A program made the translations under genes and the position numbers. From assembly GCA_029259355.1 (NCBI GenBank), contig JAPDIZ010000003.1:33272-69180 (forward strand): 35,909 bases of DNA. The letters are read 5' to 3'. The DNA comes from Candidatus Bathyarchaeota archaeon (GTDB lineage: Archaea; Thermoproteota; Bathyarchaeia; JAPDIZ01). Of the stretch, positions 1 through 35,909 are shown in pieces. The notes under the pieces were generated by a model. That model was not told where the DNA came from and made no database searches. It was given only the letters and a program-made list of their open reading frames with translations. The stretch's first letter is position 1. Every line of letters starts with the position of its first letter.

Positions 1-2
1 CA

Positions 3-404
3 CTAGAGCCACCACCTGCTAAAGTTAAGCGATAAGCGATCATAGCATCTCTCGACAACGACGAGATAAACACCAGGTGACAGGCTATACGCCCCATTTT
101 GTACAGCGTTCTTGGTTCGAATTTGCCTAACCTCGCTCCCAGAGACCACAACAAGCTGGTTCTCCTTTGCAACAACCAAGCAGTTTTTGGGAACAGCAGC
201 TACAAACTCTACTCGCAACCTTCCTCCAGCATCTACCTCCCTAACAGCTAATTCAAGATTATTGGAGAAGTTTTGCAACAGGGGCTCTTGCAAGCACCTC
301 CCGAGATAGTTTGCGTTCTTCACAATCCACGCGCTGAAAAAGAGGAGAAAAACAACCTCAACTAGCGTAACCAAGCCCTTTTCGAGTAGCTGCACCAATC
401 TCAA
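3..404 (-). CDS. Pilin-like small secreted or membrane protein, divergent from the Tad/HerA operon
   Basis: A 133-residue protein that I cannot place in a named family. Residues about 8-28 form one hydrophobic segment just after a Lys-Gly pair (EKGLVTLVEVVF). This resembles an archaeal class III signal peptide: a basic residue and Gly, then a hydrophobic helix with Glu near position +6 of the mature form. The rest is beta-rich and has only two or three Cys. It would sit in the membrane or be assembled as a minor pilin. The start is a TTG that lies about 26 bp downstream of a minus-strand TATA box (431-438), so the mRNA is probably leaderless. It diverges from the secretion ATPase gene across 88 bp, which supports a role in the same machine. 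It could also be an unrelated one-pass membrane protein. Confidence 0.6.
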   Translation of the reverse strand: MRLVQLLEKGLVTLVEVVFLLFFSAWIVKNANYLGRCLQEPLLQNFSNNLELAVREVDAGGRLRVEFVAAVPKNCLVVAKENQLVVVSGSEVRQIRTKNAVQNGAYSLSPGVYLVVVERCYDRLSLNFSRWWL

Positions 405-429
405 ACACCAACTAACTTCGAGTTCTTGA

Positions 430-464
430 GGATATAAGCCCCCATTTTTGGGCGCTTAAAAAGC
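430..464. promoter_or_regulatory. Divergent promoter of the pilin-like gene and the Tad/HerA operon
   Basis: Two TATA-like boxes lie back to back. GATATAAG at 431-438 reads on the minus strand as CTTATATC, about 27 bp before the TTG at 404. CTTAAAAAG at 455-463 is about 30 bp before the GTG at 493. Between and overlapping them is an imperfect inverted repeat (AGCCCCC, six-base spacer ATTTTT, GGGCGCT) that could be a regulator site. Box spacing is seen; the regulator is inferred. Confidence 0.5.
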
Positions 465-492
465 CGAGCTAGTACCAACTACGGGGTCTGCT

Positions 493-2343
493 GTGGAAAA
501 AGCGCACAAAGATTTGGGGAAGTACGTGTATCTGGTAAGCAGAGGGATTCGGCCTGCTGAGCAGTTACCGCTGGATCATCCATCGATTGAGCTGCTCGCT
601 GAAGCCGTGAAAATGGCTTTAGCCAAAGTCTCCAACGTCTTTCCAATAGTGGACTATGAGGGCTTAGCAAAGGAAGACGCAAGAATCTTGCGCGACTTGC
701 TAGAAATCTTCCCAAGCCTTGGCCTACTCTATTACAATCCCTCAGAAGCCCTAGATGCGATCAATAGCGGCAAAAGCCAGCTTAAGGGAGTCTTTGGAAA
801 AGAGCTGGTGGCCATAGAAAGGTTGTTGAGGAAAGCTGATAAAGCACTTAAGGAGCTTCCGACAAATTTCGAGAAGGAGCAGGCGAGCATACAGCTCAGC
901 GAACAGAAGAACCTCTTAGACAGGTACTTCGTCCAGCCATTCGTCGTAGAAGTCTTTCACGAGAAAAAGCTAGCTGAGCCTGTGTACATCTCGAAGCTAG
1001 CGAAGTACGCGTACAGGTTTCTAATCACAGACATCTCCATGGCGGTTTCTAAGCTTCTGCCAAAGCAGAAGCCCACGTCGTTTTCCAGAGTTTACGACAG
1101 AGCGTACGCTTGGTCGATGAGCTTCCTAAGGAGAAATTACCACCTGTTGCTTAGACTAGACGAGATGAGAGGCATCTCGCACGTCTCAACTCTCAAGATG
1201 CTTAGGATGAGCAAGCTAGCCCCATTTCTACTAGATGACGCCATAGACGAGTTCTACCTAGATGCTCCCAACACGCCGATCTACCTCGACCACCGTGATT
1301 GGGGGAGGTGTACAAGCAACGTTAGCCTCAAGCCTCGACACGTTGAGTACGTAGCGACGCACCTTCGAAGGAGGAGTGGCTTAAGGCTGGATTGGGACAA
1401 CCCCTCAATCAAAGCAGACCTTGTAACGAACCGATTTCACGTACGCGTCTCTGTCGATAGCGCTCCCCTGGCAGTAGACGGCTATGCGCTTGATGTTAGG
1501 AGGTTGAGGAAGAAGCCATTCACGATAGCAGACCTCGTCAGAAACGAGACGCTCTCCTCTGAAGCCGCAGCTTACGTTCTCTTCTGCCTTATGAGGAGGA
1601 GAAACATAACCATCTTAGGCGAAACAGGATCCGGAAAGACTACGCTGCTCAACGCCTTAGACCTATGTGCACCGAGGTTTTGGAGAAAGATCTACGTCGA
1701 AGACGTTGTCGAAAGTGTTTCCCAGCTGAGGAGAGGGAGACACCAGCTGAGGCTTTTCGTAGAGCCTTTTGAGGCTACAAACCCGAGGAGGAGGAAGTCT
1801 GTCGAGATCGTTAAGTTGCTACATCGAAACCCAGACTACGTAGTGCTCTCCGAACTCCAGACAGAGGAGCATAGCAAGGCGTTTTTCTTCGCGCTAGCTG
1901 CTGGGATAAGAGGCATGCAGACCATTCACGCGGACTCTGTGGATAGACTTGTCAGGAGATGGGTCTTCCACCACGGAATTAATCCGGAGTGTCTGAACGA
2001 CCTAGATCTCTTGATAACTATGAGCAAGTTCTACTTAGGCTCTAAAACCCTCAGGAAGCTAACATCCATATGCGAGATAGAGGAAGTAGACCCTCTAAGA
2101 AAAACCGCTAAGATATCACATACCTTCAAGTGGTGTGCTAACGAATTCCAAGCTAAGAAGAACACCGATTTATTCGAGACTCCGGTGATTCATAAGATAA
2201 GGAAGAGGGAGGGGCTCACCCGACGCGAGTTTTTCGAAGAGCTTGCGAAGTACCAGCGAGCAGTGGAGGTGGCAGCTAGCGGTGTGTGCCGAGAGCCTTT
2301 GCAGAGCCTGCTGGAGAGGGAATTGCTTGGCAAATGGAGGTGA
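493..2343 (+). CDS. TadA/GspE-family secretion (pilus assembly) ATPase
   Basis: A cytoplasmic hexameric ATPase of the type II/IV secretion and archaeal pilus/archaellum family (TadA, FlaI, GspE). Such enzymes drive extension of pilin filaments through a TadC/FlaJ membrane platform. The Walker A motif GETGSGKT is at residues 376-383, the Asp-box-like YVEDVVE follows, a Walker B-like segment YVVLSEL is near 449-455, and the His box TIHA is at 477-480. The roughly 370 residues before Walker A hold the usual N-terminal domain and are long for the family. The GTG start lies just after the predicted start of transcription. The usual Glu-x-Arg after Walker B is Glu-Leu-Gln here, which is odd. The stop overlaps the GGAGGTGA ribosome site of the next gene, so the two are translationally coupled. 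Confidence 0.88.
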   Translation: MEKAHKDLGKYVYLVSRGIRPAEQLPLDHPSIELLAEAVKMALAKVSNVFPIVDYEGLAKEDARILRDLLEIFPSLGLLYYNPSEALDAINSGKSQLKGVFGKELVAIERLLRKADKALKELPTNFEKEQASIQLSEQKNLLDRYFVQPFVVEVFHEKKLAEPVYISKLAKYAYRFLITDISMAVSKLLPKQKPTSFSRVYDRAYAWSMSFLRRNYHLLLRLDEMRGISHVSTLKMLRMSKLAPFLLDDAIDEFYLDAPNTPIYLDHRDWGRCTSNVSLKPRHVEYVATHLRRRSGLRLDWDNPSIKADLVTNRFHVRVSVDSAPLAVDGYALDVRRLRKKPFTIADLVRNETLSSEAAAYVLFCLMRRRNITILGETGSGKTTLLNALDLCAPRFWRKIYVEDVVESVSQLRRGRHQLRLFVEPFEATNPRRRKSVEIVKLLHRNPDYVVLSELQTEEHSKAFFFALAAGIRGMQTIHADSVDRLVRRWVFHHGINPECLNDLDLLITMSKFYLGSKTLRKLTSICEIEEVDPLRKTAKISHTFKWCANEFQAKKNTDLFETPVIHKIRKREGLTRREFFEELAKYQRAVEVAASGVCREPLQSLLERELLGKWR

Positions 2344-2347
2344 GTGT

Positions 2348-2908
2348 TTGCTAAGCAAACTGTTGGGAGCTCTTCGAAAGAACGAGCGGGAGACAGGCCG
2401 CTTTATGTGGAGAAACGCGCTTGCGCTAGACATCATAGAGTTCTTCGGCTACTGCAACCACAACCCCTTCGAGGCTATGAGGATAGCAAGCGAAGCCACT
2501 CAAGGCATTTACTCGAAAGTATTCAGAGAAGCTTACGCTGGTTCATCAAGAGGAGAAGCTCCCGAGAAAAAGCTGCTCAAGATAGCTAGGGAGATGGGAA
2601 TTGACCCCAGCTATAGGCTATTGCTGAGACGGGCTTTGAGCGCTCGCCCGAGAAATCTTGAGAGCGAAAAGCCTTCGTCAGAGCTGTACATACAGGGAGA
2701 GGTTCTTCGACTAAAGAGGGAGATACATAAACTGGAGAGCAAGCTGGTGATTTACATTTTCGCAACGATTCTCGTACCCGTTTGCGCTGTCATCTGCTTG
2801 CTGATGATCAAACCCGTCGAAGGCATACCTCTAATGCTCACACTTCCAATCCTCCACGTGATCGCTTCTAGCATCATCTTGAGGGAGCTGAGAGTTGGCG
2901 AGCTTTGA
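2348..2908 (+). CDS. TadC/FlaJ-like platform protein, first half
   Basis: A 186-residue protein. Residues about 15-100 are helical and resemble a type II secretion F (T2SSF) cytoplasmic domain. A charged, coiled-coil-like stretch follows at 116-132, then two membrane helices at about 134-154 and 160-178. The TTG start was chosen because a strong ribosome site GGAGGTGA (2336-2343) sits four bases upstream; longer reading in this frame runs into the upstream gene. The stop overlaps the start of the next gene by 14 bases. Together the two proteins supply about the size and helix count of one TadC/FlaJ protein. The assignment rests mainly on context and topology, because the sequence is divergent. 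A frameshifted single gene is possible but less likely, since the second gene has its own start and ribosome site. Confidence 0.65.
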   Translation: MLSKLLGALRKNERETGRFMWRNALALDIIEFFGYCNHNPFEAMRIASEATQGIYSKVFREAYAGSSRGEAPEKKLLKIAREMGIDPSYRLLLRRALSARPRNLESEKPSSELYIQGEVLRLKREIHKLESKLVIYIFATILVPVCAVICLLMIKPVEGIPLMLTLPILHVIASSIILRELRVGEL

Positions 2909-3731
2909 GAACTCTGCTACAAGCAAGCCAAGGTTGCGAATCCTCTACGTAGTTATATCGGCGGTAGTAGCGCTAGCGGTCTTGATGCTGCTTGGCAGCA
3001 TAAGCCTCGCTATAGTATCATACGCAGCTACCCTCCTAACGCTTAGCTCGAGAGAAACCGTTCCTCGAGAAAGAGCACACTTTCCACGGCTGCAGGAGGT
3101 ACTTAGAGGTTTTGCAAGAGAACTCTCCAGAGGGTTGAGTCCAGAGCAGGCTTGGGAAAATGCTTCAAGAGAGTTTGGAGCAGATGAAGAGGAGGTCTTT
3201 CGCCGAGCCAACGCCAACCTCATGCGAGGAATCCCGTTCGAGAAGGCAATCTCCCACGTAGGATGCGTAGATGAAGACCAAGAAGCGATCTTGGAGATGG
3301 TGCGCGCTATTTTAGCTAGAAACTCTTTGGAGGCTGGGAGAGTGTTGGAGGCTGTGTTGCGCAGAAACGCGGAGAGACGCTTTCTAAAGGAGGAGATGAG
3401 GTCCGTACTAAAAGCTCTCTGGCATAAGGCGAAAATACTCACAATACTGGCATCGATGACCCTAGGGTGTCTAGTCGGTTTGATCCCCCTCTTAGCGAGC
3501 TACTCGTTAAGCTTATCCGATACCCCCCAAGCCCAAAGCTTGCACAGCGACTTCTTGGCTCACGTATCAGCGGCTATTTCGCTATACTTAATCGCTCTAT
3601 CATCTGCACACTTCAGCCATGAAATGGTCTCTCAGAAAACCCCGCTAAGCTTCTACCTACTCTGCACCTTTGTGTACTGGGGAGCTGCCGTGTTGAGCAC
3701 GCTCACTATAAAGACTATTTCTCCGCTTTGA
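2895..3731 (+). CDS. TadC/FlaJ-like platform protein, second half (T2SSF domain)
   Basis: A 278-residue inner-membrane platform protein expected to bind the secretion ATPase. Helices at about 15-32 and 33-50 are followed by a cytoplasmic T2SSF-type domain (about 60-180). It has the family pattern of helical repeats, seen in the LSRGLSPEQAWENA and LMRGIPFEKAI segments. Three more membrane helices lie at about 181-203, 221-240 and 251-272. The TTG start is preceded by GAGGGAG at 2881-2887 and lies inside the end of the previous gene, so translation is likely coupled. The T2SSF repeats make this half more recognisable than the first. Confidence 0.78.
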   Translation: MASFENSATSKPRLRILYVVISAVVALAVLMLLGSISLAIVSYAATLLTLSSRETVPRERAHFPRLQEVLRGFARELSRGLSPEQAWENASREFGADEEEVFRRANANLMRGIPFEKAISHVGCVDEDQEAILEMVRAILARNSLEAGRVLEAVLRRNAERRFLKEEMRSVLKALWHKAKILTILASMTLGCLVGLIPLLASYSLSLSDTPQAQSLHSDFLAHVSAAISLYLIALSSAHFSHEMVSQKTPLSFYLLCTFVYWGAAVLSTLTIKTISPL

Positions 3732-3773
3732 TGTGGGTGCTTAAATCGGGTAGTGGGCACTTCCTAGCGAGGT

Positions 3774-3968
3774 TTGGTAGAGATGAGACGAAGGAGCAGG
3801 ATCTCAGGCTCTCAGCTCGTGGAAGAAGGTCTCTTGTTATGCCTAGCACTCTTCATGATGACCGTTATCTTAGGAGTTCTTAGCGATGTCACCAACATGA
3901 TAAACAGCTTCTTCGAGCAAGCTATCGAGGAATTCTTCGCGATAGCCCACGGCCTCTTCGGAATTTAG
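3774..3968 (+). CDS. Short pilin-like peptide of the Tad/HerA operon
   Basis: A 64-residue peptide with a basic N-terminus (MRRRSRISG), then SQLVEEGLLL and a hydrophobic helix at about residues 18-40, then a shorter amphipathic helix ending at the C-terminus. If a prepilin peptidase cuts after the Gly, Glu falls at mature position +5, the classic type IV pilin signature. Its size and two-helix form also recall Flp pilins and the short subunits of archaeal conjugation-like pili. It lies between the platform genes and the HerA-like ATPase (15 bases from the latter), so it is the best candidate for the filament subunit. The start is TTG at 3774 or ATG at 3783; neither has a strong ribosome site. 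Confidence 0.65.
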   Translation: MVEMRRRSRISGSQLVEEGLLLCLALFMMTVILGVLSDVTNMINSFFEQAIEEFFAIAHGLFGI

Positions 3969-3983
3969 CGGGGAAACACCCCC

Positions 3984-6188
3984 TTGAACGGGGAGAGGAG
4001 CTTTGTAGACCTTCTGCTTCCCCTGCTGGCGCTAATCCCCATACTTTTTGCTGTTAGAGACCTACTACATGACATCCTAGGAATCGAAGGGTTCTCTCTA
4101 GCGGCGTTTCTCGCTCTCGTGCCAGTTGTTGCAGCAGCGCTGGTGATAGCATCGCACGCAGCAAAAAGCGGGGGAAGAAGTTTGCGCATCATCCCCGACA
4201 TTAGCGCCCTCGCAGCAATTCTCAGGAGGTGGAAAGCTCCTCACCCACACATATCCGTAGATTTCGAGAGAGGAGAGATAGCGATGCGATCTCCCAGCGG
4301 AGAAGCCGTCTCCATAGCTCTGCTAGAGGTTGAGGACAAAGCCGTGGCAGCGAGCAGAGACTTCCGCGAGCCAACGGATACGGAGAAGATGCAGAGGCTT
4401 AGCAGATTCTTCCATAGCCTTCAACGGAGCAACATACCCTTTGCGTATCTGCTGATAGCTAGCCCAACCGACAAAAGCGAGGAAATCGCTAGCGGAAGGC
4501 TCCTAATAGCTACTTGGGCATCTGACGCTGAGGGGTTTGAGAAAGCTTCGGCAAAGCTTGAGACCAACATCGCGAAGCTTGAGAGTTCCTTCTTCGCAAC
4601 GTTTCCTGACCTAGGGTTGGAGAGAGTTAAAGGCCTTAGGCTCTTCGAAGTGGTTCAGGATCCGGTCATGTCGCTACGCAGAGGAAGACTAGGCTTCTCC
4701 CTAGACCACCTCTCGACGTTAGGAAATATCTTCAGCAAGCCCATGCTCTCAGATGCCAAGGTTGTGGAGCCCAACTTTGAGCTCCCCGCGCCAAAGTTGG
4801 TGTCTGAAGAGGGCCCTCTCTTGGGCTACGCCCTCCACAGAGGACAGGAGATATATCCGGTTAGGATAGCGCTCGAAGATCTCAAGACTCACGCCGTAAT
4901 CTTTGGTGCCACGGGCACGGGTAAGTCTACCACAGCTTCTACGCTAGTAAAAGGCCTCGTCGACATGGGCATCCCCGTATTGGTCATAGACTGGCACAGC
5001 GAATACAGGAGCTTGATGCTCGATTTGAACGGCCTAGTCTTCACACCGGGGAAACAGGTCTCGGAGCTAGTTATAAACGTCCTCGACCCTGCGCTCTCTC
5101 AAGACTTGGTGGAGCACATCAGCTTGGTCACCGATATCTTCTCCGACATCTTCGGCTTCACAGCTCCTCAGAGCTTCATGTTTAGGGAAGCTTTGAGAAA
5201 AGTCTACGAGAAAAGCGGCTACTTCAGCGGGAGGAGGGGAACACCTCCAACGCTCTCTGAGCTGGTGCAGCAGATTGAGCGCACACCATCCCGATCTGTC
5301 TACGATAACGAGATCAAGCTCGCGCTGCTCAGAAGGCTCAAGCCCCTTGTCGAAGGCCAAGCTGGTCGAGCACTCAATGGCCAATCCACTATATCGGTGG
5401 AAGAGCTCTTTGGAAAACCCGTATCAATCGAACTCGGCCACTTCAAGGAAGAGTCTGTGAGGGCTATGTTCACCAACATTCTCTTAAAAATGCTGTTCGA
5501 CTACAGATCCTCTAGACACACAGAGAAACTCACGCACGTGACCGTGGTAGAAGAAGCTAGGCATGTAGTGCCCTTTAGGAGGCCGGAGGACCCTCCCCAC
5601 ATCGCTGAGAGAATGGTTGGAGAATTGAGGAAGTACGGCGAAGGCATGATCTTCGTATGCCAGTTTCCAAGCCAGATTTCGCCAGAGATTTTGAAGAATT
5701 CCTCAACACGAATAGTTCACGCTATAAGGACGGATGACGATAGAAGGGTTTTGAGTGGTGCGCTGGGGCTAACCCAAGCCCAAGCAGATTACATCCGCAA
5801 GCTAGAGGTGGGGAAGGCTGTGGTGCTGATGCCCAAAGTCCCAAGTCCGTTTCCAGTAAAGGTTTTGATGATGCACGATGGAGGGCCAGTGGACGATGCT
5901 CTTCTGAAGAAGGTTATGTCAAAGCGCCTCCACAAGCCTGTGGACAGAGTAGCTGCTGAAGAGAAGCTAAAGTTCTCCACAGCTCTCTTGCAGAAGATTA
6001 TAGCGATTCTGAAGAACAGCTCTCGCCCACTTACGCTGGAGGAGATAGCGCTAGCGTGCGGCTCCACAAGCCAGAACGACGTAGCCCTCGTTGAGAAAGC
6101 TGTCGAGAGATTGGTTGAGAACGGCGCTGTCGAGCTGCTGCAAGGTGAGGAAGCTACTTACTATCGGCTCTCCGAAGCTCCTCCTTGA
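3984..6188 (+). CDS. Membrane-anchored HerA/VirB4-like ATPase
   Basis: A 734-residue P-loop ATPase of the HerA/FtsK/VirB4 class, which moves DNA or drives conjugation-type secretion. Two N-terminal membrane helices (about 7-24 and 36-60) are followed by a linker of about 200 residues. The motor has Walker A GATGTGKS at 308-315, Walker B VTVVEEAR with Glu 523-524, and the HerA-like segment TRIVHAIRTDDDRR downstream. A winged-helix-like tail (about 665-734) could bind DNA. Cytosolic HerA that works with NurA in end resection lacks membrane helices. The anchored form resembles CedB of the archaeal DNA-import system, so a DNA-transport role is inferred. The TTG start lies 15 bases after the pilin-like gene. 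The 3' end overlaps the convergent zinc-ribbon gene by 35 bases. Confidence 0.82.
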   Translation: MNGERSFVDLLLPLLALIPILFAVRDLLHDILGIEGFSLAAFLALVPVVAAALVIASHAAKSGGRSLRIIPDISALAAILRRWKAPHPHISVDFERGEIAMRSPSGEAVSIALLEVEDKAVAASRDFREPTDTEKMQRLSRFFHSLQRSNIPFAYLLIASPTDKSEEIASGRLLIATWASDAEGFEKASAKLETNIAKLESSFFATFPDLGLERVKGLRLFEVVQDPVMSLRRGRLGFSLDHLSTLGNIFSKPMLSDAKVVEPNFELPAPKLVSEEGPLLGYALHRGQEIYPVRIALEDLKTHAVIFGATGTGKSTTASTLVKGLVDMGIPVLVIDWHSEYRSLMLDLNGLVFTPGKQVSELVINVLDPALSQDLVEHISLVTDIFSDIFGFTAPQSFMFREALRKVYEKSGYFSGRRGTPPTLSELVQQIERTPSRSVYDNEIKLALLRRLKPLVEGQAGRALNGQSTISVEELFGKPVSIELGHFKEESVRAMFTNILLKMLFDYRSSRHTEKLTHVTVVEEARHVVPFRRPEDPPHIAERMVGELRKYGEGMIFVCQFPSQISPEILKNSSTRIVHAIRTDDDRRVLSGALGLTQAQADYIRKLEVGKAVVLMPKVPSPFPVKVLMMHDGGPVDDALLKKVMSKRLHKPVDRVAAEEKLKFSTALLQKIIAILKNSSRPLTLEEIALACGSTSQNDVALVEKAVERLVENGAVELLQGEEATYYRLSEAPP

Positions 6189-6357
6189 TCCTGCGGATGT
6201 AGTTCGAAGCACTCCTAGAGTCCTCAAAGCGTTTGCGAACCCGAGCTTCGGATACCTTGAAGCGCTTGCCGCAGTATGGGCAAGACTTTCTCCTCTGACC
6301 TCCCCTAGCTAGCTGAAGACCACCGCAGAAGGGGCAAGAAATCACCAACACCGCCAT
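6154..6357 (-). CDS. Small zinc-ribbon protein
   Basis: A 67-residue protein with two CPxC knuckles (Cys8-Cys11 and Cys26-Cys29) that form one zinc ribbon. A basic, Arg-rich helical tail follows and could bind nucleic acid. It resembles the archaeal DUF1922 type of zinc ribbon; the exact family is uncertain. The ATG start is about 20 bp from an A/T-rich minus-strand TATA-like segment (6370-6381), which suggests a leaderless message. Its 3' end overlaps the tail of the convergent HerA-like gene. It diverges from the nuclease-like gene at 6423. Confidence 0.72.
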   Translation of the reverse strand: MAVLVISCPFCGGLQLARGGQRRKSCPYCGKRFKVSEARVRKRFEDSRSASNYIRRIKEELRRADSK

Positions 6358-6369
6358 CAGCGCTCAAAC

Positions 6370-6399
6370 CAAAAATTTTTACCCAACATTTCTTAAAGC
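6370..6399. promoter_or_regulatory. Divergent promoter of the zinc-ribbon and nuclease-like genes
   Basis: CTTAAAGC at 6392-6399 lies about 27 bp before the ATG at 6423. The AAAAATTTTT tract at 6371-6380 is a symmetrical TATA-like element at a suitable distance from the minus-strand ATG at 6357. Both genes are then probably leaderless. Confidence 0.45.
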
Positions 6400-6422
6400 T
6401 TAGTGGGAGCTACGCCTTGTCT

Positions 6423-6764
6423 ATGAACAATGAAGAGCTTACGCAGCTAATAATGGAATACTTTCTCCTAAGAGGATACCAGTTGGAAAAAGACGTATTC
6501 GTAGAGGGCAAGACGGGAACCGTTTACAAGTTCGACTTTGTGGCTAAGAAGAAGGACTCTGCGCTACCCATCATAGTAAAGAACTGGAACCGTACGGTCG
6601 GAATCAACGTAGTGATCGACGCTGACAGAGCGGCTGAGGACACCAACATGTCGAAGCCAATACTCATTGGTTGGAGGTTTAGCGATCACGCAAAGTCGTA
6701 TGCGAACAGAATGGGCATCACGCTGATAAGCATATCAGAGATTCGGAAAGAAGTTAGGCCTTAG
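6423..6764 (+). CDS. Small restriction-endonuclease-like (PD-(D/E)XK fold) protein
   Basis: A 113-residue protein with an N-terminal helix, the strand pair VYKFDFVAKKK, a second strand PIIVKNW, and the C-terminal pattern ANRMGITLISI. This resembles the archaeal Mrr/RecB-like nuclease fold, where the sites are (D/E)...D...(E/Q)xK. Asp in FDFVA and Lys in IVKNW fit, but the residue two before the Lys is Ile rather than Glu or Gln, so catalysis is doubtful. The ATG at 6423 was chosen over the TTG at 6417 because it lies 27 bp from the TATA box. The 3' end overlaps the convergent kinase gene by 11 bases. It may be a structural relative that binds DNA without cutting. Confidence 0.6.
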   Translation: MNNEELTQLIMEYFLLRGYQLEKDVFVEGKTGTVYKFDFVAKKKDSALPIIVKNWNRTVGINVVIDADRAAEDTNMSKPILIGWRFSDHAKSYANRMGITLISISEIRKEVRP

Positions 6765-7350
6765 CAAGTCTACTCAAAACTTGATCGAGCACTCCTTTTT
6801 GCTCCAAACAAGTCACCCAATCAACAACCCTCAACCTCCCAAACACGCCCCTCCTTACAGCAATGACCATCTCGGACGCTACATCCTCTGGAGACCTGTC
6901 CGTGCAGTCTATTTCGTAGAGAATATTTCTCCCAAAGGCCTCCAAAGCCTCGACCAAGCATACGTCGAGGAGCTCAGCCTCTACGTTTTCCCAAACCTTC
7001 TCCTCAGAGTAGCCGCGACCACGAAGCACCTCCACAAGCTCCAATGGGCATCTCCTCAACACAAAGACAACTCTCACCTCAAAGCCCTTGACAACGTGCT
7101 GAGCTAAGTGCGATTCCGCAACTACTACGGAGTGCTTCCTCAACAAACCCCCGACTTCTTCCGAAAGCTTTTGGCGCAGCGCATCAACATCTACCACAAA
7201 CGTCTTCCGATGCTCGTCATAGTCCACTACGAGATCGTTCTCTAGGGCAAATTTGTTGATGTCTATGTAAACGCCCCCCAGCTTCTCAGCTAAAAGCGAA
7301 GAAGCAGCTGTCTTCCCTACGCCAGGTGTTCCAGTCACCACAACGAGCAA
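6754..7350 (-). CDS. AK6/Fap7-type adenylate kinase (ribosome biogenesis NTPase)
   Basis: A 198-residue P-loop kinase of the AK6/hCINAP/Fap7 family. These proteins have adenylate kinase activity and, in eukaryotes and archaea, help the small ribosomal subunit mature by acting on uS11. Walker A GTPGVGKT is at residues 7-14. The DINKFA segment and the (V/A)DVDAL region follow as in the family, and the lid lies near RRCPLELVEVLRGRGY. The TTG start at 7350 was chosen because AGGAG (7358-7362) is seven bases upstream; any longer reading runs into the tRNA-Leu gene. Only 14 bases separate the start from the tRNA 3' CCA, so it is probably co-transcribed with that tRNA. The C-terminus is longer than in minimal family members. 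Confidence 0.85.
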   Translation of the reverse strand: MLVVVTGTPGVGKTAASSLLAEKLGGVYIDINKFALENDLVVDYDEHRKTFVVDVDALRQKLSEEVGGLLRKHSVVVAESHLAQHVVKGFEVRVVFVLRRCPLELVEVLRGRGYSEEKVWENVEAELLDVCLVEALEAFGRNILYEIDCTDRSPEDVASEMVIAVRRGVFGRLRVVDWVTCLEQKGVLDQVLSRLAKA

Positions 7351-7364
7351 CTTTTTGCTCCTAG

Positions 7365-7452
7365 TGGTGCGGGGGGTGGGATTTGAACCCACGAAGGCCT
7401 ACGCCATAGCGGCCTCAGCGCTACCCCTTTGACCTGACTCGGGAACCCCCGC
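7365..7452 (-). tRNA. tRNA-Leu(GAG)
   Basis: A class II tRNA, 88 bases including an encoded CCA. The acceptor GCGGGGG pairs with CCCCCGC, discriminator A. The anticodon stem TAGCG/CGCTA encloses loop CTGAGGC, which gives anticodon GAG. The long variable arm is GGC...GCC and the T arm is GTGGG/CCCAC. No intron. A TATA-like box (AGTTAAAATT, about 7479-7489) lies about 30 bp upstream, so it has its own promoter. Outside the anticodon arm it is identical to the tRNA-Leu(TAG) at 16036. Confidence 0.96.
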
Positions 7453-7483
7453 ACGCACTAATGTGTAGTTCATATGAGGAATT

Positions 7484-8188
7484 TTAACTTTTACCCGCTA
7501 ACGCCTCGATGACCTCGGCAGCAGCTCTCAGCCCACTGACTACTCTAACGCGTGGGTGCTTAATAGTCTCCTTCTGGAAAGATCTCCTCACCCATATAGC
7601 CCAAAGCCCAGCCTCTACTGCTGGAAGCACGTCGTGTATCAGAGAATCCCCCACCATAACTACTTGTTCGGGAGACGCGTTCACCCTTTCCAAAGCTCTT
7701 TCGTAGAACACTCTTTCGGTCTTCCTTGCGCCCAAGCAATTCTCATCAAACACATAGTCGAAAACCTCTTCCCCTAGCGCTTTGGAGACAGCTCTCGCCT
7801 TCTCCTTTGAGTAGCTGTTGGTGGCTAAACCGACGCGAACTCCTGCTGCACGAATCCGAGCAAAGAATTCTTGAACATCTTCGTAAAACACAGGTCTTTG
7901 CCAGCAGCTTCTCTCTCCCTCCACGAACCTCGCGTACAGAGACTCCTCGAGCTGCGGAGAGTAAGCTACGCCAAAGTAGTTGGACACAAGCCTTGCGTGA
8001 AAGCTCACGCTGTCGTGCTTTTCAGGGAAGAAGCGGTGAACCACTCCTCTGTGCAGCTCGTCTAGGTATATTCTCCAAAACTTCTTGCCTGACCACCCAA
8101 GAAAGCCTTCGAAGGCTCTGGCAAATGCCCCATCAGAATCACTTAGCGTGTTGTCGTAGTCTACCAGCACGACTTCCACGTACAACAA
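7484..8188 (-). CDS. HAD-superfamily hydrolase
   Basis: A 234-residue haloacid-dehalogenase-type phosphatase. Motif I is DYDNT with the catalytic Asp at residues 10 and 12. A helical cap follows (about 16-95). Motif II is the Thr/Ser of LATNS (about 124-126), motif III is a Lys near GARKTERVF, and motif IV is GDSLIHD (about 180-186). The layout is that of class I cap phosphatases such as phosphoglycolate phosphatase or pyrimidine 5'-nucleotidase; the substrate cannot be read from sequence. The start is one of two adjacent TTG codons after GAGATGAG. It lies between tRNA-Thr and tRNA-Leu on the same strand. Confidence 0.82.
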   Translation of the reverse strand: MLYVEVVLVDYDNTLSDSDGAFARAFEGFLGWSGKKFWRIYLDELHRGVVHRFFPEKHDSVSFHARLVSNYFGVAYSPQLEESLYARFVEGERSCWQRPVFYEDVQEFFARIRAAGVRVGLATNSYSKEKARAVSKALGEEVFDYVFDENCLGARKTERVFYERALERVNASPEQVVMVGDSLIHDVLPAVEAGLWAIWVRRSFQKETIKHPRVRVVSGLRAAAEVIEALAGKS

Positions 8189-8228
8189 CTCTCATCTCGC
8201 GGAAGCAAATGGCTGAAAAGAGCTTCTT

Positions 8229-8304
8229 TGGAGCCCCGGGCGGGATTCGAACCCGCGATCTGCGGCTTACGAGGCCGCCGCCTTAACCGCTAGGCTACCG
8301 GGGC
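8229..8304 (-). tRNA. tRNA-Thr(CGT)
   Basis: 76 bases with encoded CCA. The acceptor GCCCCGG pairs with CCGGGGC, discriminator T. The anticodon stem GCGGC/GCCGC holds loop CTCGTAA, anticodon CGT. The T arm is GCGGG/CCCGC. No intron. A TATA-like GATTTAAAC (8331-8339) lies about 30 bp upstream, inside the last codons of thiL. Confidence 0.96.
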
Positions 8305-8313
8305 TACAAACCT

Positions 8314-9324
8314 TCAAAATCTGCCCAACGGTTTAAATCTTTTAGTTAGGTGCTCCCAGCCAATAGGCTCGATAGGAGTGGGGGGGCTTCCCTCAAGCTC
8401 TAGCCAAACACCTTCTCCGCTCTCAACACATCCGATCTTCACGAGGGAGCCACCGACGCTTTCCACAGCCTTGAGCGCATCTTCCCACCTATCTTCCTTG
8501 ATGGCGTAGACGAGCTCGTACTCGTCTCCCCCATACAGCACGAGATTCCTCACATCAAGCTCTTCGCGCTTCGGGAGCTTCTCGACTATTGGATGAGTGG
8601 GTAGCGCCGTGATCTTAATGGCTACTCCGCTTCTCCTAGCTATCTCGTGGAGAGACCAAGCCAAGCCATCGGAGCAGTCGATGGAGGCTGAGGCAGCGCC
8701 TGACTCGGCTATTGCTATACCCTCTCTCAGCCTAGCTTGAGGCGCATAGACCAGTTTCTTTACCTCTTCCAAGACATCTTCAGGGATTTGGTAGCCGTTT
8801 AGTAGAGCCAGAAATGCTAGCGCGGTGTGGCCGAAGTATCCCGTAGTAGCTACGATGTCCCCCGGCTTTGCCCCACTCCTCGGCACGATGCACTTTCGAT
8901 CGATGGTTCCTATGCAGAAGCCTGCTAAGAAGAAGGTGTTTGAGAACTCTGTGTCTCCTCCGAGGACGCGTATCCCATACTCCTTGGTCGCTGAGTTTAT
9001 GCCCCTAGCCACCTCGCTTATAACCACGGTCTCCGTATCTGGGGGGATCCCCCAAGACACCAACATCCCAACCGGCTTCGCTCCCTTCGCCGCGAGATCG
9101 CTAATGTTAGCAACAACCAGCTTTTTGCCAAGTTGGTCATAGGACATTCCGGGAAGAAGGTCGCTTTCCACCGTTACGCAGTCTGTATGGAAAACCACAC
9201 ATGAATCTCCGATGAGCTTCGCAGCGACATCGTCTCCGATACCGAGCAGCTCCTCTACGTCTTTCTCAAGCTCTCGAGCAATGAGCTCGATGATCCCTCG
9301 CTCACCAATGTCTATCGCTCTCAT
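8314..9324 (-). CDS. thiL: Thiamine-monophosphate kinase
   Basis: A 336-residue member of the PurM/ThiL ATP-grasp-like fold that phosphorylates thiamine monophosphate to the diphosphate, the active cofactor. Visible family motifs are GIGDDVAA at the N-terminus (nucleotide and metal binding), HTDCV, LVVANISDLAAKGAKP, GGDTEFS, ASIDCSDGLAWSL and YGGDEYELV. Its length is normal for ThiL. The ATG at 9324 follows AAGGGTG and begins the conserved N-terminus; reading further upstream would translate the tRNA-Arg gene. Only 13 bases separate the start from the tRNA CCA end, so the gene probably relies on the tRNA promoter. Confidence 0.94.
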   Translation of the reverse strand: MRAIDIGERGIIELIARELEKDVEELLGIGDDVAAKLIGDSCVVFHTDCVTVESDLLPGMSYDQLGKKLVVANISDLAAKGAKPVGMLVSWGIPPDTETVVISEVARGINSATKEYGIRVLGGDTEFSNTFFLAGFCIGTIDRKCIVPRSGAKPGDIVATTGYFGHTALAFLALLNGYQIPEDVLEEVKKLVYAPQARLREGIAIAESGAASASIDCSDGLAWSLHEIARRSGVAIKITALPTHPIVEKLPKREELDVRNLVLYGGDEYELVYAIKEDRWEDALKAVESVGGSLVKIGCVESGEGVWLELEGSPPTPIEPIGWEHLTKRFKPLGRF

Positions 9325-9337
9325 GGCAACACCCTTT

Positions 9338-9426
<89 letters not shown>

Positions 9427-9467
9427 AAGCAAGAATATTGGGGGTGGGGATCGACTTTTAAACTTCA

Positions 9468-10124
9468 CTAAAGCCTAATCAGCTTACTCCACACACCCAT
9501 CCTCAGAGCGACCTCAGCAGGTATGTCAACAACCCTATCCGCCTTCTCCAAGATCACCGAGTCGCTGCTTGCGACCACGTCGCCAAAGGTTATGGAGGAC
9601 TTATCAGCCATCTCGACAGCTTGAGATGATGCGTTCAAGCCCTGTGACGAAAAGAGCTTCTGCGTATACGCTGCTAACTCGCCGCTTTTGCTCACCTGCT
9701 TGTCGAAAAATACGCGTACTTCTTTCGGAGACGCGTCTACGAGAACAGAGGCTATTTGCTTAAGCGCTGAGTAAGTTGTGTCCGATATGCTGTGCTTTCT
9801 GAAAGCGCTTGCAATGTCCCTAAGCACTCCATCGTCGCAGATGAAAACAGGCTGGTTGCTTAGCAAGCTCTCCACGGTGATTAGGACGTTGTATCCGTCA
9901 ACAGCTAGAGACTTCCCGCGAACCTCCTTGATGGAGCATATCTTTCGACGGTGACGAGCTGCTGTCGCGTCGTCGTAAACTACTCGGTACAGGATTAAGC
10001 GCTCAACTCGCGAGAGGCCGTAGCGGTCTCCAACAAAGCCTACGCTTCGCTCCCGCTTATACCCCCTAGAAAGAAGGAAGCGGAGGTCTTGAGCAGCGTC
10101 TAGGACTACTCGCCTAATCCGCAA
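9468..10124 (-). CDS. DUF434-family archaeal protein
   Basis: A 218-residue conserved archaeal protein. The N-terminal ~60 residues match the DUF434 type (AAQDLRFLLSRGYKRE, then RYGLSRVERLILYRVVY). The rest, with VDGYNVLITVES and a CDDGVLRDI segment, resembles the partner domain DUF5616 and loosely recalls a PIN/NYN nuclease layout with scattered Asp residues. Function is unknown; a nuclease role is only a guess from the Asp pattern. The TTG start lies eight bases after the leuS stop with GGAG (10136-10139) upstream, so it is the last gene of the alaS-leuS transcript. Confidence 0.75.
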   Translation of the reverse strand: MRIRRVVLDAAQDLRFLLSRGYKRERSVGFVGDRYGLSRVERLILYRVVYDDATAARHRRKICSIKEVRGKSLAVDGYNVLITVESLLSNQPVFICDDGVLRDIASAFRKHSISDTTYSALKQIASVLVDASPKEVRVFFDKQVSKSGELAAYTQKLFSSQGLNASSQAVEMADKSSITFGDVVASSDSVILEKADRVVDIPAEVALRMGVWSKLIRL

Positions 10125-10132
10125 ACACTAGA

Positions 10133-13021
10133 CTACTCCAAGTATATCGCTGGTCTATACGGCTGAGCTAGCTCGGACCTCCCCTTGGGATCGTATGCGT
10201 CGGGATCTCCTTCGCGAAACACCTGTACCTCAGCGCCAAGCTCTTTGCTGAGGAACTCTTTGACGTCTTCGAGCATTGAGTACTCGTCTACCATACCCAA
10301 CGAGAGCCGCTTCTTCCTAATGTCTGGGTGAGTTGAGCGAACAGCCTCCGCCATGCGGTTAACAAGCTTTACGAGCTTGGGCATCTCCTTCTTATCCATT
10401 CCGAGCTTTTCGCAGAAGGACTTGGCTAGATCGCCCACATCCTTACCCTCTTCGATCCGCTTAACCACCTCTAGGTACAGATCCCACTTCCACGGCTTAG
10501 CGGTGTATAGGCATATCCTCTTGGGCTTTGTCTTGGTGGCTCTAGCGATGTTCTGAACGTCGTCAATGACGGACTTCACCAGCTCCTCGCATTCGTCTGC
10601 CAAGGGATCTACCTCAAAGTCCTCGGGCTTTGGCCAAGGAGCGATTGACACAAACGGAGGCTTGTCCAAAGCCTCCCAAAGCTCTTCGCATGTGTATGGG
10701 ATGAAGGGTGCTAGAAGCCTTAGCCAAGCGTCGACCACTCGTCTCAGCGTCTCGCCATCGGGTCGCTTAGCCCTCCTTAGATACCACCTGATGTCGTTCC
10801 ACACCTCGTAGAGCGCTATCTCTATGGCTGTCCTGGTCTTCAGCTGCTCCAAGCTCTCGGTAACGTCCTTTACGCGCTGGGCAAGCCTGTTGATTATCCA
10901 GCGCTCTATGTGGGTCTTCTCGGGAACAGGCTCGTAGGAAGCGAGTTCCTTCACGAATCTGTGGAGATGCTCAAGTCTTCTCTTTATCTCCTCGACATCC
11001 TTTGCTCTCCAGTCAGGGTCGTCCATGCCCTGCGCGCCGAGCAAGAGCGCAGCGCGGGCGGCGTCGGCTCCGTAGGTCTCGATAGCGCCCCTTAGGGTGA
11101 CGAAGTTGCCCTTAGACTTAGACATCTTCTGCCCCTCGATCATGACCATGCCGTTTACGCCAATACCCTTAGGCCAAAGCTCTTTTGGAAACAGCGCTGT
11201 GTGCTGAAACACGAAGAAGGTTAGGTGATTGGGCACCAGCTCCTTAGCCGAGTTTCTCAAGTCGATGGGGTACCAGTAGAGGAACTCGTTCCTCATCTCC
11301 TCCAAGACCTCTCTGGGTATGCCAGTTGCTTCAGACACCTTGCTTGGATCGCCCTCGCCTCTAAACACGTAGTCAAAGACCTCATCGGTGAGCTGCTCGG
11401 GAGAGATCTGGTGCTTCTTTATAGCCCAAGCAATGGTGTAGAACGCCATGTAAACGGTTGAGTCGCTGAGGGTTTCGACGATCCAGTCTGGGCTCCACGG
11501 CAGTGGAGTACCCAACCCCGTCTTCCTCGCACACGCCCAATCCCTTAGCCAGTCGATCACTTCGTGGAACCACTGCCTAGCTGCTTCTGGGTATATTTTA
11601 GCAGAGTCGATGAGTTCGTGAGCCTTTTTCTTCCACTCAGGGTCTGAGTACCTCAGGAACCACTGGTCTGCGATAATCTTGACCACGCATGGCGTAGTGC
11701 ACCTGCAGATAACGGGCTGTGGGAGGTCGTACATGATGTCAGCGATTCCGCTTCGAACAAAGTCATCGATAATCCTCTGCTTAACCCCTCTAACCGACTC
11801 TCCCGCGTAGGGGCCGCAGTTCTGCTTAAGCACGCCCGTGTGGAACTCCTTCTTGTAGATGATCTTGGTGGCTTCCTCAGCCTTCGGGTCCTTCTGATCA
11901 ACCACCTTCATCTGCTCAACTATCTCGATAGCGGGGTATTCGCCAAACTCCTCTACCTCTATTATGGAGATGGGCTTGATCTCCTCAACCTCTTTTGGCG
12001 AGATGCCGAACTCCTTGAGGACATCGGGGTTCTTTACGAGGTCTCGTAGACCGAGCCAGTCGTAGGGTGCGTGAGCTGGAACGCTGTAGACTACACCAGA
12101 GCCGTTTTTGGGGTCTACGAACCAAGCAGGGAGTATAAGAAGCTCTCTGCCGCTGATGGGGTCTTTACACTTCTTGCCGATCAGCTCTCTGCCCTTCAAC
12201 CACCTCTTTACTGAAACCTTCTTCAGCTGCTCCTTAAGTTTCTCCGCAGCCTCTTCGCTGATAATCCACTTCTCCTCGTCTACCTCCGCCTCTACGTAGG
12301 TCGCGTCGGGGTTTATCCAGAGGTTGGTGACGCCATAGATAGTTTCTGGCCTAAAAGTTGCTGCAGGCAGGTATGCGTCGCCGAAGGAGAACTTGATAAG
12401 CACATACTCCTCAGGCGAAACACCCTCTCCCTCAAGCCTATCGTGATCGCCGGTCGGGCTCTCACACCTAGGGCACCACACAACAGGATGCGTCCCAATA
12501 GTGACGTATCCTAGCTTCCTGAGGGTTCTGTACTGCCACTCGATGAACTTGCTGTAGTGTGGGTGGTACTTGGTTGTGTGGAACTCTCTCCTCCAATCTA
12601 TTGAGAAACCTATCCGCTCAGCGGTTTTTCGATTTTCACGCGTGTAGTACTTAGCCATGTAGACAGGGTCTACAAACTTCTTCAGCTCTTCCTCAGGAAC
12701 CCCGTCTATATTCTTTATCGCCCAGATTACTTGGGGATCTCCCTTCGCTATCCGCTCAGCCGCCCCCACAATAGGCTCTCCAGTCCAGTGCCATGCCCAA
12801 GGAAACAGCGCGTTGTACCCGCACATGCGCTTGTACCTAGCGATAACATCAACGCGCGTAGCCGTGAAGCCGTGCCCAACGTGAAGAGGCCCGTTTACGT
12901 ATGGGTAAGGGAAGGTGACGAAGAACTTAGGCTTAGATGGGTTGGGGTCTGCCTCGAATATCCTAGCCTCTTTCCACCTACTCAGCCACTTCTCCTCTAT
13001 CTCAGCCCAATTTATTGGCAT
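10133..13021 (-). CDS. leuS: Leucyl-tRNA synthetase
   Basis: A 962-residue archaeal-type class I synthetase that charges tRNA-Leu; two tRNA-Leu genes are in this window. The HIGH motif is HVGH (47-50) in the PYVNGPLHVGH context. The CP1 editing domain has TFRPETIYGVTN, and KMSKS is at 632-636. The helical anticodon-binding and archaeal C-terminal domains complete the protein; the length is normal. The ATG follows GGAGGT by seven bases. It lies 76 bases downstream of alaS on the same strand, in a probable operon. A short leader hairpin lies between them. Confidence 0.97.
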   Translation of the reverse strand: MPINWAEIEEKWLSRWKEARIFEADPNPSKPKFFVTFPYPYVNGPLHVGHGFTATRVDVIARYKRMCGYNALFPWAWHWTGEPIVGAAERIAKGDPQVIWAIKNIDGVPEEELKKFVDPVYMAKYYTRENRKTAERIGFSIDWRREFHTTKYHPHYSKFIEWQYRTLRKLGYVTIGTHPVVWCPRCESPTGDHDRLEGEGVSPEEYVLIKFSFGDAYLPAATFRPETIYGVTNLWINPDATYVEAEVDEEKWIISEEAAEKLKEQLKKVSVKRWLKGRELIGKKCKDPISGRELLILPAWFVDPKNGSGVVYSVPAHAPYDWLGLRDLVKNPDVLKEFGISPKEVEEIKPISIIEVEEFGEYPAIEIVEQMKVVDQKDPKAEEATKIIYKKEFHTGVLKQNCGPYAGESVRGVKQRIIDDFVRSGIADIMYDLPQPVICRCTTPCVVKIIADQWFLRYSDPEWKKKAHELIDSAKIYPEAARQWFHEVIDWLRDWACARKTGLGTPLPWSPDWIVETLSDSTVYMAFYTIAWAIKKHQISPEQLTDEVFDYVFRGEGDPSKVSEATGIPREVLEEMRNEFLYWYPIDLRNSAKELVPNHLTFFVFQHTALFPKELWPKGIGVNGMVMIEGQKMSKSKGNFVTLRGAIETYGADAARAALLLGAQGMDDPDWRAKDVEEIKRRLEHLHRFVKELASYEPVPEKTHIERWIINRLAQRVKDVTESLEQLKTRTAIEIALYEVWNDIRWYLRRAKRPDGETLRRVVDAWLRLLAPFIPYTCEELWEALDKPPFVSIAPWPKPEDFEVDPLADECEELVKSVIDDVQNIARATKTKPKRICLYTAKPWKWDLYLEVVKRIEEGKDVGDLAKSFCEKLGMDKKEMPKLVKLVNRMAEAVRSTHPDIRKKRLSLGMVDEYSMLEDVKEFLSKELGAEVQVFREGDPDAYDPKGRSELAQPYRPAIYLE

Positions 13022-13042
13022 CTGCTAACCTCCAAAGCTGAG

Positions 13043-13058
13043 GAGCGTGGGTGCGCTC
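13043..13058 (-). promoter_or_regulatory. Small hairpin in the alaS-leuS gap
   Basis: GAGCG and CGCTC form a perfect five-base-pair stem around a six-base loop, just upstream of the leuS ribosome site. It could mark a transcript end or processing site, or be chance. No T-run follows it. Confidence 0.25.
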
Positions 13059-13097
13059 TTCGCTCGCCAATTAGCTAACCCATATCACCGCACAAGC

Positions 13098-15911
13098 TTA
13101 TTTCTTTAGCGCCTCGACGGCTTTTGCGAGGGCTTTGTCCAAGTTCTCCTTGCGCAGCCCTCCCCCTTGGCCAAGGTTCGCTTTCCCGCCTCCTCCACCC
13201 TGTAGCTCAGCTGCGGCTAGCTTAGCCAGCTCCCCAGCGTTTACACCCTGCTTCACCGCATCATCTCCAGCAACTATGACTACGTTAGCTGCTCCGTTAG
13301 TCGTTCCGAGGATCGCTACAACGCTGGGCTCGCGCTTAGCCATCGCTAACCCTATCTGGATGAGGTCGTCCGTAGAAGCTCCCGGCATAGTCGCTGACAC
13401 GACCTTCAGGTTTCCAGCGACTTCGGCTGTGCTCAGCAGCTCGACGGCCTTTGCTTCAGCAACTTCAGCCTTGAACTTCTCCAACTCCTTCCTAGTCTTC
13501 CTAAGCTCATCCACCAGCTGCTTAACCGCCTCCTCAACCCTATCGATGGGCACCTTCAGCGTCGAGGCGACGGTGTTGAGCGACTCCTCCTTCTCTCTTA
13601 TATAGTCGAGAGCTGCTTCTCCCGCAACAAACACGAATCGCTCAACACCATCTTGGATTCTGTCCGTTCTCACGATCTTGATCAACCCAACCTCTCCCGT
13701 AGTGCTGCAGTGAAGACCTCCACAAGCCTCAACGTCCCAATCCCCGATCTTCACCACCCTAATTTCTGCACCGGGAACAGCTCCTCCTTGGTAGAGCCTG
13801 AAGCCGTACTTGGCTTCCGCGTCGTTCCTTGACATCCAAGAAATCTCGACGGGTATATTCTGAAGCACAACTTGGTTAGCCAGCCTCTCGATCTCTGCAA
13901 CCTCTTCTGGAGAAACCCTCTGGAAGTGGGTGATGTCTAGGCGCGCCCTATCAACGTCTTTCTGAGCACCCCACTGCCAAGCATGCTCGCCCAAAACCCT
14001 CCTCGCTGCGCCTATGATTATGTGGGTGGCGGTGTGGTGTCTCCTGAGCCTCTCCCTCCTCTCCCTATCTACTCTGCCCACGACGGACTGGCCCTTGCTG
14101 GGAGCTGGGCCCTCGATCTTGTGGACGACGACATCTCCCACCTTTTGTACATCGACTACTTTGGCCTCTTTTCCATCGAAGGAGATGTAGCCCGTATCCG
14201 CGAGCTGTCCTCCGCCTTCTGGGTAGAAAGCGGTTTGGTTGAGGACAACATAGCCTCCGTCAATAACTGCTTCGACGGTGGCTGAGAACTCGAGTAAAGA
14301 GGGGTCTTCATAGTAGAGGAGCTTCGTCTGAGGCAATCCCTCGACCTTCTTCTCCATCTCCCTAAACCAGTCTTGTACAGCAGCTTCCTCAGGCCTCTCA
14401 TGCCTTTTAGCGATCATGGCGTAGAAGTCAACGGGTATCTCGACCTTGACCCCCTCTGCCTCAGCTACCTCCTTCACAAAGTCGGGTGGCAAGCCGTGCG
14501 AGTCGTAGAACTCGATCAGCTGCTCAAGCGGTAGCTCAGAAACCTTCTTCGCCTTTAGCTCGCTCACCCTCCTCTTGACCAAGGCAGAGCCTTTGGTGAG
14601 GGTTTCTCTGTAGCGCTTCTCCTCCACATCCACCATTTCCAGAATGGTCTGCTCCCTCTCCTTGAACTCGGGGAAGTGGGGAGCTAGGAGGTCTATCTGT
14701 AGCCTAATGATCTCAGCCACCGGAACCTCGAGCCCGATTTCCCTCATGTGCCTGAGAGTTCTCCTTAGAAGAAGCCTCGCTAGGTAGCCTGCTGCGACGT
14801 TGGAGGGGACTATGCCGTCGCCGAGCATGAACGTAAGCGCGTTAGTGTGGTCGGAGATGGCATATATAGCCTCTCTTGGGCGCATGATCCTGTCTAACTC
14901 GTCAGCGGGTATGCCTATCCTCGACGCAACCCTCTGCCTAAGCTCCTCAAATCTCGCTACGCCCTTGAAGTCCATCAGCCCAGCTAGTCTAGAGGCTTCG
15001 CGGAAAATCCGTTCCTCGACCTTGCCAACCCCGCTCCACTCAACCAGCTTATCCACCACTGGACCAAAGGAGGCGTCGTATATGGTCGGAGCGCCTGTGG
15101 TTAGCCAGAGGATTCTCTGGAGGCCGTAGCCCGTATCGACCACCTTCAGATCCATAGGCTCCACGTGGTCGTTGAGGGTGCGGTACTGCATAAAGACGAG
15201 AGTAGCTACTTCAAGCCCCTCCACAAGAACTTCGAAGTCTTCTCCAGCGTTTCCTCCCCCAGCCCACCAATCCTCTATGAACGTGAGCTTCTCAGGGGGG
15301 ATCTTGAACTCTTGGGTGAAGAGCTCGAAGCAGAGCCTCGTGGTGTCGTCGCTCCAGTACACGTACTTGTCTGGGTAGTTGAAGGCGTGGTGAGCGAGCA
15401 TCTCGAACTCAGTTAGGTGCCTCCCCGTCCTCCCAACGTTGTCTACATCCGTGAGCCTGATGCTGGGCTGAGATATGGTCAGTGGGTTTGCTGGGGGAGG
15501 TGCTATTCCGCCAGTGACCCACGGCTGGAAGTCGTAAATCGACGCCCCCACGAGGAATACGTCGTCTCTCCACCTAGCCACCACTGGGTATCGCCGTATG
15601 CGCGTATGCCCTCTTCGCTCGAAGAAGGAGAGGTAGGTTTCCCTAACCTCAGCCATGGTGTACGATCTGGGGGTGGGCGGATTCCCCAAGAAGGAGTATT
15701 CTACGCAAGGCTGGTCTCCGCAGCGCTCCATATCTGGGTTAAGCGTCCAGAAGTACCTCTTGCAAGAAGGGCATTGCCTTCTAACAAAGCCCAGCTCCTT
15801 GAACAGCTCAACCTCGTATATTGACTTAGATGCCAAAGTATCTCCCCTCGACCCGCTCGAATATTTTCTCCAATAAGAGGGATTTAAGAGAAACTGAGAT
15901 TTAGCAACCAC
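13098..15911 (-). CDS. alaS: Alanyl-tRNA synthetase
   Basis: An archaeal-type AlaRS of about 937 residues. An N-terminal zinc-binding stretch (CPSCKRYFWTL, then a CGDQPC pair) is followed by the class II aminoacylation core (SFFERRGHTRI, WVTGG, EFEMLAHHAF). The editing domain has HHTATH near residue 625 and CGGLHC near 727. A coiled coil follows, then a glycine-rich C-terminal DHHA1-type domain (GGGGGKAN). The start is uncertain: further upstream lies the divergent tRNA-Glu gene. GTG at 15911 is the longest start outside it, and a TTG at 15842 would remove 23 residues. It heads the alaS-leuS-DUF434 transcript. Confidence 0.95.
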   Translation of the reverse strand: MVAKSQFLLNPSYWRKYSSGSRGDTLASKSIYEVELFKELGFVRRQCPSCKRYFWTLNPDMERCGDQPCVEYSFLGNPPTPRSYTMAEVRETYLSFFERRGHTRIRRYPVVARWRDDVFLVGASIYDFQPWVTGGIAPPPANPLTISQPSIRLTDVDNVGRTGRHLTEFEMLAHHAFNYPDKYVYWSDDTTRLCFELFTQEFKIPPEKLTFIEDWWAGGGNAGEDFEVLVEGLEVATLVFMQYRTLNDHVEPMDLKVVDTGYGLQRILWLTTGAPTIYDASFGPVVDKLVEWSGVGKVEERIFREASRLAGLMDFKGVARFEELRQRVASRIGIPADELDRIMRPREAIYAISDHTNALTFMLGDGIVPSNVAAGYLARLLLRRTLRHMREIGLEVPVAEIIRLQIDLLAPHFPEFKEREQTILEMVDVEEKRYRETLTKGSALVKRRVSELKAKKVSELPLEQLIEFYDSHGLPPDFVKEVAEAEGVKVEIPVDFYAMIAKRHERPEEAAVQDWFREMEKKVEGLPQTKLLYYEDPSLLEFSATVEAVIDGGYVVLNQTAFYPEGGGQLADTGYISFDGKEAKVVDVQKVGDVVVHKIEGPAPSKGQSVVGRVDRERRERLRRHHTATHIIIGAARRVLGEHAWQWGAQKDVDRARLDITHFQRVSPEEVAEIERLANQVVLQNIPVEISWMSRNDAEAKYGFRLYQGGAVPGAEIRVVKIGDWDVEACGGLHCSTTGEVGLIKIVRTDRIQDGVERFVFVAGEAALDYIREKEESLNTVASTLKVPIDRVEEAVKQLVDELRKTRKELEKFKAEVAEAKAVELLSTAEVAGNLKVVSATMPGASTDDLIQIGLAMAKREPSVVAILGTTNGAANVVIVAGDDAVKQGVNAGELAKLAAAELQGGGGGKANLGQGGGLRKENLDKALAKAVEALKK

Positions 15912-15927
15912 AAAGGATAAGTACCTA
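15912..15927. promoter_or_regulatory. Shared promoter region of alaS and tRNA-Glu
   Basis: AGGATAAGTACC at 15914-15925 is a weak TATA-like element about 30 bp before the tRNA-Glu 5' end. On the other strand it reads GGTACTTATCC and could serve alaS. Only about 40 bp separate the two genes. Confidence 0.35.
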
Positions 15928-15950
15928 CCCTCTTTTTCAGAGAAAACGGA

Positions 15951-16028
15951 GCTCCGGTCGTCTAGCCCGGTCAAGGATAAGGGCCTCTCGAGCCCTTGAC
16001 GCGGGTTCAAATCCCGCCCGGAGCACCA
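15951..16028 (+). tRNA. tRNA-Glu(CTC)
   Basis: 78 bases with CCA. The acceptor GCTCCGG pairs with CCGGAGC, discriminator A. The anticodon stem GGGC/GCCC holds loop CTCTCGA, anticodon CTC. The T arm is GCGGG/CCCGC. No intron. It shares its acceptor and T arms with the intron-bearing tRNA-Glu(TTC) at 23973. tRNA-Leu follows seven bases later, so both probably come from one transcript. Confidence 0.96.
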
Positions 16029-16035
16029 CCTCGGT

Positions 16036-16123
16036 GCGGGGGTTCCCGAGTCAGGTCAAAGGGGTGAGGCTTAGGACCTCATGGCGTAGGCCTTCGTGGG
16101 TTCAAATCCCACCCCCCGCACCA
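16036..16123 (+). tRNA. tRNA-Leu(TAG)
   Basis: A class II tRNA of 88 bases with CCA. The acceptor is GCGGGGG/CCCCCGC. The anticodon stem TGAGG/CCTCA encloses CTTAGGA, anticodon TAG. No intron. The last 22 bases overlap, antisense, the 3' end of the AOR-family gene. All 71 bases outside the anticodon arm match the tRNA-Leu(GAG) at 7365. Confidence 0.96.
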
Positions 16124-17919
16124 CTCGCGCCTAACACAAAACCCAAGCTCTCTTCTTCCAGCTTCTCCTTGAACGGAAGACCAGTCTCTCGATCCCATCT
16201 GCGGAAAGCGTAGTACTCCTCCAGCATCTTGCTCAAGTTGGGAACCTTAGAATCCTTGTCCGGGTACTCCTCGGCGATGGGCTTCTTCAGCCTCCACTCC
16301 TCATCAACATCCATCCCAAACTCTATGTTGAGAACTCTCTTCAGGTCGATTATTCTCTCCCCCATACGTAGCAAGTCCTCCGCTGTAAGGGGCGTCTCAA
16401 GCGCTGAGCTGAGGAGGTTGACCAAGCTATCCACTGAGATGGAGGCAAACTTGCACAAAACCATCGAATCGAATAGCGCTCTGTAATTCTGTAGCCTAGC
16501 CACCACCTTCGCCTTCCCCTCCTCCTCAAACCTGTCAGAGGGTTCTATCCCAAACTCTGGAATAGCCATGCCCAGATCGACCTGGTAGCAGTCTCCAGCC
16601 ATGTGGCAAGCTCCTCTCGGCGAGGTTGCGTAGACGAGCGCCATGCCTACAAAAGCTCGCGGATCGTGCATGGGCACGTCGAGACCTTTGTAGTGAGCTG
16701 CTTCAACGCCATACTTTTGCTCCAAAGCCGCTATCCCTTCGCCGATCAAGTAGTCGAAGGCAGACTCTCGCTTAGCGATTCTTCGAATCAGCTCCAAGAT
16801 CTTCTCAGAATCACCCCACTCCACCCTCTCCTCCAAAACACCCCTCTCGCTCAAGTACATCAAGTAGGCGACCACAGCTCCGCAAGAAATCGTGTCCAAA
16901 CCGTAGTCGTTGCATAAGTAGTTCGCTGCGTAGATGGTCTCTAGGTCATCGTTCATGCAGAGGGGGCCGAAGACGCCTATGGTTTCGTACTCAGGTCCTT
17001 GAGTCTCGACTCCTCCCAAAGACTCCACCCGCACTCTTCTGCCGCAGCCGATGGGACAGCCAAAACAGCTTTCTCTTCCCAAGAAGTTGTGCTCGAGCAT
17101 GGCAATACCGCTTATCCTCTCCCCACCTCTGAAACTCCCCAGCTGGTAGTACTTCGCTGGCAGATCTCCCAGCTCTAGCGCCATCTCGACGTATCCAGCG
17201 GTTCCTAGTTCCTTGAGCATATCCGCCATAAACGATTCTCGAACTTCCTCCAAAGCCTTCTTCGCATGCTCGACGAACTCCTCACTTTGCTCCACCCGCT
17301 TCGACCCCTTAACGGCTATTGCCTTCAAGTTCTTGGAGCCCATCACCGCACCAAGCCCCGTCCTCCCCGCAGCTCTACCGTGGTCGTTTAGAATGGCGGA
17401 GAACTTGACGAGGTTTTCCCCAGCCAACCCTATTGCGCAAACCCTAGCTCTCTTCTCCCCCAAATCGCTTCTAATCACCTGCTGCGTTTGGTAGAAGCCC
17501 ATCCCCCTCAAGTGCTCTCCATTACAAAACTCAACCTCTCCATCGACTATGGAGAGGTAGGTAAGCCTATCCGCTTTACCGACGATGATCAAGCCATCAA
17601 TGCCCGAGCGCCTAAGCTCAGCTCCAAAGAACCCTCCAGAGGTGGATTCGCCCCAAATCCCTGTCTGCGGAGACTTCGAACAAACCGCGTGCCTCCCCGA
17701 GCAAGGAGCTGCTGTGCCCGTGAGAGGTCCTGTGGAGAAAATGAGGGGATTCTCTGGCGAAAACGGGTCTATCTCTTTGTCTGGGACTAGATCCCAGTAA
17801 AGCTTGGCTGCAAGCCCAGAGCCGCCGAGGAAGCAGAGGACATCCTCTCTGCGAACGTTGAACTCCTTTACGCTTTGCTTCGACAAATTCACCAAGAGGA
17901 ACTTGCCAAAAGCCGTCAA
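16102..17919 (-). CDS. Aldehyde:ferredoxin oxidoreductase family enzyme (tungstopterin)
   Basis: A 605-residue AOR-family enzyme. These use a tungsten bis-pterin and one 4Fe-4S cluster to oxidise aldehydes to acids, with ferredoxin as acceptor. Cluster ligands are Cys285, Cys288 and Cys292 (CFGCPIGC) and Cys489 (VLCKF). Pterin-binding segments include STGPLTGTA, GAELRRSGIDG, GRAAGRTGLGAVMGSKNLKA and the central YETIG. Length is normal. The substrate (AOR, FOR, GAPOR or another) cannot be read from sequence. The start is TTG with only a weak ribosome site, 18 bases after the alcohol dehydrogenase stop. The last seven codons and the stop are antisense to tRNA-Leu. Confidence 0.93.
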   Translation of the reverse strand: MTAFGKFLLVNLSKQSVKEFNVRREDVLCFLGGSGLAAKLYWDLVPDKEIDPFSPENPLIFSTGPLTGTAAPCSGRHAVCSKSPQTGIWGESTSGGFFGAELRRSGIDGLIIVGKADRLTYLSIVDGEVEFCNGEHLRGMGFYQTQQVIRSDLGEKRARVCAIGLAGENLVKFSAILNDHGRAAGRTGLGAVMGSKNLKAIAVKGSKRVEQSEEFVEHAKKALEEVRESFMADMLKELGTAGYVEMALELGDLPAKYYQLGSFRGGERISGIAMLEHNFLGRESCFGCPIGCGRRVRVESLGGVETQGPEYETIGVFGPLCMNDDLETIYAANYLCNDYGLDTISCGAVVAYLMYLSERGVLEERVEWGDSEKILELIRRIAKRESAFDYLIGEGIAALEQKYGVEAAHYKGLDVPMHDPRAFVGMALVYATSPRGACHMAGDCYQVDLGMAIPEFGIEPSDRFEEEGKAKVVARLQNYRALFDSMVLCKFASISVDSLVNLLSSALETPLTAEDLLRMGERIIDLKRVLNIEFGMDVDEEWRLKKPIAEEYPDKDSKVPNLSKMLEEYYAFRRWDRETGLPFKEKLEEESLGFVLGASGAGGGI

Positions 17920-17937
17920 GCCCGCTACACCACAGAA

Positions 17938-19104
17938 TCAGAAGTCTATGCGCTTTCCATCGTAGGCGTAGAGAAACAGCTTTCTGTAGTCCTCTACTCC
18001 AGGGACTCGCGGATTAGCTATCGTCGCAGTAGACTGCATAGCCCTCTCCACCAGATCCTCAAGCCTCTGCTCATAGCTCGACCTGTCTATGCCCATCTCC
18101 TTCACCGCACAAGGCTCCTCAACCTCTCTCAGCAGCCCGTACACAGCCTCCACGAGCTTGCTCACAGCCTCCTCGGAGTCTCGAGCATCGACGCCTATGG
18201 CCCGCGCAATCTCCGCATACCTATCGAGCGCTTCAGACGAGTTGTACTCGATGGAGTATGGGAGAAAGACCGCAACTGAGCGGCCATGGGGTATCTTGAA
18301 CAGAGCCCCAAGCGCATGGCCCATTGCGTGAGCAACCCCTATCTGCGAGTTGCTGAAGGCTAAACCAGCCATGGTAGCCGCGTTGTGCATCTTCTCCTTA
18401 GCCACCCCGTCGCTTGGGTCTCTGTAAGATCTTGGGAGGTACTCGAAGACTATTTGGATGGCCTTGATGGCTAACGCATCGGAGAAGTCGTTTCTCCACT
18501 GGCTTACGTAGGCCTCTATCGCGTGTGTTAGGGCGTCGAGCCCCGTATCAGCTACGAGCTTGGGAGGCATGGATGAGGGAAGCTCTGGATCGAGTATGGC
18601 TACATCTGCAACGACCTCCCTTGAAGCCAACTCCATCTTCCTCCTCTCCTCGGCATCCGTGATCACGACAGCCCAAGTTGCTTCAGATCCCGTGCCGCTT
18701 GTAGTGGGTATGCAGATCAGCTTAGCCTTCTTCCTCAAGCCAAGCTTCACCAAGGGGCTGATCTCCTCTACGGACAGATCGGGGCGCTCGTACAAAACCC
18801 AGATGGCTTTGGCTGCGTCCATGCAGCTGCCGCCGCCTAAGCCAACTATGAGGTCTGGGCAGTATCTTTTCGCAAGCTCTCCTCCCCTCACGACAGTCTC
18901 GATGGAGGGCTCGGGCTCTACCTCATCAAAGACCTCTACCTCAACCCCAGCTTGCTCCAAGTAAGATGAGACTTTGCTCACAAAGCCTAGGTCGTGCATC
19001 ACCTTGTCGGTTACTATGAGCGCTCGCTTTGCCTCTACATCCCTCAAGTACTCGAGAGCACCCTCACCCATCACTATGGTTCTTGGAGAAGTAAACTCCC
19101 ACAT
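17938..19104 (-). CDS. Iron-containing alcohol dehydrogenase
   Basis: A 388-residue group III, Fe-dependent alcohol dehydrogenase that interconverts primary alcohols and aldehydes with NAD(P). The dinucleotide loop GLGGGSCMDAAKA is at about 88-100. The metal ligands predicted from family spacing are Asp190, His194, His259 and His273 (DALTH, VAHAMGH, IPHG), all present. The ATG has a strong GGGGGATG four bases upstream. It lies between the SCP2 gene and the AOR-family gene in one direction. It could supply or remove the aldehyde used by the AOR. Confidence 0.93.
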   Translation of the reverse strand: MWEFTSPRTIVMGEGALEYLRDVEAKRALIVTDKVMHDLGFVSKVSSYLEQAGVEVEVFDEVEPEPSIETVVRGGELAKRYCPDLIVGLGGGSCMDAAKAIWVLYERPDLSVEEISPLVKLGLRKKAKLICIPTTSGTGSEATWAVVITDAEERRKMELASREVVADVAILDPELPSSMPPKLVADTGLDALTHAIEAYVSQWRNDFSDALAIKAIQIVFEYLPRSYRDPSDGVAKEKMHNAATMAGLAFSNSQIGVAHAMGHALGALFKIPHGRSVAVFLPYSIEYNSSEALDRYAEIARAIGVDARDSEEAVSKLVEAVYGLLREVEEPCAVKEMGIDRSSYEQRLEDLVERAMQSTATIANPRVPGVEDYRKLFLYAYDGKRIDF

Positions 19105-19151
19105 ACCGCATCCCCCACGTACGCTTTTGCAAAAAGAGAAGGGTTGTGGCT

Positions 19152-19562
19152 CTACATGAACTCTGTCGGAACCTTAGACGCCGTCTTCACCAACTCAGAA
19201 GCTGCCTTCGTATACCGCATTACCTTCGCCATGCTTCCCTTGAGCTTAAACTTTCGCATCAAAAGCGCTTGTATAGGGTCTAGCTCTCCCTTAATCAGCT
19301 TCTTCCAGTTGGAGTAAGAGCCTTCGTAGATGAACTCAGTCTTCTTAGCGTCTCGGCTTGGAACGACATAGGCGTCGCGACACTTCCCATGCCAGAGATC
19401 TACGTAAAAGACGACCTCCTTGTCTAAGCCCTCGTCGGGGGTTATAATGAAGAGGAAGTCTCCCTCCCAGTCCTTAGCAGCTTCTTCATAGGCCTTATTC
19501 TTGTTCAGCTCTTCCTTGAACGCCTTAATCCACTCCTCACTAGGGAACTTATACTTCTCCAT
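19152..19562 (-). CDS. SCP2 sterol-transfer domain protein
   Basis: A 136-residue stand-alone SCP2-like lipid-binding domain. The N-terminus KFPSEEWIKAFKEELN, the central strands ending in FIYEGSYSNWKKLIKGELDP and the LKGSMAKVMRY helix are typical. Such domains bind fatty or isoprenoid lipids in a hydrophobic tunnel; the archaeal role is unknown. The ATG at 19562 was chosen because GGAGATGA (19567-19574) lies four bases upstream. A start 11 codons earlier is possible but has no such site. It is the first gene of an SCP2, alcohol dehydrogenase, AOR series. Confidence 0.87.
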   Translation of the reverse strand: MEKYKFPSEEWIKAFKEELNKNKAYEEAAKDWEGDFLFIITPDEGLDKEVVFYVDLWHGKCRDAYVVPSRDAKKTEFIYEGSYSNWKKLIKGELDPIQALLMRKFKLKGSMAKVMRYTKAASELVKTASKVPTEFM

Positions 19563-19644
19563 AAGCTCATCTCCAAAAATGTTCTTCCAATGCAAACTGT
19601 AAAAGCCTTGCGAAAGCTAACGCGCACTCTAGCTAATCGACAAA

Positions 19645-19664
19645 GCTTCAAATCTGCTTGAAGC
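19645..19664. promoter_or_regulatory. Perfect inverted repeat, probable operator
   Basis: GCTTCAA and TTGAAGC are separated by six bases. This 20-base palindrome lies in the gap between the divergent SCP2 and mtnA-family genes, just upstream of a TATA-like GGTATACAG (19669-19677) that serves the latter. The form suits a dimeric helix-turn-helix regulator. Confidence 0.45.
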
Positions 19665-19695
19665 AATTGGTATACAGGCAGCTGCTAAGGGGTCT

Positions 19696-21000
19696 GTGGT
19701 GGGTTTGCCGACATCTGTTGAGACTGTTTTGAAGAAGCTAGGCTTTTTCTTCGACTCCGAGGTAGGAATATACGTCCACGAAAAGACCAACATACCGATA
19801 ACCGTCTTCTTCGACGAAGAGCGAGAAGAGCTCGTCTACCTAGACCAAGTCAAGCTGCCTTACGAAGCAACTACGTGGAGAACCAAGGACTGGAGAGCTG
19901 CGGCCGACCCCGGCATAAAAGGAATGATCGTTAGGGGTTCGCAAGCCATTGGGTGCGCAGCTGGGTATGCCTGCCTCCTCGCAGCTATGGAGGCTAGGCA
20001 GAAGGCGAAGAACGCGGAGGAGTTTATGAAGGCGTTCAAAGACGCTGTGAGCTTCATCAAATCAGCTAGGCCAACCGCTTACCCCCTAATATGGGCTTCT
20101 GACCTCGCCCTAAACGCAGCTGAAGAAGCTGTGAAGCAGGGGAAAAGCCTAGACGATGTAGTGGCTAGCGTCAAGGAAGCAGCAGACTTCTTCCTCGCTG
20201 CGGACTTGGCGCTCTGCTGGTTTTTGAGGCAAGAGGGTAAGAAGGTGATCGAGGATGGTGATGTCATCATGACCCACTGCAACGGCGGAAGCTTGAGCTC
20301 GTCCTATGGAGGACACGCCCTAGGCATGATCGAAGAAGCCTACGTCGAGGGAACAGACCTTGTCGTAGTTTCTAAGGAGACTAGGCCTAGGAGCCAAGGG
20401 TACAAGCTCACGGTATGGGAGCTCAACAGAGCTGGCGTCCCAGTCATCATCGTAACCGACAACATGATCGTGTCCTCGTTTAGGAGGTTCGGCGTATCCA
20501 AAGTGATCTTGGGCGTAGACCGAGTGTCTCGCGATGGAGCAGTGGCCAACAAGATCGGGTCAGCAGACATCGCCTACATAGCCAAGGAGTTCGGCGTCCC
20601 CTTCTACTACGGCACATCGTACAGCACCATCGACCTCAAAACCGAGAGGGGAGAGGACATACCCATAGAGGAGAGGAGCATCGAAGAGGTGACCTATCCC
20701 TACGTGTTAGAGGCTCAGGACAGAAAGAGGAGAGGGATAACCACTGAAAAAGCATTAGACGAGTGGCCTCCATCCAACCTAATCGTTGACAAACATCCAC
20801 CTCCGAGGAGAAAGGTCTCGATATACAACCCCGCTTTCGACGTAACGCCTCCAGAGCTGATAACAGCGATAATAACCGACATAGGAACCTTCAAGCCAGC
20901 CAAGATACGCGAGCTCACCCCACAAGAGATAGAGGAGAGGGTGAGGAGTAGGCTGAGGGAGTGGGGGCTAGAGCCTCCCGCAAGAGTTGTGCCGCTATAG
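19696..21000 (+). CDS. MtnA / ribose-1,5-bisphosphate isomerase family protein
   Basis: A 434-residue sugar-phosphate isomerase of the aIF2B-like family. The best match is methylthioribose-1-phosphate isomerase of methionine salvage. Substrate-loop VRGSQAIGCAAGY resembles the MtnA VRGAPAIG loop. Predicted catalytic Cys195 (MTHCNGGSL) and Asp275 (GVDRVSRDG) are present, and NPAFDVTPPELI near the C-terminus is typical of MtnA. It is about 80 residues longer than usual. The alternative is ribose-1,5-bisphosphate isomerase of the archaeal AMP pathway. MTA phosphorylase in this window favours MtnA. The GTG start follows AAGGGG and lies about 25 bp from a TATA box, so the message may be leaderless. 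Confidence 0.85.
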   Translation: MVGLPTSVETVLKKLGFFFDSEVGIYVHEKTNIPITVFFDEEREELVYLDQVKLPYEATTWRTKDWRAAADPGIKGMIVRGSQAIGCAAGYACLLAAMEARQKAKNAEEFMKAFKDAVSFIKSARPTAYPLIWASDLALNAAEEAVKQGKSLDDVVASVKEAADFFLAADLALCWFLRQEGKKVIEDGDVIMTHCNGGSLSSSYGGHALGMIEEAYVEGTDLVVVSKETRPRSQGYKLTVWELNRAGVPVIIVTDNMIVSSFRRFGVSKVILGVDRVSRDGAVANKIGSADIAYIAKEFGVPFYYGTSYSTIDLKTERGEDIPIEERSIEEVTYPYVLEAQDRKRRGITTEKALDEWPPSNLIVDKHPPPRRKVSIYNPAFDVTPPELITAIITDIGTFKPAKIRELTPQEIEERVRSRLREWGLEPPARVVPL

Positions 21001-22164
21001 AAAGCACTTGAAGATGGATGCCTCTAGGTTTCCGTGGAGCACCCTCCTCTCCTCGACGATTTCTGCTCCAACGGATTGAGCAGATTCTCTGAAGACCTGG
21101 GCGGCAGCGGTTATGGCGATCAAGGAACAGCTTCCCGCAAAACGCGATAGCGACTTCAGGAGGCCTGTGTAGAGCTTTGAAAGCGCTTTAGGGCGAGAGG
21201 AGCGGATGCCGTAGGGCAGGTTCACTACGACCTTATCGGGAGAAAAGGGCAAGAACTCCTCGAGCCGAGTAGCATCTCCCTCGATCACTCTCACCACATC
21301 TGATACGCCCGCTGAGGAAGCGTTTCTCCTAGCTCCATCCACGTGCTTGGGCGAAATCTCGACGCCGTATATCTGGAGCTCATCTCTAGAGACTTGTTTT
21401 CGAAGGTTTTCGCAGACTTTTGCGTAGACTTCGGGGTCATGGAGCAGTAGGTTGGTGAACGCAAAGCTTCTGCCAAAAGCGTTATGGGGAATTCTTCTTG
21501 CGAGGAGCGCAGCTTCTATCGGTATAGTAGCTCCGCCGCACATGGGGTCTAGGAAAACTTCATCCAACCTCCACTCGCTTAGGAGGATCATGGCAGAGGC
21601 TATGGTGGTCTTTATAGCTGCTGGGTGGTCGTAGACGCGATAGCCTCTCTTGTGCAAAGACTCACCAGTGGTGTTTACTCCAACGAGTAGCTCGCTGTTT
21701 CTAAGCAGCACGTAGACCTCGACATCTGGATTCCTCAAATCGACGCGAAGCCTAACCCCCTTTTCGCGTAGATATGCCTCGATCACAGCCCCACCAGCTG
21801 CCGCAGCTATGTCCAAGCTCGTAAAGGGGTGTTCGCCGTGTCTCTGCGCTCTTATGGCGAAGGAGCTCTGGGGGGAGATATAGTCTGTTAGTGAGACACT
21901 CTTCACCTGTTCGTAGATGTCGTCTAGGCTTTTGGCCTCCCCCCTGTGGACTAGTATGAAGAGGCGGTGGATGCACCTAGATCGCAGGTTGGCTAGGTAC
22001 ATGCCCTCTAAGTCTGTTTCGAAGAAGATGCGGCTTCTATCAGGACGAGCTTCAACTCCAAGAAGCGCAGATACTTCTTTAGAAGCGATGTCCTCTAACC
22101 CGGTTACCGTCGTCGCCATCACGGAGTACTTCATACCCAACCTTTCCCAAGCACCTTGGGGCAT
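20995..22164 (-). CDS. THUMP-domain RNA guanine-N2 methyltransferase (Trm14/RlmL-like)
   Basis: A 389-residue SAM-dependent RNA methyltransferase. The N-terminal half is a THUMP RNA-binding module (TGLEDIASKEV...DIYEQVKSV...SFAIRAQR). The C-terminal Rossmann domain has motif I LDPMCGGATIPIEAAL and the catalytic NLPYG (NPPY type). The closest characterised group in archaea is Trm14, which makes m2G6 in tRNA. COG0116-type rRNA enzymes are similar. The ATG at 22164 was chosen since it lies about 27 bp from the TATA-like CTTAAAC (22187-22193). GTG at 22185 and ATG at 22134 are possible. The 3' end overlaps the convergent mtnA-family gene by six bases. Confidence 0.87.
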   Translation of the reverse strand: MPQGAWERLGMKYSVMATTVTGLEDIASKEVSALLGVEARPDRSRIFFETDLEGMYLANLRSRCIHRLFILVHRGEAKSLDDIYEQVKSVSLTDYISPQSSFAIRAQRHGEHPFTSLDIAAAAGGAVIEAYLREKGVRLRVDLRNPDVEVYVLLRNSELLVGVNTTGESLHKRGYRVYDHPAAIKTTIASAMILLSEWRLDEVFLDPMCGGATIPIEAALLARRIPHNAFGRSFAFTNLLLHDPEVYAKVCENLRKQVSRDELQIYGVEISPKHVDGARRNASSAGVSDVVRVIEGDATRLEEFLPFSPDKVVVNLPYGIRSSRPKALSKLYTGLLKSLSRFAGSCSLIAITAAAQVFRESAQSVGAEIVEERRVLHGNLEASIFKCFL

Positions 22165-22185
22165 TTTGGAGATGTCGCGCACCAC

Positions 22186-22195
22186 CGTTTAAGCC
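22186..22195. promoter_or_regulatory. Shared TATA element of the divergent methyltransferase and surface-protein genes
   Basis: GTTTAAGCC on the plus strand reads GGCTTAAAC on the minus strand. The near-palindromic TTTAA core fits a TATA box in both directions and is the only one between the genes. Confidence 0.4.
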
Positions 22196-23866
22196 TTGGG
22201 AGATAAACGGCTCACTGCTTTCGGCAAACTTATCCGAGGCTACGCCAAGACTTGTTTGGAGAAGAAGGCGTTGCCACAAAGCATAACGCTAATAACTACT
22301 GCTGTTCTCACTCTCTTGCTCTCCCTCGCACAGCTGGCTCCGATTCAGCAAGCAGCGCTGAACAGCGAGTCAGTAGAGCACCTCGAAGGAGACCTCATCG
22401 TTGAGGGTGGAGTGACCCAAACCATCGAGGGGAAGCAGCTATACATCAAGGGAAACCTGATCGTTAAAGACGGCTCAACGCTCATAGTTAAAAACTCCAC
22501 CATAGTTTTGGAGCTTAGGTTCTTTGGAGAGTATTGGGCTGAGGTAAGAGATGGCTCACAGCTTATCGTAGAGAACTCTACTCTTGAGAGAACGGATGGA
22601 CACAACACCCTCTTCGTGGTAAACCCAGGCTGTAGAGTGGTGCTTAGGAACGTCTTCAGCGGTTGGGACATCGCTCCCAACGGCGGAGAGATCCTTTTGG
22701 AGAACTATGACGCATCAAGCGCTCGCAACGGGATATTCTTCAGCTCAGGCCAGATAGTGGCGAAGAACTCGAAGTTCAACATAATCAGCGTAGTCGTCGC
22801 CAGCGAAGAGAGGAAGTGCGTAGAGCTTGAGGGCTTATCCCCGGGCTACGTAGACCACTTAGTCATCACTAGGGGAAGCGATAAGCGCCTTGAGCTAATC
22901 AGCTCAGAAGTCGATAAGTGGGTTGTTGACGTGGGGTTTCCGAACAAGCCCAGCCATGCCGATGTCGTTGTAAAGGACTCAAAGCTCTGGGGGTTATGGA
23001 TCTGGTTTAACCCAGAGTCAGAAGTGGTTATCAAGGACATTCAGCCCGGGACGTTTACCCATTGGAGGATGAGCGAGGCATGGAAAGTGGAAGGCATGGG
23101 ATACGATATCGAGTTGATCAACACCTCCGTTGATATGTTCAAGCTACAGATAGTTGGGAAGGCTGTTGTGGAGAGGGTTTCTGGGGTTCAAGTAGCGCCA
23201 CGCGGCTCCTCCTACGTATATGTGAAGGACTCGGTGATCGAGGTTAACCTGATTCTTAGGGGAAATGAGCACGTTGTTTTGGAGAATACCGAAGTTCGCG
23301 CTAGTATGATCGAGCTGATACAGGATAGAAGCTCTCTCCAATACGTCATCGGCCGAGGGGGCACTCACTATCTCGAGTTCAGAAATGCCGTCGTAAAGGT
23401 GCCGTTTGAGATTGGGTGCGACTACGCCTTCATCACGGGAGACGTAACCATTGAGCCCGGCGTCGGCGTGATATGGGCGTGTGGAGTGGTTGATAGAGAG
23501 TTTTCAGTGGAGGTTTGCGACGTTTTCGGGAATCCCATAGGTGGGGCATACGTGGAGGTTTTGGATTCTGGAGGAAACGTGGTGTGGAGTGGTTGGACGG
23601 ATGAAGGCGGAAGGGCCAAGTTTACCATCAGGTTCACCGAGAAAAACTACGAAGATACGTGGGTGCTTAGAGTCGAAGCGGGGGGAGCATCCTCATCAAC
23701 GGGGTTTGGCTTTCTCTCAAGCACCCCCATACGTGCTCGGGTTTTGCTTCCACTTCCGTTAATCGTCTTTATAGCGCACTGGAAGTGGTATGCTGTAGCC
23801 ATAGCCTTGACCGCCTTAGCGGGAGTAGGGATTCTGGTTTGGAGAAGGCTTAGAAAGAGGGAATAG
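22196..23866 (+). CDS. Secreted right-handed beta-helix surface protein with C-terminal anchor
   Basis: A protein of up to 556 residues, probably on the outer face of the cell. A basic stretch then a hydrophobic segment (about residues 29-48) form a signal peptide or anchor. Residues about 60-430 are short, repeated beta rungs (LIVEGG, LYIKGN, LIVKDGS, LIVKNST) as in parallel beta-helix proteins. About 436-505 looks like an Ig/CnaB-like carboxypeptidase-regulatory domain (VFGNPIGGAYVEV, then GGRAKFTIRF). A membrane helix at about 527-548 ends in RRLRKRE. The start is unclear: TTG at 22196 gives the longest form, while TTG at 22256 or 22271 fits the predicted transcript start and gives a tidier signal peptide. 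The ligand is unknown. Confidence 0.75.
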   Translation: MGDKRLTAFGKLIRGYAKTCLEKKALPQSITLITTAVLTLLLSLAQLAPIQQAALNSESVEHLEGDLIVEGGVTQTIEGKQLYIKGNLIVKDGSTLIVKNSTIVLELRFFGEYWAEVRDGSQLIVENSTLERTDGHNTLFVVNPGCRVVLRNVFSGWDIAPNGGEILLENYDASSARNGIFFSSGQIVAKNSKFNIISVVVASEERKCVELEGLSPGYVDHLVITRGSDKRLELISSEVDKWVVDVGFPNKPSHADVVVKDSKLWGLWIWFNPESEVVIKDIQPGTFTHWRMSEAWKVEGMGYDIELINTSVDMFKLQIVGKAVVERVSGVQVAPRGSSYVYVKDSVIEVNLILRGNEHVVLENTEVRASMIELIQDRSSLQYVIGRGGTHYLEFRNAVVKVPFEIGCDYAFITGDVTIEPGVGVIWACGVVDREFSVEVCDVFGNPIGGAYVEVLDSGGNVVWSGWTDEGGRAKFTIRFTEKNYEDTWVLRVEAGGASSSTGFGFLSSTPIRARVLLPLPLIVFIAHWKWYAVAIALTALAGVGILVWRRLRKRE

Positions 23867-23972
23867 CCGTTTAACCCCGTGGTTTGCGCGCTAGCTTACA
23901 CTTCTTTCAGCTGCTAAAGAGTTTGAGTTACGAACATCCAATTTCTTCCCTCACCAAAGGAGGGAGGAGGTT

Positions 23973-24076
23973 TGGTGCTCCGGGCGGGATTTGAACCCGC
24001 GTCTCCGGCTCGATTGGCCTCGCGCCCCGAAGCTGCGATAAGGCCGGAATACTTGACCGGGCTATACTACCGGAGC
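23973..24076 (-). tRNA. tRNA-Glu(TTC) with an intron inside the anticodon
   Basis: 104 bases with CCA; 78 after splicing. The acceptor GCTCCGG/CCGGAGC, D arm, T arm GCGGG/CCCGC and discriminator A match tRNA-Glu(CTC). The anticodon stem CCGGC/GCCGG encloses 33 bases. Removing 26 gives loop CTTTCGA, anticodon TTC. The cut falls between positions 34 and 35. A TATA-like CTAATAAC (24104-24111) lies about 30 bp upstream. Confidence 0.9.
24014..24039 (-). other. tRNA-Glu intron (34/35)
   Basis: 26 bases. A bulge-helix-bulge fits: exon GGCC pairs with intron GGCC, the inner helix is TCGC/GCGA, and the bulges TTA and AAT are each cut after the second base. The outer helix is weak, so this is a relaxed form of the motif. 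Confidence 0.8.
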
Positions 24077-24117
24077 TCTGCAAGTATGCGGAAAAGCGAG
24101 TGCGTTATTAGGTTTTT

Positions 24118-24211
24118 TGGTGGGCCCGGAGGGATTTGAACCCTCGACCAACAGGTTATGAGCCTGTCGCTCTACCTGGCTGAGCTTCCCGGGCAAGCGC
24201 CTTACGGGCCC
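24118..24211 (-). tRNA. tRNA-Met(CAT), elongator type, with an intron after position 9
   Basis: 94 bases with CCA; 77 after splicing. The acceptor GGGCCCG/CGGGCCC begins with a G-C pair, unlike archaeal initiator tRNA. The spliced D arm is GCTC...GAGC. The anticodon stem ACAGG/CCTGT holds CTCATAA, anticodon CAT. The T arm is GAGGG/CCCTC. Without removing 17 bases after position 9 the D arm cannot join correctly. A CAT tRNA read as isoleucine after C34 modification cannot be excluded. Confidence 0.9.
24186..24202 (-). other. tRNA-Met intron (9/10)
   Basis: 17 bases, AGGCGCTTGCCCGGGAA on the minus strand. A full bulge-helix-bulge forms: exon CCCG with intron CGGG as the central helix, GGC/GCC around a GCTT loop as the inner helix, bulges TAA and AAG, and GGG/CTC (one G-U) as the outer helix. 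Confidence 0.85.
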
Positions 24212-24242
24212 CGGGCCCACCCAAAAGCTGTATGAAGAGTAT

Positions 24243-24257
24243 CGCCTTATTTACTTT
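24243..24257. promoter_or_regulatory. Shared TATA-like element of the HAD gene and tRNA-Met
   Basis: CCTTATTTACTTTAC lies about 25 bp before the plus-strand ATG at 24272, which would be leaderless. On the other strand AGTAAATAAGG lies about 35 bp before the tRNA-Met 5' end. Confidence 0.4.
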
Positions 24258-24271
24258 ACCTCGCTTGAGCG

Positions 24272-24919
24272 ATGAAGGCCATCATCTTCGACCTCGACGG
24301 AACGCTCGTAGACTCCTCCAAAGCTCATGCCAAGGCTTGGGTTCGAGCATTCTCTGAGCTTGGCCTAGGAGTCGGTGAAGAAGAGGTTTTGAAGCATTTT
24401 GGCAAATCTGCTCTCGACCTCGCAAGATCGGTCGCACCCACGCTTGATAAGCAGTTGGTGGAGGAAGCAGCGAAGCTACACAGCTTCTTCTTCGACAACG
24501 AGCTCCTTGCAGAGGTGGGCGCTTTCCCCGAGGTCGAGTGCTCGCTGAAAGCCCTCAGACAAAGGGGCTTTCAAATGCTAGTTGCTTCCTCCAACCCCTC
24601 TCAGAGAATAAGGGCTGTGCTGAGGGCATGCGGCCTCGAACCCTACTTCGAAGAGTGTGTAGGCATCGAAAGCGTTTGCTGGGGAAAGCCCTACCCAGAC
24701 ATCTTCCTTAGAGCAGCAGAAATCGCCTCAGCCAATCCAAGCCAATGCGTTATTGTAGGCGACAGCGTCTACGATATGCTAGCTGGCGTCCGCGCTGGCG
24801 GGCTGTGCGTCGGCATCACTCGAAGATGGAGCTCGCCAGATGCTCTAATTAAGGCTGGGGCGTCTGCTGTTGTGAAAAGCCTCCACGGCTTAGTTTCGCT
24901 ACTAACAGCTGTTGGCTAG
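24272..24919 (+). CDS. HAD-superfamily phosphatase (phosphoglycolate phosphatase / beta-phosphoglucomutase type)
   Basis: A 215-residue class I HAD enzyme. Motif I is FDLDGTLVDS with Asp7 and Asp9. A helical cap follows (about 15-80). Motif II is the Ser of VASSNP, the motif III Lys is in WGKPYPD, and motif IV is GDSVYDMLAG. The KPYPDIF segment is typical of the Gph/PGMB subgroup, but the substrate is open. The ATG lies at the expected transcript start, so the message is probably leaderless. It stands alone between the minus-strand tRNA genes. The 97 bases after it, up to tRNA-Asn, hold nothing I recognise. Confidence 0.86.
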   Translation: MKAIIFDLDGTLVDSSKAHAKAWVRAFSELGLGVGEEEVLKHFGKSALDLARSVAPTLDKQLVEEAAKLHSFFFDNELLAEVGAFPEVECSLKALRQRGFQMLVASSNPSQRIRAVLRACGLEPYFEECVGIESVCWGKPYPDIFLRAAEIASANPSQCVIVGDSVYDMLAGVRAGGLCVGITRRWSSPDALIKAGASAVVKSLHGLVSLLTAVG

Positions 24920-25016
24920 GGGTTTTCTGGCGCTTCAAGCTGCAATAGGTCGTCATCCAGAGAAGTCAGCCCGCCCGTCGTAGTCAACGCGCCCTCAGAC
25001 CCCTAGTCGAGGGATG

Positions 25017-25125
25017 TGGCGCCGCCGGATTCGCCGGGCGAGGGAGCTGCCCCCAACGCCCTCGGACTCGAACCGTCGACCCACGGGTTAACAGCCCGTC
25101 GCTCTACCTGCTGAGCTACGGCGGC
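25017..25125 (-). tRNA. tRNA-Asn(GTT) with an intron in the T stem
   Basis: 109 bases with CCA; 76 after splicing. The acceptor GCCGCCG/CGGCGGC, discriminator G. The D arm is GCTC...GAGC. The anticodon stem ACGGG/CCCGT holds CTGTTAA, anticodon GTT. The 5' half of the T stem is GACGG, but after loop TTCGAGT only CCG follows before a 33-base insertion. TC then completes the stem CCGTC. A TATA-like GGATAAATAG (25151-25160) lies about 30 bp upstream. Confidence 0.9.
25030..25062 (-). other. tRNA-Asn intron (63/64)
   Basis: 33 bases. The inner helix GGGCG/CGCCC is strong, and the bulges CGA and AAT are each cut after the second base, as in the other introns here. The central helix (AGTC against GGCG) has only three pairs, one of them G-U, so the motif is relaxed. 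Confidence 0.78.
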
Positions 25126-25154
25126 GCCAAATTTCATGGCTTTTCCGCGGCTAT

Positions 25155-25412
25155 TTATCCTTTCTCTTTTTGCTCTACCCACATCACGAACAAGGAGGCG
25201 AGAGAGGGGACTATGAGGAGAGCTGCGGAAGTCCACACCACTATCTTGGCTATGGCGAGGAGGCTCTCCGCAGACTGCGCCAAGTAGATCAATGAAGCGC
25301 CTATTGCTGTCAGCGAAAGAGCCGCAATGGCCCATGAATGCTCTGGTCTGAGCTTAAGTATGCGAGGGATTTGGCTAACTCCCCTTTTCTTTTGCTTCTT
25401 CAAGCTACCCAA
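25155..25412 (-). CDS. Small two-helix membrane protein downstream of top6A
   Basis: An 85-residue protein. A basic N-terminus (LKKQKKRG) is followed by two hydrophobic helices at about 26-45 and 52-76, then a charged tail. I do not recognise the family. The TTG start overlaps the top6A stop by eight bases with GGAG very close. An in-frame TTG three codons later is a possible alternative. It ends the long translation/topoisomerase operon. The promoter of tRNA-Asn overlaps its last codons. Confidence 0.62.
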   Translation of the reverse strand: MGSLKKQKKRGVSQIPRILKLRPEHSWAIAALSLTAIGASLIYLAQSAESLLAIAKIVVWTSAALLIVPSLASLFVMWVEQKEKG

Positions 25413-26502
25413 GCTCCTTCAGCTTGTCGGGTACGTATTTGTCCACTATATAGGATAGGCCGTATCTGCTGAAGGCTTCTTGCTCCGACTTCTTCTTTAT
25501 CTTCAAAAACGTCTTGATCTCTCTCTGCCAAAGCTTTCCCGAGTACCTTGGATCCTCTCTCAGCTCGTGAAGCCTTTTGATGTCGACGTCTTGAAGCGGA
25601 TCTGATGGGAGCTTGTACTTGACGATGTCGGATGCCCAAACACCAGCCCACTTAGCGTCTGGGGTGGTGAGCTCCCTTAGGTGAGCTGCGTTGGCAGACC
25701 CCGAAATGATTACCATAGCGATGTGCATGCCCCATGGGTCGCCGTCTGTGAAGATGTAGACGGGGAGGCCGAGCTCTTGGTTTAACCTCCTTATCAGTCT
25801 TCGAGTCGCCCTGGGGGGTTGGCCAGCGGTGTGGACCAAGATAGCGTTGAAGCGCTTGAAAGCCCCCTCCTCTATGAAGCGGGTGAACATAGCTCCTTTC
25901 TCGATCACGATCACCTTGTCAGCTTTGCACTCGACGAACTCTGCTGAAGTAAGCGCGGGACCTATCATCACCCCATCGGGGTGCATGGTGAGATTTATCC
26001 TCCTGCCTTCGTAGCCCGGTACGGTGTACTCGATAGTCAAGTCTCCGAATATCGCGCTCCTCTCCTCCGGGAAGACATTAAAGTCTTCTCTCGCAAAGGA
26101 GATGACGGTTTCCAAGTCGGTGATGATGTCATCCGATTCCTGCTGGTCGCTGAACTCTATGTCGTATGCCTGCGCTGAGTAGTAGACATCTCTGAGCGTG
26201 CTAGTCCTCCCCTCTTTGATGAGGGTGTGGACAAAACTAGCTACCCATATCAGCTGGGTGAAGGGCCTGACGTGCCTGATGTTTCGAGCGCTTCTAATCG
26301 AGGTTTTTTCTCCGAGTACGTACTGCCTGAGAACGGGGTCATAGCATATGTTAGAGGTTGATCTACTTGGAAGGGATACCTTGGGAAACTCCTTGTGCGC
26401 TAACTGGTCGTATACGTCTCTCCCCAGCTTCTCAAGCGCTTCGAGAACCTTCTTCTTCCTCTCCTTAACCCTTGTGGGCTTTTTCTTACTCTTCTGCGCC
26501 AT
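25405..26502 (-). CDS. top6A: DNA topoisomerase VI subunit A
   Basis: A 365-residue subunit of the type IIB topoisomerase, Spo11-like, which cuts both DNA strands through a tyrosine. The tyrosine motif DVYY lies at about 106-108 in the CAP-like domain (STLRDVYY). The Toprim domain has Glu in VIVIEKGAMF and the acidic pair in FTDGDPWG. It works with subunit B, whose gene directly precedes and overlaps it. The ATG at 26502 was chosen because AGGA lies four bases before it. A GTG four codons upstream has no usable spacing. Confidence 0.96.
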   Translation of the reverse strand: MAQKSKKKPTRVKERKKKVLEALEKLGRDVYDQLAHKEFPKVSLPSRSTSNICYDPVLRQYVLGEKTSIRSARNIRHVRPFTQLIWVASFVHTLIKEGRTSTLRDVYYSAQAYDIEFSDQQESDDIITDLETVISFAREDFNVFPEERSAIFGDLTIEYTVPGYEGRRINLTMHPDGVMIGPALTSAEFVECKADKVIVIEKGAMFTRFIEEGAFKRFNAILVHTAGQPPRATRRLIRRLNQELGLPVYIFTDGDPWGMHIAMVIISGSANAAHLRELTTPDAKWAGVWASDIVKYKLPSDPLQDVDIKRLHELREDPRYSGKLWQREIKTFLKIKKKSEQEAFSRYGLSYIVDKYVPDKLKELG

Positions 26503-28045
26503 ACTTCCTAACACTCCTTAACAGAGGCTCTACATTGGGAGGCTTCTTCTTCCCGGAGAGCTCTGTCGCAAACCTTGCTATTTTAGGCAAATACTTCGAG
26601 AAAATATCGAGCCTCCTCTGCTCCCTTTCTATAACCCTCTTCCTCGAAAGAAACATTGAAAGCTTTCGAGCAACCTCTCTGACACCGTTAAGTATCTCGT
26701 GCTCTACCTCGGGGATGTCAGCTATGAACTCCTTTCCCACGGTTTTGTAGGGTATCTTGGTTGAGCATATGTGGACTATTACAGCGACGGGGTCTTCTCC
26801 GATGCGAACCTTGTAGTGCCTCCAGTTGATCATGTTGTAGACAACCTTCCACGAAACATCGCTTGTTTCGTCGTAGAGGAGGGGGATTCTGTTGGCAAAC
26901 CTGTAGAGCACTATGGAGCCTGTCTTCGGCACGCTTCCACCATAGGCGATGCCAACCTCGACAATAAAAGGATGCCCAGAGTACGACGAGGGGCGCCTAG
27001 CCTTTACTGCTACGAACTCTGGAGAAAGCTCCTTCTCGATCCCTGCTCTGAGCAACTCCTCACCAAGCGGGGAGAGGCAGCTAGGGTCTGGGGGCAGAAA
27101 GACTTCAAAGCTCTTCATAGAGCTTGTGAGCGCAACGATCTCGTCCTGAGACAGAGTCTTGGGGTCTCTATCGGGAGATATCCCCGCGTACTCGAGAAAC
27201 TTACGCGCTGTTTTCTCACCAACTCTGTGGAAGTGGGTGGTCATTAGCGAAAGCATGTCTCTACACTTCGTAGCTGAGATGATTCGCCTAAGAGTCTCCA
27301 CATCCACTCCGTAGGGATGGGGAAGAATCTCTCTAGCAGGCTGGGGCATAGCTGTGGTAGCTCGCTCAAATCTAAACAACCTCCCCCTTGGATCTACGAA
27401 TGTGATGTTTGCGTAGGGAGCTACAATTGCGGTTTGCCTAAAGTACTCTAAGACCTTGGGCATAGCTCGGGGGTAGTCTCCCTCTAGAGTAAACTCGATT
27501 ACGGTTCCTCTCCAACCATCTCCATTCTTCCTGACTCTCTCGTCTAGGACTATGGGCTTATTGCGCTGGATGTCTATCATGAGCTCATATTCCCATATGT
27601 CGTCTCCCGTGCTCGACAATATCCTCACAGGTCTATTGGTGGTTATCTGTCCATAGAGTATAGCCATGGTTCCTCCTAGGCCAAAAGTCCCCCTTGTTTG
27701 CCTGAGCTTGTACTTGGAGCCGTAGAGCACTTGCCCAAGTGCGTAGGGTATGTGTTGAGGAGGCATCCCAGAGCCGTTGTCCGCTATCTTTATCTCGTAT
27801 ATGCTAGGCGTGTCGAGCGCTCCCTCAACCAGCGTAACCCGCGTGTATATGTCGGGAGGTGCGCCGTATAGCTCGCAGGCGTCTAGAGAGTTTTCCACGA
27901 GTTCTCTAATCGCTGAGTACATAGCCCTCGTTGGGTTGGAGAAGCCAGCTATCTCCCTGTTTCGGTAGAAGAAGTCCGCTACACTGATCTCCAAAAACTC
28001 CTCTGCGAAGAGCTGCTCGCTCTCTACCCTCTTGGAACCTCCCAA
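26486..28045 (-). CDS. top6B: DNA topoisomerase VI subunit B
   Basis: A 519-residue GHKL ATPase subunit that clamps DNA and drives strand passage with Top6A. The N box ELVENSLDAC is at 48-57, the G1 box DNGSGMP at 89-95, and the G2 box GTFGLGG at 119-125. The H2TH domain (near FLEYAGISPD) and the transducer follow. The TTG start lies within the end of the KH gene (22-base overlap), so translation is coupled. The 3' end overlaps top6A by 17 bases. Confidence 0.96.
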   Translation of the reverse strand: MGGSKRVESEQLFAEEFLEISVADFFYRNREIAGFSNPTRAMYSAIRELVENSLDACELYGAPPDIYTRVTLVEGALDTPSIYEIKIADNGSGMPPQHIPYALGQVLYGSKYKLRQTRGTFGLGGTMAILYGQITTNRPVRILSSTGDDIWEYELMIDIQRNKPIVLDERVRKNGDGWRGTVIEFTLEGDYPRAMPKVLEYFRQTAIVAPYANITFVDPRGRLFRFERATTAMPQPAREILPHPYGVDVETLRRIISATKCRDMLSLMTTHFHRVGEKTARKFLEYAGISPDRDPKTLSQDEIVALTSSMKSFEVFLPPDPSCLSPLGEELLRAGIEKELSPEFVAVKARRPSSYSGHPFIVEVGIAYGGSVPKTGSIVLYRFANRIPLLYDETSDVSWKVVYNMINWRHYKVRIGEDPVAVIVHICSTKIPYKTVGKEFIADIPEVEHEILNGVREVARKLSMFLSRKRVIEREQRRLDIFSKYLPKIARFATELSGKKKPPNVEPLLRSVRKYGAEE

Positions 28046-28596
28046 AGGAGAAGCTCCCTCCTCTTCATCTCCCTCCGCTTTCTGTTGAGGAAGCGGTAGA
28101 CCACGCTGTGCGGCCTACCCTCGATCAGCATCTGTATAGCCTCTCTCGCAACCGCTACGTTTTCTGGAAGGCCGATGATGGATATGGTGTGGCCATAGAC
28201 CGATACGTTGGTCTTCGTCATCTCCTCAATTATCCTTCGAGTCTTGCCCTCAGCTCCAATAACCCTACCCCTAACTCTCTCAATGTTGGACTTTGAGTGG
28301 CCAAAGTAGTCCCTAAGGTCTATTATGTCGAGCATGTAATCGTCTTCAAGGAGCTTCCAAGCCCTCTCAGGAGAAAAACCTCTTCCAATTGCCAAGACGA
28401 GGTTTTGGACCTGAAGAGCTTTAGCTGGGTCGGACATGTTAGGCCTCCCCAAGATCTCCACGGAGCCAGATTCGCTGTCAATATTTAGCTTGACCTCAGC
28501 CTCCGCCTCAATCCTCTTCTTCACACTACCTCCAGGCCCTATAAGAACTCCAATCCTCTCCTTGGGTATCTTAACCATCAGCCTAATCTCGGACAT
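28024..28596 (-). CDS. KH-domain RNA-binding protein (Dim2/PNO1 type)
   Basis: A 190-residue protein with two KH domains. The GxxG loops are GPGG (20-23) and GAEG (114-117). It matches the archaeal homologue of Dim2p/PNO1, which binds the 3' region of pre-16S rRNA during small-subunit maturation and, in eukaryotes, works with RIO kinases and Nob1. The RIO1 gene lies directly upstream with a 14-base overlap, so the two are likely made together. The ATG start is clear. Confidence 0.92.
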   Translation of the reverse strand: MSEIRLMVKIPKERIGVLIGPGGSVKKRIEAEAEVKLNIDSESGSVEILGRPNMSDPAKALQVQNLVLAIGRGFSPERAWKLLEDDYMLDIIDLRDYFGHSKSNIERVRGRVIGAEGKTRRIIEEMTKTNVSVYGHTISIIGLPENVAVAREAIQMLIEGRPHSVVYRFLNRKRREMKRRELLLWEVPRG

Positions 28597-29395
28597 CGCT
28601 AACTATCCACCTGAACACCCTCTCCACAGGCCTAATCCTAACTCCCAGTTTCTCGAAAAAGCGGGAGATGTTATGGATATCTCTCTTTAGGAACTCTTGA
28701 GCACGTGGGTGCTGCACCGACACAGCTTGCGACATATCGAACATGTAAGCCCTTCCGCGCCAAAACATGAGGTTATACTCGCTCAAGTCCCCATGAACAA
28801 GCTCTGCTTTCTGATAAAGCTTCTTGACATTTTCAAGCACATCCTCATACACAGCCTTAGGCTTAGGCAACTCGATGTCCCTGACCAGAGGAGCAGGCAC
28901 ACCCTCCTCGCCAATAAACTCCATCACAAGCACGTTGTTGCGAATAGCTATAGGCTTAGGCACTCTAACCCCTGCTTCATACGCTCTCTGTAGGTTTTTA
29001 AACTCCTTAGAAGCCCACGTGTAGATCAAAGCTCTGGTAGACTTCTTCACCAAGGTAAACCTAGGATCTCCCTCAATGTACGTGAGCATCCCCTTCCTAA
29101 ACTCTGCCGATACGATGAGGAATATCTTGACTGCGAGGTCCTTGCCATCCCTAGAAACCCCCCAGTACACCCTAGACTCCTTGCCAGCTGCCACCGCTCC
29201 GTAGAGTTTGTCGATCACGCCACGGTTCATGAGGTGGTATATGGTCATCAGCGTAGGCTTGTCAAAGACTTCTTCGAGAACCTCGTACTCCTCAGAGCGC
29301 TTCTGCTTCATCCTCTGCTCTACTTCGTACCTTCGCTCACGGTACTCTAATTTCTCCTCTACCTCTTCATCAAATTCCTCGAACTCTTCTCCCAA
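28583..29395 (-). CDS. RIO1-family atypical protein kinase/ATPase
   Basis: A 270-residue RIO-type kinase/ATPase needed for late small-subunit maturation. The phosphate loop GKESRVYWG starts at 71 and the ATP lysine is Lys90 (AVKIF). The catalytic loop HGDLSEYN is at 201-208 and the metal-binding FDMSQA has Asp220. A charged N-terminal helix (1-45) precedes the core. Its sequence fits Rio1 better than Rio2, since no winged helix precedes the core. The start is TTG, 13 bases after the aIF1A stop. Confidence 0.94.
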   Translation of the reverse strand: MGEEFEEFDEEVEEKLEYRERRYEVEQRMKQKRSEEYEVLEEVFDKPTLMTIYHLMNRGVIDKLYGAVAAGKESRVYWGVSRDGKDLAVKIFLIVSAEFRKGMLTYIEGDPRFTLVKKSTRALIYTWASKEFKNLQRAYEAGVRVPKPIAIRNNVLVMEFIGEEGVPAPLVRDIELPKPKAVYEDVLENVKKLYQKAELVHGDLSEYNLMFWRGRAYMFDMSQAVSVQHPRAQEFLKRDIHNISRFFEKLGVRIRPVERVFRWIVSDVRD

Positions 29396-29408
29396 AGCCT
29401 AAAAGCCC

Positions 29409-29717
29409 CTACAGATCGCCTAGGTAGCCGTTTTTGCGAAGCCACTCAGCTTGGTTCGCGGTATACCTCCACAAAATGTCTCCACGAGTTTCGTACGCAA
29501 AGTCCCAAGGCGCGACTAATACTACGTCACCCTCCTTTATCCAAACCCTTCGCTTCAGCTTACCCCTTATGCGCGCAAGCCTCTCATACCCATCTACACA
29601 CTTCACCATAACCCTGTCATATCCCAGCAGCTGGGTAACTATCCCGAGGACCTGCCCCTCTGTTGGGAGCACAAGCTCCTTGATCTCCTCCTCAGACAAC
29701 ACCTTCTTCTTGCCCAT
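29409..29717 (-). CDS. Translation initiation factor aIF1A
   Basis: A 102-residue OB-fold factor that occupies the ribosomal A site during initiation. The pattern EGQVLGIVTQLLGYDRVMV, then CVDGYERLARIRGKLKRR, and the C-terminal YTANQAEWL are diagnostic. The ATG has a very strong ribosome site, GGGGGGTGAT (29723-29732), six bases upstream. A TATA box (29773-29780) lies about 57 bp before the start, so there is an internal promoter and a short leader. Confidence 0.96.
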   Translation of the reverse strand: MGKKKVLSEEEIKELVLPTEGQVLGIVTQLLGYDRVMVKCVDGYERLARIRGKLKRRVWIKEGDVVLVAPWDFAYETRGDILWRYTANQAEWLRKNGYLGDL

Positions 29718-29772
29718 AGCCTATCACCCCCCTTTGAAATGGGTTTACACAGCCGAAATACGCCTTTGCAAA

Positions 29773-29780
29773 GATATAAC
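29773..29780 (-). promoter_or_regulatory. TATA box of aIF1A
   Basis: GTTATATC on the minus strand. It predicts a transcript start near 29750 and a leader of about 33 bases carrying the strong ribosome site. This is one of the few clearly leadered messages here. Confidence 0.45.
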
Positions 29781-29790
29781 CTTACCCGAG

Positions 29791-30111
29791 TTAGCGCGGA
29801 GTAAGCTTGATCAGCTGCGCGTGCAAAACTCCACCTATGGATATAGTCGCGTCTGGGTGTATGAGGCCAGCCTTTATCGCCTCACTCACTATGTCAGTGC
29901 CCATCAGGTTAGCGATCGTAGCCTCTGTTCGGATGATCTCTATGGCTTCGCCTACGGTGGTTAGTCTCCCACCGTAGAAGCTCTTCCTCACCTCAAGCTC
30001 TACGTCGCCGAAGCTTAGCTTCTTACCCAACAATCTCTGGTCGCAAACCGCTACTAGTACGTGCTCATCTCTTCTTATCACGTTGACATACACTAGCGGC
30101 TCCTTGGACAA
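29791..30111 (-). CDS. DUF424-family protein
   Basis: A 106-residue conserved archaeal protein. The N-terminal strand YVNVIRRDEHVLVAVCD, the segment KLSFGDVELEVRKSFYGG, and ATIANLMGTDIVSEAIKAGLIHPD are typical of DUF424. The function is unknown. It is often found, as here, beside aIF2-beta and other translation genes, which suggests a link to ribosomes. The start is TTG, 48 bases after the aIF2-beta stop. Confidence 0.88.
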   Translation of the reverse strand: MSKEPLVYVNVIRRDEHVLVAVCDQRLLGKKLSFGDVELEVRKSFYGGRLTTVGEAIEIIRTEATIANLMGTDIVSEAIKAGLIHPDATISIGGVLHAQLIKLTPR

Positions 30112-30159
30112 TCGTCTGCACCAAGAAGAGGTTGGGGCCTGAGTCTATATAATTGTATG

Positions 30160-30579
30160 CTACATTGGGCGGATGGGGGACTTCGCTCCACAGGCAGCGC
30201 ACTTGATGAAGAAGTACCTTCCTTCTCTAACGAGCTGGGTATCAGGCCTTCTGCACACGGGGCATATGACGTAGTCTTGGACATACCTCTCCACTAGTCT
30301 ACTCACAACAGCCTCAGAGAACCTTCCCTGAAATATGACCATCGAACCCTCTATGCTTCCAGCGGTAGCCAGCTCTTTAGATAGAAACCTTAGCAAGTGA
30401 TGAGGGTCTCTGTTGAGAGCTTCGTATATATCCTTAAAGTTATAGAGTATGGTTCGATTGCCTACGTTCACGACCTCAGGCTTTGGAACCTCAAATCTCT
30501 CTCGCCGCTCAGCGACTTTCGGCACACGCTCCAAAGCTCTGCCCAGCATCTCCTCATACGAAAAGAAGCTCTTACTCAA
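30160..30579 (-). CDS. Translation initiation factor aIF2 subunit beta
   Basis: A 139-residue subunit of aIF2, which delivers initiator Met-tRNA to the small subunit. The core NRTILYNFKDI, RDPHHLLRFLSKEL and the zinc ribbon Cys106, Cys109, Cys127, Cys130 are present. The TTG start has GGAGG nine bases upstream. A TATA-like CATATTAG lies near 30613-30620. It is the first gene of the block that runs through top6A. Confidence 0.95.
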   Translation of the reverse strand: MSKSFFSYEEMLGRALERVPKVAERRERFEVPKPEVVNVGNRTILYNFKDIYEALNRDPHHLLRFLSKELATAGSIEGSMVIFQGRFSEAVVSRLVERYVQDYVICPVCRRPDTQLVREGRYFFIKCAACGAKSPIRPM

Positions 30580-30611
30580 CGCGCCTATCCTCCACCCATC
30601 AACCGTCTAAT

Positions 30612-30647
30612 AGCACTAATATGTCTATCTGAGAAAGCGATATACCA
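30612..30647. promoter_or_regulatory. Divergent promoters of aIF2-beta and MTA phosphorylase
   Basis: GATATACC at 30639-30646 is a plus-strand TATA box about 26 bp before TTG 30667 and GTG 30670. CATATTAG on the minus strand (30613-30620) serves aIF2-beta. Confidence 0.42.
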
Positions 30648-30678
30648 CAACATACCCATTCAAGGATTGGTGGTTAGA

Positions 30679-31515
30679 GTGGAAAAGGTAAGGATTGCGA
30701 TAATCGGCGGCTCTGGGCTATACCAGCTCTTAGAAAACCCCGAACACACCTTCGTCGATACCCCATTCGGCAAAACCCCTAGGATAGAGATCGGAGAGAT
30801 TGAGGGGGTAAAGGTCGCCTTCTTACCAAGACATGCTAAGCCCGGGTCACTCGAAGTCGGCCACCACGTCCCCCCCACCTACATCAACTTCAGAGCCAAC
30901 ATATACGGGCTGAGGAAGCTTGGCGTAGAGAGGATACTAGCTTCAAGCGCTTGCGGATCACTTAACCCAGCTATGAGGCCTGGAGACTTCGTGGTGATTG
31001 ATCAGTTCATAGACATGACCAAAAAGAGAGACTACACCTTCTACGATGGAGAAACTCCCATCGAGGTCTGGCCCGACAAACCACCCATCACAAGCGTTGT
31101 TCACGTAGACGTAACCAACCCATATTGCCCCGAGCTTAGGCGCATATTAGCGGATACGTGCGAAAAGCTCGGCATCCGATACCACGACAGAGGCTGCTAC
31201 ATCGCTACGGAGGGAGCTCGCTTTGAAACGCCAGCGGAGATACGCGCGTACCGGATGCTAGGAGCTGATGTAGTGGGTATGACCAACGTGCCAGAATGCG
31301 TCCTAGCTAGGGAGCTTACCATGTGCTACGCTGCGCTTGCGCTAGTCACCAACTGGGCTGCTGGAACTCAAGAGAAGATAACCCATGAAGAGGTTGTGGA
31401 GATATTCAACAAGAACATCGAAAACGTTCGAAGAGTGTTTAGAGAGGCCATAAAGGCAATTCCAGAAGAAAGAGCTTGTGAGTGCAAGGATGCCTTAGCT
31501 GGAGCAGTCGCCTAG
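30679..31515 (+). CDS. mtnP: S-methyl-5'-thioadenosine phosphorylase
   Basis: A 278-residue purine nucleoside phosphorylase family enzyme that splits methylthioadenosine, the by-product of polyamine synthesis, into adenine and methylthioribose-1-phosphate. Phosphate loop IIGGSGLY is at the N-terminus. Also present are FLPRH, FRANI, SACGSLNP, GCYIATEGARFETPAEIRAY and the substrate segment MTNVPECVLARE. Between FLPRH and FRANI the usual HG.GH.IPP.. stretch is about six residues longer (KPGSLEVGHHVPP). The GTG at 30679 has GGTGG five bases upstream. GTG 30670 or TTG 30667 fit a leaderless start from the TATA box at 30639. Alternative activity: broad purine nucleoside phosphorylase. Confidence 0.91.
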   Translation: MEKVRIAIIGGSGLYQLLENPEHTFVDTPFGKTPRIEIGEIEGVKVAFLPRHAKPGSLEVGHHVPPTYINFRANIYGLRKLGVERILASSACGSLNPAMRPGDFVVIDQFIDMTKKRDYTFYDGETPIEVWPDKPPITSVVHVDVTNPYCPELRRILADTCEKLGIRYHDRGCYIATEGARFETPAEIRAYRMLGADVVGMTNVPECVLARELTMCYAALALVTNWAAGTQEKITHEEVVEIFNKNIENVRRVFREAIKAIPEERACECKDALAGAVA

Positions 31516-31519
31516 GGAG

Positions 31520-32713
31520 GTGCTTGAGCTGAAGAAGGTCGTCGTCTGCGGAGCTCCTGGAAAAGATGTCCAGATAAAGATCGACGACGTGAAAAAGCTC
31601 CCACCGCCTTTCCAAAAACACCTCAAAAGGACGGTTGGCTACTCCAAAATACCTGAAGCGTATGGGCCCGAGTGGAGCATAGAAAGAGCTTTAGAGGAGC
31701 TCAACAAGAGGCTTGTCCAACCCATTTACTACAGCTACGGTGGAAGAGCACCCCACGTAGCGTACGGCATAGCTAAGCTGGGTGGAAAAGCGGTTTTGGT
31801 GACAGTCTTCGGCGAAGACTATGACAAGGAGTATGATGGATTCTTTGGCGGAGGGTATTGGTCTCACCTCAAGAAGAGTGGCGTAGAGATGAGCTTGCTG
31901 GAGGTAGAGGTTCCTGAAGAGCTCTTTAAAGAACCAGCAAAGCTCAGAGAGTACTTACTGAGCAAGTATGGGGACGAGATACACAGAGCCTCTGTGCTGA
32001 AGGTTGTTGGCAGAGAAACCTCCACCATAGTGTGCGTAAAGGATCGAGAGGGGATGGACTTCTACTACATAGACGACGTAAGAGGTGCGAGCGCGATCGA
32101 GCTGGGAAGACCTGCTCCACGCGAAGTACTCGGCGCAGGAGACATAGTCTTCGTAACCACGTCAGAGGCTTCGTTTATGGAGGACGCGGTCAACGTCGCA
32201 AGCCAATTGGGGAAGGAGGTGATGATGGACATAGCCGTGTACACGCTTACCCACGACATCGTCCGAAGGATTTTGCCAAAAGTTCACATAGTCTTTGGGA
32301 ACCCATTGGAGCTTAAGTTCGTCACCGACGCCTTCGGCATCAAACGCGTAGATGAGATATTCGACGTAACAGACACTGGTCTCCCTAAGCTCGTAATTCA
32401 GGAAGACAAGTTCGAGGGGTTCATCGTTGCGCTAAGCAGAGAAGGAGAAGCAGCTAAAGCGGGTCCGATACCACTTGACAAGACGGGAAACAGTGTGGGT
32501 TGCTGCGATGGGATGGCAGCTGGGTTCTTAGCGCTATACCAGAGAGGCGCAGATATCGAGGTCTGTTTGAAGGCTGGTTTGGTTGAGGCCGCCTCCATCT
32601 GGGAGGTTGAGGGAGTACAAGAGGGGATGCTGAGCAAAGAGGAGCTAGTCGCTCGATACCGCAAGCTTTTTGGAGAAGAAGCTGAGGAGGTCGCTAAGAT
32701 ACTAGCCGACTAA
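31520..32713 (+). CDS. Divergent PfkB-family carbohydrate or nucleoside kinase
   Basis: A 397-residue ribokinase-like kinase, about 90 longer than usual. The substrate region [20 protein letters not shown] (71-89) and VTVFGEDYD match the family N-terminal motif. The catalytic motif near the C-terminus is [15 protein letters not shown] with Asp330, where most members have DTTGAGDAF. It lies between MTA phosphorylase and adenosylhomocysteinase. Adenosine kinase is the natural guess, because it would remove adenosine and pull the SAH reaction forward. A ribose-1-phosphate or methylthioribose kinase is also possible. The GTG start overlaps the ribosome site GGGAGG, and no other in-frame start is near. 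Confidence 0.8.
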
Positions 32714-32733
32714 GGGTTTCTTGGAGGAATAGC

Positions 32734-33996
32734 TTGGGTTTGGGCTACGAGGTAAGAGACATCAAGCTAGCGCCACAGGGTCGCTTGCTCATCGACTGGG
32801 CAGAAAGCCACATGCCTGTACTGATGAAAATCCGTGAACGCTTTAGCCGAGAAAAACCTCTCGAAGGCATTCAGATAGGTGCTTGCCTACACGTAACAAA
32901 AGAGACAGCAGTCCTCGTTAAGACGCTGGTGGCTGGTGGTGCTGAGGTAGCTCTATGCGCATCGAACCCCCTATCCACTCAAGACGAGGTAGCTGCTGCA
33001 CTAGCTGAGGAAGGCATAAGCGTCTATGCTTGGAAGGGGGAAACCGCTGAGGAATATTATGGTGCGATCTCGAAGGTTTTGAGCCACCAACCCCAGATAA
33101 CCATGGACGATGGGGCGGATCTAGTCACCACGCTACATACCAAGAGACAGGAGCTTCTCCCAAAGGTTTGGGGAGGAACAGAAGAGACTACTACGGGAGT
33201 GATTAGGCTTAGGTCGATGGAGAGGGAGGGCACACTCAAGTACCCAATAATAGCGGTGAACGACGCCTACACTAAGTACCTATTCGACAACAGGCATGGG
33301 ACTGGTCAGAGCACTCTCGACGGGATAATGCGAGCAACCAGCTTGCTCCTAGCCGGAAAAGCGGTGGTCGTAGCTGGCTATGGGTGGTGTGGAAAGGGCA
33401 TAGCTTTGAGAGCTCGCGGATTGGGAGCTCGCGTCATAGTGGTTGAGGTAGACCCCGTGAAGGCTCTGGAGGCGGTTATGGATGGCTACGAAGTAATGCC
33501 TATGTCCAAAGCAGCTGAAGTTGGCGACTTCTTCATCACCGCAACTGGAAACATCAACGTCATCAGGCGAGAGCACATGGAGAAGATGAAGGATGGCGCG
33601 ATACTCGCTAACAGCGGGCACTTTAACGTAGAGATATCGATACCTGACTTGGAATCGCTGTCCGTGAGCAAGCGAAGGATAAGGCCTTATGTTGACGAGT
33701 ACACTCTTCGCGATGGGAGGAAGCTCTACCTCCTAGGCGAGGGAAGGCTAATCAATCTAGTGGCTGCCGAGGGGCATCCACCAGAGGTCATGATGATGTC
33801 TTTTGCAAATCAAGCACTATCAGTAGAGTACATAGCCAAAAACGCTGAGATACTTGAGCCAAAGGTCTATCGAGTGCCAGAGGAGATAGACCGAGAAGTA
33901 GCTATGCTCGCGCTGGAGTCTATGGGCATTGAAATTGAGAAGCTGACAGAGGAGCAAAAGAAGTATTTGAAGAGCTGGGAGCTGGGAACGACTTAG
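32734..33996 (+). CDS. ahcY: S-adenosylhomocysteinase
   Basis: A 420-residue NAD-dependent enzyme that splits S-adenosylhomocysteine to adenosine and homocysteine, relieving product inhibition of methyltransferases. Family motifs are [49 protein letters not shown], and the NAD loop [10 protein letters not shown]; the C-terminal NGH-type SGHFNVEI follows. The TTG start has GGAGG six bases upstream. It lies 20 bases after the PfkB gene, in one operon with it and mtnP. Confidence 0.97.
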
Positions 33997-34006
33997 CTGG
34001 AAAGAA

Positions 34007-34014
34007 GATATAAG
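34007..34014 (+). promoter_or_regulatory. TATA box of metG
   Basis: GATATAAG lies just after the ahcY stop and about 45 bp before the metG GTG. It predicts a leader of about 20 bases, so metG is probably a separate transcript. Confidence 0.42.
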
Positions 34015-34053
34015 CTACTGAGCGGAAATAGCGTTATCGACAGCTACTTGGGG

Positions 34054-35909
34054 GTGTCTGCCTTATCCAAGAAGGTTATTGTCACTGCAGCGCTTCCCTA
34101 CGCCAATGCTAGGCTACACCTCGGCCACCTCAGATCCACCTACATTCCCGCAGACATCTACGTGCGATACCTTAGGGCAAAAGGCGTAGACGCTATCTAT
34201 GTCTGCGCAACGGATGAGCACGGAACCCCTATCGCAGTCATGGCTGAGCAATCTGGTAAGTCTTGTAAGGATTATGTGGACTACTATCACAAGCTTATCC
34301 TTGAAGACTTACTGGCTGTGGGATGCTCCTTCGACATATTTGCTCGAACCACAAACCCCGAGCACTACGAACTCACCCAAGAGTTCTTCAAGAGGCTTTT
34401 GGAGAAGGGCTACATATACGAGGAAGAGTATGAGCAGCTCTACTGCCCAAAGTGCAAGAGGTTTTTGCCAGATAGATATGTCGAGGGCGTATGCCCCTAC
34501 TGCGGAAGCCCAGGGGCTAGGGGAGATGCTTGCGACGCTTGTGGGAGGTACTTAAAGCCTTCTGAGCTCAAGGAGCCATACTGCATCATCTGCAAGAGCA
34601 CGCCTGAGCTGAGGACTACGCGACACTGGTTCTTCAAGCTAAGCGCCTTCCAAGAATTCTTGGAGAAGTGGATCAAGGAGAACGAGAGGCTCCCGGACAA
34701 CGTCAAGAACTTCGCGCTCCAGTGGATAAAGGAGGGGCTGATGGACTGGTGCATTACCCGAGACCTCGACTGGGGAGTCCCCGTCCCCGTTGAGGGAGCA
34801 GAGGGCAAGGTGATATACGTCTGGTTCGACGCGCCAATAGGCTACATATCCTCCACCATTAGGTACGCGGAGGAACGAGGTAAGCCCGAGGTCTGGAAGG
34901 ATTATTGGCAAAACCCCGATGCTGAAATAGTTCACTTTATAGGCAAAGACATCATCTACCACCACGCCATCTTCTGGCCAGCTATGCTCCGCGCTCACGG
35001 CGACTTCAACCTACCCACCATCATAGTAGCTGGAGAATTCCTCACGCTCGAAGGAAAGAAGATGTCGAAGAGCAGGGGATGGGTAGTCGAGATAAAGGAC
35101 TACGTAGCAAAGTTCGACCCAGACTCACTGAGATACTACCTAGCTGTCTCCTCCCCGCTGACTAAGGACGCAGACTTCTCCTGGGACGAGTTTCTCAGGA
35201 GACACAATAATGAGCTGGCTGACGTGCTGGGCAACTTCGTCCACAGAGCGCTGACCTTCGCTTACAGAAACTTTGGCGAGAAGATACCATCGGCAAAGGA
35301 GCTAGATGACTACGACAAGCAAGCAATAGCCGAAATCGAGAAAGCCCATAGCGAAGCGAGCAAGTACCTCGACCAATTCGACTTCCACTCAGCCATACGC
35401 CGAATAATCGACCTAGCCTCCTTTGGAAACAAGTACTTCAACGACAAAGAGCCTTGGAATACCATAAAGACAGACCCCGACAAAGCGGCCACAACTATAC
35501 ACGTATCGTGCAGGATCGCAAAAGCCCTAGCCATCATGCTCGCACCGTTCATACCCAACGCAGCTGAGAGGATGTGGTCTATGTTAAACCTACCGGGAAG
35601 CGTCCACGAGCAGCCATGGGACGAAGCGCTAAAAGACCTCCCACCAGACCACCTGATACCAGCGCCAAAACCGCTGTTCACCAAGATAGAGCCTAAGGTC
35701 ATCAGGGAGCAGAAAGAGATTCTTAGGAGAAGTCTAGCTGAGCGAACAGGTGAGGCGGAGGCGCCAAAGGTCTCGATAGACGAGTTCAAGAAAATGGATC
35801 TAAGAGTCGGAACAGTAATCGAGGTGGAGCGAGTACCAGGCTCTAAAAACCTCTATAAGCTTAAGATAGACTTAGGAGAGCTTGGGATAAGACAAAGCGT
35901 AGCTGGAAT
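34054..35909 (+). CDS. metG: Methionyl-tRNA synthetase (3' end outside the window)
   Basis: The first 618 residues are visible. This class I synthetase charges both initiator and elongator tRNA-Met. HIGH is HLGH (22-25) in PYANARLHLGH. The zinc region has Cys pairs from residue 131 (CPKC, CPYC, CDAC, CIIC), consistent with two knuckles. KMSKS is at 336-340. A helical anticodon-binding domain follows. From about residue 573 an EMAPII/Trbp111-type tRNA-binding OB domain begins (FKKMDLRVGTV). In many archaea this domain is a separate protein; here it is fused. The GTG start follows a GGGG stretch. Confidence 0.96.
   Translation, partial: MSALSKKVIVTAALPYANARLHLGHLRSTYIPADIYVRYLRAKGVDAIYVCATDEHGTPIAVMAEQSGKSCKDYVDYYHKLILEDLLAVGCSFDIFARTTNPEHYELTQEFFKRLLEKGYIYEEEYEQLYCPKCKRFLPDRYVEGVCPYCGSPGARGDACDACGRYLKPSELKEPYCIICKSTPELRTTRHWFFKLSAFQEFLEKWIKENERLPDNVKNFALQWIKEGLMDWCITRDLDWGVPVPVEGAEGKVIYVWFDAPIGYISSTIRYAEERGKPEVWKDYWQNPDAEIVHFIGKDIIYHHAIFWPAMLRAHGDFNLPTIIVAGEFLTLEGKKMSKSRGWVVEIKDYVAKFDPDSLRYYLAVSSPLTKDADFSWDEFLRRHNNELADVLGNFVHRALTFAYRNFGEKIPSAKELDDYDKQAIAEIEKAHSEASKYLDQFDFHSAIRRIIDLASFGNKYFNDKEPWNTIKTDPDKAATTIHVSCRIAKALAIMLAPFIPNAAERMWSMLNLPGSVHEQPWDEALKDLPPDHLIPAPKPLFTKIEPKVIREQKEILRRSLAERTGEAEAPKVSIDEFKKMDLRVGTVIEVERVPGSKNLYKLKIDLGELGIRQSVAG

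Follow-up and report, generated by a model that had tools for sequence, protein, structure and literature searches.

The DNA analysed here, a window of 35,909 nucleotides from a Candidatus Bathyarchaeota archaeon (contig JAPDIZ010000003.1), carries an operon which, on balance, is best read as a single-locus DNA-transfer pilus, probably serving import and possibly representing the ancestral setting of CedD, both the transfer function and its direction being deduced by comparison. Five tightly packed genes on the plus strand encode a TadA-like ATPase, two platform proteins (TadC1 and TadC2), a pilin and a HerA-superfamily ATPase with two transmembrane (TM) segments, with gaps or overlaps of +4, -14, +42 and +15 bp in this order. 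An earlier sequence-only reading had described these genes, and their open reading frames, coordinates and strands were reproduced, with the spacing inside the limit it had given (at most 42 bp). The content it had proposed was also upheld, the weak matches of single genes being backed by homologs. The features of the locus and its surroundings, in window coordinates, are:

3 to 404, minus strand: minor-pilin-like protein with one TM, leading a divergent operon (from sequence and TM prediction).
493 to 2343, plus strand: TadA/CpaF-like pilus assembly ATPase, 616 aa (PF00437, E 3e-14).
2348 to 2908, plus strand: TadC1, short platform protein with a single T2SSF domain, 186 aa, 2 TM (PF00482, E 0.011 alone; homologs).
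2895 to 3731, plus strand: TadC2, platform protein with a single T2SSF domain, 278 aa, about 4 TM (PF00482, E 1e-4; conserved order).
3783 to 3968, plus strand: Flp-like mini-pilin with one TM, 61 aa from ATG 3783, or 64 aa from TTG 3774 (family alignment).
3984 to 6188, plus strand: CedD-like membrane-anchored HerA-superfamily ATPase, 734 aa (DUF87, E 4e-20; NF053655).
6417 to 6764, plus strand: small Mrr-like protein of the PD-(D/E)XK fold, possible accessory (PF04471, E 5e-9).
6754 to 7392, minus strand: AK6/Fap7-like adenylate kinase, conserved downstream flank and slot marker outside the machine (same flank in most loci examined).

The first four genes supply the parts of a type IV filament. 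The assembly ATPase belongs to the TadA/PilB family, with FlaI/CpaF as its relatives in the PDB, while TadC1 and TadC2 are recognised as two single-T2SSF-domain platform proteins by weak PF00482 matches, each below the curated cut-off alone, together with a tandem kept in most loci. TadC1 starts at TTG 2348, 4 bp past the TadA stop, in a frame open from 2243, and its position is conserved in other loci, with 187-188 aa in L080-L082. The mini-pilin had no library match on its own, and its profile gave chance matches only against the PDB, support coming from a family of 26 members. Cleavage is predicted between RISG and SQLVEEGLLL; across alignment A4 (n=20), the predicted mature form has an invariant L3, E5 and E6 and a nearly invariant G7, and position -1 is mostly G or A, with C in one family. 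The family thus carries the class III signal, that is, a short pilin with G/A at -1 and Glu5. The source genome encodes one A24 prepilin peptidase, away from the locus (C2:294006), and in family f51 the gene for this enzyme lies inside the divergent operon.

This divergent minor-pilin operon, absent from the earlier description of the locus, begins at 404 and extends upstream beyond the window (L005 10462-12287, minus strand). Divergent single-TM genes occupy the corresponding position in L071, L080, L085 and L093. The divergent operon is accompanied by a TFB gene upstream and, in some loci, by the prepilin peptidase. The TFB gene adjoins the pilus genes, much as in Saccharolobus islandicus the locus tag of TFB3 (SiRe_1717) is only two away from that of CedD (SiRe_1715; PMC10470591, PMC11868833), a resemblance counted in favour of a DNA-transfer pilus.

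The fifth gene product combines two N-terminal TM segments, a divergent N-terminal domain (NTD), an ATPase domain at about residues 281-627 and an extra C-terminal tail, of which an AlphaFold model from a two-row alignment, otherwise unusable at pLDDT 43, gives a hint of folding. Its Walker A is GATGTGKS, the motor residues are invariant in alignment A3, and the membrane anchor is retained in most such ATPases of pilus loci despite the divergence of the NTD. The best named family is NF053655, CedD, matched over the ATPase half only at 190 bits (E 6e-56), which falls short of the equivalog cut-off of 600 bits; the NTD showed no significant match to that of CedD (hhalign probability 2%), and a VirB4-like NTD was not found by profile search. 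In the ATPase tree, HerA and CedB form separate clades (100/97 and 100/100, respectively), and the type IV pilus (T4P)-linked ATPases, CedD and VirB4-like rows group jointly at a modest 80/61, the AU test not rejecting a forced grouping with HerA (p 0.17) or with CedB (p 0.11). Since the anchored ATPase falls outside the HerA clade and the genome's own HerA sits in a NurA-HerA-Mre11-Rad50 operon, identity with the NurA-linked helicase, which would have spoken against the sequence-only reading, was rejected. The comparison which that reading drew with the Ced system stood as regards the relation to a Ced motor and failed as regards which one: CedB was rejected as closest relative by the NF053655 match, the CedB search and the separate CedB clade, and CedD took its place. 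Judged from its sequence, the anchored ATPase is neither a NurA-linked HerA nor CedB and is probably a CedD-related motor.

The five-gene arrangement is not a matter of chance, since the same order and strand recur in another family of the same class (G002), in f49 and f55 and in further families. In G002 the HerA-like gene appears split at an N-run in the assembly, and a truly split gene was ruled out. The order was found across Thermoproteota, where 17 or more taxonomic families have it, and in at least as many the pairing of pilin and ATPase is kept although flanks and minor pilins vary, both genes lying on the same strand, with a gap of 27 bp at most in unsplit cases. In a tree of T4P ATPases from genomes of this phylum only, the TadA of the locus forms its own clade (SH-aLRT 100), separate from the remaining T4P ATPases that these genomes encode and present in 59 of 398 phylum genomes at 344 bits or more. 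The sequence-only reading had thought of a hybrid of borrowed parts, and the arrangement is better read as old and vertically kept than as a recent mix. Coupling of pilus and motor is nevertheless not obligatory, since in f46, f54 and f66 the same slot holds TadA, TadC and pilin genes as an operon but no CedD-like gene. The Mrr-like protein retains D and K and lacks the E/Q before K; homologs of it immediately follow the operon in G002 and lie close to TadA in G260.

The chromosomal slot links the locus to the Ced system. In Ced lineages the order is arcTGT-Lsm-[..]-CedD-AK6-thermosome-RpS17e, as seen in the Acidilobaceae record Tiamatella (L029) between arcTGT-Lsm and AK6-thermosome, which is the slot of the pilus locus and makes the two motors orthologous by position; in these lineages the slot holds neither TFB nor any pilus gene. 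The AK6 flank stands beside most examined loci, whether or not pilus genes are present. Survival of the locus TadA elsewhere in Ced-lineage genomes as a pilus ATPase (such as that of Ups) was discarded, no other placed T4P ATPase falling inside the locus clade. Moreover, CedA was found in none of 19 pilus-locus genomes, as against all nine Ced-lineage genomes searched. Therefore, given the shared slot, the missing pilus genes in Ced lineages and the lack of CedA with the pilus locus, some archaea combine the CedD-type motor with a Tad/Epd-like pilus and others combine it with CedA/CedB. Only two genomes, both of f42, had a CedB above the curated cut-off, none was found in the source genome or G002, and ComEC (PF03772) was not found in 22 genomes by a search which detected it in 10 bacterial control genomes, so that neither the CedA channel plus CedB of a Ced system nor the ComEC of a Com-type system accompanies the pilus locus in the genomes searched.

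A function in DNA transfer is suggested by the kinship with CedD and by DNA uptake through Flp pili: in Saccharolobus, import of DNA fails without CedD, while export does not depend on it (PMC11868833), and natural transformation of Micrococcus luteus requires a Flp/Tad pilus (PMC6370729). The earlier proposal of a DNA-related pilus is supported by the conserved order and by an ATPase outside the NurA-linked HerA clade, neither of the two outcomes named as refuting it having occurred. In such a machine, the prepilin peptidase encoded elsewhere in the genome would cleave the mini-pilin, TadA, working on a platform of TadC1 and TadC2, would polymerise it and perhaps also withdraw the filament, and the divergent minor pilins would act as tip or priming subunits. 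The filament would contact DNA or a partner cell, the membrane-anchored, presumably hexameric CedD-like ATPase would translocate DNA, most likely inward like CedD, through a postulated membrane channel, and the imported DNA may serve recombinational repair. The points counted against a DNA-transfer pilus were the motor-less pilus families, the searches for CedA and ComEC that found neither, the NTD mismatch, the CedD score below cut-off, the 80/61 support and the AU results.

VirB4 aids pilus biogenesis in type IV secretion, and the anchored ATPase might likewise act on the pilus instead of DNA, as a second motor for retraction or pilin extraction in a pilus for adhesion or aggregation. The direct coupling of its gene to the pilin gene, most pairs being contiguous or sharing a few bp (often 1-16 bp), would suit such a role, as would the DNA channel genes that were not found (CedA in the 19 genomes, ComEC in the 22); PilT is absent from archaea (PMC4858521), which could create a need for a retraction motor. 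However, bacterial TadA/CpaF powers extension and retraction alike (PMC12019362), the nearest named relatives of the ATPase are DNA motors (CedD, HerA), and Ced lineages have CedD in the same slot without pilus genes, where it is required for DNA import, which leaves this explanation rather unlikely. Somewhat less probable still is an ordinary adhesive Epd/Tad-like pilus whose HerA-like neighbour is a repair or DNA-processing motor merely co-transcribed or adjacent. The slot does consist of housekeeping genes (TGT, Lsm, AK6, thermosome), and in several families one of the two modules occurs alone, but the close same-strand pairing persists in those 17 or more families despite changing surroundings, the membrane anchor is kept in most although the NTD diverges, and the housekeeping HerA is encoded separately. 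A conjugative mobile element (integrated plasmid or ICE) with borrowed type IV parts is very improbable: related VirB4-like ATPases do occur in mobile-looking regions of the same class (L031, L032), but in many families the locus sits at one fixed place in the chromosome, between the same flanking genes, neither integrase nor relaxase was seen beside it, rows of one family cluster in gene trees, and a scan of viral contigs found no relative.

Beyond the DNA-transfer pilus itself, the locus could tentatively be taken, at somewhat less than even confidence, as an ancient class of archaeal machines for DNA transfer that has not been described before, with a Tad/Epd-like pilus and a CedD-type motor in one operon, and that predated Ced in the phylum. 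In Ced-bearing lineages the pilus genes would have left the slot, and CedD, having lost its pilus partner, would have come to work with CedA/CedB, the direction of this change being itself conjectural. The excerpted text of the archaeal T4P census (PMC4858521) and of the CedD paper (PMC11868833) does not describe such an arrangement. The locus would offer an origin for CedD, predicts DNA exchange by mini-pili in many poorly known archaea, and makes the evolution of archaeal DNA exchange testable by gene deletion and DNA-translocation assays.

Among known systems, CedD of Saccharolobus islandicus (SiRe_1715; NF053655; PMC11868833) shares the HerA-superfamily ATPase, the N-terminal TM domain and the Lsm-to-AK6/thermosome slot, whereas the locus motor differs in its sub-equivalog score, divergent NTD, pilus-operon setting and the lack of detected CedA or full CedB in pilus-locus genomes. 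CedB and TedB/VirB4 likewise belong to the FtsK-HerA superfamily, as membrane-associated DNA motors whose role is T4SS-like, but CedB has its own clade and profile search gave no similarity to the VirB4 NTD. NurA-linked HerA, of the same superfamily (PF01935), differs in its separate clade, whereas the anchored ATPase has TM segments. Epd-like/Tad (Flp) pili (PMC6668835) have in common the two single-T2SSF platform genes, the short E5 pilin, the TadA-type ATPase, single-TM minor pilins and, in f51, the A24 peptidase within the locus; the locus differs from them in having a TFB gene and a CedD-like motor, and no secretin or TadZ was seen beside it. The Ups pili of Sulfolobales resemble it as type IV pili cooperating with a Ced-type DNA importer, both being under DNA-damage control with TFB3 (PMC11868833, PMC10470591), although the locus clade does not include the placed T4P ATPases of f42 genomes, which have CedA and a full CedB, and the CedD slot there is without pilus genes. 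One conserved locus thereby connects type IV pili with the Ced DNA importer, which have so far been treated separately.

Gene content at the locus is as follows (window positions).
493-6188, + strand: five-gene operon encoding a TadA/CpaF-like ATPase, TadC1, TadC2, a mini-pilin and a HerA-superfamily ATPase.
From 404 downwards and on beyond the window in L005 (the longer locus with the upstream DNA), opposite strand to the operon: minor-pilin-like single-TM genes.

The first operon gene matches PF00437 (E 3e-14), TadC1 and TadC2 match PF00482 weakly, and the ATPase (734 aa) has two TM segments at its N-terminus, the intergenic distances being, in order, +4, -14, +42 and +15 bp. Beyond the minor-pilin-like genes, L005 carries a divergent TFB (transcription factor B) gene, then Lsm and then arcTGT, and 3' of the operon come a small ORF for a zinc ribbon and then genes for an Mrr-like protein and an AK6-like adenylate kinase. 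Two or three genomes carry such a small Mrr-like PD-(D/E)XK-type protein next to the locus (window 6417-6764; L030:11817-12245; L211:9440-9829); in those of the window and L030, D and K are kept and I/M-V replaces the usual (E/Q)-x before K. A small soluble gene, possibly a TadA helper, is conserved directly 5' of tadA elsewhere (L030:19014-19484, L069:2763-3233, L078:3381-3842, L083:1765-2289, L093:3998-4396) and absent in the window. The ORF that ends at 8314 has an upstream extension (about 9360-9450) resembling translated tRNA (VAQLDSASAFYASETAGGRGFESRR), so that the true start of this ORF is probably further in.

The five-gene order, in which the sequence-only reading had seen a pilus motor joined to an anchored DNA motor, does occur in other genomes. 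Among the 60 relatives returned for the window genome, all sharing the class only, no order-mate was found, and within the class only G002, a genome of another family, was found to have an ATPase closely related to the window's (48-51% identity); there the five genes stand in identical order, followed by Mrr-like and AK6 genes. In a survey of 50 regions, 15 families (f1, f3, f30, f31, f32, f33, f41, f47, f51, f52, f56, f59, f60, f64, f71) showed TadA-TadC1-TadC2-pilin-ATPase with all genes on the same strand, a count that includes some loci lying at the end of a contig, some whose TadC has diverged and, in f31 and f52, loci whose TadA is on a separate contig; f49 and f55 are two further families with this order. 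Unsplit ATPase genes start from 16 bp inside the pilin gene to 27 bp after it, and in f33, f51, f59 and f64 a short ATPase ORF lies behind a 0.5-1.1 kb spacer, which holds a separate TM/NTD-like ORF in f51, f59 and f64. The CedD-like protein appears as two ORFs (TM/N-terminal and ATPase parts) in L069, L085, L087 and L093. CedD-like matches at E<=1e-25 were obtained in 113 of the 398 sampled phylum genomes.

The strongest new evidence is synteny. In pilus-locus genomes the order is arcTGT< Lsm< TFB> minor pilins< TadA> TadC> TadC> pilin> ATPase> AK6< thermosome< RpS17e>, and in Ced-lineage genomes, defined by CedA or CedB-like matches or by CedD alone at this slot, it is arcTGT< Lsm< CedD> AK6< thermosome< RpS17e>, with neither TFB nor pilus genes between Lsm and CedD. 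The latter set comprises f28, f37, f40, f42, f57, f68, f74, f75 and the Acidilobaceae record Tiamatella (L029), with some flanks missing or moved, most in f37 and f42. The position of CedD is thus common to both sets and only its company differs. A CedA profile detected CedA in 9/9 Ced-lineage genomes searched and in 0/19 pilus-locus genomes; CedB exceeded its cut-off in the two f42 genomes only. Matches below it were obtained in f28, f40, f45, f57, f74 and f75, and a weak one in G260, which has the pilus locus. The CedD-type motor is thus accompanied by a pilus in one set and by CedA/CedB in the other. ComEC was found in 0/22 genomes searched.

The top NCBIfam match of the ATPase is CedD (190 bits, under the 600-bit cut-off), HerA scoring 69 bits. 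In a careful tree, HerA (100/97) and CedB (100/100) form their own clades and the T4P-linked ATPases group with CedD and VirB4-like rows (80/61); nevertheless, the tree by itself is not decisive, because AU tests reject neither their forced placement with HerA (p 0.17) nor with CedB (p 0.11). The genome's true HerA sits in a NurA-HerA-Mre11-Rad50 operon apart from the pilus locus. The window and G002 (L030) ATPases have a C-terminal tail of >100 residues, longer than in other loci, and in an AlphaFold model of low overall confidence the last ~75 residues of the window protein appear winged-helix-like (pLDDT about 80). Both genomes encode a second membrane-anchored HerA/VirB4-like ATPase (window genome, L031:6104-9133, G000:C6, 1009 aa; G002, L032:9404-12046, 880 aa), the former in a mobile-looking region.

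Type IV pilins are recognized by G/A at -1 and Glu5. The 26 members of the mini-pilin family follow [G/A]|[S/A][Q/P]L[V/I/L]EEG[L/M], with L3, E5 and E6 invariant and G7 nearly so in a 20-row alignment. All locus TadA proteins fall in one clade (SH-aLRT 100), outside which lies every other T4P ATPase of the 13 genomes sampled, and their profile divides the phylum sample sharply, with 59 genomes scoring >=344 bits, a single genome 283 and all others <=244. A CedD-like match at E<=1e-25 is also present in 42 of the 59, and three more (G322, G449, G350) have a diverged CedD-like gene in the operon. The sole A24 prepilin peptidase found in the window's genome is encoded outside the locus; in f51 one lies inside the divergent minor-pilin operon (L085:2903-3472, G330:C4:24579-24911), and the locus there is therefore a self-sufficient Tad-like set.

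Most likely, by analogy, the pilus and the CedD-like motor jointly transfer DNA for repair: the mini-pilus would capture DNA or a partner cell, the anchored CedD-like hexamer would then drive DNA across the membrane, and the transported DNA would serve repair. This mechanism is favoured because CedD is essential in DNA import (PMC11868833) and because Micrococcus luteus transformation requires Flp pili (PMC6370729). That the ATPase is instead a motor acting in the pilus seems unlikely, and mere co-transcription of the two slightly more so. Pilus and motor are separable modules, since in f46, f54 and f66 (L201, L203, L206, L214, L199, L204, L205) the slot still holds a pilus operon but lacks a CedD-like gene, AK6 standing directly behind the pilin gene; these are natural knock-outs usable for comparison. 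The f63 pilus operon has at most a very weak CedD-like gene, and the short CedD-like genes of f48, f67, f70 and f77 stand apart from any pilus genes. A mobile element is highly improbable.

A CedD-like motor within a pilus operon appears neither in the accessible parts of the T4P census (PMC4858521) and the Ced/Ted papers nor in full-text literature searches, with subscription papers and preprints outside their scope. The divergent TFB gene adjoins the pilus genes at L005:9374-10465, upstream of the window, and at 17 other loci; it is additional to canonical TFBs encoded elsewhere in the genome and is possibly a dedicated regulator. Its position is reminiscent of Saccharolobus, where Tfb3 is SiRe_1717 (PMC10470591) and CedD is SiRe_1715 (PMC11868833); in f42 a zinc-ribbon-only, TFB3-like TFB lies behind the thermosome gene. 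The mini-pilin has the length of Flp pilins, and the locus shares with Epd-like and Tad systems their traits of a short pilin and two single-domain platform genes (PMC6668835).
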